A DNA stretch of 64,000 nt from Pseudomonadota bacterium (GTDB taxonomy: Bacteria; Pseudomonadota; Gammaproteobacteria; Burkholderiales; Gallionellaceae), in the NCBI GenBank assembly GCA_021782365.1, contig JAJXVB010000007.1, forward strand, positions 62,001-126,000, written 5' to 3'. Below the pieces are notes generated by a model. The model did no database searches and was not told where the DNA came from. It worked only from the letters and a program-made list of their open reading frames with translations. The translations under genes and the position numbers were made by a program. This document shows positions 1-64,000 of this stretch, one piece after another; the stretch's first letter is position 1, and every line of letters begins with the position of its first letter.

Positions 1-113
1 AACAGGTCGGAGAGCTGGCTGCCCGTTCGGGCGAGGCCGGATTTGAGTCGCGCCATCCAGCCTTCGGAGGCCTTCTCGCCGGTCTTATCACTTTTTTTCA
101 GGAAACTAAACAT
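1..113 (-). CDS. ftsY: Signal recognition particle receptor FtsY, N-terminal fragment (runs off the window)
   Basis: Reverse-strand translation MFSFLKKSDKTGEKASEGWMARLKSGLARTGSQLSDLF matches the FtsY N-terminal pattern. Confidence 0.8.
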   Translation of the reverse strand, partial: MFSFLKKSDKTGEKASEGWMARLKSGLARTGSQLSDL

Positions 114-212
114 CTTGGATGCATTCCGGTAGTTGGGGCATAATGTACGCGGTCACATCATGTGGCCATTTTCGCTATTTTAAGCCGATTGGGCGCGCCG
201 AGGTTAAGGATT

Positions 213-1577
213 ATGCGGATATATCTGTATTGTATTGCACTGCTGGCATTCGGTATGCAACAGGTGGCCTCGGCCGAGGTGTTCGAGAAGACCCTGGCAA
301 ACGGCCTGAAGGTCATCGTCAAGGAAGACCACAGGGCTCCCGTCGTGGTGCAGCAGGTCTGGTACAAGGCCGGCAGTATGGACGAAGTGACCGGCAAGAC
401 GGGTGTCGCGCATGCGCTGGAACACATGATGTTCAAGGGCACAAAGCGCGTGCCGGCTGGCGAGTTTTCCCGCCTCATTGCGGCGGCAGGCGGGCGCGAG
501 AATGCGTTCACCAGCGACGACTACACCGCCTATTTCCAGCAGCTCGAAAAATCGAAATTGCCGCTGGCGATGAAGCTCGAATCCGACAGGATGCAAAACC
601 TGGATCTCTCCGAAAAGGAATTTTCCAAGGAGATCAGGGTGGTAATGGAAGAGCGGCGCATGCGCACAGACGACGATCCGCACGCCCTGCTTCAGGAGAA
701 GATGATGTCGGTGTTCTACGAGGAGCACCCCTATCGGCATCCCGTGATCGGATGGATGAACGACCTCGAGCATCTGACGGTAAACGATGTCAGGGACTGG
801 TACAGGAAATGGTATGCGCCGAATAACGCGACGCTCGTGATCGCAGGCGATGTCGATCACGATGCCGTTTTCGCTCTGGCAAAGCGCTACTACGGCCCCA
901 TTGGGATGCGCACAGTGCCTCCCCACAGGAACTACATAGAACCTCCTCAGGTCGGCATCAAGCGCATGGTGGTCAAGGCGCCGGCCGAGCTTCCCCTTCT
1001 GGTGATGGGTTACCATGCGCCCAATGTCGTCGATCCGCTCCGGGACTGGCAGCCTTATGCGCTCGAGATGCTGGCAGGCGTGCTGAGCGGAAACGATTCG
1101 GCAAGGTTGAACAAGGATCTGGTTCGCGAGCAGAAGATCGCAAGCGATGTCAGCGCGGGATATGACGCGACTTCGCGCGGTCCTGCTGTTTTCACACTTG
1201 AAGCAACCCCAAGTGAAGGCAAGACGGCGGCCGATGTGGAAGCGGCGCTGCGCCGCGAGATATCAAACATCGTCAAGGACGGCGTGAGCAAAGAAGAGCT
1301 CGCGCGCGTGAAGGCGCAGGTGATGGCTGCCGAAGTTTACAAGCTCGATTCCGTTTTCTACCAGGCGATGCAGATAGGCCAGATGGAGAGCATAGGGCTG
1401 GGCCAGCAGGCCATCCCCCTGATGCTGGACAAGCTTGAAGAGGTGACGGCAGAACAGGTGAAGGATGTCGCAAGCATGCTTTTGAAAGACGACAACCTGA
1501 CCGTTGCAGTGCTCGACCCACAGCCACTTTCTGGAAAGCCCAGGCGTCAAACCGGAGACTCAAGCCATGTCCGTTAA
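213..1577 (+). CDS. M16 family zinc peptidase (catalytic, HxxEH motif)
   Basis: HALEHMMFKGT zinc-binding motif; signal peptide MRIYLYCIALLAFGMQQVASA; start chosen inside the 162..1577 ORF. Confidence 0.9.
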   Translation: MRIYLYCIALLAFGMQQVASAEVFEKTLANGLKVIVKEDHRAPVVVQQVWYKAGSMDEVTGKTGVAHALEHMMFKGTKRVPAGEFSRLIAAAGGRENAFTSDDYTAYFQQLEKSKLPLAMKLESDRMQNLDLSEKEFSKEIRVVMEERRMRTDDDPHALLQEKMMSVFYEEHPYRHPVIGWMNDLEHLTVNDVRDWYRKWYAPNNATLVIAGDVDHDAVFALAKRYYGPIGMRTVPPHRNYIEPPQVGIKRMVVKAPAELPLLVMGYHAPNVVDPLRDWQPYALEMLAGVLSGNDSARLNKDLVREQKIASDVSAGYDATSRGPAVFTLEATPSEGKTAADVEAALRREISNIVKDGVSKEELARVKAQVMAAEVYKLDSVFYQAMQIGQMESIGLGQQAIPLMLDKLEEVTAEQVKDVASMLLKDDNLTVAVLDPQPLSGKPRRQTGDSSHVR

Positions 1578-2877
1578 ACTTTCGAGATTCCTGGGCACAG
1601 CCCTGCTTTGCTTTGCTACTGGCGCGGCCTTCGCCACTCCTGCGATACAGCACTGGCAGAGTGCGAGCGGTGCTAAGGTGCTGTTTGTCGAAGACCACGA
1701 CATCCCGATGCTGGACGTGGCGGTGAGCGTGCCTGCGGGCAGCCGCTATGACAGCAAATCCGGACTTGCCAGCATGACGCACGAGATGCTGGATCTGGGG
1801 GCGGGCGGAATGGACGAGAATGCCATTGCTGGCGGCATGGCGGATATAGGCGCTGAGCTTGACGGGAATATCGATCAGGACATGGCAAGCGTCACGCTGC
1901 GCACCCTGAGTCAGGAAAAGGAGCGCGACAAGGCTCTGGACATCATGTCCAGGGTGCTGCAGCACCCGACCTTTTCCGACGAGATACTGTCCCGCGAGAA
2001 GGCGCGCGTGATCGCCGCGCTGAAAGAAGACGAGACCAAGCCTGAGAGCATCGCGAGCCGCGCCTTCTACAAGGCGGTATTCGGCAAACACCCCTATGCG
2101 CTGCCGATTTCCGGCGATGTGGCGGGCGTGGGTGCGATCAGCGACCAGGACGTGAAGGACTTTTACCGAACCCACTACAATGCGGCCCGCGCGGTCGTTG
2201 CGATCATGGGCGATGTGACGCAGAAGGAAGCGCACGAGATCGCGGATCGGCTGACTGGGGAGCTTCCGGTATCGAACGAGCCGCTTCCCATGCCTGCCGT
2301 TGACATGCAGATCAAGCCTGTCGAGGAGCGCATTCCCCACCCCGCCACGCAGAGCCATATCCTGATCGGCGCGCCCGGCATGTCGCGCACGGACCCGGAT
2401 TATTTCACGCTTTATGTCGGCAATTACATACTGGGAGGCGGAGGCTTCGTCTCCCGTCTGATGAACGAGGTGCGCGAAAAACGCGGCCTGGCTTACAGTG
2501 TATACAGTTATTTCTTCCCGCTGGGCCAGCCGGGACCCTTCCAGATCGGCCTGCAAACCAAGAAGGATCAGGCGGATGAGGCGCTCGCGCTGGTGCGCAG
2601 GACGCTGGACAAGTTCGTGGCAGAAGGCCCGACCGAAGACGAGTTGAAGGCTGCGAAGCAGAACATCATAGGCGGATTTCCGCTGCGCATAGACAGCAAC
2701 CGCAAGATACTCGGATATCTGAGCGTGATCGGATTCTACGACCTGCCGCTTAGCTATCTCGACGACTTCACCAAGCGCGTGAACAGCGTCACTGTCGGCG
2801 AGATAAAGGATGCGTTTGCGCGCCACATCCATCCTGATGCGATGGCGACCGTGATCGTCGGCGCACCCGCCAAATGA
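1567..2877 (+). CDS. M16 family peptidase-like protein (second subunit, no HxxEH)
   Basis: Overlaps the preceding M16 gene; M16 C-terminal features (REKRGLAYSVYSYF); signal peptide after the ATG at 1567. Confidence 0.88.
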   Translation: MSVKLSRFLGTALLCFATGAAFATPAIQHWQSASGAKVLFVEDHDIPMLDVAVSVPAGSRYDSKSGLASMTHEMLDLGAGGMDENAIAGGMADIGAELDGNIDQDMASVTLRTLSQEKERDKALDIMSRVLQHPTFSDEILSREKARVIAALKEDETKPESIASRAFYKAVFGKHPYALPISGDVAGVGAISDQDVKDFYRTHYNAARAVVAIMGDVTQKEAHEIADRLTGELPVSNEPLPMPAVDMQIKPVEERIPHPATQSHILIGAPGMSRTDPDYFTLYVGNYILGGGGFVSRLMNEVREKRGLAYSVYSYFFPLGQPGPFQIGLQTKKDQADEALALVRRTLDKFVAEGPTEDELKAAKQNIIGGFPLRIDSNRKILGYLSVIGFYDLPLSYLDDFTKRVNSVTVGEIKDAFARHIHPDAMATVIVGAPAK

Positions 2878-2883
2878 TCATAG

Positions 2884-3899
<1,016 letters not shown>

Positions 3900-3915
3900 T
3901 CTTGAATGGAGTTGA

Positions 3916-4173
<258 letters not shown>

Positions 4174-4977
4174 CTAGCGCCATATTCCCTTGATGGGCGA
4201 CGTGTCGCGGCTGTTTCCGATAGGCTCAAGGCCATACAGGTCGAGCAGCGTTCTTAGCACACCGTAATGGTCGATGCGCTGGCCGCTCGTACCGTTCTTG
4301 ATCATCGGGCCAGCCAGTATCGTGACGATGCGGTTGTCCCCCTTGAAGTCGTCCTCGTCCCATGTCAGGATAAACAGGCTGTTGTGCTTGTATGCCCAGT
4401 CAACATAGGGCGCGATATGCGCTTTAAGCCAGGAATCCGCCGCCTCGAAGCTGCCGTCGTGCATGTCGTTGTTCTGATCCGGGATGACGAAGGAGACGGT
4501 GGGCAGCTTTGAAAAGTCCTCGGGAAATTCGCTGAATGGCAGGTTGATGCCGGAGGGAAGGTCAGACCAGTTCGCAGCCGGATTGTGCTTGCGCTGATAG
4601 GGGCCGGCTGCGCAGACAGTGGCGTCATCCGCAGGCAGGCCTTCGGAATAGATTGCGAAGCTCATGTTTTTTTGGATCAGCGAGCTCGCGAGATTCTCTC
4701 CCGAGAGATGCTTGGGGCATCTGTCGTCTGCAATATCGTGGGTGGAGCCTGAAAAAAGCGCCAGATAATTCGGCTGGCTTGGGTGACTCACGCCATAGGA
4801 TCGCTTGAACAGCATGCCGCGCTTTGCAAGCTCGCGGATATAGGAGCCTTGATGCTCCATGACCTCGTCAAAGCTATGGTTCTCTTCTATGACCACCACG
4901 ACGTGATCCGGGCGCGGCAGCGCATGGGCTGAAAATGAAAGTGCTAGCAGGCCCGCTGTGGCAATTTTTCTGATCAT
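4174..4977 (-). CDS. Secreted phosphoesterase family protein (acid phosphatase/phospholipase C-like, PF04185 type)
   Basis: HVVVVIEENHSFDEV, SQPNYLALFSGSTH, TWDEDDF motifs; signal peptide. Confidence 0.85.
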   Translation of the reverse strand: MIRKIATAGLLALSFSAHALPRPDHVVVVIEENHSFDEVMEHQGSYIRELAKRGMLFKRSYGVSHPSQPNYLALFSGSTHDIADDRCPKHLSGENLASSLIQKNMSFAIYSEGLPADDATVCAAGPYQRKHNPAANWSDLPSGINLPFSEFPEDFSKLPTVSFVIPDQNNDMHDGSFEAADSWLKAHIAPYVDWAYKHNSLFILTWDEDDFKGDNRIVTILAGPMIKNGTSGQRIDHYGVLRTLLDLYGLEPIGNSRDTSPIKGIWR

Positions 4978-5038
4978 GGTATTCCTCGAGTCAAAATGCG
5001 CATCGTAGCGCGAAATGGTTGCAAGAATCTTTCATGCC

Positions 5039-5839
5039 TTACTTCTGGCAATTCGGGCAGTAAAAGCTCGAGCGCTGTCCCTGTCTGATCTGCCTGATGG
5101 GCGTTCCGCATCGCATGCAGGGCTCTCCGCTTCGGCCATACACCCAATGCTGCTGCTGAAAGTAACCTGGATTGCCTGACGCGTTGACGAAATCGCGAAG
5201 CGTGCTGCCTCCCGCATCGATTGCAGCCTTCAGGGTGGTCTTGATGGACTCTGCAAGTCTTGCGCATCCCGCCAAGCCCAGATTACGGCGTTGCGGTCTG
5301 ATGCCTGCGAGAAAAAGCGCCTCGCTCGCGTAGATGTTGCCCACGCCTACCACGACCTGGCTGTCCATGATGAGCTGCTTGATCGCAACATTCCGGCTTT
5401 TGACTGTACGGTAGAGATGATCGGCATCGAAGGATTCCAGAGGCTCGGGCCCCAGCCTTGAAAGCAGAGGATGGGATTCTATGTCTCCCTCATGCCAAAG
5501 CACTGCGCCGAAACGGCGAGGGTCGCGCAGCCTCATCATTTTCCCGTTGTCGAGCAAGAGATCGAAGTGGTCGTGCTTTTCTGCCGGGACATCTAGAGGC
5601 AGGATGCGCAGGCTTCCTGACATGCCGAGGTGCAGGATCAGCGTGCCTGCATCGCACTTAAGAAGAAGGTATTTTGCGCGGCGCTCGAGGCTCTGTATGG
5701 TTTGCCCTCGCAGAGGCATGTCGCCCGGGATGGGCCAGCGCAGACGATCGTTGCGTATCGCGAAACTGACGATGTTGGCGCCCAGAAGATGGGGGGCAAG
5801 ACCCCGTCTCGTCGTTTCAACCTCTGGAAGTTCAGGCAC
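5039..5839 (-). CDS. mutM: Formamidopyrimidine-DNA glycosylase
   Basis: [14 protein letters not shown] start and C-terminal zinc finger [26 protein letters not shown]. Confidence 0.97.
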
Positions 5840-7163
5840 GGCGGCGCACCCACCAGAGATAGATGCCGATGCCCGTGAGCACGAGCGGGATGCCTACCAG
5901 GAATCCGACGCTGATCCCGGTTAACTGGTTTTTGGATAGCGTGATGTTGCTGTCTTTGGCTTTTCGTGGCTGCAATGCGATATGCTTTTCGTCGTGGGCA
6001 AGCCAGTTGACCATGTTGACGCCAAGGTCCACATTGCCGCCGTTTCCCGCAAAGCTGTTTGAGAGGAATGCGCCGTTTCCGACGACCACGATGCGCTGAT
6101 CCACACCGTTGACATCGTGTTCGGCAGCCAGCGCGATCGTGAAAGGTCCTCTCGTGTCGCGCTGCTTGTCGAATTTTCCGCTGGAAGATGCGCTCATCCA
6201 GCCGGTTTGCGCGACGTCGAGCAGCGCATGCCAATGGTTTCCGCTCCATATGAGGGGACGCGCCGACGGAAATGCGGTGATCAGGTTGAAGCCGCTGGTG
6301 ATCGCGTGAGGGGAATAGTCTGTGCCCAGCGCCCAGGTGTCGGGCGCATTCATCTTGGCGGCTGCTGGATCGATCACGATGCCGGGAGGCAACTGCAGGT
6401 TTAGCCTTTCCGCGAGGCGCTCCAGTCCGTGCAAGGGGCCTGGATCGATCAGCCAAAGCAGGTTTCCGCCGCGATCCACATAGCGCAGGATTTTTTCCAC
6501 TTCGCCTGGCATCAGGTCTACCTGGGGTTGCGTGATCACGAGCATGCTGGCATTTGCCGGCACATCCTGTGCGATCGCGAGGTTGAGGCTCGCGATCCTG
6601 AATCCGTTCTGTTTCAGTTTTGCGCCGAATATCAAGCCGAGATCGTAATTGGCGCTGCCGTCGAGCTTGCGCTCTCCATTTCCATCGAGATACATCACGG
6701 TCTGGTTCGTCGCGTGAGCGAGATGCAGGAGCGCGCCCGTCAGCGTATCCTCGTTGATCGTGGTCAGATGTTCGCTGCGGCCTTGATATTCGACCACCAT
6801 TTCCCCGTTGAGCTGGATGTTCGCGGCGCGCGCCTTTTCAGGCTCCTTCTCGGGATCCACGAATGTCAGTTTGATGTCGCGCTTGTAGCGTTGATAGAGC
6901 GAGATGAAGTCCTTGATGATCTTGCGTATGTCACCCATATGCACGTCCTTGGTCGTGGCATATACCGTGATCTCGACTGGTTCTGATAGTTGGCGCAGTG
7001 CAGAGATGCTTGCGGGCTCCAGGCTGTTTTCGGAATTGGAGGTGAGATCTCGTTCGACCGGGTGGAGCGATGCGAGATAGCCCAAGCCCAGCGCTGCTCC
7101 TGCCAGCAGAAGGACGAAAATCAGGTTGCGCAGAGGGTTGGTTGCGAAAAATTTGCGCGTCAT
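5832..7163 (-). CDS. GldG-like ABC-type transport protein (auxiliary/extracytoplasmic component)
   Basis: Two terminal TM segments; GldG-like text ([42 protein letters not shown]); next to permease and ATPase genes. Confidence 0.82.
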
Positions 7164-7166
7164 GAT

Positions 7167-7907
7167 TTATCCGTATATACGGTTATTGTGCAGGCGCCTT
7201 GTGGCCAGTGTCAGGAAGAACGCGGTGAAGAGCATGAAGAATGCCGCATCGCGGCTGTCCAGGAGCCCTGCGTTGAAATTCTGGAAGTGGTACAAGGGCG
7301 AGAACTGGTGCCAGGGTGATGCGGAAGGAGAGGCGATGTCGGCAAGCCATAGCCCTGTCAGAATGGCGACGGTACCCAGGGCCGCGATCACGGGTTGCGC
7401 CGTAAGAGACGAGATGTAGAGGCCGAGCGCGACATAGCTTGAAGTCAGGAGCAGAAGTCCTATGGAGTTCGATAGCAAAAGCCCCGAATCGAGATGCGTT
7501 CCCAGATAGAGCGTGGCTAGCATCAGCGGCAGGATCGCGATCATCGGCAAGAGGAAAATGAGAAGACCTGCGAACTTGCCGATTGCGATCTGCACATCCG
7601 ATGCGGGGGAGGAGAGGAGCAGCGGCAGGGTCTGGTTGCGTCGCTCTTCTGCGATCAGGCGCATCGTGAACATCGGCACCAGCATCATGAGAAGCAGGGC
7701 TGCGGTGTTGAAAAGCGATGCGCCCACGGTGCCGGTCACGCCCGGCGGATTCGCGAGCAGCGCGAGCTGGGGCTGTATCTCGAGAAAGGCCTCCAGTCTC
7801 GTCAGGAAGAACCAGGCAAGGATGAATTGCAGGCCTGCCATCACGAACCAGGTGGATGGGATGGATAAAAGGCTGCGCAATTCTCTCATGGCGATCAGGC
7901 GTATCAT
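7167..7907 (-). CDS. ABC transporter permease (GldF-like)
   Basis: Multi-TM; LFNTAALLLMMLVPMFTMRLIAEERRNQTLPLLLSSP; start MIRLIAMREL inside the ORF. Confidence 0.85.
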   Translation of the reverse strand: MIRLIAMRELRSLLSIPSTWFVMAGLQFILAWFFLTRLEAFLEIQPQLALLANPPGVTGTVGASLFNTAALLLMMLVPMFTMRLIAEERRNQTLPLLLSSPASDVQIAIGKFAGLLIFLLPMIAILPLMLATLYLGTHLDSGLLLSNSIGLLLLTSSYVALGLYISSLTAQPVIAALGTVAILTGLWLADIASPSASPWHQFSPLYHFQNFNAGLLDSRDAAFFMLFTAFFLTLATRRLHNNRIYG

Positions 7908-8842
7908 GAATTCTCCTTCGTGATCTTCACGAATACATCCTCGAGCGTAGCATGCAATGGGGTGAGCTGGGTCAGCTGCCAACCCTTCTGGGTCGAGAGG
8001 CTCAATAGCTGGCTTCCGGGGTTTCTGTCTGGCGCATGCAGGATGCGGAATTCCGTTTCGGAAATTTTTTCCACGCTCTCTATGCCTTCTATGCTTTCAA
8101 GCTCGCTCAATGCAGGCGGGTTGCCTAAAGTGATCGTGAATCCGGAAATTTCTCCATAGTGCTGCATGCGGTCGCTGGAATCGCCATAGATCAGGCGTCC
8201 CTTCTGCATGATCTCCACGCGGTCGCATACGCTCTCCACCTCGCTCAAGAGATGCGTGGAGAGGATCACGCTGCCCGAGTTTCCCTGCTCGCGGATCAGC
8301 GCCCTTATGTCGCGTATCTGGGATGGATCGAGCCCGACCGTGGGCTCGTCCAGCACGAGGACGTCCGGGCGATGCACGATGGCCTGTGCGATGCCGACGC
8401 GCTGCTGATAGCCCTTCGACAGGGTCGATATCAGTTTTTTCCTGACCGATTCCAGCCCGCAGCGCCTGATCGCCTCCGTCATCGCGGAATCGATCTCATC
8501 GCGCCTCATTCCATGCAGCCGTGCGGCAAAGTGCAGATAGGTCTCTACGCTTAACTCACGGTTCAAGGGCGGGGATTCCGGCAGGTAACCTATGTGGGCC
8601 TTCGCCTTTGCGGGATTTTTCTGCAGGCTGATGCCGCAGACGTCTATCGTTCCGCTGTCGGGAAGCAGGCATCCGGTCAGCATCTGCAGCGTGGTGCTCT
8701 TGCCGGCGCCGTTGTGTCCCAGCAAGCCCAGCACTTCGCCGCGCTTGAGTTCCAGGTTCAGGTCGTGAATGACCCGACGCTTGCCGAAGCTCCGGCTTAA
8801 GTTGCGCGCTGTAAGGGTTGCGTTCGACAAGTTCGCCTGCAC
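7904..8842 (-). CDS. ABC transporter ATP-binding protein (GldA-like)
   Basis: Walker A GHNGAGKST, signature LSKGYQQRVGIAQA, Walker B VLVLDEPTVGLDP. Confidence 0.93.
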   Translation of the reverse strand: MQANLSNATLTARNLSRSFGKRRVIHDLNLELKRGEVLGLLGHNGAGKSTTLQMLTGCLLPDSGTIDVCGISLQKNPAKAKAHIGYLPESPPLNRELSVETYLHFAARLHGMRRDEIDSAMTEAIRRCGLESVRKKLISTLSKGYQQRVGIAQAIVHRPDVLVLDEPTVGLDPSQIRDIRALIREQGNSGSVILSTHLLSEVESVCDRVEIMQKGRLIYGDSSDRMQHYGEISGFTITLGNPPALSELESIEGIESVEKISETEFRILHAPDRNPGSQLLSLSTQKGWQLTQLTPLHATLEDVFVKITKENS

Positions 8843-8907
8843 CTTTGAGTTGTGGATAGCCGCAAATATAACCTAATATGTAGGCCCGTATCAAAAGCCG
8901 TGCTGCC

Positions 8908-10647
8908 ATGAAAGAATTCAGACATTTTTTGCTCGCATGCCTGCTGGTTTCAGGATGTGCTGAGGTACATGAACCGGCGGTGAAGGCGACATCCGAGCCG
9001 CCCAAGGCGCAGGTTGCCCCAGCCCCAGCGCCCGTGCCCGCGCCGGAAGTTCTGCCGGACATCGATCTGACCCAGGATCTCCTCTATGAAATCCTGTTGT
9101 CCGAATTCGCTGCTCAGCGCGGTCACATGGCCTTGGCGCTCGAGAGCAGCATGGATCTCGCCCAGAAGACGCGCGATCCGAGGCTCGCGAGGCGTGCGGC
9201 CCAGCTCGCGATGCAATCCGGAGACATGGAAAAATCGGTCGAGGCTGTCGGACTGTGGCATGAGCTGGACCCGGACTCTGAGATGGCCACGCGCATGCTT
9301 TCATCGCTGCTTTTGCGCGGCGGAAAATTCGAAGAGGCGCGTCCCTATCTTGTGGACGTGCTGAAAGGCTCGGGAGAGGATGTGGGGATGACTTTCCTTC
9401 AGCTCTATCCTTTGACGGCGCCGCAGCAGGACAGGGCGGGTGCGCTCAAGCTGATGCGCGAACTGGCAGAGCCCTATCCCAAGGTAAGCGAGGCGCATTG
9501 GGTCGTCGCGGAGCTTGCGCGCGCCGCAGGAGACGAGGTGCTTGCGCTTAACGAGGCGCGCGAGGCGCACAAGCTCAAGCCCGCATGGAATGCGCCCGTG
9601 CTGCTGGAAGCGGAACTCCTGAACAAGACCGCGCCGGAGCAGAGCCTGGCGCTGATGAGAGAGTATCTTTCCGATTATCCGGCGGCTTCAGAGGTGAGGC
9701 TGCAATATGCGCGCGAATTGCTCGCACAGAAAGAATTCAAGAGCGCGCGGGACGAGTTTCAGTATCTCGCCCGCGAAAATCCGGGCAATGTAGAGCTCGC
9801 CTTTGCGGTGGCTTTGATCTCGCTGCAGCTCAATGATTTTCCCGAAGCCGAGGCCGAGCTCAAGAACACGCTGGTAAGAAACGGCGGGACGCAGGACGAC
9901 GTGGCGTATTTTCTTGGGCAGCTCTATGAGGCGAAGGAGGACAGGGAAAAGGCGCTCGAGTATTACAGCAAGGTGAATGCCGGAGAATATCGCTATGCCG
10001 CAGAGCTACGCATCGTCTACATCCTGAGCCGCGAGAACAAGCTCGACGAGGCGCGCCAGACATTGCATCAGGCAGCCATGGATTATCCTGCAAAACAAGG
10101 GGAGCTCCTGGTGATAGAGGCGCAGCTTCTGCGCGATGCGAAGCAGCCGGGTGCCGCGATCGAGGTGCTGAAGCAGGGGATGGTAAAGCTTCCGGACGAT
10201 CCCGAGCTTTTGTACGAGGCCGCGATGCAGGCCGACCAGCTTGGCCGCTACGATGAGTCTGAAAAATGGCTGCGCCATTTGATCAAGGTGAGGCCGGATT
10301 ACGCGCACGCCTACAACGCGCTGGGCTACGGTTTTCTGGAGCGCAAGGTGCGCATACCCGAGGCGACAGAGCTGGTCGAGAAGGCATTGAAGCTTGCGCC
10401 CAACGACTATGCGATCATGGACAGCGTGGGCTGGGCCTATTATCTCGGCGGAAAGCTGAACGAGAGCGTGGCGATGTTGCGCAAGGCGTTTGCAGGCACT
10501 AATGACCCCGAAATCGCGGCTCACCTTGGCGAGGCGCTGTGGGCGAGCGGCAACAAGGATGAAGCCGAAGCGATCTGGAACGAAAGCCTGAAGGCGCATC
10601 CTGAAAGCGAGCCGTTGAAGGCTGTGATGAAGCGGTATATTCCGTGA
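8908..10647 (+). CDS. Tetratricopeptide repeat lipoprotein
   Basis: Lipobox LVSGC; multiple TPR units; directly upstream of lolB. Confidence 0.88.
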   Translation: MKEFRHFLLACLLVSGCAEVHEPAVKATSEPPKAQVAPAPAPVPAPEVLPDIDLTQDLLYEILLSEFAAQRGHMALALESSMDLAQKTRDPRLARRAAQLAMQSGDMEKSVEAVGLWHELDPDSEMATRMLSSLLLRGGKFEEARPYLVDVLKGSGEDVGMTFLQLYPLTAPQQDRAGALKLMRELAEPYPKVSEAHWVVAELARAAGDEVLALNEAREAHKLKPAWNAPVLLEAELLNKTAPEQSLALMREYLSDYPAASEVRLQYARELLAQKEFKSARDEFQYLARENPGNVELAFAVALISLQLNDFPEAEAELKNTLVRNGGTQDDVAYFLGQLYEAKEDREKALEYYSKVNAGEYRYAAELRIVYILSRENKLDEARQTLHQAAMDYPAKQGELLVIEAQLLRDAKQPGAAIEVLKQGMVKLPDDPELLYEAAMQADQLGRYDESEKWLRHLIKVRPDYAHAYNALGYGFLERKVRIPEATELVEKALKLAPNDYAIMDSVGWAYYLGGKLNESVAMLRKAFAGTNDPEIAAHLGEALWASGNKDEAEAIWNESLKAHPESEPLKAVMKRYIP

Positions 10648-11192
10648 TGCGCTGGCTTCTGCTTCTGCTGCTCGCGGGCTGCGCGACGCAGCCTGTGGCA
10701 GTCCGCCCGCAGCATGTCGAGGATGCGGACTTCGCGATCAATGGCAGGATACTGGTGAAGCATGATGACAAGCGCGATTCTGCGGGATTGCGCTGGGCCC
10801 ATCAGTCTGGAAGCGACGAGATATTGCTCTTGACGCCATTGGGTCAGACGGTGGCGCGCATCTATCGAGACGACAAGGAGGCGACGCTGGATGAGAACAG
10901 CAAGCACTATCAGGACAAGGATGTGGAGTCGCTGATGATGAAGGTTCTGGGATGGCGCTTGCAGATGGACAGCCTGCATCGCTGGATCCTGGGGCAGCCG
11001 GCAGCAAGCGATGCACTGGTCGAGCGTGACAAGCTCGGGCGAATCTCGGTGCAGTACCAGGATGGATGGGAAGTCCGCTATCTCAAATATTCGGAAGACA
11101 AGGCGGACAGCCTGCCCTCGCGCATGCGGCTTTCCCGGCCGAACCTGCAGTTGACCCTGCTGATAGACGGCTGGGACTGGAATTCCAAATGA
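10644..11192 (+). CDS. lolB: Outer membrane lipoprotein LolB
   Basis: LLLLLLAGCATQP lipobox; LolB-like domain; position upstream of ispE. Confidence 0.85.
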   Translation: MMRWLLLLLLAGCATQPVAVRPQHVEDADFAINGRILVKHDDKRDSAGLRWAHQSGSDEILLLTPLGQTVARIYRDDKEATLDENSKHYQDKDVESLMMKVLGWRLQMDSLHRWILGQPAASDALVERDKLGRISVQYQDGWEVRYLKYSEDKADSLPSRMRLSRPNLQLTLLIDGWDWNSK

Positions 11193-12025
11193 AGCTGGTC
11201 TGTCCGGCGCCCGCCAAGCTCAATCTTTTTCTGCATGTGACAGGCAGGCGCAGCGACGGCTATCACGAACTCCAGACGCTGTTCCGCTTCATCGATCTAA
11301 GCGATACGCTGCGTTTCTCGCTTCGCGAGGATGGTTTGATCAGGCGGGCAAACAAGGTCGAAGGCGTTGCCGAAGAGCAGGACCTGTGCGTGCGCGCAGC
11401 CAGGCTATTGCAGGATGAGACGGGGTGCCGCCTTGGCGTCGATATCGAGGTCGAGAAGCGCATTCCCATGGGCGGGGGCCTGGGCGGAGGAAGCTCGGAT
11501 GCGGCAACTACGCTGATCGCGCTGAATCGCCTTTGGTCCTTGGGACTGAAGCGACAGCGCCTGATGGAGATAGGACTCTGGTTGGGCGCCGATGTGCCGG
11601 TTTTCGTATTCGGCGAAAACGCCTTTGCGGAAGGGGTGGGCGAGAGGCTTCAGGCCTATGGGCTTCCTCCCGCATGGTATGTGGTGCTTTTCCCACCTGT
11701 GCATGTGCCCACGGCGCAAATATTTTCGCATCCAGAATTGACACGGGACTCGGATTCGATAATAATGCGCGCCCTCTCGACGCAGCCTTTGCGCAACGAT
11801 TTGCAGACGGTGGTGTGCAGTCTTTATCCGGAAGTTGCGGATCATATCGCAGAGCTTGGCCGTCATGGCCGCGCGATGATGACGGGCTCCGGGGCATGCG
11901 TGTTCGCCGAATTCGAGAGCGAGGAAAAGGCGGATGCCGTTTTGCAGCAGCTGCCGCAATCGATGAGAGGCGTGGCAGTGCAAGGTTTGTCGAGGCACCC
12001 TTTGCATGACTGGGTGCAGGATTGA
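11189..12025 (+). CDS. ispE: 4-diphosphocytidyl-2-C-methyl-D-erythritol kinase
   Basis: CPAPAKLNLFLHVTGRRSDGYHELQTLF; PMGGGLGGGSSDAA GHMP kinase motif. Confidence 0.96.
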   Translation: MKLVCPAPAKLNLFLHVTGRRSDGYHELQTLFRFIDLSDTLRFSLREDGLIRRANKVEGVAEEQDLCVRAARLLQDETGCRLGVDIEVEKRIPMGGGLGGGSSDAATTLIALNRLWSLGLKRQRLMEIGLWLGADVPVFVFGENAFAEGVGERLQAYGLPPAWYVVLFPPVHVPTAQIFSHPELTRDSDSIIMRALSTQPLRNDLQTVVCSLYPEVADHIAELGRHGRAMMTGSGACVFAEFESEEKADAVLQQLPQSMRGVAVQGLSRHPLHDWVQD

Positions 12026-12030
12026 GTTTT

Positions 12031-12105
12031 TGGGGAGTCGCCAAGTGGTAAGGCAACGGGTTTTGATCCCGTCATTCGTAGGTTCGATCCCTACCTCCTC
12101 AGCCA
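12031..12105 (+). tRNA. tRNA-Gln (anticodon TTG), CCA encoded
   Basis: Full cloverleaf: TGGGGAG/CTCCTCA acceptor, anticodon arm ACGGG-TTTTGAT-CCCGT, T-arm GTAGG-TTCGATC-CCTAC; between ispE and prs. Confidence 0.97.
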
Positions 12106-12111
12106 TATCAC

Positions 12112-12139
12112 GGGCACGCATGTGCCCTTTTGGTTTTTT
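12112..12139 (+). terminator. Rho-independent terminator after tRNA-Gln
   Basis: GGGCAC-GCAT-GTGCCC followed by TTTTGGTTTTTT. Confidence 0.8.
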
Positions 12140-12154
12140 CGTTGAGAGGTTCAC

Positions 12155-13105
12155 GTGTCCTACGATAGCTTGATGGTGTTCACTGGCAATGCCAGCCCTA
12201 AGCTTGCAGAAGCGGTCGCGCAGCACCTTGGGATCACATTGGGCCGGGCGACCGTCGCGCGCTTCTCGGATGGCGAGGTGATGGTGGAGCTCCTCGAGAA
12301 CGTGCGGGGCAAGGATGTGTTCATACTGCAGTCCACCTGCGCGCCGACCAACGACAATCTGATGGAAGTGATGGTGATGGCGGATGCGTTAAAGCGCGCA
12401 TCGGCGGGTCGCATCACCGCCGCAATGCCGTATTATGGTTATGCGCGCCAGGACAGGCGCCCGCGTTCTGCGCGAGTCGCGATCACCGCGAAGCTGGTCG
12501 CAGACATGCTGACCAGCGCGGGCGTTGACAGGCTTTTGACCATGGATCTGCATTCCGACCAGATACAGGGATTCTTCGACATACCGGTGGACAACATATA
12601 CGCGACTCCCATCCTGCTCGCGGACGTGTGGCGCCAGAACTATCCCAACCTGATCGTGGTGTCTCCGGACGTCGGCGGCGTGGTGCGCGCAAGAGCGCTG
12701 GCCAAGCAGCTGGATGCGGATCTTGCGATCATCGACAAGCGCCGTCCCAAGCCCAATGTTTCCAAGGTGATGAACATCATAGGCGAGGTCTCGGGCCGCA
12801 CCTGTCTCATCATGGACGACATGGTGGATACGGCCAATACGCTGTGCGAAGCGGCGAAGGCGCTCAAGGACAAGGGGGCAGAGCGCGTGCTGGCTTACTG
12901 TACGCATCCGGTTCTTTCCGGACCTGCGGTCGAGCGCATAACGAACTCGGCGATCGACGAACTGGTCGTGACGGACACGATTCCTCTGTCCGAGGCTGCA
13001 AGCAGCTGCGGACGCATACGCCAGCTTAGCACTGCGGAATTGATGGCGGAAACGATACGCCGCATCAACAACGAGGAATCGGTCAGTTCCCTGTTTACGG
13101 AATGA
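12155..13105 (+). CDS. prs: Ribose-phosphate pyrophosphokinase
   Basis: [42 protein letters not shown]. Confidence 0.97.
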
Positions 13106-13139
13106 GTTTGGCGGCAGCCATGTCGGCTGTCGCATGTCT

Positions 13140-13169
13140 GAACCGTCTGGTCGCGGACGGTTCTTTTTT
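13140..13169 (+). terminator. Terminator/attenuator-like hairpin between prs and rplY
   Basis: GAACCGTC-(loop)-GACGGTTC followed by TTTTTT, 13 nt before the rplY ATG. Confidence 0.7.
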
Positions 13170-13182
13170 GGAGAAGTAGAAA

Positions 13183-13806
13183 ATGAAGATCGAGTTCAAT
13201 GCAACAAAGCGCGATACGCAAGGTACGGGTGCGAGCCGCCGTCTGCGTAAGGCTGGTTTCGTTCCCGGCATCGTATACGGTTCGGGTGATGCGGTGATGA
13301 TCCAGATGGATCACAACGAGATGTACTACAAGCTGCGCGCGGAAGAGTTCCATGCATCCGTCCTGACCATGAACCTGGATGGCAAGCAGGAAGCCGTGCA
13401 GCTGCGCGACTTCGTGATGCATCCATTCCGCCAGCAGGTTCAGCACCTGGACTTCCAGCGCGTGGACATGAGCAAGAAGCTGCACATCAAGGTGCCGCTG
13501 CATTTCCTGAACGAAGACACGGCTCCTGGCGTCAAGACCGGCGGCGGAAAGATCAGCCACGTGATGATAGACGTGGACGTCTCCTGCCTGCCTGGTGATT
13601 TGCCTGCGTTCATCGAGGTTGATCTGGGCAAGCTCGAGCTCGGCCATTCCGTTCACCTGTCCGATCTCGTTCTGCCCAAGGGCGTCGAACTGGCCGCTCA
13701 CGGCACGCACACCGGTGAGGCTGTGGTCGCGACGATACATGTGCCGCGCGGCGCGGTCGAGGCAGAAGCGGCGGCTCCAGCAGAAGCCGAAGCTCCCAAG
13801 AAGTAA
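13183..13806 (+). CDS. rplY: 50S ribosomal protein L25 (CTC family, long form)
   Basis: RDTQGTGASRRLRKAGFVPGIVYG; Ala/Glu-rich C-terminal tail; synteny prs-rplY-pth. Confidence 0.96.
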   Translation: MKIEFNATKRDTQGTGASRRLRKAGFVPGIVYGSGDAVMIQMDHNEMYYKLRAEEFHASVLTMNLDGKQEAVQLRDFVMHPFRQQVQHLDFQRVDMSKKLHIKVPLHFLNEDTAPGVKTGGGKISHVMIDVDVSCLPGDLPAFIEVDLGKLELGHSVHLSDLVLPKGVELAAHGTHTGEAVVATIHVPRGAVEAEAAAPAEAEAPKK

Positions 13807-13825
13807 CCGGGGATATCCTCAAGGA

Positions 13826-13864
13826 CCCGCCATGGCTGATTTCGGCATGGCGGGTTTTGTTTTT
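13826..13864 (+). terminator. Rho-independent terminator after rplY
   Basis: CCCGCCATG-...-CATGGCGGG followed by TTTTGTTTTT. Confidence 0.8.
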
Positions 13865-13881
13865 GAACTGGACGACTGACT

Positions 13882-14457
13882 ATGAATCCGATACGCTTGA
13901 TCGTCGGCCTGGGAAATCCGGGCAGGGAATATGACACGACTCGCCACAATGCGGGATTCTGGTTTGTGGACGAGCTCGCGCGAAGCGAAAATCTTAGCTT
14001 CAGGAGCGAGGCGAAGTTCATCGGCCTTGCCGCACGAGGCAATCTGCACGGGCACGAAGTTTGGCTTTTGAAACCGCAGACCTTTATGAATGCAAGCGGA
14101 AGATCGGTGGCTGCGATCGCGCAGTTTTACAAGATAGCGCCTTCCGAGATACTGGTGGTGCACGACGAGCTGGATCTGCAGCCGGGCATCGCGCGCCTCA
14201 AGGTGGGCGGCGGGCACGGAGGCCACAACGGACTCAAGGACATCATCGCGCATCTGGGCTCAAAGGATTTCTGGCGCTTGCGGCTGGGTGTGGGGCATCC
14301 GGGCGATCGCGCCGAGGTCGTGAATTTTGTGCTGAACGATCCGCGCCGCGAGGAGCTCGAGCTAATCGAGGATGCGATGCAGAAGTCTCTGCATGTCGCG
14401 CCGTTAGCCATCGAGGGAAAGATGGAGGCCGCGATGCTGAAGCTGCACAGCAAATGA
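13882..14457 (+). CDS. pth: Peptidyl-tRNA hydrolase
   Basis: [35 protein letters not shown]. Confidence 0.97.
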
Positions 14458-14536
14458 GGGTACTGCTGAAAAACTTCGGGCCTGGATGCAGCATGACGAC
14501 CGGAAATCCAGGCCGCCATGTTGCCCTCATGACATC

Positions 14537-14908
14537 CTAGTCGTCGTCGCCCCAGCGCCGATAATATCCGTCATCATCGCCCCAGCGTGGAACGTAAACA
14601 ACGCGGGGAGGTGGTTGATAATATTGTTGCGGCGGGTAATAGACCTGTTGTTGAGGGTAATAGACCTGTCGTGGGTAGTACACTTGCTGGGGCGGACCGT
14701 AATACGGCCTGGAATAGGCTTGGCCGGCGTTGTAACCCATCACTGCGCCCAACGCGGATGCAGCCACTCTTCCGTTTCCCTGTCCCACCTGGGCACCAAG
14801 CAGGCCGCCTGCTATCGCACCAAGGATTCCGCCGCCGTCTGCATGAGCAGGAAGCGAAGCCAGTCCGATTGTTGTGGCAAGCGATACGGCGATCAGTCGA
14901 TTCTTCAA
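14537..14908 (-). CDS. Glycine zipper 2TM-domain protein with Tyr/Pro/Gln-rich tail
   Basis: Signal peptide then GGGILGAIAGGLLGAQVGQGNGRVAASALGAVMGYNAG; probable TTG start at 14908 (ORF opens at 14971). Confidence 0.75.
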   Translation of the reverse strand: MKNRLIAVSLATTIGLASLPAHADGGGILGAIAGGLLGAQVGQGNGRVAASALGAVMGYNAGQAYSRPYYGPPQQVYYPRQVYYPQQQVYYPPQQYYQPPPRVVYVPRWGDDDGYYRRWGDDD

Positions 14909-15200
14909 TTCTTGTCCCTTTGCTAAGAAAAGTACGATCGTTAGGCATGAGGTTGACGGATTTGGTTCCATCCGTTTTGCTTGAAGTATCCTTCTGACAT
15001 TCTCAGCAAGCCTTTGGATCAGCGCAGCTGCGAGTGTTACAATCTTCCTTCAATGCAAAACCGATACAAGATCGTTGTCAAATCGCTTCGATTTCGCTGT
15101 CTTGCAGCCATTTAAATCATCACCTCGCGGTTCTGAGCGCATCCGGCTATAGACGATGCCGACGTTAGGCTTGATGGTCATTTGATATTAAAGGAAAACC

Positions 15201-16292
15201 ATGAGCTTGAAATGCGGTATCGTAGGCCTCCCCAATGTCGGCAAGTCCACCCTGTTCAACGCGCTGACCAAGGCGGGCATCGCCGCCGAGAATTATCCCT
15301 TCTGCACGATTGAACCCAATGTGGGCATCGTCGAAGTGCCGGATCCGCGCATGGACGAATTGGCGAAGATCGTCAAGCCGCAGCGCGTGCAGCCTGCGAT
15401 CGTCGAATTCGTCGACATCGCGGGTCTGGTTGCCGGTGCATCCAAGGGCGAAGGCTTGGGCAACCAGTTCCTGGCCAACATTCGCGAGACGGATGCGATC
15501 GTAAACGTGGTGCGCTGCTTCGACGATCCAAACGTCGTGCATGTGTCGGGCAGGGTAGATCCAATTTCTGATATCGAGACCATCGTCACTGAGCTCGCTT
15601 TAGCCGATCTGGCGGCGGTCGAGCGCACCCTGCAGAGGGATGCGAAGAAGGCGAAATCGGGAGACAAGGAGGCGCAGAAGCTGGTGGCCGTTCTTGAAAA
15701 GCTGCAACGTCATCTTGACGAAGGCAAGCCTGCGCGCACGCTCGAATTGAGCGACGAAGAGAAGTTTGTCGTCAAGCCCTTGTGCCTTCTGACCATCAAG
15801 CCTGCAATGTATGTCGGCAACGTGAAGGAAGACGGGTTCGAAAACAATCCCTATCTCGACAGGCTGCGCGAGCATGCCGCAAAGGAAGGTGCGCCCGTGG
15901 TCGCACTTTGCGCGAAGATCGAGGCGGAGCTTGCCGATCTCGACGATGCCGACAAGAAGGAATTTCTGGCCGATCTGGGGCTCGAGGAGCCCGGTCTCAA
16001 TCGACTGATCCGCGCGGGCTATGATCTGCTCGGGTTGCAGACCTATTTCACCGCAGGCGTGAAGGAAGTGCGCGCCTGGACCATACACAAGGGCGACACC
16101 GCACCCAAGGCGGCGGGTGTGATCCACACCGATTTCGAGCGCGGCTTCATCCGCGCGCAGACGATATCGTATGAGGATTTCATCGCCTGCAATGGCGAGA
16201 CGGGTGCGAAGGAAAAGGGCAAGATGCGCGTCGAGGGCAAGGACTACATCGTTCAGGACGGCGACGTGATGAATTTCCTTTTCAATGTCTGA
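15201..16292 (+). CDS. ychF: Ribosome-binding ATPase YchF (Obg family)
   Basis: [45 protein letters not shown]-type C-terminus. Confidence 0.97.
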
Positions 16293-16318
16293 GCGGTTTC
16301 TGCCGCTTCGTCTTCAGG

Positions 16319-16546
16319 ATGAGCGTCGAATCCCTGCCTAAATTCACAGGACCTGCGGCGAGGCTTTGGGCAAAGCTGCCCAGGGAGATGCGAAAACTGT
16401 ATATATCAAACGTCTGGTGCAAGAATTGCGGCAGCAGGGTTGCGATCACGGATTTTACGGGCACGGTCAGGGACGGAAATCTGCTTCTGGTCGGTCTGTG
16501 CATTGAGTGCCATGGCGACGTGGCGACAGTGATCGAAATGCCCTGA
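16319..16546 (+). CDS. Small protein with two CxxC pairs (zinc-ribbon-like), unknown function
   Basis: 75 aa, CKNCG...CIEC spacing; short gap to birA. Confidence 0.65.
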   Translation: MSVESLPKFTGPAARLWAKLPREMRKLYISNVWCKNCGSRVAITDFTGTVRDGNLLLVGLCIECHGDVATVIEMP

Positions 16547-16659
16547 GCGTATCCTGGCGGTTTGTCGAAGATCGGAAATCTGAGAGAATGAAGACTTTGA
16601 AACCGGGCGCAAAAATACATGAAGAACTGCCAGCCCTTCGTCCTGTTGTTACAGCTCAG

Positions 16660-17625
16660 ATGAATCCCAGAGCCTGGCAGCTTTTGCATCTGCTCTCCGA
16701 CGGCGATTTCCACTCGGGTGAAGATCTGGCAAGAGAGCTTGGCGTCTCCCGCGCAACGGTGTTCAACGATCTTACATCCGCATCCGAATCCGGGGTTCAG
16801 CTGCAGCGCATACGGGGACGGGGTTATCGCCTCCATGGCGGATGGCAGCCTTACGACAGGAAAGAGATCGAACGTTTTTTGGGAAGCGCTGCGCCCCGCT
16901 TTGCGCTCGAGATCGCGCATCAGATTGCTTCCAGCAACACCGAGCTTTTGAGACGACCTGAATTGATAAGCGGTACGGTGCTCGCAGTCGAATTGCAGAC
17001 TGCGGGAAGAGGTCGGCTGGGAAGGCCATGGCATTCGGGTCTAAACAATGCGCTGACATTCTCGCTTCTCTGGCGTTTCGACTGCGGACTGAATGCGCTC
17101 TCCGGCCTGAGTCTTGCCGTGGGAGTCGCGGTCATGCGCGCATTGAAGCGCTTTGATGCGAAGGGCGCGGGCCTGAAGTGGCCGAACGACATCGTGGCCC
17201 CTCACGGGAAGCTGGGCGGGGTGCTGATCGAGGCGCAGGGCGACATGTATGGCCCCAGCATCGTTGTGATCGGCATAGGCTTCAATTGCAGCCTGCCTGC
17301 GAGAATCGACGAGCTGATCAATCAGCCTGCCGCAGCGCTCGACCAGATATGCGCAAAATCCCCTGGAAGAAACGAACTTCTGGCTGCACTATTATGCGAA
17401 CTGGCGCTCGTGCTGGATGAGTTTTCCCGCAATGGCTTTGCCGCATTAAAGGAGCAATGGGAAGAGCATCATGCGCATCGCGATGCTCAGGTTTTCCTTC
17501 AGATGCCGGATGGCACTCAGGTCAGCGGAATCGCTCGCGGCGTGAGCGACAGCGGTGAACTGAGGCTGGAAACGGAGCAGGGCACCAGGCAATATCATGT
17601 CGGCGAAGTGGGGTTAAGATCTTGA
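16660..17625 (+). CDS. birA: Biotin--[acetyl-CoA-carboxylase] ligase / biotin operon repressor
   Basis: N-terminal HTH (ELGVSRATVFNDL), TAGRGRLGRPWHS, LKWPNDI. Confidence 0.93.
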   Translation: MNPRAWQLLHLLSDGDFHSGEDLARELGVSRATVFNDLTSASESGVQLQRIRGRGYRLHGGWQPYDRKEIERFLGSAAPRFALEIAHQIASSNTELLRRPELISGTVLAVELQTAGRGRLGRPWHSGLNNALTFSLLWRFDCGLNALSGLSLAVGVAVMRALKRFDAKGAGLKWPNDIVAPHGKLGGVLIEAQGDMYGPSIVVIGIGFNCSLPARIDELINQPAAALDQICAKSPGRNELLAALLCELALVLDEFSRNGFAALKEQWEEHHAHRDAQVFLQMPDGTQVSGIARGVSDSGELRLETEQGTRQYHVGEVGLRS

Positions 17626-18335
17626 AGAGACTGCTGATCGATGCGGGAAACACCAATATCAAGCTCGCCTTGGTGTCGGACGAAAGCTGGTCGAGGGTTC
17701 ATAGCTTTCCGACCGGATGCGCGCTCGATCTCGGACAGTTTGGCGATGTAGACGAGGCATGGGTCAGCAATGTGGCGGGAGAGGAAGTCGCAAATTGCAT
17801 CGTTCGCGCCTGTTTGGATCGCGGCATTCCATCGAGATTCATCGAGTCCAGGGTCACGCAGTGCGGCGTCCAGAATGGCTATGAAAAGCCGGAGCTTCTG
17901 GGCTGCGACCGGTGGGCTTCGATGATCGCCGCATGGCATCTGACGAAAGCATCCTGCCTCGTCGTGAATTGCGGCACGGCCACCACGATAGATGCGCTTT
18001 CGGGAGATGGAAGATTCATGGGGGGGCTGATCCTGCCCGGGATAGCGCTGATGCAAAGGAGCCTTCATTCTGCGACCGCATTGCCAGAACTTGGGGAAGG
18101 GAAGCATGAAAATTTTCCGCGCAACACGCGCGATGCGATCTATAGCGGCGCGATAGAGGCGACTTCAGGCGCGATTGCGCGCCAGCATGCGCGGCTAGAC
18201 ATGAAATCCCGAATCCTCCTTTGCGGCGGGGCGGCTTTCCTTCTTTTGCCGCATCTGGCTTTGCAGGCCGAGATCGTGGACAATCTCGTGCTAAAGGGAT
18301 TGGAACTAATCGCAAGGGATGCGGATCGGGAATGA
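17622..18335 (+). CDS. coaX: Type III pantothenate kinase
   Basis: LLIDAGNTNIKLAL; NCGTATTIDALSGDGRFMGGLILPG. Confidence 0.95.
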   Translation: MKRLLIDAGNTNIKLALVSDESWSRVHSFPTGCALDLGQFGDVDEAWVSNVAGEEVANCIVRACLDRGIPSRFIESRVTQCGVQNGYEKPELLGCDRWASMIAAWHLTKASCLVVNCGTATTIDALSGDGRFMGGLILPGIALMQRSLHSATALPELGEGKHENFPRNTRDAIYSGAIEATSGAIARQHARLDMKSRILLCGGAAFLLLPHLALQAEIVDNLVLKGLELIARDADRE

Positions 18336-19069
18336 AGATATTTTTTTGGATTTTGGTCGCGGTGAATGTGATTTTCTTTGCGGTGATGAAGTCTGGGCTG
18401 TTCAATGGCGGTCAGGACGAGCCCGCGCCGATTCCGCTGCATGCGGAGCAGATTCTGGTTGCAGCGCAATCCGCCCCCGTTGCGGTGCAGCCTGCGCCAG
18501 CTTCAGCGCCCGCGTCGGCCCCTGTTCCGGCGCCCGCGTCGGCGCCTGCTGCTGCATCGGCCCCTGTTCCGGTGCCCGCGTCGGCGCCTGCTGCCGCCAT
18601 CGCTGCTCCGGCGTGCTATGAGTGGGGTGAGTTTTCGGGCGCGGAAATAAACAAGGCCTCGATGGCGCTTCGCAAGCTGCATCTGGGCGGCAAATTGAGC
18701 AGGCACGATGTCAGCCATGCGATAGGCTATTGGGTGTACATCCCGCCGCTCAAGGACAAGGCTCTAGCTGCCCAGAAGGTGGCGGAACTCAAGTCTCTCG
18801 GCGTGACAGACTATTTCGTCGTTCAGGATGCAGGCGTTTGGTTGAATGCGATCTCGCTCGGCGTGTTCAAGACGCAGGAGGCCGCGCAGAGCTTCCTGGA
18901 GGGGTTGAAAGCCAAGGGCGTGCACAGCGCGAAGATAGGCGAGAAGTCCGCCAGCAAGCCTGCGGTGATGTTCGAATTGAGCGGCCTCAACAAGGATGAG
19001 GGGGACAAGTTGACTGCGTTGCAGAAGGATTTCTCAGAAATCGAGCTCAAGCGCGTATCTTGCCATTGA
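18332..19069 (+). CDS. SPOR-domain protein with Ala/Pro-rich linker
   Basis: N-terminal TM, Pro/Ala linker, C-terminal SPOR-like repeat (YWVYIPPLKDKALAAQKVAELKSLGVTDYFVV). Confidence 0.8.
   Translation: MKIFFWILVAVNVIFFAVMKSGLFNGGQDEPAPIPLHAEQILVAAQSAPVAVQPAPASAPASAPVPAPASAPAAASAPVPVPASAPAAAIAAPACYEWGEFSGAEINKASMALRKLHLGGKLSRHDVSHAIGYWVYIPPLKDKALAAQKVAELKSLGVTDYFVVQDAGVWLNAISLGVFKTQEAAQSFLEGLKAKGVHSAKIGEKSASKPAVMFELSGLNKDEGDKLTALQKDFSEIELKRVSCH
18512..18595 (+). repeat. In-frame tandem 42-bp repeat (2 units) coding for SAPVPAPASAPAAA
   Basis: tcggcccctgttccg(g/g)(c/t)gcccgcgtcggcgcctgctg repeated at 42-bp spacing. Confidence 0.85.
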
Positions 19070-19106
19070 CAGAAGGTGGCGAAATCCGGAAAATGCCGCG
19101 CTCTTT

Positions 19107-19183
19107 GGTGATATAGCTCAGTCGGTCAGAGCACAGCACTCATAACGCTGGGGTCGGTGGTTCAAATCCACCTATCACCACCA
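19107..19183 (+). tRNA. tRNA-Met (anticodon CAT, elongator type), CCA encoded
   Basis: GGTGATA/TATCACC acceptor, D-arm GCTC/GAGC, anticodon arm CAGCA-CTCATAA-CGCTG, T-arm GGTGG-TTCAAAT-CCACC. Confidence 0.95.
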
Positions 19184-19198
19184 CCGGATTCGAAGCCA

Positions 19199-19222
19199 AG
19201 CCCCGCCAGTCGGGGCTTTTTC
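19199..19222 (+). terminator. Terminator after tRNA-Met
   Basis: AGCCCCG-CCAGT-CGGGGCT TTTT. Confidence 0.75.
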
Positions 19223-19273
19223 ACTTCCAGTATAATCCGCGCTATAAAAATCCGATTGAATTTTGGACATGTG

Positions 19274-20599
19274 ATGAAGAAGCTCTACATTAAGACCTAT
19301 GGCTGCCAGATGAACGAGTATGACTCGGACAAGATGGCCGACGTGCTTCGCGCCTGCGACGGGATGAGCCAGACGGACAGGATAGAGGAGGCCGATGTCA
19401 TCCTGTTCAACACCTGCTCGATACGCGAGAAGGCGGAAGACAAGGTGTTCTCCGATCTCGGGCGCGTGCGCCCGTTAAAGGAGGCAAGGCCCGATCTTCT
19501 GATCGGCGTGGGAGGGTGCGTCGCAAGCCAGGAAGGCGAGACGATCATCCGACGCGCACCCTATGTGGATGTGGTGTTCGGGCCGCAGACCCTGCACCGT
19601 CTTCCGGATCTGATCAAAACGCGGCGCGAGACTGGAAGCGCGCAGGTTGACATCAGCTTTCCAGAAATAGAGAAGTTCGACCATCTTCCCGTGCCGCAGA
19701 CGACGGCGGCATCCGCGTTCGTTTCGGTGATGGAGGGATGCAGCAAGTATTGCACATTCTGCGTCGTGCCCTATACGCGGGGAGAGGAGGTCTCGCGCCC
19801 TTTTGCTGACGTGATGCACGACGTCGAGGTGCTCACGGAACAGGGCGTGAAGGAGGTGACGCTGATAGGGCAGAACGTGAATGCCTATGCGGGCGAGGCG
19901 GAAGACGGGGATACGGTGGATTTCGCATACCTCATCCAGGCTATCGCGAGCCTTCCGGAAATCTCGCGCATACGCTATACGACCTCGCATCCGAGAGACA
20001 TGAGCCAGAGGCTGATCGATGTCTATGCGAATACGCCGAAGCTCGTGAGCCACCTTCATCTGCCCGTGCAATCGGGCTCCGACCGCATTCTGGCAGCGAT
20101 GAAGCGCGGCCATACCGTCCTGGAATACAAGTCCATCATCAGGCGAATCCGGGCTGCGCGCCCCGACATATGCATCTCGTCGGATTTCATCGTGGGTTTT
20201 CCTGGGGAGACGGAGCAGGATTTCGAACTCACGATGAAGCTGATCGAGGAGATCGGTTTCGACAACAGCTTCAGCTTTCTGTACAGCCCGCGCCCAGGAA
20301 CGCCAGCCGCCGAGATGAAGGACGACACGCCTGTTGATGTGAAATCCGAGCGACTGTATCGCCTCCAGGAGCTTCTGTTCAGGCAGGAGACTGCGGTCGC
20401 CGAAAACATGCTGGGCACCGTGCAGCGCGTGCTGGTGGAGGGCATCTCGAAGAAGGATGCGCTCGAGCTTGCGGGGCGCACCGACAACAACCGCGTGATC
20501 AACTTCAAAGGATCGCCCGGTATGATAGGGCGGTTCGCGGATGTCAGGGTGACCGAGGTGGTCAAGCATACCCTGCGCGGCGAGCTCGATGAAAAATAA
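19274..20599 (+). CDS. miaB: tRNA-2-methylthio-N6-dimethylallyladenosine synthase
   Basis: [20 protein letters not shown]; radical [19 protein letters not shown]-terminal TRAM domain. Confidence 0.97.
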
Positions 20600-21023
20600 G
20601 CTCTCACTTGCCGTGCAGTATGCAAGCGATGCGGCGCTGCTCCCCACGAGGCAGCAGCTGCGTCGCTGGGTTTCGGTCGCGATGCAGCAGGACCTCAGGA
20701 TGACCCTGCGCATCGTCGACGAGGCGGAGGGGCGCGAACTCAATCATGCCTATCGCGGGCGGGACTATGCGACCAACGTGCTGACCTTCGTCTACGACGA
20801 TGCCGGCTCGGGGGATGTGGCCATCTGCGCGCCTGTCGTCGAGCGCGAGGCGCTCGAACAGCACAAGGACCTGATGGCGCATTACGCGCACATGGTGATA
20901 CATGCGGTGCTGCACCTGCAGGGGTTCGATCACGAGACGGATGAGGATGCCAAGAGGATGGAGGCACTGGAAACCCGCTTGATGGTAAGATTGCGCTATC
21001 CCGATCCTTATATGGAAGCCTGA
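20589..21023 (+). CDS. ybeY: Endoribonuclease YbeY (rRNA maturation)
   Basis: [28 protein letters not shown] zinc motif. Confidence 0.96.
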
Positions 21024-21032
21024 ATCCCAAAA

Positions 21033-21854
21033 ATGCCCGAACCCGAGAGTCACAAGCCGACGCTTTTGGAACGCCTGTCCGCGCTTTTGTTCCGCGAGCC
21101 GGAAGACCGCGAGCAGCTGATCGCGTTGCTGCATGGCGCTTATGAGAACAACCTGCTGGATGCCGATGCGCTGTCCATGATGGAGGGCGTGCTGCAGGTG
21201 TCGGAGAGACAGGTGCGCGAGATCATGATCCCCAGGGCGCAGATGGACGTGATCGACATCAGCCTCTCTCCCGAGGAATTCATCCCCTTCGTCATCGAAA
21301 CCGCGCATTCGCGCTTTCCCGTGGTCGAAGGCGACAAGGACAACATCATCGGCATCCTTCTGGCGAAAGACCTGTTGCGCTATTACGCGGGCGAGGAGTT
21401 CAACGTGCGCGACATGCTGCGCCCGGTCGTATTCGTGCCTGAAGCCAAGCGGCTGAATGTGCTGCTCAGGGAATTTAGGAGCAACCGCAACCACATCGCG
21501 CTGGTGGTGAACGAATACGGCGGCGTGTCCGGCATGGTGACGATAGAGGACGTGCTTGAACAGATCGTCGGTGACATCGAGGATGAGTACGATTTCGATG
21601 AGGAAGAGGACAACATCATTCCTGACGGCACGGGCAAGTTCCGCGTCAAGGCGGATACCGAGATAGCGGATTTCAATACAGTTCTGGGCTCGGACTTCAG
21701 CGACGAGGAATACGACACCGTGGGAGGCCTGGTGCTGAAAGCCGCAGGCAGGCTGCCAAAGTCCGGCGAGAGCCTGCATGTCGGAGGCCATGTGTTCACC
21801 GTGCTGCGCGCGGACAGCCGCAGGCTGCACACGCTTCTGGTTGGGAAGGAGTGA
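21033..21854 (+). CDS. corC: CorC/HlyC family transporter-associated protein (CBS domains)
   Basis: Two CBS domains plus CorC/HlyC C-terminal domain; immediately after ybeY. Confidence 0.9.
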   Translation: MPEPESHKPTLLERLSALLFREPEDREQLIALLHGAYENNLLDADALSMMEGVLQVSERQVREIMIPRAQMDVIDISLSPEEFIPFVIETAHSRFPVVEGDKDNIIGILLAKDLLRYYAGEEFNVRDMLRPVVFVPEAKRLNVLLREFRSNRNHIALVVNEYGGVSGMVTIEDVLEQIVGDIEDEYDFDEEEDNIIPDGTGKFRVKADTEIADFNTVLGSDFSDEEYDTVGGLVLKAAGRLPKSGESLHVGGHVFTVLRADSRRLHTLLVGKE

Positions 21855-21855
21855 C

Positions 21856-24036
21856 TCAGGGAGCCTGCTGAACCAGTATCCGGGTCAGCGCATCTTGTCC
21901 TAGTGGCCTGTGATAGAGGAATCCCTGCATGGTGGAGCAGCCCGCGTTTTCGAGATAGCCTGCCTGCAATTCCGTCTCGACTCCTTCCGCGATCAGGTTC
22001 AGCCCAAGCTCCTTGGCGATCGAGATGATCGCGAGGATGATGGGCGAATGGGTATTCTCGAAAACGATCTCCTTCACGAATGACTGGTCTATCTTGATCG
22101 TGTGGATCGGGAAACGCTGAAGGTAGGCGAGTGAGGAATACCCCGTTCCAAAATCGTCTATCGCAACGCTGACCCCTGTCCTGCTCAGCATGTTGAGCTG
22201 GTCTATCGCATGGTTGGGATTGCGGATGCAGATGTTCTCGGTGATCTCGACCTCTATCTGGCTCGGGGAAATGTCATACCGCAGCAGCGCTTCCTTGAGT
22301 TTCCTGGGAAAGCCGCGTTCCAGGCATTGGGGTGAGAGATTGATGGAGAGCCTGGAAGGGCTGATGCCTGCCTCGTTCCAGGCTGCAAGATGTTTAAGCG
22401 TGGTCTCGAGCATCCATTCGCTGATCGGCACGATGAGCCCGTTTTCTTCCGCGTAGGGCAAAAAATCGCCGGGAGTCAGCATGCCGCGCATCGGATGCCG
22501 CCAGCGCATCAGCGCCTCGACCCCGGTGATGCGGCCGGTGGCGATATCCACTTGTGGCTGGTAGTGCATCTCAAGCTCGCTTCTCTCGAGCGCCTTGCGC
22601 AGGTCCTTCTCGAGAGCGAGCTTCTGATGCGATGCGTCCACCATCGAGGTGTCATAGAAGCCATGCCCGTTCTTCCCTTGCGCCTTCACGTGGTACATCG
22701 CGAGATCCGCGTGGCGGATCAATTCCTCTATCGACGACCCGTCGTCCGGATAGAGCGCGATGCCTATGCTGGCCGATATCTGCGCCTCATTGCTGCCGAA
22801 ATGGAAAGGCTGCTGCAACGACTTGAGAAATTTTTCCGCAACCTCGATGGCATCCTGCTTTTCCTTGAGGTCCGTCATCAAGAGGATGAACTCGTCTCCT
22901 CCGATGCGCGCGAGTGTGTCACCTCTGCGCAGGGATCCCTTCAGGCGTGTCGCAACCTGTCTCAAGAGTTCGTCTCCGGTGACATGGCCCATCGTGTCGT
23001 TGACCAGCTTGAAACGGTCGAGATCGATGAACATCACCGCAAGTTTCGAGTCATTCCGCTTGCATTGGATGATCGACAGGCCGAGCCTGTCCTTGAAAAG
23101 AGCCCTGTTCGGCAGATCGGTCAGGATGTCGTGATAGGCCTGATAGGTGATCAGGGCCTCGGCTCGCTTGCGCTCGGTGATGTCGCGCGCGACGCCATAG
23201 GTGCCAAAATACTCTCCGCTGCTTTTCCGGGTGTCGGACAGATACATTCCCATCGAGTTGAAAGAAATGGTCAGCAGCGAATTTTCGAACGTGATGCTTC
23301 CGCCCAGCGCCTTGTGGCACTTGAGGCGAAGCTCGACATTGCTCGATGCGCGCTCTCCCACCCTTCTTTCCTGAAAGACATATCTGGCCTGCTCGACGTC
23401 TTCCTCGTGGACCAGCATGGAATAATGCTGGCCTATCAGTTCCTCTCGCGTGTATCCGAGCAGCTGCTGCACCCGGTTGTTGACGAAGGTGAATTTTCCA
23501 TCCTCGTCCAGCGCATAGATGATATCCGGGGAATTGTCGACGAGATAACGGTAGTTCTTCTCGGAATTTTCGAGCTGCATCGTGACCTGTCGATGTTTTT
23601 CAGCAAGGGCTCGCTGCTTCAAGACATTGTCCACGGTCTTCAGGAGCTCTTCCCTGGCATAGGGCTTTCTGAGGTAGTCGAATGCGCCGCGTTTTAGCGC
23701 CCCGATCGCCGAATCGATGTCGGTGTTTCCGCTGATGACGACCACGTCGGTTTCCGGGGTGTCGGCATTGATGACGCTCATGATATCGAGCCCGCTCATG
23801 TCGGGCAGCCTCATGTCGAGGAGCACCAGATCGAACTTTTCCTGGCGCAGCAGCTTGATTGCATCCTCGCCGCTGCCGGCAGTGGCCAGTTTGAAATTGA
23901 AGGGCTTCAGGAGTTCATGAAGGCTGCTCAGCATCCTTGGTTCATCGTCCACGAGCAGGATGCTGGGTATTCTGTTCGCTTCAGAGGCCTCACCCATGAG
24001 CGCTGCCGCAAAATTCAACGAGTGTGCGGCATTCAT
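21856..24036 (-). CDS. Response regulator with PAS, GGDEF and EAL domains
   Basis: REC (LLVDDEPRMLSSL...LLDMRLPDMSGLD), PAS, RRGDTLARIGGDEF, VEALMRWRHP, DDFGTGYSSLAYL, IAEGVET. Confidence 0.94.
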   Translation of the reverse strand: MNAAHSLNFAAALMGEASEANRIPSILLVDDEPRMLSSLHELLKPFNFKLATAGSGEDAIKLLRQEKFDLVLLDMRLPDMSGLDIMSVINADTPETDVVVISGNTDIDSAIGALKRGAFDYLRKPYAREELLKTVDNVLKQRALAEKHRQVTMQLENSEKNYRYLVDNSPDIIYALDEDGKFTFVNNRVQQLLGYTREELIGQHYSMLVHEEDVEQARYVFQERRVGERASSNVELRLKCHKALGGSITFENSLLTISFNSMGMYLSDTRKSSGEYFGTYGVARDITERKRAEALITYQAYHDILTDLPNRALFKDRLGLSIIQCKRNDSKLAVMFIDLDRFKLVNDTMGHVTGDELLRQVATRLKGSLRRGDTLARIGGDEFILLMTDLKEKQDAIEVAEKFLKSLQQPFHFGSNEAQISASIGIALYPDDGSSIEELIRHADLAMYHVKAQGKNGHGFYDTSMVDASHQKLALEKDLRKALERSELEMHYQPQVDIATGRITGVEALMRWRHPMRGMLTPGDFLPYAEENGLIVPISEWMLETTLKHLAAWNEAGISPSRLSINLSPQCLERGFPRKLKEALLRYDISPSQIEVEITENICIRNPNHAIDQLNMLSRTGVSVAIDDFGTGYSSLAYLQRFPIHTIKIDQSFVKEIVFENTHSPIILAIISIAKELGLNLIAEGVETELQAGYLENAGCSTMQGFLYHRPLGQDALTRILVQQAP

Positions 24037-26150
24037 GATTGAGCCGCCGCGTATTTTGGATGTTCCGCTTTTGCTGCGGCAACGGGAAGGAGGACCGTGA
24101 AGGTGGTTCCTGATGGCCCGCTGTCGCAGCTGATGATCCCTCCGATTTTCTTGACCAGATCGTGGATGATGCTGAGTCCCAGGCCCCGGTTCTCTCCTCG
24201 TTTGCTGCTTCTGACCGGAGAGAAGAGGTTGGCCAGCACTTCTTCAGGGATACCGGCCCCGCTATCGCTGATGCGAAGCTCGCAATAGGCTTTACCATCC
24301 TGGATCTTGCGGCCGCTGTTCCTGACTTCTATGGTTCCCCCGTTGGGCAGCGCCTCGACCGCGTTCTTGATCAGATTCAAGAGGATCTGCTTCAGCGGAT
24401 CGGCAGAACACGCGATTTCGTCTGGCTTGTCGCCCGTCTTGACGACGATGTTCACCGTGGAAGGCAAATAGCGGCTTACGGAGAATAAGCGCACTACATC
24501 CTTCAGCACGCCGTTGACCTCCGTGGTATCTGATTCCTGTGGCTGTTCGGCGAGTGAGCCCACGATGCGGCCTACGCGGTCGATCTCCTCATTCAGTATC
24601 GAAAGCTCCTCGACGATGGGCTCGTTTCTTGCGATCTTGTCATCGAGCACGCCCAGATAATTCTTGATGATGGAAAGCGGGTTGTTCACCTCGTGGATCA
24701 CCTTGCGCGAAGTTTCCTGGTGCGCCTGATTTATCTTGGCGATGCTCTTCTCGATCTCGGATCTTAGCTGGGTTGCCGACTTCAGCGATGCGGCTGCCTG
24801 TGTCGCGTAGGATTTCAGGAAACGCTCGCTGTCCCATAGTTCGGATGCCTGGGGGGCCGAGAGCCCTCCCACCAGGACGCCCAGGCAGGATTGCTCGATC
24901 ATCAATGGCATGTAAACGAGGTATTCCGTTTTCATGCTGCGCAAAAGCTGCTGGTCAACGATGCTCAAGGAATCATCGCGCCTGATGAATGTGACCTGGC
25001 GCTTCTGCACCGACTCCGCAACCGCGCATTCGTCGGTCAGGGGTATGGAGATTTCGCTGATGCGCTGCTGGTTTTCTGTGATGGGAACGCCTGTGAGCGT
25101 TTTTGCGTGGTTCAACAGCAGCAGTGTGTCGTCGAAATTGAAAAGAACACAAGCGGTGCGCGCGATGGTTTCGAGCAGTTCTCGCCCGCTGCAGCGGGAA
25201 AAGGATTGGGCGGCCGCAGATACGAGGGATGTATTCCTGACTTCGTCTGCCAGCCTTGCCTGTTTCTTGTCCTCGGCCTTTGCGGGAGGGAGATATTCGG
25301 CGGCTGGCGGGGCTGCTTCGCTAAGATTGATGCCGAAATAGGATGCGGCAGTCCTGGTCTGCGCTTCCACGGCATTCAGAATCGTTTGAAGATCATCGTC
25401 ATTCATGCCGCAAAGCTCTCCTGCGCCGTTTAGCGCATCGGGCTTGTAGCTGCTCAGGAGGTGAGCAAGGCACACCAGACGGATCAGCGGGTGCGCGGAT
25501 TTCAGGCGTCCGATGGGCTCGTGGTGGTAACGCACGCTGTCCGCCATGAAAGAATCCAGGTTCCAGCGCTCGATAAGCCATGCTCCCGCTTCTGCATGCG
25601 TCATTCCCATCGAACTCGTCTCGACCGAGCATAGATGCTCGTCATCCATCGCCATGAAGTTCGATCCATATGCTCCGGTACTCAAGAGCGCCAAACGTCC
25701 TGCATCGTGCAGCAGGCCAGCGAGATACGCTTCCTCGATATGGGGATAGGATATTTTTCTTGCGAGCTCGCGGGCAATCACTGCGGTTTTTAACGCATGC
25801 GCCCAGAAGCCTTCGAGTTCGATGCCATGCGAGAGGTTGTTGAAAGTCTGAAATATGGATTCGCTGATCACCAGCGTCTTGGTCATTTCGACGCCAAGCA
25901 CGTTGAGCGCCTGCATCAGGCCGATCTTGCGGTTGCCGCGGTTATAAGCGGCGCCGTTTGCAATGTTCAGAACCTTGATCGCAATGCCTGCGTCATGCGC
26001 GATGAGTTTGGCCAGTTCGCCTATCCCTGCCTCTTCCTTCTGACAGAGATTGAGCAGTTTCGAGAGTATCTGCGGCATGACCGGGAGACGCGCCACCAGC
26101 AGTTTATTGCGAATAGTCTGATCAGATCTTTGCATTTTTGCGAGGTGCAT
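24033..26150 (-). CDS. HDOD-GAF-HisKA-HATPase sensor protein
   Basis: N-terminal HDOD (LPVMPQILSKLLNLC... LLHDAGRLALL), GAF region, KVIHEVNNPLSIIKNYLGVL, ILLNLIKNAVEALPNGG, RGENRGLGLSIIHDLV; overlaps next gene by 4 bp. Confidence 0.9.
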   Translation of the reverse strand: MHLAKMQRSDQTIRNKLLVARLPVMPQILSKLLNLCQKEEAGIGELAKLIAHDAGIAIKVLNIANGAAYNRGNRKIGLMQALNVLGVEMTKTLVISESIFQTFNNLSHGIELEGFWAHALKTAVIARELARKISYPHIEEAYLAGLLHDAGRLALLSTGAYGSNFMAMDDEHLCSVETSSMGMTHAEAGAWLIERWNLDSFMADSVRYHHEPIGRLKSAHPLIRLVCLAHLLSSYKPDALNGAGELCGMNDDDLQTILNAVEAQTRTAASYFGINLSEAAPPAAEYLPPAKAEDKKQARLADEVRNTSLVSAAAQSFSRCSGRELLETIARTACVLFNFDDTLLLLNHAKTLTGVPITENQQRISEISIPLTDECAVAESVQKRQVTFIRRDDSLSIVDQQLLRSMKTEYLVYMPLMIEQSCLGVLVGGLSAPQASELWDSERFLKSYATQAAASLKSATQLRSEIEKSIAKINQAHQETSRKVIHEVNNPLSIIKNYLGVLDDKIARNEPIVEELSILNEEIDRVGRIVGSLAEQPQESDTTEVNGVLKDVVRLFSVSRYLPSTVNIVVKTGDKPDEIACSADPLKQILLNLIKNAVEALPNGGTIEVRNSGRKIQDGKAYCELRISDSGAGIPEEVLANLFSPVRSSKRGENRGLGLSIIHDLVKKIGGIISCDSGPSGTTFTVLLPVAAAKAEHPKYAAAQS

Positions 26151-26289
26151 TCTGTTACCTGATGCACCGATTCCCCCTGCGTTGCCGTCTAAACAGAGAT
26201 TGTCTTTGAGGCTATTTAGAATCTCCCTGATATAACAATATCACAATGTGTATGAAAAATGCAGCAAAAATGGATATTTCTGCCAAAAA

Positions 26290-26303
26290 TTGATCTAGAT
26301 CAA
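26290..26303. promoter_or_regulatory. Putative FNR/ANR-type binding site
   Basis: TTGATCTAGATCAA matches TTGAT-N4-ATCAA exactly and is fully palindromic. Confidence 0.75.
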
Positions 26304-26374
26304 TATTCCGATGAAAGCCTGAATATATCCTTCATACCGGCTGTTTGGCCCAATCAACTACGGAGGATGTCGGA

Positions 26375-26467
26375 ATGCAAAGCTCACTGCCACTATTGTT
26401 TGTCTTTTCGCCATATCTTGTTTTGGCATTCATGATCATGTTCAGCGGATCTCCTACACGCCATTGA
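26375..26467 (+). CDS. Candidate 30-aa hydrophobic small protein MQSSLPLLFVFSPYLVLAFMIMFSGSPTRH
   Basis: ATG preceded by CGGAGGATGTCGGA (SD-like); single predicted TM; about 72 bp downstream of the FNR-like palindrome; not in the supplied ORF track because of length. Confidence 0.5.
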   Translation: MQSSLPLLFVFSPYLVLAFMIMFSGSPTRH

Positions 26468-26538
26468 TCTTCATGCGCTTCATGCGCTTCTTGCCCATAC
26501 AACCTTATGGTTGAGTTTTACAATGATCGCGTTTTCAT

Positions 26539-26563
26539 TCCCTCGCTTGCGAGGGATTTTTTT
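26539..26563 (+). terminator. Rho-independent terminator
   Basis: CCCTCGC-TT-GCGAGGG A TTTTTTT. Confidence 0.8.
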
Positions 26564-26673
26564 ACCTGCGATGCTCTCGATTAAAGTATTATCCTTGATT
26601 GCCGATAAGGGTATACCACGTTGATCATCGAGGCGTCGGGCGAGAGACCCGATATCCGCAGGGGGAATGCAAA

Positions 26674-28752
26674 TTGAAGAACAATCAGCCGGTGACGCAG
26701 CACGAGCATTTGCTTCCGGAAGGAACGCTCCTCGTTTCAAAAACCGATCTCAAGGGCATCATCACCTATGCAAACGACGCATTTGTCGAGATAAGCGGCT
26801 TCTCTAGGGAAGAGCTTATCGGCAAGAGCCATAACATCGTCCGCCATCCCGACATGCCGCCATCTGCATTCAAATGGCTATGGGATACGCTTTCATGCGG
26901 ATTGCCGTGGCGCGGCATCGTGAAGAACCGTTGCAAGAATGGCGACTATTACTGGGTGAAGGCGCTGGTTTCCCCCATCAGCGAAAATGGCAAGGTTATC
27001 GGATATCTTTCGGTAAGGCACAAGCCTTCGAGGGAGGAGGTCGGCGAGGCACAGACGTTATACCAAAAGCTCAACGAGACCGGCGCCACGATAGGCTCCA
27101 GGTTCGACAAGTTCAGGTTCAGGAATCTTTCGCTGAACTTGAAGCTTCAGCTCCTCATACAGCCTGTGCTTTTCATCGTTCTGGCAAGCGCTACCTATCT
27201 GCTTTATGGAGAGATGAAATCGACCATGCTGGAGCATGCAAGGCAGCGGTCAGAAGCGACCGCGATGCAGGTGATAGACAGCGCGAACATGCTGATGGTG
27301 ACAGGCCAGATCAGCGAGCCGGAAAACCGCAAGCTTCTGATCAGGAAGATCATGGAGGGCCAGCATCTCACATCGCTGCGCCTGGTGCGCACAGAACAGG
27401 TGGTCAAGCAGTTCGGCCCGGGGCTGCCTGAAGAGCATCTGGATGATCCGCTGATCAAGGAGACGATAGAGGCATCGGTCAAGGCAGGAAAGTCGCTGCC
27501 GCATTTCAGCCAGGAAAAGGTCGGCGGCAAGCTCCTCTTCAGGGCGATCACGCCCTATATCGAATCGCATGGGTTTCACGGCACGGATTGCCTGAGCTGC
27601 CATTCGGTCGAAGTGGGGAGTTCGAACGGCGCATCCGACATCACCCTCGATCTGACAAGCGAATATGCGCATCTGCACAATCTTCTGATCACGCTGATAG
27701 GTTCGCAGATCGGCATACAGCTTTTCATCTTCCTGGTGATGAGGTTCGGCTTCAAGCGGTTTGTCGAGCGCCCCCTGGTCGGCATGGAGAAGCAGTTCGA
27801 GGGCGTGATAGAGGGCAATCTTGCAAGCGACATCGACATCTCGGGGCGCGATGAGCCGGGGATACTCTATTGCAAGCTGCAGGTCATGCAGTCCCAGATC
27901 CAGGTGATGCTGGACGAGATGGAATTGGCGGCATCCATCATCATGGAACACAGCACGGAGCTCGACGAGAAGGTGGTCAGGGTGGCCGAGCAGTCATCCA
28001 ACCAGCGCAACAACATCCAGCAGATCACGAGCAGCATGGAGGGCTTCAGCCGGTCCGTATCGCAGGTCGCTCAGGATGCCAGGGATTCGGCAGGGGCTGC
28101 CACGAGCTCGCAGGGCATGATAGAGGACAGCAACAGGCGCATGGAGCAGGCTGTGCTCTCCGCATCCAAGGTGGTCAAGGCGGTGCGCTCATCCAGCGAT
28201 GCGATAGACGATCTGAAATCGGCCATCCAGAAGATAGGCGACATCAGCAAGGTCATCAAGGAGATCGCCGACCAGACCAACCTGCTCGCCTTGAACGCGG
28301 CGATAGAGGCGGCGCGCGCAGGCGAACAGGGCAGGGGATTCGCGGTGGTCGCAGACGAGGTGAGAAAGCTTGCCGAACGGACGGGCTCCAGCACGACCGA
28401 CATCGCCAGCATGGTAGGAAACATCCATGCGGTGAGCCAGAGCGTCGTCGAATCCATGCACGAGGCGATCAGGGAGGTCGAGGAGGAATCCAAGATCGTC
28501 CATGAGAATGGCGAGACGCTGAAGCAGATCATGGATGTGAGCCGCATGGTGACAGGAAATGCGCAGCGCATCGCCGAGGCTTCCAAGGACCAGTCCGTCG
28601 CGAGCGAGAACGTGTCTCACAACCTCGAAAGCATCTCCGATCTGGTGAACAGCAACGTGAGCATCGCGGAGGATGCGAGGTATGCCTCTCTCGAGCTTTC
28701 GAAGTCGGCGACCGAACTTCAGGCCTTGATCAGGCAGTTGAACAAGAAATGA
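26674..28752 (+). CDS. Methyl-accepting chemotaxis protein: Aer-like PAS, two TMs, periplasmic CxxCH-containing sensor domain, HAMP, MCP signalling domain
   Basis: PAS ([43 protein letters not shown]), CLSCH, MCP hairpin [41 protein letters not shown]; likely TTG start at 26674 (ORF opens at 26599). Confidence 0.9.
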
Positions 28753-28756
28753 TGCG

Positions 28757-29185
28757 TCAGCGTCCGCCGCTCAGGCAATCGAGGTAGACTGCGGCATCGG
28801 GCGCAGTGCGGTCGCGCTGTGCCCGCCAGATCATTTCGCTGAGGCACTCCATCATGCGATGCTGCGCATCGTGCTCGGACTCTAGCTCATGCGTCAGGCG
28901 GACGAAATGCGCGCGTATCCCCTGAGGCTGGTCTATGGAGATCTGCTCCTCGATCGCAAGATGCATCATCAAATGCAGGAAGGGATTGGCCTCTCCCTGC
29001 TCGGGCAGGTATTCGCGTTCGAGATGGCGCCCGGGGTCTTCGAAGACGGAAAAGTACTCGGGGTGCTTCTCGATCAGCTGGGCGGCCAGATCCTCGAGCG
29101 GCGTCAAAATCTCTTTCGATCTTCTCTTGCGCCATGCCTCGAAGAGGAAGTTTCTCGCCTCGTCTCGTGAGGGGTTGAAGAACAT
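28757..29185 (-). CDS. DUF1841-type conserved hypothetical protein
   Basis: MFFNPSRDEARNFLFEAWRKRR...NPFLHLMMHLAIEEQISIDQPQGIR; upstream of it in the operon is nth. Confidence 0.8.
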   Translation of the reverse strand: MFFNPSRDEARNFLFEAWRKRRSKEILTPLEDLAAQLIEKHPEYFSVFEDPGRHLEREYLPEQGEANPFLHLMMHLAIEEQISIDQPQGIRAHFVRLTHELESEHDAQHRMMECLSEMIWRAQRDRTAPDAAVYLDCLSGGR

Positions 29186-29818
29186 TCATTCGCCCTTGTG
29201 CTTGTATTCGCAGAGATCCTCGATCAGGCATTCCGCGCATTTCGGCTTGCGCGCCTGGCAGACATAACGGCCGTGCAAAATCAGCCAGTGATGCGCGTCA
29301 TGCAGGAATTCCCTGGGGATGACCTTGAGCAGTTTTTTCTCGACCTCGAGCACGGTCTTGCCGGGGGCCAGATTGATGCGGTTTGCAAGGCGGAAGATAT
29401 GCGTGTCCACCGCAATCGTGGGCTCGCCGAATGCGGTGTTGAGGATCACGTTCGCGGTCTTCCTGCCGACGCCGGGCAGGGCTTCCAGCGCCTCGCGCTT
29501 CTGCGGCACCTGGCTGCCATATTGCTCAACCAGGATGCGGCAGGTCTTGATCACATGCCTGGCCTTGGTCTTGTATAGGCCTATCCGCTCTATGTATTGG
29601 GAAAGCTTCTCCTCGCCCAGATCGAGTATCGCCTGAGGCGTGTTCGCAACGGGGTAGAGCCTTCTCGTCGCCGCATTCACGCTGACGTCGGTCGCCTGGG
29701 CCGAGAGCATCACGGCGATGAGCAGTTCGAAAGGCGTCGAATATTCGAGCTCGGTGGTCGGGTGGGGATTGGCGGCCTGCAGTCGGAGGAATATCTCGCG
29801 CCGTTTCTCTGCATTCAT
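29186..29818 (-). CDS. nth: Endonuclease III
   Basis: HhH LPGVGRKTANVILNTAFGEPTIAVDTHIFRLANR; 4Fe-4S CQARKPKCAECLIEDLC. Confidence 0.97.
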   Translation of the reverse strand: MNAEKRREIFLRLQAANPHPTTELEYSTPFELLIAVMLSAQATDVSVNAATRRLYPVANTPQAILDLGEEKLSQYIERIGLYKTKARHVIKTCRILVEQYGSQVPQKREALEALPGVGRKTANVILNTAFGEPTIAVDTHIFRLANRINLAPGKTVLEVEKKLLKVIPREFLHDAHHWLILHGRYVCQARKPKCAECLIEDLCEYKHKGE

Positions 29819-30495
29819 GCGGCGGAAATGACGGGTTCTATGCGCGCCTGTCTGGATTCAGTGCGCTGGTTGAGCCAGTTCTTTCCTGCGATCAGGCACC
29901 CCAGGGTGATGAATGCGCCGGGTGGCAGTATCGCCAAAAGGAAGCCGTGATAATCGGGCAGCACCGTGATCACGAGCGATTTTGCGGATGGGCCGAGGGC
30001 AAGGTCTATGCCCGAGAGCAGCGTGCCATGGCCCATGATCTCGCGCAGCCCGCCCAGCACCGCGAGCACCGCGGTGAGGCCCAGGCCCATCGCCATGCCG
30101 TCGAAGGCGGATTGCGAGGCGGGATTCTTCGCCGCAAACGCCTCGACGCGCGCCAGCACGATGCAGTTCGTGACGATCAGCGGGATGAAAATGCCCAGCA
30201 CCACGTAAAGCGAATAGAGATAGGCGTTCATCAGGTACTGGATCGCGGTGACCAGGACGGCGATGATCAGGATGAACACGGGGATGCGCGCCTCGTTGGG
30301 AACCAGTTGGCGTATCAATGCGACGGAAGCGCCTGAAAGCGCCATCACGATGGTCGTCGCAAGACCCAGGCTCACGCCGTTCACGACGGAAGTGCTGACC
30401 GCGAGGATGGGACACATGCCGAGCAGCTGGACGATGCCCGTGTTCTGTTTCCATACGCCGTTATAGAAGATGTCCCTGAATTCCTGATAGCTCAT
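29815..30495 (-). CDS. rsxE: Electron transport complex subunit RsxE/RnfE
   Basis: Multi-TM NqrD/RnfE family (NGVWKQNTGIVQLLGMCPILAVS). Confidence 0.95.
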   Translation of the reverse strand: MSYQEFRDIFYNGVWKQNTGIVQLLGMCPILAVSTSVVNGVSLGLATTIVMALSGASVALIRQLVPNEARIPVFILIIAVLVTAIQYLMNAYLYSLYVVLGIFIPLIVTNCIVLARVEAFAAKNPASQSAFDGMAMGLGLTAVLAVLGGLREIMGHGTLLSGIDLALGPSAKSLVITVLPDYHGFLLAILPPGAFITLGCLIAGKNWLNQRTESRQARIEPVISAA

Positions 30496-31124
30496 CTGAT
30501 TCCTCCTGCGAACAGTGCATCGCGGTGCAGCGCGAAATACTGCAATGCCTTGTGCACGGCCTTCACGACTGCGCGCGGCGTGATGGTCGCACCTGCCATG
30601 TAGTCGAATTTTCCGCCGTCCTTCTTGACTTTCCAGTCCTGATCATTGTACTGCGCCGTCGACTTGCCATCAAACCCCCTGATCCAGTCGCTCTTCGCGA
30701 TGTCGATGTAGTCGCCAAGGCCCGGTGTCTCCTTGTGAGAGACCACGCGCACGCCCGCGAGTTCGCCGTTTTCGCGTATCGCGATCAGCATGAATATCTT
30801 TCCGCTGTAGCCGTCAGGTGCGACGGCCTCCAACACGACCACGGAAGGCTTGCCGTCGAGGCGGGCGCGGTAGGCGGTCGTTTTTCCTTCATTGCCGAGA
30901 AGCGGATCTGGCAGGATCTCAAGCGTGTCCTTGATGATGTCGTTGTCGTAGAGGCTGTGCGGCAGAATCTGGGAGATCAGCCTGAGCTTCTCAGCCTCGA
31001 CGCTTTTCTCGATGCGCTCGTGAGTCTGGTTGTAGATGAAGGCGAGCAGGGCCGTGCCGAATAGCGCGAAGGCGCTCAAGTTGAGCGCAGTCATGAGGGC
31101 GGCCTTGGCCATCGTGCGCCTCAT
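30492..31124 (-). CDS. rsxG: Electron transport complex subunit RsxG/RnfG (FMN-binding)
   Basis: SHKETPGLGDYIDIAKSDWI; FDYMAGATITPRAVVKAV. Confidence 0.95.
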   Translation of the reverse strand: MRRTMAKAALMTALNLSAFALFGTALLAFIYNQTHERIEKSVEAEKLRLISQILPHSLYDNDIIKDTLEILPDPLLGNEGKTTAYRARLDGKPSVVVLEAVAPDGYSGKIFMLIAIRENGELAGVRVVSHKETPGLGDYIDIAKSDWIRGFDGKSTAQYNDQDWKVKKDGGKFDYMAGATITPRAVVKAVHKALQYFALHRDALFAGGIR

Positions 31125-32146
31125 CGCTCATCCTTCCTGCCGAAAACCGCAGGCTGGGTCCATGCGTCGATCAGCGGCACGCAGATGTTCATCAGGAGGG
31201 TTGCGAATGCGACGCCATCCGGGAAGCCGCCATATACGCGTATCAGAAAGGTCAATATCGCAGCACCAAAAGCGAAGATCATGCGCCCTTTCGGCGTGGT
31301 GGGGGAGGTGATGGGGTCTGTCAGGATGAAGAATGCGCCCAGCATCGAGGCGCCCGAGAACCACTGGAAAAGCGGGCCGGCATAGCGCGCGGGATCCATC
31401 AGGTGAAACACTCCCGATATCGCAAACAGGGTGATCAGGAAGATTGCGGGTATGTGCCAGCCTATGATGCGCCGAGCATAGAGATAAATTCCCCCCAGCA
31501 GAAATCCAAGGGATACCCATTCGCTCCCCACTCCTGCAAGACGGCCATAGATCGGCATCTCGAGGATGGATTTCATCTGCCCGTTCATGTGCAGCTGCGT
31601 CTTCAGCGTATCCAGAGGCGTTGCCATGGTGACGCCGTCAAGCGTCAAGCCATCGGGCAGGGCGCCCCTGAAGATATAGTTCAGCTGGGACTGGAAGTCG
31701 AGCCCCGCGCTCCCGAGGCCGCCCGGCGCCAGCCAGTGGGTCATCTGGGACGGGAAGGAGATGATCAAAACCGCATAGCCTATCATCGCTGGATTGAAGG
31801 GATTGCTGCCCAGGCCTCCATAAAGGTGCTTGGCGATGGCGATCGCGAACATCGTGCCCACCACGATCAGCCACCAGGGTGCGAGAGGCGGGATGGAAAG
31901 CGCGAGCAGCCAGGCGGTGAGCAGCGCGCTGTTGTCTTTCAGGAAAGGGGCGATCGGGCGTTCCCTGAGTTTCAGCATCAGCGCTTCCGTCGAGAGCGCG
32001 GTCAGGCTTGCGAGCAGGAGGGAGACCAGGATGGCCGGTCCGTAAAACCAGACATAGATCGCGATGCCGGGAATCAGCGCGAAGAGCACCTGCAGCATGA
32101 TCTTCGATACGCTGTCGGGCTTTGTGATGTAGGGTGAAAAAAGCAT
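31121..32146 (-). CDS. rsxD: Electron transport complex subunit RsxD/RnfD
   Basis: NqrB/RnfD family, DGVTMATPLDTLK. Confidence 0.95.
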   Translation of the reverse strand: MLFSPYITKPDSVSKIMLQVLFALIPGIAIYVWFYGPAILVSLLLASLTALSTEALMLKLRERPIAPFLKDNSALLTAWLLALSIPPLAPWWLIVVGTMFAIAIAKHLYGGLGSNPFNPAMIGYAVLIISFPSQMTHWLAPGGLGSAGLDFQSQLNYIFRGALPDGLTLDGVTMATPLDTLKTQLHMNGQMKSILEMPIYGRLAGVGSEWVSLGFLLGGIYLYARRIIGWHIPAIFLITLFAISGVFHLMDPARYAGPLFQWFSGASMLGAFFILTDPITSPTTPKGRMIFAFGAAILTFLIRVYGGFPDGVAFATLLMNICVPLIDAWTQPAVFGRKDER

Positions 32147-32148
32147 GT

Positions 32149-33810
32149 CTATTCCCTGGGTTGCGCATCGGTGGAGGCCTGGGCGATCTCGCGTATTCTT
32201 GCGCGCCTTGCCTCTATTTCGGCGATCTCGGCCATCTGCTGGGGTGTCAGCTGTTCCGTGTTCTTGGGTTTGACTTCCGCAGCCTGTGCCTTGGCCTGAT
32301 CGATCGCCGCCTGTATCTTGCGCGCTATCTCATCCTGAGGTTTGGTATCCGGCTTGTCAGAAACCGGTGCGGGCTCGCTCCTTGCCGCCGCCTTTTCCTT
32401 GGCGGCCAGTTTTTCCGCTTTCTCGCGCTTGTCGCGTTCCAGGCGGCTCTCGCGGAATTCATGGCGTTCGCGCGCGGCATCGGCAGCCTTCTGCCCGGCC
32501 TGCTGCGCCCATATCTCGCTCTTGGCAAAACGGTAATATTGTACCAGCGGAATGTTGCTCGGGCAGACATAGCTGCACGCGCCGCATTCTATGCAGTCGA
32601 AGAGGTGATACTCTTCCGCCTTCGTGAAATTCTTCGCGCGCGCAAACCAGTACAGATCCTGCGGCTGAAGCTCCGCGGGGCAGGCATCCGCGCAGCGTGT
32701 GCAGCGTATGCAGGGAAGAACGGGCCTGGGAGGCGGGAAAAGCGCATCGGATGCGGCGATGATGCAGTTGGTCGCCTTGACCACGCCGGCCTTGTCGGAT
32801 GGCAGAAGCACGCCCATCATGGGGCCACCCATGATGAGCCCGGTGGTGCCGGGAAGGTTGCCCGCCTGTGCGATCAGTTCGGCGATCGGCATGCCGATCA
32901 GCGCCTCGAAATTCTGCGGCGATTCGACATTGCCCGTCACGGTGACGATGCGCGAGATCAGGGGTTCGCCAAAGCGTATCGCGCGCCATGCGCTGTATGC
33001 GGTTCCCACGTTGAAGCACTGCACGCCGAGATCCGTGGAGCGCACGCCTGCCGCAACCTCGATCCCCGTCAGCACGCGGATCAGCTGCTTAGCGCCGCCT
33101 CCGGGATAGATCGTCGGAACGGCGATGACCTCCATGCCCGAATGCTTGCCCGCGGCATCGCGCATCGCGGCGATCGCCTCGGGCTTGTTGTCCTCTATTC
33201 CGATCAGCACTTCGTCGGCATATAAAAGCTCGCGCATCAGTTCCGCGCCCTTCAGTACTTCTTCCGCGCGCTCCCGCATCAAAAGATCGTCGCAGGTGAT
33301 GTAGGGCTCGCACTCCGCGCCGTTCAGAACCAGTGTTTTGATCTTGTGCTTGTGAGCATAGAGTTTCATGTCGCTCGGGAAAACGGCGCCTCCGAGCCCG
33401 ACGACGCCGGCATTGCGCAGGCGGTGGCGCAATTCGCTGTGGGGAACCGCCTTCCAGTCTTCGCAGGGCTCAAGCTCCATCCACTCATCGAGTCCGTCCG
33501 GGATCAGCGTGATGCAGGGCTCGGGAAGGCCTGAAGGGTGAGCGACAGGCTGCATGCCTATCGCCGAGATCGTGCCCGAGGTCGATGCATGAACCGCGCT
33601 TGAAACATGGCCGTCAGCCTGCCCTATGATCTGGCCTTTCCTGACGCGCTCGCCGACTTCGACTGTTGTCCTCGCGCTATGGCCCACATGCTGGCGCAGC
33701 GGGATGACGAGTTTGGATGGAAGTTTCGCCTTTGCGATCGGGCTTCCGTTCGACTGCGTCTTGCAGGTGGCAGGATGCACGCCGCCGTGGAATGTGTGGA
33801 GTTTTCTCAT
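32149..33810 (-). CDS. rsxC: Electron transport complex subunit RsxC/RnfC
   Basis: FHGGVHP start region; [17 protein letters not shown] and [17 protein letters not shown]; start chosen inside the ORF. Confidence 0.94.
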
Positions 33811-34364
33811 GGCGCGGTTTGCGACGGCATTATTGCGTATACCGGATATTGCCATTTCCAGTTGCCGGTGGTGTCTGCGATGGGCTCCATGCTGATGCAG
33901 TCCACGGGGCAGGGAGGCACGCAGAGCTCGCAGCCCGTGCATTCTGCTGCGATCACGGTGTGCATCTGCTTGGCTGCGCCGACGATCGCATCCACTGGGC
34001 ATGCCTGTATGCAAAGCGTGCAGCCTATGCAGGTGGATTCGTCTATCAGCGCAACGCTCTTGGGTTTGGGGACTGTCGAGCCGCCGAAAGGCTTGAACTC
34101 GGTGCCCAGAAGATCAGCCAGCTTGTGTATGCCTTCCTCGCCGCCGGGCGGGCAGAGGTTGATGTCGGCCGTGCCTTCGGCGATCGCGGTCGCATAAGGC
34201 TTGCAGCCTGGATAGCCGCACTGGCCGCACTGGGTCTGGGGCAGCACCGCGTCTATCTTGTCGACCAGGGGATTGCCCTCCACGCGGAACCTGATCGCGG
34301 CAAAGCCCAGCACCGCGCCCAGCGTGATCGCAATCGCCCCCATGGCCAGCAATGCGCTGAGCAT
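33807..34364 (-). CDS. rsxB: Electron transport complex subunit RsxB/RnfB
   Basis: [18 protein letters not shown]; two 4Fe-4S motifs. Confidence 0.96.
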
Positions 34365-34942
34365 TATTTGATCAACCCGGAGAATCCCATGAAAGACAGG
34401 CTCATGAGCCCCGCTGTCACCATCGCGATCGCAGAACCCTTGAAGATGCCGGGCACGTCCGCTCCTTCCATGCGCTCGCGCAGACCGGCGAACAGGACCA
34501 TCACCAGCGTGAAGCCGAGCGCGCTGCCTGCGCCGAAGACCAGCGACTGCATGAAGTTATGTTTCTCCTGCACGTTGAGCAGCGGCACGCCAAGCACCGC
34601 GCAGTTCGTGGTGATCAGCGGGAGATAGATGCCCAGCGTCTGGTAGAGCTCGGGGCTCGTTTTCTGTATCACCATCTCGGTGAACTGGACGATGCCCGCG
34701 ATCACGACGATGAAGGAGAGGGTGGTGAGGTAGGCGAGATCGGGCCCCAGCAGATAATGGTTGATGAGATAGCTCGAGCCCGATGCCAGCGTGAGCACGA
34801 AGGTGGTCGCAGCGCCCATGCCGACCGCCGCTTCCAGTTTCTTGGAAACGCCCATGAACGGGCACAAGCCCAGTATCTTGACCATCACGATGTTGTTCAC
34901 GAACACCGCGCTTAGCAAGAGTAGAAGGTAGTCAGTCGTCAT
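34364..34942 (-). CDS. rsxA: Electron transport complex subunit RsxA/RnfA
   Basis: NqrE/Rnf[25 protein letters not shown]. Confidence 0.96.
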
Positions 34943-35013
34943 CGTTGCGATCTCTCATCAGGCGCGAATTATCCGATGATTCAGGGGCGGCTTCAACCGC
35001 TTTGTTGTGGCAA

Positions 35014-36039
35014 CTATAGGGTTTGCATGCCGCGGATCGCCTTTGCGCATTCCGAAATCAGTCCGGGGCCGCGGTAGATCAGCCCGCTGTATATCTGGAT
35101 CAGGGATGCGCCGGCCTCGATTTTCTCTGCCGCATCGGCGCCGCTGAGAATTCCGCCCGCGCCTATGATGGGCAGCGCCCCTTGCAGATGGGAGGCCAGC
35201 TTTCTGATGAGCGCGGTGGATTTTTCGCGGACCGGCGCGCCGGATAGCCCGCCCGCCTCGCTGCCATGCAGAAGGTGTTCGACGCCGACACGCGACAGCG
35301 TGGTGTTGGTCGCGATCACGCCGTCCATTTCGTGCTTCATCAAAAGGCCTGCGATCTGCGCGATCTGCTCGTCTTCCATGTCGGGCGCGATCTTGAGCGC
35401 GATGGGCACATGCTTGCCGTGCTTGTCTTCAAGGTTTCTCTGTTCGTTCTTCAGCTGCATCAGCAGATCGTCCAGCGCGTCTTCGTCCTGCAGTTTGCGC
35501 AGATTCTTGGTGTTCGGGGACGAGATGTTGACGGTGACATAGCTTGCATGGGGATAGACGCTGCGCAGGCAGGATAGATAGTCGTCTGAGGCATGCTCGA
35601 TGGGGGTCGTTGCATTCTTGCCGATGTTGATGCCGAGTATGCCCTTGTAGTCAGCGTGCGCGACATTCCGGATCAGCGCATCCACCCCTTCGTTGTTGAA
35701 GCCCATGCGGTTGATGATCGCCTGCGCCTCTGGCAGACGGAATAGCCTGGGCTTCGGATTGCCGGGCTGGGGAAGCGGCGTGATGGTGCCGATCTCGATG
35801 AACCCGAAACCCAGGCTCGCCAGTCCGTCTATGCATTCCCCGTTCTTGTCGAGGCCTGCTGCAAGTCCTACCGGATTCGGGAAGCTGAGCCCCATCACGG
35901 TGCGGGGATCATCGGGGATGGGTTGGGCGATGAGGCGGCTCATGCCCATCCTGTAGAAGGTGTTGAGGCTCTTGAGCGTCAGGTGGTGGGCTGTTTCGGG
36001 CTGGAGCCTGAACAGGGCGGGGCGCAACATGGAATACAT
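35014..36039 (-). CDS. pyrD: Dihydroorotate dehydrogenase (quinone)
   Basis: [43 protein letters not shown]. Confidence 0.97.
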
Positions 36040-36777
36040 TCAGTCTTCTCCGGTTTCTTGAAGCGGCTGCCATAAGCCATCTTGCAGTCCCTCCGCTGGC
36101 TGATACTGGATCTTGTAGGACATCTTGGGGCTTTCCTTGATCCAGTAGCCGAGGTACACGTAATCGAGTTCAAGCTTGCGGCATAGCTCGATCTGCCAGA
36201 GCACGTTGTAGACGCCATAGCGCGCGCGGGGCACATCTGGGTCGAAAAAGGTATATACCGATGACAGGCCGTCGCTTAAGAGATCGATCACGCTGACCAT
36301 GCGCAGCGTTTCCTGTTCCCTGAATTCCACGAGCAGCGTATCGATATGGCTTTGCAAAAGGAAGGTCCGGTAGGCATCGCGGTCGTCGTTGTCCATCCCG
36401 CCGTTGCGGTGACGCGCGCGCTGATAGCGCTGATAGAGCTCGTAATATTCCTCCCTGTCCTGCAGGGGATGAAGGCTGACTTTCAGGTCGGCATGCTGCT
36501 TCCACGCGCGCCGCTGCGTACGGTTTGGCTTGAACTGCCTTGCCACCACGCGCATCTGGACGCATGCATTGCAGGCATCGCAGCGCGGCCGGTAGATGTA
36601 GGTGCTGCTGCGCCTGAATCCGTGCCGCACCAGCTCAGAATAAAGAGGGGTGTTGATCAGGAATGTGGGTGTTGCGACCTGTGAGCGCGCCTGCAGTCCC
36701 GGCAGGTAGCTGCAGGGATAGGGCGCCGTCAGGTAGAAGTTCAGCGCGGAAATGCGAATGTCGTTGAATGAACTCAT
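36040..36777 (-). CDS. bpt: Aspartate/glutamate leucyltransferase (Bpt/Ate family)
   Basis: [42 protein letters not shown]. Confidence 0.94.
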
Positions 36778-37454
36778 GGTAGGATTATGGACGAGAACTG
36801 CCAGTCTATAGGCTCGCAGTTTATCAACTCTTCGAGCCTTGCAATAAATTTTTCACGCGGGATCAGCCTTGCTCCCAGCGATGCAAGGTGAGGCGTGTGC
36901 ATCTGGCAGTCTATCATCAGCGGCCCAAGCCTGCACAAACGCGCAAGCGCGATCTTCGATGCGTTTGGCGATAGGCTGAACATCGATTCTCCATAGAACA
37001 TTTTACCGATCGCAACGCCGTAAAGACCTCCGGCAAGTTTCCCTTCCATCCAGGTCTCGATCGAGTGCGCATGGCCCAGTCTTTGCAGTTCGCAATAGGC
37101 GGCGATCATCTGCTCGCTGATCCATGTGCCGTTCTGGCCTTCGCGCGGCGCTGCACAGGCGCGCATCACCTGTTCGAAAGAGGTGTCGATGCGCACCTCA
37201 TAAGGCTTGTTGCGCAGCACTTTTGCAAACGAGGAAGAGATCTTCAATTCTTCCGGGAAAAGCACCATGCGCGGATCGGGGCTCCACCAAAGTATCGGAT
37301 CTTCCTCGCTGAACCAAGGGAATATGCCGTGGCGGTATGCATCCAGCAGGCGCTCGGGCGTCAATGACCCACCGGCCGCGAGAAGGCCGTTTGGTTCATG
37401 CAGCGCCTTCGTGACCGGTGGGAACGGGGAGTTTGCGCCAAGCCAGGGTATCAT
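36774..37454 (-). CDS. aat: Leucyl/phenylalanyl-tRNA--protein transferase
   Basis: [59 protein letters not shown]. Confidence 0.97.
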
Positions 37455-37526
37455 CGTCTGTACAAGATGGGGGAAGATGTGTTTATATTGCCACGGGATG
37501 AAAGGTAAATCATCGGGGCCTTTTGC

Positions 37527-38969
37527 ATGTTTGGGAAAATATTCGGTAAAAAATCAGATCACCCGATGGCGGATGCCAAGTCTGCGCAAGCCTTGCTGAA
37601 TGATCTTTCAAGGAGCGATCATCTGAAATCGCTTCTTGAATTGACCGACTGGATCGAATCGGTTTCCATCCGTGAAGACTACAAGTTTTCCGACCAGTTG
37701 GCCGTTCTGAATCTGCTCGATGAAACCGCGCAGTCCCATCTCAGGAAGCTGACCTGCGAATATTTCACGCTGCCCGACATGCACGCGTTTCACGGCAACC
37801 GTCTCGGCATGGCTCTGGGCAACTTTTCCCGCTCGATGTGCGATGCCTACTGCCTGATGTTCGATCGCAGCAGCAAGGAAGATGGGGCTGCAACCCTGCT
37901 GGTGACGCGCGCGATGCGGCTGATCTGCGAGAAGCTGAAATACATGGCCGTGAACTATCAGACCCACGACGAGACTGCATGGCGCAATTTTGCAGCGCTA
38001 TATCGGCATGCTGAAACGCACGGGTGCGTGAGCGAGCCGGTGAGCATTTATTCGTCCATTCAGACCACGATCCTGAAGGAGGCAGGGAAACTGATGACAT
38101 GGTATGCCTGCGGCATCACTTCGATCAGCCCGCGCAGCATGCACCTTTCGGAGGTCATCCTCGCCCGGAACAGCGATGCGATTTCGATCGGAAGAGAATC
38201 CGGAAGTCAGGACCTCTGCAGCTTCGATCTTTCCCAGGCACATCCGCCGATGCGCATTCTTCCGGATGCGAAGAGGAGTCCCGAGATGCGCTATGTCAGC
38301 CTCACAGGGATGCAGGCAAGGCTTGAGACCATGATCCGGGTTCTGGAAAAGGATATCGTGCCAGAAGAGTTCAGCCCGGGTTGTCCTTATGCTGCGGAAT
38401 GGGTTCTGGAAGCTGCGAGGCATGTGTTGAATCAGGCGGTTTTTTCTCCGCAGCGCTCGACCAAGAGGCGCGAAATGCAGGCGGATATCTTTGCCGCGTT
38501 TGGCTGCGAGAGCCTGCTGCGCCTGGCACTGGGAAAGAATGTAGATGAGATGCAGATGAGGCTTGAAAACGCGAGCCCCGGCGGTTTCTATGCTGAGCTT
38601 GTCGGAAAAGGCGCGGACAGGGCGCGCGTAGGGCATGTCTTCGGTGTGAAAACGCAAGCCGGCCTTGGCGTGTCGATCGTCAGGCGTCTCGCGCGCGATG
38701 CGGAAGGGCGTCTGCATGTGGGGGCGGAAATTCTGACCGGAAAGGCATCTGTCGTGACGCTTTCGGGAGGCGGGGGGGCGCAGCTCCTGCTGTATTCCGA
38801 GGATGGAATTGCGACGCTCTTGATGCAGGCGGATGTGTTTTCCATGCAGCGCAGCCTGAAGGCTTCTTTTGATGGCAGAAACTATCTGCTGATGCCTGTC
38901 AAGTTGCTTGAATCCGGCCTGGATTACGATCTCGCGAGTTTCCGCGCGATCGAGCAGGAAGAAGAATGA
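37527..38969 (+). CDS. Conserved hypothetical protein, long helical N-terminus with possible PilZ-like C-terminus
   Basis: Intact 480-aa ORF; 3' end is duplicated at 39834-40006. Confidence 0.65.
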
Positions 38970-39016
38970 CTGTGCCGTTTGAAACGGTCAGCCTCCTCCA
39001 AACTCGGGATGCTTCA
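38798..39016 (+). repeat. Direct repeat copy 1 (in place at the 3' end of the 37527..38969 CDS and just beyond)
   Basis: Near-identical to 39834..40052, constant offset 1036 bp; six mismatches counted in the coding part. Confidence 0.9.
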
Positions 39017-39062
39017 TTTTTCTCCATTGTTGTCCGGCGCATTGCGGTGTAGTGCGCGAGAG

Positions 39063-39356
39063 CTACCGCCTCCCACCAGTGTAACTGGGCTTCCTGTGCT
39101 GATGTCGCACTATCAGGATTAGAATGCTGCTCTCGAGGCTTCGATATACGACCGAGTAAGGAAAAACTTTCAGCGGGAATATTCTTCGCTCTTTCGTCGT
39201 TGGCATTCCGAGATCGGGATATTCAATCAGGAGCTTGACGACACGTTCAAATTCTTCGAGGAAACGCTCGGCAACCACAAGGCCGGCTTGTTCTTTGTAA
39301 AAATCCAGAGCGTTGGCAATATCATGTTCCGCTCCAGGGTGGAGCGAGTAGGTCAT
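39063..39356 (-). CDS. RelE/ParE-family toxin
   Basis: YSLHPGAEHDIANALDFYKEQAGLVVAERFLEEFERVVKLLIEYPDLG...RRIFPLKVFPYSVVYR; overlaps the upstream antitoxin by 4 bp. Confidence 0.88.
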   Translation of the reverse strand: MTYSLHPGAEHDIANALDFYKEQAGLVVAERFLEEFERVVKLLIEYPDLGMPTTKERRIFPLKVFPYSVVYRSLESSILILIVRHQHRKPSYTGGRR

Positions 39357-39580
39357 CGCGTAAGTCTTGCTCGAAGCCTGGCAATGGCATCCTGTCCTGA
39401 AACTGCCGGGATTGAACCGGATTTCAGTTCGGCTTCCCTGCGATCAGCTACTTTCACCCAAGCTTCCTCGACTTCGGGATCCGAATCAAGACTGGCGATT
39501 AGCCGTCCAAGCAGGTGTGATCTTTCGACCGGATCCAATTGCAGGACTTCGGCTTCCAGAATTTCCAGGTTTGTGCTCAT
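39353..39580 (-). CDS. Addiction-module antitoxin (Unstab_antitox/TIGR02574-like)
   Basis: MSTNLEILEAEVLQLDPVERSHLLGRLIASLDSDPEVEEAWVKVADRREAELKSG; SD GGAGGTTAGC before the ATG at 39580. Confidence 0.85.
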   Translation of the reverse strand: MSTNLEILEAEVLQLDPVERSHLLGRLIASLDSDPEVEEAWVKVADRREAELKSGSIPAVSGQDAIARLRARLTR

Positions 39581-39801
39581 GCTAACCTCCAATATGGCAA
39601 GTGCTGACGATTTGCAGTTTATCACAGCGATGTGATGCGCACGGTGGCGCGACCAGTTGTGATGTCCAGCAAGGATATAGAAAAAGTTTGCGCATCGTGC
39701 ATCTGGCGGAAGCAAATATCAAGGTCAAACCAGATGAAATAACCTGGCATCCGCAGCGGTCATTTCTGATTTTGCAATTGACAATGCTACCGTTCTATAT
39801 C

Positions 39802-39832
39802 TGACCCTCGACCCAGACCTGACCCTCGACCC
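39802..39832 (+). repeat. Short tandem repeat ctgaccctcgaccc (x2)
   Basis: ctgaccctcgacccagacctgaccctcgaccc directly before the orphan gene end. Confidence 0.8.
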
Positions 39833-39833
39833 G

Positions 39834-40052
39834 CGAGGATGGAATTGCGACGCTCTTGATGCAGGCGGATGTGTTTTTCATGCAGCGCAGCCTGAAGGCT
39901 TCTTTTGATGGCAGAAACTATCTGCTGATGCCGGTCAAGCTTCTTGAATCCGGCCTGGATTACGATCTGGCGAGTTTCCGCGCGATCGAGCAGGAAGAGG
40001 AATGACTGTGCCGTTTGAAACGGTCAGCCTCCTTCAAACCCGGGGTGATTCA
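39834..40052 (+). pseudogene. Orphan 3' fragment of the 37527..38969 gene (direct repeat copy 2)
   Basis: Encodes [56 protein letters not shown] without any upstream ORF. Confidence 0.88.
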
Positions 40053-40228
40053 CCTGCTTCAGGGGCGATTCAAGGTGTCCGGATCGGCGTCGAGCAGGGA
40101 GTCCCACTGCGCGGTGCGCAAATCCGACGACCCATCGAGCTGCGCAACGCGGAATTCGTGCGCGGCCATTGCGCCAACATACCAGAAGCGAGCGGCGAAC
40201 CCGCCCCGGCCGATTCCGGCAACCGCGC

Positions 40229-41110
40229 CTATTCTTCCCCGATCGCGAGCAGCGCCGAGGCGACCACCGCGAGCGCGATGCCCGCGATCTTGAATGGTCC
40301 GGGGATCTGGCCGGCGAGCGCCATCGCGATCAAGGCCGTGAGTAGCGGCGAGGCCGCATTGGTGAGCGCGGAGACGACCATCGCCTTGCCGTCCCGCAGC
40401 GCGTAGACGATCGCGAGCGCTCCCACGGCGTTGAGCAGCTGAATCCCCGCAGAGAGCGGCGGACCGTCGATCCCCCAGTTGATGGACGCGCCCCAGTGCG
40501 TGCGAACGAGCGCGACTGGGACAAGGAGCAGGCCGCCCAACGTCATGTAGAAGAAGATGGCCCCGGTGCTCATCGAAGCATGGGCGATCTTGATGAAGTA
40601 GTTCTGCAGGCCCCACGACACCAGGATAACGAGCGAGAGGAAGAACCAGAGGCCGAAGTGCACCGTGCCACCGCCAGGCGTCCAGTCGTTGAGAAGGGGC
40701 AGGGCGGCCAGCGCCAGCACGATGCCGACCACGCCGATCCGGCCCGTGCGCTCCCCGAGAAATGCCGTGCTCAGCGCGATCGTGACGAGCGGCGAGAGCG
40801 AAATGATCGGGAAAATGAGGTAGGACGGTCCCATCGAAAGCGTCGGGAAGAGGACGATGACCCCGCCTGCGCCGGTGAGGCCGATCGTCAGTCCCAGTGT
40901 AAGGGATCGCGGATCGAGCGGGACCTTCCCGCCTTCGCGGCGCAAAACGAACGCCGCGGGCAGCAGCATGCAGACCGCCCATACGACGTATGTCAGCGTA
41001 TCGGGGAACCCCCGCTGCGCGGGGATGGCGCTCAAGGCGCCCCAGAGACCCCAGGCGACGGTGGTGATCAGCGCATAGCCGAGCCAGCGCCGGCTGCCGG
41101 ACGACGACAT
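40229..41110 (-). CDS. EamA/DMT-superfamily transporter, probably horizontally acquired
   Basis: About ten TM segments, duplicated EamA-like halves; visibly GC-richer than its neighbours; start chosen as MSSSGSRRWLGYALITTVAWGLWG. Confidence 0.85.
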   Translation of the reverse strand: MSSSGSRRWLGYALITTVAWGLWGALSAIPAQRGFPDTLTYVVWAVCMLLPAAFVLRREGGKVPLDPRSLTLGLTIGLTGAGGVIVLFPTLSMGPSYLIFPIISLSPLVTIALSTAFLGERTGRIGVVGIVLALAALPLLNDWTPGGGTVHFGLWFFLSLVILVSWGLQNYFIKIAHASMSTGAIFFYMTLGGLLLVPVALVRTHWGASINWGIDGPPLSAGIQLLNAVGALAIVYALRDGKAMVVSALTNAASPLLTALIAMALAGQIPGPFKIAGIALAVVASALLAIGEE

Positions 41111-41339
41111 TCGCATTCCTCTTGTTGCCCCGGGGTGAATCGCCCCCGATTCTCTAGACACATCCCATTCTCAATAGGATGGCTGCAATGGTATACAAAA
41201 CCGACTTCTCTAGACAATAGCCATGAGGCCGTCCTCTCAATAATCCGAAACTACAATCGCAGGCGTCCTGCAACTAGACGCCGCCTTCTGCGGCAGGCGT
41301 TGATCTGAAAATGAGCGGAAGTTATGCTGCGTCTTTTCC

Positions 41340-42590
41340 ATGAGTGATGCGAAAATGAACCAGGATCTGCAAGCTGACGCGAAACGCAAGCTCACCAAGA
41401 TGAAGTGGGCGGCCACAAGCCTGCTTGTGCTGGCCGCGTTGCTCTATGCGTTAAGCAAAGCGCAAGGATGGGATTATCTTTCCGCTTTTTCCGAGGCGGC
41501 AATGATAGGCGCGCTCGCTGACTGGTTCGCGGTGGTCGCGTTATTCCGTCACCCGCTGGGCATGCCGATTCCCCACACCGCGATCGTCACGAAAAACAAG
41601 AGAAGCATCGCAAACGGTCTCGCGGATTTCGTGGTGCTGCAATTCCTGAGCGCGGGAGCCATCAAGGAGAAATTCGGAAGCTTCGACGCGGCAGCGCATA
41701 TTGCAGAATGGCTGCCCAAGAACAGGCAAAGGGTTGCCGGCTATCTCGGCATCGCGATGGAACACGGCGTGAAGGCGCTGGACGACAGGCGGATACACGA
41801 TTTCATCGCAGAGGCTGCGAGGAAGAGGCTGCAGGAAATCGATCTTTCAGGATTCTTTGCGGGCGGGCTCGAACTGCTTACGCAAAACGGGCGGCACAGA
41901 AAAATTCTTTACAGCGGGTTGAACCGCTTCGCGGATTATCTGGAAGATCCGGAGAACGCGGAAAGGGTGACTGCATTCATCAAGGGGTGGAGCGAGAACG
42001 CATTCGTGCAGAGCATGATAGAACCCTTTGTGCCGTCCATACGGTCGGCTGTCGCAAACAGGCTGCGCGCGGCTGCAGAGGATCATGAAAACAGGCTTTA
42101 TGCCGAGTTCGATGCGCTCGTGGAGAACTACATTTCGAGGCTTCAGGAAGACCCGTCGCTCAAGGAGTGGTTGTCGGAAAAGAAGGATGCGCTGCTTCAT
42201 CATCCCGAATTTGCAAGGCAGGTCGAGTCGCTATGGAATCAGTTCAGGGATTGGGTGGTCATCGATCTGTCCCATCCCGATTCGGCGATCTCTCAGCGCA
42301 TGGTGAAGATGGTAATGGAGCTCGAGGATCATCTCGCAGAAAACGAGGAATTCCGTTCGTGGATCAACGGACAGATACAGGAAGCGCTGATCAAGCTGGC
42401 AAACGCCAACAAGGGCCAGTTGGGAGATCTGATACGGGAGCAGCTCGTGAGGTGGGAAGATCGCTACATGGTGGGTAAGCTCGAGCTCTATCTCGGCCGC
42501 GACCTTCAATACATACGCATCAACGGAACGCTGGTCGGCGGCCTGTTCGGGCTTCTGATCTACACGGCTACGAAGCTGGCCTTGGGGTAG
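41340..42590 (+). CDS. DUF445 family membrane protein
   Basis: EAAMIGALADWFAVVALFRHPLGMPIPHTAIVTKNKRSIANGLADFV. Confidence 0.9.
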   Translation: MSDAKMNQDLQADAKRKLTKMKWAATSLLVLAALLYALSKAQGWDYLSAFSEAAMIGALADWFAVVALFRHPLGMPIPHTAIVTKNKRSIANGLADFVVLQFLSAGAIKEKFGSFDAAAHIAEWLPKNRQRVAGYLGIAMEHGVKALDDRRIHDFIAEAARKRLQEIDLSGFFAGGLELLTQNGRHRKILYSGLNRFADYLEDPENAERVTAFIKGWSENAFVQSMIEPFVPSIRSAVANRLRAAAEDHENRLYAEFDALVENYISRLQEDPSLKEWLSEKKDALLHHPEFARQVESLWNQFRDWVVIDLSHPDSAISQRMVKMVMELEDHLAENEEFRSWINGQIQEALIKLANANKGQLGDLIREQLVRWEDRYMVGKLELYLGRDLQYIRINGTLVGGLFGLLIYTATKLALG

Positions 42591-42596
42591 TTTTTG

Positions 42597-42625
42597 CCGG
42601 CGGCATGGGTACGCCGCCGCTTTGC
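42597..42625 (+). terminator. Probable terminator-like hairpin after the DUF445 gene
   Basis: CGGCGGCATGGGTACGCCGCCG inverted repeat followed by CTTT; poor T-run. Confidence 0.45.
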
Positions 42626-43059
42626 TGCAGATATCAATAGCGCTCGCCCAACTTCACCGCTGCGACTGTCTTGCTTCGGCAGTGCAAGGGTTGACACTCA
42701 TGGTGCGCCTCAAAAAATCGAGTCTGAGTATGAAGTCCCTATTAAAGAAATCCTCAAAGCCACAGATTCTTTTCTGTTGCTCAATTCAGCGTTCTCCTAT
42801 GGCGCAGCCATTTCTTATCTGAGCACAATGATGCGCGTTTCATCAGTAACCAATTGAAGCTGGCAAACCGGTTGCTTGCAGGCACTGACGACGGGAGGAA
42901 TCATGAGTTTCACGCAAAGCGCCGGGAACTGGGAGTCTGTCTTTGCGGCATACCCACCCGGACAAGGGGTTACATGTTACGCATCTAGAGTTGAGCCTCT
43001 GACTGTGCGATTTATAAGCGCTATTCGCTAGGCGGCCGATACTGTTAAGGATATGTAGG

Positions 43060-43734
43060 ATGCGAAAATATTTGTTGTTCTTTGCAATGTTCATGTTAGC
43101 AGTGGCGACTGTTGGTGCCGCTGTTTACAAATGGGTGGATGAAACAGGCACTACTCATTATTCGGAAACGCCCGGATCTGGGAAAAAGGCCGAGAAAGTG
43201 AATATGCCGCCTCCGCCACCGAAAGAGGTGGTAGAAGAGGCTCAACGAAAATTCCAGGAGTCCCGGGAAGAAGAGCTGTACAAAAAATCTGTTAATCGCT
43301 CGTTGTCATTGTCGGAATTGGGGAAACTTCCCTTGAGAACATCATCTGAATATGTTGAGACTCTTGCTGCGAGCATGCTCTTGGATACTCAAAGGCTTGT
43401 TGGGCAGATTCATCTCATGCTTAAAGCTAAACCGAACCTTCCCCTTGGCGCGTACTTGGAGACGCATTTTGAAAATCCTGAAAACCCGGGTAAATCAATT
43501 GTAGTAGGTGAAGTATGGCGGAGAAGCGAACAACCGATACTAATATTATCTCCTGAGTTTAGGGGAATAAAATGTAGGAACTATCAAATTGTAGTCTATG
43601 TGTACACGGAGAAGAGCAAAGACAAGCTTTTAGGTATTCACAGCCAAACCATTCAATCGAGAATAAATCTGGATAAGGTGAGAAGTTCGAAGGAGTTGGT
43701 CGACGCATTAATGGCAGGTGGGAACTGTCCCTAG
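43060..43734 (+). CDS. DUF4124 domain-containing protein
   Basis: Signal peptide then AAVYKWVDETGTTHYSETPGSGKKAEKV. Confidence 0.8.
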   Translation: MRKYLLFFAMFMLAVATVGAAVYKWVDETGTTHYSETPGSGKKAEKVNMPPPPPKEVVEEAQRKFQESREEELYKKSVNRSLSLSELGKLPLRTSSEYVETLAASMLLDTQRLVGQIHLMLKAKPNLPLGAYLETHFENPENPGKSIVVGEVWRRSEQPILILSPEFRGIKCRNYQIVVYVYTEKSKDKLLGIHSQTIQSRINLDKVRSSKELVDALMAGGNCP

Positions 43735-43836
43735 TGAAATCTGCGCTGAATCGGTTTGCCACCCAATTCAAGGATCGGATGCCTCAGCAGTGAGTTACCC
43801 GTTTACACAAAATTCTAAACTCCCTCCCTGATCCCG

Positions 43837-44262
43837 TTACTTTATATCCTGTAAGCGGTACAGATAGTCTATCAGCGCAAGGATTTTGGCTTGTGCGACT
43901 GAGGACCGCAGGTCATAATAACCTTCAATATCGGGTGTCTTTGCTCGAAACTCTCTTCCCCAGACAGGCATGGCGCGCGGACCATGGGCTTCAACGTCTT
44001 TTCGGCCATCAATGACTTCATATACACGCTGCGCAGGGAATACACCGCCGTTATTCTTCATCAAAACAGTCAAGTCTGCCGGCTTTGTAATAAAGGCGTG
44101 TGAGAGTGGTCCGCCCCCCTTCCCGTCCTGCCCATGGCAACTCGCACATTTTGACTCGAACTCTTCTTTGCCGAAGTCGGTTTGGGCCTGCGCTAAGGTG
44201 GTTATCGACCATGACAGCGTGGTGGCGATACCGACAGTCAATATTAAAAGTTTCATCTTCAC
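43837..44262 (-). CDS. Monohaem class I cytochrome c
   Basis: Signal peptide, CASCHGQDGKGGGP, distal M in RAMPVWG. Confidence 0.9.
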   Translation of the reverse strand: MKMKLLILTVGIATTLSWSITTLAQAQTDFGKEEFESKCASCHGQDGKGGGPLSHAFITKPADLTVLMKNNGGVFPAQRVYEVIDGRKDVEAHGPRAMPVWGREFRAKTPDIEGYYDLRSSVAQAKILALIDYLYRLQDIK

Positions 44263-44324
44263 TCCTTTTATAGACTGTTGATGAGTGCCTGGACTTGCAT
44301 TTTACGCCGCGAGCGTTGCCTGCG

Positions 44325-44352
44325 TAAAAAAAGTGCGACCCTAGGGTCGCAC
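44325..44352 (-). terminator. Terminator of 6S RNA gene
   Basis: Reverse strand GTGCGACC-CTAG-GGTCGCAC followed by TTTTTTTA. Confidence 0.9.
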
Positions 44353-44354
44353 CG

Positions 44355-44540
44355 GAATAGAGCCCCCCGCCTGTGCCGTTGACCCGGCATCTCGAACCTT
44401 CAGGTTCAAGACGGTCGCTTCCCTGTCGCATCAGGATCATCCGCATGGGACATTCACAACAGCGGCTTATGGGTTGCAACCTGCAATGTTACTTGGTTCA
44501 AAGAATATATGAGTCTGACGAACACCGCAGGGAGCAACTC
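44355..44540 (-). ncRNA. ssrS: 6S RNA (ssrS); ends approximate
   Basis: Downstream of zapA; CTTGAACCTGAAGGTTCGAG arm; 9-bp closing stem GCTCCCTGC/GCGGGGGGC; followed by strong terminator. Confidence 0.85.
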
Positions 44541-44555
44541 GAATTCTTGAGGTGA

Positions 44556-44861
44556 TCAGAACAGTGTGTCCTGTTCGGCGAGCGCCTGATCGATTGCTGT
44601 CTGCATGGCATTCATTCTACGCGCAAGATCGCCTAGGTCAACCCCTTTTCCGACTTTCATCGAAAGCAGTTCGTGGGTGATGTTGAGGGCTGCCATGATC
44701 GCGATGCGCTCGACGTTGGTGGTCTTTCCAGCATCGCGTATCTCGACCATCTTCCTGTTGAGATAGGCGACTGCATCCAGCAGTCCCTGGCGCTCTTCTT
44801 CCGGACAGGCGATGCGCAATTCGCGATCGAGGATCGTCACGTCCAGCGTGTTTTTGGTCAT
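44556..44861 (-). CDS. zapA: Cell division protein ZapA
   Basis: LDVTILDRELRIACPEEERQGLLDAVAYLNRKMVEIRDAGKTTNVERIAIMAALNITHELL. Confidence 0.94.
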   Translation of the reverse strand: MTKNTLDVTILDRELRIACPEEERQGLLDAVAYLNRKMVEIRDAGKTTNVERIAIMAALNITHELLSMKVGKGVDLGDLARRMNAMQTAIDQALAEQDTLF

Positions 44862-45058
44862 GATAATTCTTCGGGTAGGGTGGATAGCAGTTTTTCAAGC
44901 CGCGACTTGGCGCCTTCCATCTTGTCGTTGCACTGGCGGTTCTGGCTCTGTGCCTGCGCCAGGTCCTGGCGCAGCTGGTGGTTTTCCCGGCGCAATTGCC
45001 CGCTGATCTGTATCAGCTGCGCAAGCTTGCTTTCCAGGGCGATGAGTTCATTTTCCAT
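44858..45058 (-). CDS. Small coiled-coil protein (TIGR02449/ZapB-like)
   Basis: MENELIALESKLAQLIQISGQLRRENHQLRQDLAQAQSQNRQ; overlaps zapA start. Confidence 0.8.
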   Translation of the reverse strand: MENELIALESKLAQLIQISGQLRRENHQLRQDLAQAQSQNRQCNDKMEGAKSRLEKLLSTLPEELS

Positions 45059-45139
45059 CCTACTAATATAGTTTGGAAAGCGCAGACAAGTCAAATGGAT
45101 GAGGTGTTTGCCTTGCTGTGCGATGAATGATAGAGTGCC

Positions 45140-45335
45140 CGCCGCTTTGAGGTGCCAGGACTGCATTGCAGTCCGGTTAAACGGGAAGCAGGTGCGCTGT
45201 GCCGATTGGCATGGCAAAGCCTGAGCTGCCCCCGCAACGGTCGTCGAGTGTGGGTTCGCCAGCATGCCACTGTGAGCAATCATGGGAAGGCGGCGAACCA
45301 GGACTCGTGAGCCCGGATACCGGCCTGGAAGTACG
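45140..45335 (+). ncRNA. Cobalamin (AdoCbl) riboswitch
   Basis: GAGGTGCC, GTTAAACGGGAAGCAGGTGCG, GCCTGAGCTGCCCCCGCAACGGT, GCCACTGTG, GGGAAGGCGGCG, GAGCCCGGATACCGGCC in canonical order upstream of btuB. Confidence 0.95.
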
Positions 45336-45443
45336 GACGGGAGATATGCGGGCGGCATGTCGAAGGCAAGGCTTCGCCTCGCGCATATTTCCTGATTGAT
45401 AACGATTCCAACGGGGACGCTTGGAATTCATTCAGGAAAAATC

Positions 45444-47276
45444 ATGAAAAGCAAAACCATCACAGTCGCGCTTGTTGGCGCGATCGCATTTCCTTTCGCA
45501 ACTTTCGCAGACACGCCGGACATGGAGGAGATCGTCGTCACCGCGACGCGCATGCCCCAGGCGATCGACAAGACCATCGCCGACACCACGGTTCTGACGG
45601 AACAGGACATCCAGAATTCAGGAGCGACCGATGTGGAAACGCTGCTGCGCTCCGTTTCCGGAATCGAGATCGCGCAGACCGGGGGACTCGGGTCGCAGTC
45701 CAGCATCTACATGCGCGGCACGAATTCCAACCAGGTACTGGTGCTGCTGGACGGCGTGCGCATCGACTCCGCGACAACGGGCGCGACCGCGCTCGAGCAT
45801 ATCATGCTGGACAACATCGAACGCATCGAGATCGTGCGCGGCAATGCAAGCAGTCTCTACGGTTCGGAGGCGATAGGCGGCGTGATCCAGCTCTTCACCA
45901 AGAAGGGGCGCGGCGCTCCTTCCTTCAATGCAAGCGCGGGAGTGGGCAACGAAGGGACCCGCCATTTGTCCGCAGGATTTTCTGGAGATGTGCAGAGCAC
46001 ATCCTACAGCGTCAATGCGTCGCGCGTGAAAACGGACGGCGTGTCCGCGATGAATCCGCAGATCATGACGAATGCGAATCCCAACAACAACGGCTATGAC
46101 AACACGACGCTGGATGCGCAAATCAGGCACGAGATCGATGCTGACCATGCGCTGACGGCTTCGGTCTACAGCACGCGGGCCAATACCTCGTTCGACAGCA
46201 ACTATGGGCTGCCGACCGACATCAACAACACGATAGAGAATCTCGACAAGTATTCGCTTTCATCGGACGACCAGTTGAGCAGCATCTGGCACAGCCAGCT
46301 TCGCATCGCTCAGGGCATTGACGACAGCCATACCTATACCAACGGCCTATTGGCATATCGCTTCGAAACGCGCGACAACCAGGCTGCATGGCAGAACAAC
46401 TTCAGGATATCCGAAGGCCAGAGGCTGAGCCTCTCGATGGAGAACCTGAATCAGGCGGTGATCTCGACCACTTCCTATACCCAGACGAGCCGCAACGTGA
46501 ACAGCTTCCTCGGGAGCTATGTCGGCGAATACGGGGCGCATCAGGTGCAGCTCAACATGAGGCAGGACAGGTATTCTGATTTCGGCATCGCGAACACGGG
46601 GCTTTTGGGATATGGACTCTCACTTGCGAAGGACTGGCGCGCGACCCTGAGTGTGGGAAGCGCCTTCAAGGCGCCGACATTCAACGATCTCTTCTATCCC
46701 GGCTACTCCAATCCCAATCTGCTGCCTGAGCGTTCTGTGAACAGGGAGGCGGGGCTGCACTATGCATCCAACGGCCAGCGCGTGGACATCGTCTATTTCG
46801 ACAACCGCATCCACGACCTGATCGAATTCAATGCGCTGACCTATATCCCCTATAACGTGGGCCTTGCGCAAATCAAGGGGCAGGAGCTGATGTATGCGGG
46901 GGACTTCGGTCAGACGCATCTCAATGCCAACGCGACCTTTCAGAATCCGCTGGACGAGACGACCGGGATGCAGCTCGTGAGACGGGCCAGATATTTCGGC
47001 AATCTCGGCGTATCGCGCGACTTCGATGCGTTGAACCTCGGGGCGCAGATCCGCTACAGCGGCGCCCGCCAGGACGTGAACTTCAACACTTATCCCTATT
47101 CCACGGTGACCCTGCCTGCCTATCAGCTGTTGAATCTGACAGGGCGCTATCGCATAGACAAGCATCTGGATGCGGTGGGCAGCATAGGCAATGTGTTCAA
47201 CCGGAATTATTCCGAGGTGTATGGATACAACACGCCTGGGCGCACGCTCTTCGTGGGCCTCAACTATAGGCAGTGA
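45444..47276 (+). CDS. btuB: TonB-dependent vitamin B12 receptor BtuB
   Basis: TonB box MEEIVVTATRMPQ, plug domain, beta-barrel with C-terminal aromatic (VGLNYRQ); behind the cobalamin riboswitch. Confidence 0.93.
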   Translation: MKSKTITVALVGAIAFPFATFADTPDMEEIVVTATRMPQAIDKTIADTTVLTEQDIQNSGATDVETLLRSVSGIEIAQTGGLGSQSSIYMRGTNSNQVLVLLDGVRIDSATTGATALEHIMLDNIERIEIVRGNASSLYGSEAIGGVIQLFTKKGRGAPSFNASAGVGNEGTRHLSAGFSGDVQSTSYSVNASRVKTDGVSAMNPQIMTNANPNNNGYDNTTLDAQIRHEIDADHALTASVYSTRANTSFDSNYGLPTDINNTIENLDKYSLSSDDQLSSIWHSQLRIAQGIDDSHTYTNGLLAYRFETRDNQAAWQNNFRISEGQRLSLSMENLNQAVISTTSYTQTSRNVNSFLGSYVGEYGAHQVQLNMRQDRYSDFGIANTGLLGYGLSLAKDWRATLSVGSAFKAPTFNDLFYPGYSNPNLLPERSVNREAGLHYASNGQRVDIVYFDNRIHDLIEFNALTYIPYNVGLAQIKGQELMYAGDFGQTHLNANATFQNPLDETTGMQLVRRARYFGNLGVSRDFDALNLGAQIRYSGARQDVNFNTYPYSTVTLPAYQLLNLTGRYRIDKHLDAVGSIGNVFNRNYSEVYGYNTPGRTLFVGLNYRQ

Positions 47277-47335
47277 TTGCGATGAAAACGCGCGCTGTGG
47301 TATGGTGCGCGTGTAAACTTTTGGGATCAAATGAC

Positions 47336-47866
47336 ATGATGAACAAGATGAAGAACCTATTTCCCGCGATGGCGCTTGCAGCGCTGATGGCCGCAACCCG
47401 CATCCACCAGTTTTCGGTGCCCGATGCATCCCTTGCAGTATTCCTGATGGCGGGCTTTCTGGTGCAGAACCGTCTTTTCTTCGGTGCGCTGCTGATGGAG
47501 GCGGGCCTGCTCGATTACTTCGCGATCGCGCACATGGGCGTTTCGGATTATTGCTTCACGCCTGCATACTGGTTCCTGATTCCGACCTATGCGGTGCTCT
47601 GGTATGCGGGGCGCAGCGCCAAGGCGCATCGAGAGAAGCCCTGGCTGATGGCAGCGACCTCTTTGATTGCGGTGAGCGTTGCATTCCTCATTTCCAATTT
47701 TTCCTTCTATCTCTTTTCCGGAAATTTCGCCGGCATGAGTGCTGTGGCATACGCGTTGCGCATAACACCCTATTATCTTCCCTATGTCTCGAGCGCGGCG
47801 ATCTATCTGATCCCCGCCTTCGTCCTGCAGTTCGCGCGCGGAGCCGTTTCGACCCGGCATGCCTGA
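47336..47866 (+). CDS. btuM: BtuM-like integral membrane protein (putative cobalamin transporter/solitary ECF S-component)
   Basis: About 177 aa, 5-6 TM segments, Cys73 in GVSDYCFTPAYWF; located between btuB and cobO under a B12 riboswitch. Confidence 0.7.
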   Translation: MMNKMKNLFPAMALAALMAATRIHQFSVPDASLAVFLMAGFLVQNRLFFGALLMEAGLLDYFAIAHMGVSDYCFTPAYWFLIPTYAVLWYAGRSAKAHREKPWLMAATSLIAVSVAFLISNFSFYLFSGNFAGMSAVAYALRITPYYLPYVSSAAIYLIPAFVLQFARGAVSTRHA

Positions 47867-48452
47867 CAAGAGTCACAGCCAGCGCATGGCGAGAAAGAAG
47901 GCCGTGGTTGACGCGGCGATCGCCAAAGCGGATCGTGACAAGGGGCTGATCCTGGTCCTGACCGGAAACGGCAAGGGAAAGTCCAGTTCCGCATTCGGCA
48001 TGGTCGCGAGGAGCCTGGGCTATGGCTACAAGGTCGGGGTCGCGCAGTTTCTGAAATCCCGCCGCGACACGGGAGAGGAAAAATTCCTCGGCAGTCAGCC
48101 TGGCGTGGCATGGCATGTTCTGGGGGATGGCTTCACCTGGGATACGCAGGATCGCGATGCGGACATCGCGACGGCAAGACGGGGCTGGCAGGTCGCAAGG
48201 CAGATGCTGAAGGACGAGTCGCTGCACCTCGTGGTCCTGGATGAGCTGACCTACCTTCTGAATTACGGCTATCTCGACGAGAGGGAGGTGTGTGCCGATC
48301 TGGCCGAGCGCCCTCTCTCGCAGCATGTGGTGATCACGGGGCGCGCAGCCCCGCAGTGCCTGATCGACATGGCCGACACGGTGAGCGAGATCAGGGACAT
48401 CAAGCACGCCTTCCGTTCGGGAATACGCGCCCAGCCCGGCATAGACCTCTAG
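47859..48452 (+). CDS. cobO: Cob(I)yrinic acid a,c-diamide adenosyltransferase
   Basis: ILVLTGNGKGKSSSAFGMVARSLGYGYKVGVAQFLK; VVLDELTYLLNYGYLDEREV. Confidence 0.95.
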   Translation: MPDKSHSQRMARKKAVVDAAIAKADRDKGLILVLTGNGKGKSSSAFGMVARSLGYGYKVGVAQFLKSRRDTGEEKFLGSQPGVAWHVLGDGFTWDTQDRDADIATARRGWQVARQMLKDESLHLVVLDELTYLLNYGYLDEREVCADLAERPLSQHVVITGRAAPQCLIDMADTVSEIRDIKHAFRSGIRAQPGIDL

Positions 48453-48775
48453 GAGGGTGGGACCGCTGGCAGGCCGCTCTGCACCCAGCCTATCATTCCG
48501 CCTCTCAGGTTGTATACGTTCGAGAAACCCTGCTGCTGGAGAAACATGCAGGCCTGTGCGGAACGGGCGCCGCTCCTGCAGATGATGACCAGCTTCTCGT
48601 CGTTGGAGAGTTCGCTGACCCTGGCGGGCAGCGTGTGCAAGGGTAGGGGCTCGGCGCCCGGCACCGTGCCCATCGCGATCTCCTGCATCTGTCGAACGTC
48701 GATCACGCGCAGCTTGTGGCTTTCGTCTCTCACCCATTGCGCGAGTTCGGGCGATTCTATTTCCTTGATTTGCAT
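48449..48775 (-). CDS. Single-domain rhodanese-like protein
   Basis: VIDVRQMQEIAMGTVPGAEPLPL; active-site CRSGARSAQ. Confidence 0.92.
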   Translation of the reverse strand: MQIKEIESPELAQWVRDESHKLRVIDVRQMQEIAMGTVPGAEPLPLHTLPARVSELSNDEKLVIICRSGARSAQACMFLQQQGFSNVYNLRGGMIGWVQSGLPAVPPS

Positions 48776-48906
48776 AACGGGTCCTCCTTGAAGTTGAATT
48801 TCAAATGTTAGCATAGACTAATATAGTGGCAAACAGTTCATTTGAGCAGCCTTCGAAGGCTGCCGATTCGGGCGGTCAGCATGCTTTTCTGCTAAAGTGT
48901 CGGCCT

Positions 48907-50664
48907 ATGACCAACACCCAGCTTTACCTGCGCCTGCTGTCCTACGTCAGAGCCTATTGGCGCGTTTTCGCCGCATCCGTCCTCGGTACGGCGGTCTCCG
49001 CGGCGACCGAACCGCTGCTTCCCGCGCTGTTAAAACCCATGCTGGACGGCACGTTCGTTCAGAAGGACGACTTCGTGATCCGCTGGGCCCCGCTCATCAT
49101 CGTGCTGATCTTCTTCGTGCGCGGCATCGCCGGATTCGTCGCGACCTATTCGATCAACTGGGTTGGAAACAAGGTCGTGATGGACTTAAGAGGCGAGATG
49201 TTCAGGAAGCTTTTGACCCTGCCGGCCCATTACTACGACAACCATGCGACAGGAAACCTGATCTCCAAGCTCACTTATGACGTCACCCAGGTGACCGCGG
49301 CCGCGACCAGCGTGGTCACGGTCAGCATCAGGGATTCCATCATCATCGTGGGGCTCATGGGATGGCTGCTCTATCTGAACTGGAAGCTCACGCTGCTGTC
49401 CCTGATCGTGACGCCTCTGGTCGCGCTCGTGATCTACACGATCAACAGAAGGCTGCGCAATGCGAGCCGGGACTCGCAGCGCGCGATGGGAAACCTGACC
49501 CAGGTGATCGAGGAGAGCGTGAGCGCGCACAAGGTGGTCAAGCTCTTCGGCGGGCAGAACTACGAGGAGCAGCGCTTCACGAATGAGACAAACTGGATGA
49601 GGCGCTACATGATGAAGCAGGCGGCGGCCGCTGCGGCCAACGTGCCGCTGGTGCAGCTGGTCGCGGCTTTCGCGCTCGCGATCATCATCTATCTTGCGAC
49701 CTCCCAGGCAAAGACCGATGCAACAAGCGTCGGAGGATTCCTCTCTTTCGTCGCCGCGATGCTGATGCTGACCGCACCGATCAAACGCTTAACCAGCGTC
49801 AGTGAATTCATGCAGCGCGGGCTCGCCGCTGCCGAAAGCGTGTTCGATCTCGTGGACACGGAAAGCGAACAGGATAGCGGCAAGCGTACCATCACGCGCG
49901 CAAGGGGAGATCTGAGCTTCGAGCATCTGGATTTTGCGTATCAGAGCGAGGATGCGCCGCGCCTTGCCCTGCACGATATCTGCCTCGATGTGCCCGCAGG
50001 GCAGACCGTGGCGCTGGTCGGCGCATCGGGAAGCGGCAAGAGCACGCTCGCCAATCTCGTCCCGCGCTTCTACATTCCTTCGGGCGGCCGCATCCTGCTC
50101 GACGGGACAGACATAAACGAACTCAGTTTGAAGAGCCTGCGCGAAAACATCGCCCTGGTGAGCCAGGAAGTGGTGCTGTTCAACGACACTGTGAAAGCCA
50201 ACATCGCCTACGGCCAGGAACGCGAGGTGAAGGAAGACGAGATCATCGCGGCGGCGACCGCTGCTCATGCGATGGAATTCATACGCGAATGGCCAGAGGG
50301 GCTGAACACGCTGGTAGGCGAGCGCGGAGTCAAGCTCTCGGGAGGCCAGAGGCAGCGTATCGCGATCGCGCGCGCGATCCTGAAGGATGCGCCCGTGCTG
50401 ATCCTGGACGAGGCGACATCGGCTCTCGATACCGAGTCCGAGCGCCATGTCCAGGCCGCGCTTGAAACGCTGATGAAGAACCGCACAACGCTCGTCATCG
50501 CGCACAGGCTCTCGACGATAGAGAAGGCCGATCGCATCGTGGTGATGCAGAAGGGGCGCATCATGGAGACAGGCACGCATGAAGAGCTGCTCGAGAAAAA
50601 AGGCATCTACGCACAGCTTCTGCAGTTTTCCGAAGGCGCAAATCCACAAGAAATACAAGGTTGA
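48907..50664 (+). CDS. msbA: MsbA-like lipid A export ABC transporter (ATPase/permease)
   Basis: 6-TM domain, Walker A GASGSGKST, LSGGQRQRIAIARAILKDAPVLILDEATSALDTESE. Confidence 0.93.
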   Translation: MTNTQLYLRLLSYVRAYWRVFAASVLGTAVSAATEPLLPALLKPMLDGTFVQKDDFVIRWAPLIIVLIFFVRGIAGFVATYSINWVGNKVVMDLRGEMFRKLLTLPAHYYDNHATGNLISKLTYDVTQVTAAATSVVTVSIRDSIIIVGLMGWLLYLNWKLTLLSLIVTPLVALVIYTINRRLRNASRDSQRAMGNLTQVIEESVSAHKVVKLFGGQNYEEQRFTNETNWMRRYMMKQAAAAAANVPLVQLVAAFALAIIIYLATSQAKTDATSVGGFLSFVAAMLMLTAPIKRLTSVSEFMQRGLAAAESVFDLVDTESEQDSGKRTITRARGDLSFEHLDFAYQSEDAPRLALHDICLDVPAGQTVALVGASGSGKSTLANLVPRFYIPSGGRILLDGTDINELSLKSLRENIALVSQEVVLFNDTVKANIAYGQEREVKEDEIIAAATAAHAMEFIREWPEGLNTLVGERGVKLSGGQRQRIAIARAILKDAPVLILDEATSALDTESERHVQAALETLMKNRTTLVIAHRLSTIEKADRIVVMQKGRIMETGTHEELLEKKGIYAQLLQFSEGANPQEIQG

Positions 50665-50721
50665 CGCGAAGAGGCGAATGGCCTAAATTGCGTCACCCAA
50701 TTTCAACCTTAGGAGATCGAC

Positions 50722-51327
50722 ATGGCAGTTCTTGTAGGAAAACCGGCACCGGATTTCACCGCCGTCGCGGTGATGGGCAACAATGAGATCAACGAATCGT
50801 TCAATCTGAAGAAGCATATCGCGGGCAAGGCCGCGGTGATTTTCTTCTATCCGCTCGATTTCACCTTCGTCTGCCCTTCCGAGCTGATCGCGTTCGATCA
50901 TCGCCTGAACGAATTCAAGAACCGCGGCGTCGAAGTCATCGGCGTCTCCATCGATTCCCAGTTCACTCACCTCGCATGGAAGAACACACCGGTGAACAAC
51001 GGCGGCATCGGCAAGGTAGGCTATCCCCTGGTCGCAGACATCAAGCACGAAATCTGCAAGGCCTATGACGTCGAGCTCGAGGGCGCAGGCGTTGCGCTGC
51101 GCGGCTCTTTCCTGATAGACAAGAACGGCGTGGTGCGCCATCAGGTCGTGAACGACCTGCCTCTGGGCCGCGACATCGACGAGATGCTGCGCATGGTCGA
51201 TGCGCTTCAGTTCCACGAGGTGCACGGTGAAGTCTGCCCAGCCGGCTGGAACAAGGGCAAGGCCGGCATGAACGCATCCACTGAGGGCGTTGCGAAGTAT
51301 CTGGCCGATCACGCCAAGGAACTGTAA
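50722..51327 (+). CDS. Peroxiredoxin (AhpC/2-Cys type)
   Basis: FFYPLDFTFVCPSELIAFD; second Cys in HGEVCPAGW. Confidence 0.95.
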   Translation: MAVLVGKPAPDFTAVAVMGNNEINESFNLKKHIAGKAAVIFFYPLDFTFVCPSELIAFDHRLNEFKNRGVEVIGVSIDSQFTHLAWKNTPVNNGGIGKVGYPLVADIKHEICKAYDVELEGAGVALRGSFLIDKNGVVRHQVVNDLPLGRDIDEMLRMVDALQFHEVHGEVCPAGWNKGKAGMNASTEGVAKYLADHAKEL

Positions 51328-51347
51328 GTCGGTTGACTTCATGGCAT

Positions 51348-51374
51348 GGCCACCTCCGGGTGGCCTTTTTTTTT
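51348..51374 (+). terminator. Terminator after peroxiredoxin gene
   Basis: GGCCACC-TCCG-GGTGGCC TTTTTTTTT. Confidence 0.88.
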
Positions 51375-51413
51375 GCAGGGCTGTTAAAATCCTTTCATTT
51401 CAATTACGGTTCA

Positions 51414-52913
51414 ATGACTATGCTGTTCTGGTTCGTGATCGCCTACTGGATCGTTTCTGTCGGCATCGGCCTTTATGCCGCGACGCGGGTGCACAACACC
51501 AAGGATTTTGCGATAGCGGGGCGCCATCTTCCGTTCTACATGGTCACCGCGACCGTGTTCGCGACCTGGTTCGGTTCGGAGACCGTGCTGGGAATCCCCG
51601 CGACCTTCCTCAAGGAAGGCCTGCACGGCGTGGTGGCGGATCCTTTCGGCGCGTCCATGTGCCTGATCCTGGTCGGCCTTTTCTTCGCGGCTCCCCTGTA
51701 CCGCATGAACCTTCTGACCATAGGCGACTTCTACAAGAAGAAATACGGAAGAGCCGTGGAAGTGCTGACCACGCTCGCCATCGTCATCTCCTATCTCGGC
51801 TGGGTGGGCGCGCAGATCACGGCGCTCGGCCTCGTTTTCAACGTGGTGTCGGATGGCGCGATCAGCAAGCTCGCGGGCATGTGGATAGGCTCCGGAACCA
51901 TATTGGTATATACGCTTTTCGGCGGCATGTGGGCCGTTGCGATAACCGATTTTCTGCAGATGATCATCATCGTGATCGGCATGCTCTTCATAGGCCATGA
52001 GATTAGCGGACAGGTGGGCGGCGTGGCGACCGTGGTGAACCATGCGGCGGAATCCGGAAAATTCACTTTCTGGCCAAAACCCGATGCGAAGGAAGTCGTA
52101 GGCTTCGTTGCCGCCTGGATGACCATGATGTTCGGATCGATACCGCAGCAGGACGTCTTCCAGCGGGTCCAGTCCTCAAAGACAGTGAACATCGCCGTCT
52201 GGGCGACGGTTCTGGGAGGCGGGCTCTATTTCCTATTCGCCTTCGTGCCGATGTTCCTCGCCTATTCCGCCACGCTGATCGATCCCGCCATGGTGAACGG
52301 TCTGATCGATTCCGATCCCCAGATGATATTGCCCACACTCGTGATGAAGCATGCGCCGCTATTCGCACAGGTGATGTTCTTCGGCGCGCTGCTCTCGGCG
52401 ATCAAGAGCTGCGCCTCCGCAACGCTACTCGCGCCCTCTGTGACCTTCAGCGAAAACATCCTGAAGCCGATGATCGGGCACAGGATCTCGGACCGCAAGC
52501 TGTTGCACCTGATGCGCGTCGTGACGGTGAGCTTCACCGTGCTCGTCACGCTCTATGCGATGAATTCCAAGGCCAGCATCTTCAAGATGGTCGAAAACGC
52601 CTACCAGATCACGCTGGTCGCAGCCTTTATCCCGCTGACTGCCGGCATCTTCTGGAAACGCGCGACCAACCAGGGCGCGCTGTTGTCGATATTCCTGGGA
52701 ATTTCCGTATGGCTTGCCGTGCTGATCGCGGGTTCCGACGATCCCTTCATACCGGCCCAGTTCGCAGGCCTCATCGCGAGCGCGATCGGCATGGCGATCG
52801 GTTCATACATGCCGCGTCTCGTTGCAAATCCTCTGCCGGAGGAGCCGGAGCATGCGCATCTCCACCATCAGGCGGCGAGCCATACCGGCCATGTTGCGGA
52901 TCACCATCGCTGA
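51414..52913 (+). CDS. Sodium:solute symporter family protein
   Basis: Multi-TM SSS family; [30 protein letters not shown]. Confidence 0.9.
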
Positions 52914-52917
52914 AGGG

Positions 52918-52935
52918 CTGTCATCTTCCTGTCAT
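52918..52935 (+). promoter_or_regulatory. Pho box (PhoB site) upstream of phoB
   Basis: CTGTCAT-CTTC-CTGTCAT: two perfect 7-mers with 4-bp spacer; TATTCT -10-like at 52946-52951. Confidence 0.9.
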
Positions 52936-52972
52936 AAATAATTCATATTCTGGCGGTCCCAAACAAGGAGGA

Positions 52973-53671
52973 ATGATGACAGCGAAGATATTGGTTGTTG
53001 AAGACGAACCGGCGATACAGGAACTCCTGGTATTCAACGTCAATCAGGCGGGCTTCGATGCGCTGAGAGCTGCCGATGCGGAATCCGCATGGGAGCAGAT
53101 AAGGCAGCACCTGCCGGATCTCATTTTGCTCGACTGGATGCTTCCCACCACCAGCGGCATCGTGCTGGCAAGGCAGCTGCGCAGCGAGGAACAGACCAAG
53201 TCCATCCCCATCATCATGCTGACGGCAAGGGGGGACGAGCGCGACAAGGTGCTGGGACTGGAATCGGGTGCGGACGACTACATCACCAAGCCTTTCTCGC
53301 CGCGCGAGCTGATGGCGCGCATACGCGCCGTGATGCGACGCCACATACCGACGCTGTCTGACGACAAGGTGGCCGCAGGGGATCTAGAGCTCTCCCCCGT
53401 CTCGCATCGCGTGTCAGCTCGAGGCAAGCCGGTCGATCTCGGGCCCACTGAATTTCGCCTGTTGCATTTTTTCATGACTCATGCTGAGCGCGTATACAGC
53501 CGCGCACAGCTTCTCGATCAGGTCTGGGGCACCCAGGTATTCGTCGAGGAAAGGACGGTGGACGTCCATATCCGCCGCCTGCGCGCATCTCTCGAGGATA
53601 GTGGACTGGACAACCTGATCCAGACCGTCCGCGGAAGCGGCTATCGATTTTCAACCGTGACGGCCGGATGA
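52973..53671 (+). CDS. phoB: Phosphate regulon response regulator PhoB
   Basis: OmpR-family REC + winged helix; Pho box upstream; phoR downstream. Confidence 0.94.
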
Positions 53672-53690
53672 TTCCGGATAGAGAGTAAGC

Positions 53691-54992
53691 GTGAATGAGC
53701 TGCAGGATTTCTGGATAAGGGTGAGTCTGCCGGTGGTCTACGGCGCGCTCATAGCACTTTTGCTCTGGTCGATATTTTCGGCCGTGGTCGCGCTTTCATT
53801 CCTGCTTTTGCTGCTGCTTGCCGTGATGGCCTACCGCGCAAAGCAGCTCTACAAGCTGGGGAAATGGCTAAGCGATGCGCGTCTGGAAAGCATTCCCAAT
53901 GCAGGCGGCATCTGGGACGATGTTTTCTCCAGCCTCTACAAGATGGTGAAGAGGCACAACCAGACCAAGCAGGATCTGGCGGAAGAGCTGCAGCACATAG
54001 AGCAGGCGACCGCTGCGCTCCCCGAAGGGGTGGTGAGCCTTAACGATGCCAACCGCGTCGAATGGTGCAACCCGCTCGCCGAGCAGCATTTCGGCCTCGA
54101 TGCAAACAGCGACATCCTTCAGGACATCACCTATCTCGTGCGCCAGCCGGAATTCATCGAATACCTGCATTCCAGGAACTATGACGAGCCGCTCGTGATG
54201 AAGGCGGCGCGCCACGAGGACATGGTGCTCTCGATCAGGCTCGTGCCTTACGGCGGAAACAAGCACCTTCTGATCAGCCATGACGTGACTCAGCTGGAAC
54301 GCATCGAGACCATGAGGCGGGACTTCGTGGCCAACGTATCACACGAGATGCGAACGCCGCTGACCGTGGTGAACGGCTTCGTCGAGAACCTCATCGATAT
54401 GCCGGATCTCTCGCACGAAAAGATCAGGCATGCTTTGCACCTGATGGCAGAACAGACGCGCCGCATGGATCACCTGGTGTCCGACCTGCTCACGCTGTCC
54501 CGACTGGAAAACGATCACAGTCCATTGCGCACCGAGATGGTCGACATGAAATCCCTGCTTTCGGAAGTGTATCAGGACGGCAAGATGCTGAGCGATGGCA
54601 GGCATCAGTACAGCCTCGAGATGGAAGGGCCGTTGCAAATCAGCGGCAACCGCGAAGAACTGCGCAGCGCATTCACCAATCTCGTGAGCAATGCGATTCG
54701 CTATACCCCGGATGGCGGCTCGATCAGGCTGCGCTGGGAACTCAAGTCTGGGCAGCCCGAATTTTCAGTGCAGGACAGCGGCATAGGCATAGATGCCCAG
54801 CACATCCCCCGCCTGACCGAGAGGTTCTACAGGGTGGACAGGAGCCGATCGCGCGAGACGGGCGGAACGGGGCTCGGGCTTGCGATCGTCAACCGCATCG
54901 CGCTGCGCCACCATGCGAGACTTTTGATTGCAAGCCGCGTGGGAGACGGCAGCACCTTCTCGCTGGTATTCCCGGCGACCTCGATGGAATAG
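53691..54992 (+). CDS. phoR: Phosphate regulon sensor kinase PhoR
   Basis: N-terminal TMs, PAS, FVANVSHEMRTPLTVVNGFVENL, HATPase; downstream of phoB. Confidence 0.94.
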   Translation: MNELQDFWIRVSLPVVYGALIALLLWSIFSAVVALSFLLLLLLAVMAYRAKQLYKLGKWLSDARLESIPNAGGIWDDVFSSLYKMVKRHNQTKQDLAEELQHIEQATAALPEGVVSLNDANRVEWCNPLAEQHFGLDANSDILQDITYLVRQPEFIEYLHSRNYDEPLVMKAARHEDMVLSIRLVPYGGNKHLLISHDVTQLERIETMRRDFVANVSHEMRTPLTVVNGFVENLIDMPDLSHEKIRHALHLMAEQTRRMDHLVSDLLTLSRLENDHSPLRTEMVDMKSLLSEVYQDGKMLSDGRHQYSLEMEGPLQISGNREELRSAFTNLVSNAIRYTPDGGSIRLRWELKSGQPEFSVQDSGIGIDAQHIPRLTERFYRVDRSRSRETGGTGLGLAIVNRIALRHHARLLIASRVGDGSTFSLVFPATSME

Positions 54993-54993
54993 A

Positions 54994-56580
54994 TCATGCC
55001 GGCGTGAAGCTCACGCGCTCGAAGTCCATTCCTCTTTCAACGCTGAAACCAAGCTGCAGCATCGTGAACTCGTCGTTCGACTCCCTCATTTCGATCGCAA
55101 GTCCTGGATGAAACCAGCCTCGGGGGATGATCAGGCTGGCGGGCGTCCTGACGGAAGGCAGGGCTGGCATCAGGAAGGCCTGCGCCTCGGTCCTCGCGAG
55201 ATTGATTCCGGCAGCGCTTATCCTAACCGGCATCGGCTGGCCGGGTATGTACTTGATGCCCATCTGCAGCCTGCCCTCCCTCGTGACGTTCATCCACGCA
55301 ACGCTTCCGAGCATGAAGGAGGACTTGGCGGACTTGATTGCGACGAGCTGCCTGATCCTGTAGCGCCGCCCGCTCTCGTCTGCCCTGACGATGCACGCTC
55401 CCATGATGTTCTCGTTTTCGATCACCCAGTTTTCAAGCGGGTGCTCGACTTCGGGAGCCGGAAGATCGGAATTCGGCACATAGCCCATCGTCTCTATCTT
55501 CACGATCGCAAGCTTGTCCATCCTGGAAGGCTTCTTGCCCTTCTGCGAGAGATGCGCGTGTATGCCATTCATCAGGCAGACCAGCCTTACAGCCCTTGAG
55601 ATTTTTTTGCGCTGCCCCCCCGAACGCCTGTGCCTGTTTTCGCACCAGTTCTGGTGAAGGAGGATCAGGAGCTCGTGGCAGGCATGGCTGTCGTACTGGT
55701 CTCCCAGCCCCACCTGCTGCGGCGTCTGCCCCTGCTGCATCAATATGGTCTTGACGCGCAGCAGCTTGCTCATGGGCGCCATGTCCATATAGCGCATGGA
55801 GTCGTTGTGCAGCACCTCGTCAGCCCTTAGCAATCCGGACTCTCCTGAGATGTCGACGGCAAGAGGGTCAGCCTCGCCGCGGTTCAGCCTGTAGCTCTTA
55901 GCAAGAGAAATGGTGGAGCTCCACGTCGCAAGCCAGCGATTCATCTGCTGCAGCTGCCAGCGAGAAAGCTCCGCGGGATTGGCATAGCAGGAGAGCAGGG
56001 TCTTCACATAGGTCGCGGCGCAGTCAGTCCTGTAGTCGAGTTCTTCGACTTCTGTCTTTTGCAGGTCATTCTGTTCGGCGTAGGCATAGAGTTCATGCAT
56101 CTGGCGCCAGAGAGACGGGCTGAATTCGTATCGGGTACGCAGGTATTCGAATATTTCGAGGCCGCAGTAGCATAGGCAGCGCTGGCAAAGCAGCGCGCCG
56201 TGAGTTGTCAGCTCCTTTTCGCCCAGGATGTAGAACTGAAGGCAGCGCTGGTAGCCCTTCAGCATGGCCTGCCAGAGCTGCACGATGGACATGAAGATCG
56301 TGATCTCGTCGTCGTTCAAGGGCAAAGGCTTGTCGATCAGCTTCCTGGCGTAGTCTTCCTGAACGAAGCCGACCGTTTCCCTAAGCAGTTCCAGCATTTT
56401 CATGCGTTCAAGGCCGCTCATGGGATAGCGGTTGAGCTCGGTTATCTGGTACAGAAGCTGGCTGTGCGCGATCTGCAGATGCGTGAGCTGCAGCTGACCG
56501 AGCCAGAGCTTGCAACCTTCCGCATCCTTGAAGATCGGATCGGCGAGATCGTCGGTCGGTTCGAGTGGCAGAATCAGCAT
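54994..56580 (-). CDS. Conserved hypothetical protein, helical N-terminus with possible PilZ-like C-terminus
   Basis: Intact 528-aa ORF; architecture resembles 37527..38969. Confidence 0.7.
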   Translation of the reverse strand: MLILPLEPTDDLADPIFKDAEGCKLWLGQLQLTHLQIAHSQLLYQITELNRYPMSGLERMKMLELLRETVGFVQEDYARKLIDKPLPLNDDEITIFMSIVQLWQAMLKGYQRCLQFYILGEKELTTHGALLCQRCLCYCGLEIFEYLRTRYEFSPSLWRQMHELYAYAEQNDLQKTEVEELDYRTDCAATYVKTLLSCYANPAELSRWQLQQMNRWLATWSSTISLAKSYRLNRGEADPLAVDISGESGLLRADEVLHNDSMRYMDMAPMSKLLRVKTILMQQGQTPQQVGLGDQYDSHACHELLILLHQNWCENRHRRSGGQRKKISRAVRLVCLMNGIHAHLSQKGKKPSRMDKLAIVKIETMGYVPNSDLPAPEVEHPLENWVIENENIMGACIVRADESGRRYRIRQLVAIKSAKSSFMLGSVAWMNVTREGRLQMGIKYIPGQPMPVRISAAGINLARTEAQAFLMPALPSVRTPASLIIPRGWFHPGLAIEMRESNDEFTMLQLGFSVERGMDFERVSFTPA

Positions 56581-56643
56581 TTGCTCCGGAATCAGGGCTC
56601 GGGGTTCACGATTCTACTCCGCATCATGCCAATCGTGTTGCAG

Positions 56644-59600
56644 TTAGAGCAATACCCTTTCGATTCCTCCGCTGTTTGCGCGGGCAACGAATTCGGCCAG
56701 CCAGTTTTCGCCCAGGAGGTTCTTTGCCATTTCGACGACGATGTAATCGGCGCTCGTGCCGGTGTCCTCGCTGTAGCGCGACAGCCCCTGCTGGCAGGCC
56801 GGACAGGAAGTGAGCACCTTGACTTCGCCTGCAAATCCGTCCGAGCGCAGAGCCGCAGCGCCCTTTTTCATCTCCTCTTCCTTGCGGAAGCGCACCTGGG
56901 TCGCGATATGCGGCAGGCTCACCCCGAACGTGCCGGATTCCCCGCAGCATCGGTCATTGAAGGGAATGCTTGCGCCCATCAGTCCGTCCACCACTTTCTG
57001 GGAGGCATAGGTCTTCATCGGCGCATGGCAGGGCTCGTGATACATGTAGCGCGTGCCGCCCGGATTGCCGATCTTCACGCCCTTCTCAAGGAGGTATTCG
57101 TGTATGTCGAGCAGGCGGCATCCCGGGAATATCTTGTCGAACTGGTATTTCAGGAGCTGGTCCATGCAGGTGCCGCAGGACACGATGACCGTCTTGATGT
57201 CGAGATAGTTGAGCGTGTTGGCGACGCGATGGAAAAGCACGCGGTTGTCCATCGTGATCTGCGATGCCTTGTCTCCCTGGCCGGAAGCGTTCTGCGGATA
57301 GCCGCAGCAGAGGTAGCCGGGAGGCAGCACAGTGGTGGCCCCCGTCTCGTAAAGCATCGCCTGGGTGGCGAGCCCTACCTGGCTGAAGAGCCGCTCCGAG
57401 CCGCAGCCTGGAAAATAGAAGACGGCCTCGGATTCTTCGCTCGGAAGATTCGGGTTTCTGATGATGGGGATGATGCGGCCATCCTCTATGTCAAGAAGCG
57501 CGCGGGCGGTCTTCTTCGGAAGATTCCCCGGCATGGGCTTGTTGATGAAGTGGATGACCTGGGTTGCAATGGGCGGCTTCCCGACCGTCGCGGGAGGATG
57601 CGCAGTCTGTTCCCTGAAGAGCGCCTTGCCTGCCTTGTGCGCGATGCGCTGCGCGCGGTAGGCCCACTCTATCATCGTCTTGCGCAAAAGCTTGATCGTC
57701 CTGGGATCGCTGCTGTTCAGGTAGAGCATCGAGGTCGCGGCGATCGGGTTGAATTTCTTCTTCCCCTGCTTGCGCAGGAAATTGCGCATCGCAGTCGAGA
57801 CGTCGCCGAAGTCTATGTTCACGGGACATGGGTTCAGGCACTTGTGGCAGACCGTGCAGTGATCGGCCACGTCGTTGAATTCGTCGAAGTGCCGGATGGA
57901 TACGCCGCGCCTTGTCTGCTCCTCGTACAGGAAGGCCTCGATCAGCAGAGAGGTGCCCAGTATCTTGTTGCGCGGGGAATAGAGGAGGTTCGCGCGAGGC
58001 ACATGGGTCGTGCAGACGGGCTTGCATTTTCCGCAGCGCAGGCAGTCCTTGATCGAGTCCGAGATGTCGCCAAGCTCGCTCTTCTCGAGGATCAGGCTCT
58101 CGAGTTCCATCAGGTTGAAGCTCGGCGTATAGGCGTGATCGAGGTTGCTTCCGGGAAGCAGCTTGCCCTTGTTGAATCTTCCCTCGGGGTCTATTCTCTT
58201 CTTGTATTCGGCGAAAGGCGCGATCTCCTTCTCGTCCAGGAAATCGAACTTTGTGATGCCTATGCCGTGTTCTCCCGAGATGACGCCCCCCAGATCCTTC
58301 GCAAGCTGCATGATGCGGCCTACCGACCGGTAGGCCTGCTGCAGCATCTCGTAGTTGTCGGAATTCACCGGGATGTTGGTATGCACGTTGCCGTCACCGG
58401 CATGCATGTGCAATGCGACGAAAACGCGGCTTTTCAGCACGCGCTGGTGGATATCGGTGCAACCGTCGAGCACCGGCTGATAGGTGCTGCCGCCGAAGAT
58501 GTGGCGCAGCTCTTCGAGAATTTCAGCCTTCCAGGATGCGCGTATCGTGCGATCCTGAAGAATGGAGAAAACCGATTTCCCTGATTGCAGGGCTACTTCA
58601 GGGATCAGGCTGCAGTCCGCATCCAGATTGTCTCTCAGCCATTCCCACCGGCGGCGCACATGGGTCAGAAGCTGCCTTGCATCCTGCACGCGGTTGCCCA
58701 GAAGCTCGGCGTCTCCCAGCTGCTTGTCGTCCTGGTAGCGCAGCGGCAGGCTTCCCGAAAAGAATTCGTCGAGCGCATCAAGGAGCTTTATCTTGTTGTG
58801 CAGAGACAGCTCGATGTTGATGCGCTCTATGCCGTCGCAGTAGTCGCCCATGCGGGGGAGCGGGATCACCACGTCCTCGTTGATCTTGAATGCGTTGGTG
58901 TGCTTTGCGATCGCCGCTGTGCGCGCGCGATCGAGCCAGAACTTCTTGCGCGCTTCAACCGACACCGCGATGAAGCCCTCGCCGTCCCTGAGATTGGCGA
59001 TGCGCACGATCTCGGATGCGGCAAGTCCTGCGGCGTTCTCGTCGTCGCTCACCACGTCCGCGATCAGCACCATCTTCGGGCGAGATCCCCTGCGGGATTT
59101 TGTCGCATAGCCCACCGCCTTGAGATAGCGCTCGTCCAGATGCTCGAGTCCTGCGAGCAGCACGGGGGATGAAAATTTCGATGGCTTTGCGCTGTTCAAA
59201 AGCTCGGTGACTTCGATGATCGCAGGAACCGCTTCCCTGACCTGCCCGAAGAATTCAAGGCATACGGTGCGCGTGTGTTCTGGCGCGCGGTGCAGGATGA
59301 AGCGGGCCGAGGTGATGATGCCGTCGCAGCCCTCCTTCTGGATGCCGGGAAGCCCTGACAGGAACTTGTCCGTGACATCCTTGCCAAGCCCGGTCTTCCT
59401 GAAGTCGCCGCCGGGTATCGTGAGAAGCTCGGGCTCCCCTGTCGGAGTCCTGCCGTCAGCCTTGAAACGGCTGATGCGGAAGGTTGCGGATTCGGCATCG
59501 TGTATCTTGCCAAGATTGTGGTTCAGCCTCTCGACATTCATCCACATCCCGTCAGGCGTGACCATGCGCCATGACGCGAGATTGTCGAGCGCCGTGCCCC

Positions 59601-60456
59601 ACAGCACCGCCTTCTTGCCTCCTGCATTCATGGACACGTTGCCGCCTATGCAGGATGCGTCGGCAGAAGTGGGATCCACCGCGAACACCAGATCCTCGTT
59701 TTCCGCCGCCTCCATCACGCGCCGCGTGACCACGCCCGCGCCGCAGTGTATGGTGGGGCAGGGCTTGTCGAGACCGGATAGAACGATGTGCTCTATTTTG
59801 GACAGTGCATCCAGCTTCTCGGTGTTGATCACCGCGCTATGCCTGTCCAGGGGAACGGCGCCCCCGGTGTATCCGGTGCCGCCGCCTCTGGGGATGATGG
59901 TGAGCTTCAATGAGATGCAGGCCTCAACCAGGGCCGCGATTTCCTCTTCAGTGTCGGGATGCAGAACGACGAAGGGATATTCCACGCGCCAGTCCGTCGC
60001 ATCGGTCACGTGGGAGACCCGGGAAAGTCCGTCGAACCGGATGTTGTCGCGTCGCGTGATGCGCGAGAGCTCCTTCAATGCGCGCCTGCGAAGCGAGAGC
60101 GTGGTTTCGAACTCGTTCGAAAAATGATTGACCGCCTTGCGCGCAATTTCAAGAAGGCGCAAAACCTGCTGGTTCTCCTGGCGCCGCTCGTCTATCGCAT
60201 TCAACCTGTGGTGCAGCGCATCGATCAACGCATCTCTCCGCTTCGCATTGCTCAGGAGATCGTCCTCGAGATAGGGGTTGCGCGTGACGACCCAGATGTC
60301 TCCCAGCACTTCATAGAGCATGCGCGCGGAACGCCCCGTGCGGCGCTCTGCGCGCAGTGTATTGATGATGTCCCATGCCTCAGCGCCCAGGAGGCGAAGC
60401 ACGATCTCGCGGTCGGAGAAGGAGGTGTAGTTGTAGGGGATTTCGCGCAAACGCAT
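56644..60456 (-). CDS. Giant FAD-linked oxidase/Fe-S/CCG-domain fusion oxidoreductase (DUF3683-type N-terminus)
   Basis: FAD-binding [28 protein letters not shown] and [18 protein letters not shown] and CCGESGTFG. Confidence 0.92.
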
Positions 60457-60536
60457 TTTTGCCGCTCGTAGGTGTCTTGTGCGCATTTTACCCGATTGCC
60501 GCATTCTTCTCGATAGAGATGCCATGAGGATAGAAT

Positions 60537-61055
60537 ATGGAGATGGAACATCGAGCGGATATCTTGCGGATTTTCTTCGCGCTATGGCCCGACAGCATAG
60601 TCAGGCGCGCGCTGTCCTCATGGCAGGGAAAACTCGAAGGAATGGGGCGCGCGATGCGACCTGGGAACCTTCACGTCACGCTGGTTTTCCTGGGGAATGT
60701 GGAAGCCTCTCGCCTGGAAGCCTTGCAACTCGCGGCAAGTGAAATCGAGGCCAGTCGTTTCGATCTCTGCCTGGACGAGGTTCGCTACTGGCAACACAAC
60801 CGCATATGGCATGCGGCCCCCCGAGAGGTTCCGGAAGCATTGGAGGATCTGGTGAGCGAACTGCAGCTGGGTTTGGAAAGGCACGGCTTCGATTTCGACA
60901 GGCGAGAGCACAAGCCTCATGTCACGCTGCTGCGCAATGCGCGCATGAGCGATGCGCCGGCTGTGGATCCTTTGTTCTGGCATGTGAGGGACTTCGCGAT
61001 GGTGCAGGGCGGGATGACGGATTACAGGGTGCTGGCGCGTTTCCCGCTTGTATAA
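60537..61055 (+). CDS. thpR: RNA 2',3'-cyclic phosphodiesterase (2H family)
   Basis: HVTLVFLGN and HVTLLRNAR 2H motifs. Confidence 0.93.
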
Positions 61056-61062
61056 TGAACGG

Positions 61063-62139
61063 ATGATCAGATACTCAATCGCAATCCTGCTGCTCTTGAC
61101 CATCGCATCGACTGCATGCGCGGGTTCCGAAGACTTCCTGATCTGCGCAAGAAACTATCCGGACAATGCCGCAGAGCGTCTGAAGTGCTATGACAAGGCT
61201 GCAGAGGTCTCTCCCGTCAAACCGGATGAGTCATTGCAATCGAAAGAAGCGAACTTGAAGACAGGGGCGCCTGACGAGATTCCCAGGGAGACCCGGCCCG
61301 AACCATCCGGCACGAGCTATCTCACCAGGGTCTGGAATCTGGACAACCGGACTAACCGGGACGGCAGCGCGCTGGACAGGTTGCAGCCCCATCAGCAGAA
61401 TTATCTTCTGGTCCAGAAGACCAACAGCATCAACAGCCAGCCTTATTCTCCTGCGATCGGAAGGACGGTTGCGACCCCTTATGACTTCGATACGGCCGAG
61501 GCGAAATTTCAGATCAGTTTCAAGACGGATTTCGCAACGCAAGACATCGACCTTTTGGGGATGCATACCCTGCGCTTCTGGGGCGCCTATACGCAGCAGT
61601 CCTACTGGCAGGTTTTCAATACACGCAACTCCTCGCCTTTCAGGGAGACCGACTACGAGCCTGAACTGATCGCGGCGTTCGGCACCGGAAATGAAACGGG
61701 ATGGAAGTTGCTCAATCTCGGGCTTCTTCATCAGTCGAACGGACGCTCCGATCCATGGTCGCGCAGCTGGAACAGGGTTTATGCGCAGGGCGGATGGGAG
61801 TGGGGAGAGTTCTCCCTTCTTGGGCGCGGCTGGTGGCGCATCCCGGAGAGCGCCCAGAAGGACGACAATCCGGACATCATGCACTACATGGGCTATGGGG
61901 ATCTGATGCTGCGCTGGCAGGCCGAAGATAATTCGCAGTCCGTCGCCCTGCTTCTTCGCAACAATCTTAGCCTGAGCCAGAATCTGGGTTATTTCCAGAT
62001 AGACTGGACCTTGCCTGTCGATCTGGGCAAGGCTGCAAGCCTGCATGCACAATTTTCCAACGGTTACGGAGAGAGCCTGATTGACTATAATCATCGCCAG
62101 ACCACCGTAGGGTTGGGCGTTTCATTCCGGGAATGGTGA
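61063..62139 (+). CDS. pldA: Outer membrane phospholipase A1
   Basis: Signal peptide; LGLLHQSNGRSDPWSRSWNRVYAQ (OMPLA active site). Confidence 0.93.
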   Translation: MIRYSIAILLLLTIASTACAGSEDFLICARNYPDNAAERLKCYDKAAEVSPVKPDESLQSKEANLKTGAPDEIPRETRPEPSGTSYLTRVWNLDNRTNRDGSALDRLQPHQQNYLLVQKTNSINSQPYSPAIGRTVATPYDFDTAEAKFQISFKTDFATQDIDLLGMHTLRFWGAYTQQSYWQVFNTRNSSPFRETDYEPELIAAFGTGNETGWKLLNLGLLHQSNGRSDPWSRSWNRVYAQGGWEWGEFSLLGRGWWRIPESAQKDDNPDIMHYMGYGDLMLRWQAEDNSQSVALLLRNNLSLSQNLGYFQIDWTLPVDLGKAASLHAQFSNGYGESLIDYNHRQTTVGLGVSFREW

Positions 62140-62140
62140 C

Positions 62141-62533
62141 ATGACATTTGAACCACAGACACACTATCAGCGCATCGGCGGCGAGGAAAAGATCCATGCT
62201 CTGGTGGACCGCTTCTACGAATTGATGGACACGCTTCCTGAAGCCTATGGAATAAGGAAGCTTCACGGCCAAAGCCTGAAGAGCGCGAACGACAAGCTTT
62301 TCAAATTTCTTTCTGGCTGGATGGGAGGGCCGCAGCTCTTCGTGCAGGAATTCGGCGAGCCATTCCTGCGCCGCCGTCACTTTCCTTTTCAGATCGCAAG
62401 CTCCGAGCGCGATCAGTGGATGATGTGCATGAAGCAGGCTTTGGATGAGATCGTGGAGGACGAGGCGTTGAGGCGCGAGCTTTCGGGTGCGCTTGCCAGG
62501 CTTGCCGATCACATGAGGAACAGGGAAGGCTGA
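62141..62533 (+). CDS. Group II truncated haemoglobin
   Basis: YQRIGGEEKIHALVDRFYELMD; LSGWMGGPQLFVQEFGEPFLRRRHFPFQI. Confidence 0.94.
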   Translation: MTFEPQTHYQRIGGEEKIHALVDRFYELMDTLPEAYGIRKLHGQSLKSANDKLFKFLSGWMGGPQLFVQEFGEPFLRRRHFPFQIASSERDQWMMCMKQALDEIVEDEALRRELSGALARLADHMRNREG

Positions 62534-62534
62534 A

Positions 62535-64000
<1,466 letters not shown>

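Follow-up and report, generated by a model that had tools for sequence, protein, structure and literature searches.

A toxin–antitoxin module of integron cassette ancestry between two copies of a host gene end in a Gallionellaceae genome

Results

The window analysed here is the whole 64-kb stretch of DNA, and it comes from a metagenome-derived genome of 32 contigs that is 93.7% complete. It carries an intact host gene of 480 amino acids (37527..38969, + strand), for which profile searches returned no Pfam or NCBIfam family and whose last 172 nt belong to a direct repeat. A repeat search of the window gave one 219-nt family, at 38798–39016 and 39834–40052, with copies that are ~95% identical (95.4% by self-blast); the coordinates of the earlier note on this DNA, and its offset of 1036, were recovered by the repeat search. 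Copy 1 (38798..39016, + strand) consists of the 3′ end of the gene, a terminator-like hairpin (38970..38991, + strand; fold z −2.28), which the alignment also places in the relatives L003 and L004, and an IS terminus. Copy 2 (39834..40052, + strand) holds an orphan gene end with the same hairpin and IS terminus and has mostly ancestral bases. The ~47 bp that the earlier note counted beyond the coding sequence resolve into the hairpin and a 27-nt IS1416-like terminus. The copies differ at ten positions, six of them coding and four non-coding, the latter all within the last 27 nt. Re-alignment reproduced the previous count for the coding part, namely five synonymous differences and one S→F change, which lies on the orphan side.

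The 817-nt segment between the repeats gave family matches for toxin–antitoxin (TA) genes only, and no recombinase gene was among these matches. The toxin, of ParE type and 97 amino acids long (39063..39356, − strand), matches PF05016 (ParE_toxin) at E=3e-12 with 47.4 bits against a cut-off of 23, and ParE2 (PDB 8c26, E=2.3e-6) is the solved structure closest to it in sequence. The co-directional antitoxin (75 amino acids; 39353..39580, − strand) precedes the toxin gene, overlaps it by 4 nt and matches PF09720 (Unstab_antitox) at E=4.7e-12 with 46.2 bits; its match to TIGR02574 (6e-5) falls under the cut-off of that model. Since both Pfam matches exceed the gathering score, the complete ParE/RelE-type pair recognised earlier between the copies stands as an intact operon, which is predicted to be a type II TA system with a ParE-type toxin. 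Both genes show a dN/dS of ~0.2 (mostly 0.15–0.3 against ungapped homologues), indicating purifying selection. Further copies of the module were not found elsewhere in the genome, and plasmids gave no nucleotide match to it. The segment ends in a 158-nt spacer (39676..39833) that has no match in the family genomes and terminates in two copies of TGACCCTCGACCC. This motif was considered as a genome-wide repeat and dismissed, as it occurs exactly only in the two copies here.

The TA DNA was matched in 27 of 159 family genomes, a few of the matches being short only, and most matches begin at the stop codon of the toxin and reach a position slightly upstream of the antitoxin. These homologues are 76–87% identical, and many of them lie between attC sites. 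Using an attC covariance model built from 12 flanks of TA homologues, we found attC on both sides of several of them (L053, L056, L058, L059, L061 and L064) at 37–86 bits, scores that are to be read with the training set in mind, as most of these sites also belonged to it. As an independent check, three attC sites at 46–50 bits were detected in an integron integrase (intI) locus outside the training set (L076); the model also detects sites in L091 and L105. In one family genome (G054), the TA cassette has an ORF for an integron integrase 1.1 kb away. A search of the window with an nhmmer profile made from seven cassettes flanked by attC gave a match at 39053..39675 (− strand, envelope from 39029) with 611 bits, which breaks off immediately after the R″ box of an attC that has been lost. 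A remnant of that box is seen by alignment and profile at 39664..39670 (+ strand; GTCCAGC, against GTCCAAC in L053), the region reading GATGTCCAGC in the window and GATGTCCAAC in L053, and nothing else of this attC is left. The left edge of the cassette is less certain, with weak similarity at that end. No attC was found at the module edges by the covariance model run with filters off over positions 36000–64000. A hidden attC was likewise rejected as a candidate, as the model gave no match and the single-strand folds of the right edge were no better than those of shuffles.

The TA module is shown to be a former integron cassette that has lost its attC, an ancestry that is absent from the earlier note's reading. 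Having lost the attC, the module should no longer be mobile by integron integrase. The ancestry also bears on a likeness drawn previously, to elements that restore a 3′ end and use the gene end as their attachment site: the homologues are attC-bounded integron cassettes, and the view of the module as such an element is not supported. Duplication of target genes is not known from integron integrase. A tRNA-type attachment site was also set aside, the only tRNA genes of the window being at 12031 and 19107. We considered further whether an integron integrase put the TA cassette into a secondary, attG-like chromosomal site, with the duplication of the gene end a separate matter. Such insertion into attG is documented (Loot et al. 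2024, as cited in PMC11023631 and PMC12444791), and here a GTTG at 39029 lies close to the start of the cassette homology, with an attC R″ box at its end. However, this account is unlikely, as no attC is left in the window, the similarity at the left end is weak, the genome has no intI and the repeat is left unexplained.

A possible home of the cassette emerges from comparison with relatives. The host protein is 81%, 70% and 68% identical in amino acids to its counterparts in L003, L004 and L005, respectively, and each of these carries a single gene end. An ancestral repeat without the TA module, which had been named in advance as a finding that would speak against recombination, is thereby excluded. 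In L004 and L005 a convergent esterase gene directly follows the host gene. In L003 (genome G020) the two are separated by a ynfA-like gene and a weak attC (7457–7523, 21 bits), and the intergenic spot between gene and esterase thus varies among the relatives. In the genome of the window, the esterase is found on contig C21, followed by seven attC sites that reach near the contig end (L091 3266–7847 and L103 637–718) and form an array without an integrase, which is oriented with respect to gene and esterase as the TA cassette is. The cassettes of this array contain small ORFs that include, judged by eye only, HicA-like, RelE-like and HigA-like proteins. No intI above the cut-off was found in this 93.7% complete genome (best 100.9 bits against 265), as compared with 58 of 101 family genomes that have one; the earlier remark that no integrase is visible therefore holds for the segment and, as regards intI, for the genome. 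On the simplest reading, the TA pair would once have been part of an array between the gene and the esterase that was later broken up.

The right ends of both repeat copies match an IS1416-like terminus (IS3 family), the IS end being confirmed from the inverted repeats of two plasmid copies and from an IS on contig C22. The terminal inverted repeat remnant is decayed in copy 1 (38990..39016, − strand; 23/27 to the C22 IS end) and well preserved in the orphan copy (40026..40052, − strand; 25/27), and no other positions of the 64 kb match this IS end as well as 40052 and 39016 do. The 27-nt terminus is common to both copies and absent from the relatives, so the two copies are closest to each other and split after the IS event. 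The earlier note had listed such mutual closeness as a sign of simple tandem duplication. The sequences immediately beyond the two termini are unlike each other, pointing to one more rearrangement next to the IS. On the orphan side, two IS-end motifs that face outward, at 40072 and 41136, enclose an EamA transporter segment (40073–41135), and the synteny with relatives is broken at this segment. Its gene is 95% identical to the copy in G072 and 92% identical to that in G020, above the identity of the flanking backbone (~76–82% and 85–88%, respectively), and the segment was therefore likely transferred, as judged from these identities. The DUF445 gene past EamA matches G020, where it sits on another contig; its immediate ancestral left neighbour, sought as a reciprocal breakpoint, was not found in the window's genome. 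The listed start of the EamA ORF, at 41161, falls beyond the IS end.

We used the relatives and the IS ends to polarise the differences between the copies. Copy 1 carries eight derived bases and the orphan one, with one position ambiguous; the orphan thus has the ancestral base at eight of the nine polarisable differences, and the derived coding changes of copy 1 are all synonymous. A crossover between repeat positions 45 and 100 would place all nine derived bases on one molecule. The asymmetry bears on a tandem duplication in a single genome, by which the 1036-bp unit 38798–39833 would have been doubled through a short-homology joint (39833/38798) and the second TA then lost in a deletion that starts exactly at the IS terminus (40052/40053) and brings further IS ends and EamA beside the orphan. 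This account has in its favour that the copies are closest to each other and have the IS terminus in common, that a repeat boundary exactly at an IS terminus is typical of IS-adjacent deletions, and that the EamA segment lies between IS-end motifs where synteny breaks. However, it needs two events, a second TA remnant after the orphan is not seen, and the orphan would be expected to equal or exceed the gene copy in neutral changes, against about one versus eight observed. For an orphan evolving neutrally ever since a common duplication, so few changes have a P of 0.0003–0.003, in a test that assumes equal mutation rates and draws on few sites, and we regard tandem duplication as rather unlikely. 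An 8:1 or 9:0 asymmetry is also unexpected with equal clocks in two alleles (P ~0.002–0.05, and 0.02–0.09 in the test used for the duplication). The scarcity of neutral change in the orphan favours a recent joining of two functional alleles over an old tandem duplication. The previous view that the copies are diverged alleles and not a fresh tandem duplication thus gains from the nearly unchanged orphan and loses from the IS terminus that makes the copies closest relatives.

The joint between the spacer and the orphan (39833/39834) has almost no shared sequence, and no such joint was found in viral contigs. The scarcity of common sequence speaks against an assembly artefact in which a metagenome contig fused two strain variants of one locus, as a k-mer assembler would have had no overlap to follow; moreover, unique sequence ties one side of the insert to the gene. 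The fragmented, 93.7% complete assembly, repeats of 5% divergence as they come from strain mixtures, and the frequency of misassembly in IS-rich regions are points for such an artefact, which we nonetheless hold to be quite improbable.

Discussion

We infer that two alleles of one gene end, both of which carried a residual IS terminus beforehand, met at this locus, most likely through homologous recombination within that gene end; we give this account about an even chance. In this process, a small incoming molecule carrying a gene end, an IS terminus and the TA pair would have recombined with the resident gene end, either as a circle of some 1036 bp entering through one crossover or, if linear, through homologous pairing on its left side and an illegitimate junction at 39833/39834. 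The 3′ end brought in would then complete the intact gene, and the resident one would have been displaced to become the orphan. A former cassette without attC would thereby be left beside 37527–38969, near the probable home of the genome's cassette array. The earlier note had likewise proposed that the module arrived with its own version of the gene end and left the old 3′ end behind. The ancestral bases of the orphan fit this proposal; its direction is one that we infer, because no sibling strain with an empty site was found, the three congeners compared having a different downstream neighbour. Against a joining of two alleles stand the mutual closeness of the copies and their common IS terminus, which a duplication in a single lineage would give equally well.

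The anatomy of the locus, with a segment between repeats and a partial gene duplicate flanking foreign DNA, is that of single-crossover integration or homology-facilitated illegitimate recombination: almost all of the homology is on one side, and the gene keeps its frame with its end present twice. In E. coli, single crossovers yielded partial gene duplications of 109–950 bp, and one-sided homologous plus illegitimate recombination usually involves 3–10 bp of microhomology (PMC3240628). Those processes are known from experiments, whereas here they are deduced from anatomy. The locus also resembles islands inserted by tyrosine recombinases at gene 3′ ends, in that an end is restored on one side and a displaced end lies on the other, but it has no recombinase gene, its repeat is 219 nt long with 5% divergence, and the homologues of its module are attC cassettes. 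With the sedentary chromosomal integrons of the Vibrio cholerae type it has in common a small type II TA operon that includes an upstream region of its own, a ParE-type toxin and attC-flanked homologues; in contrast to these, the window copy has no attC and lies outside any array, in a genome with no detected integrase. The seven attC sites beside the esterase on C21, with no detectable intI, are akin to a CALIN (cluster of attC sites lacking integron integrase), whereas the locus itself has no attC site. We therefore view the locus as a well-preserved and instructive example of ordinary, known recombination processes, and not as a new kind of element.

The TA pair, a cassette in relatives, persists here after the loss of its attC, with purifying selection across homologues, and it adjoins what look like relics of an array site. 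The segment could be lost if one repeat recombined with the other, a deletion that the TA pair, if active, would counter-select. The locus thus bears on how TA cassettes may stabilise surrounding DNA against deletion between repeats, and on the spread of cassettes by homologous recombination without an integrase. A broader scenario, in which TA cassettes leave integrons in small circles together with neighbouring chromosomal DNA and re-enter strains by homologous recombination, is speculative and probably wrong; if true, the TA pair would lock a new direct repeat against deletion, and cassettes would have an integrase-free route of spread.

Two further homologues have unusual surroundings. In L060 (G012:C9), repeats of ~295 bp that are 95.6% identical (1156–1450 and 2116–2404) bracket a further copy of the TA cassette seen in the window, and each repeat is formed by an attC end followed by an apparent transposase 3′ end, an arrangement that parallels the window but is built from an IS instead of a host gene. 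In the right flank of L068, upstream of the antitoxin, the attC beside the TA homologue is apparently interrupted by a short, AT-rich insertion, its ends inverted (CTGTGAAAGTATTC...GAATACTTTCACGG), which resembles a small non-autonomous element.
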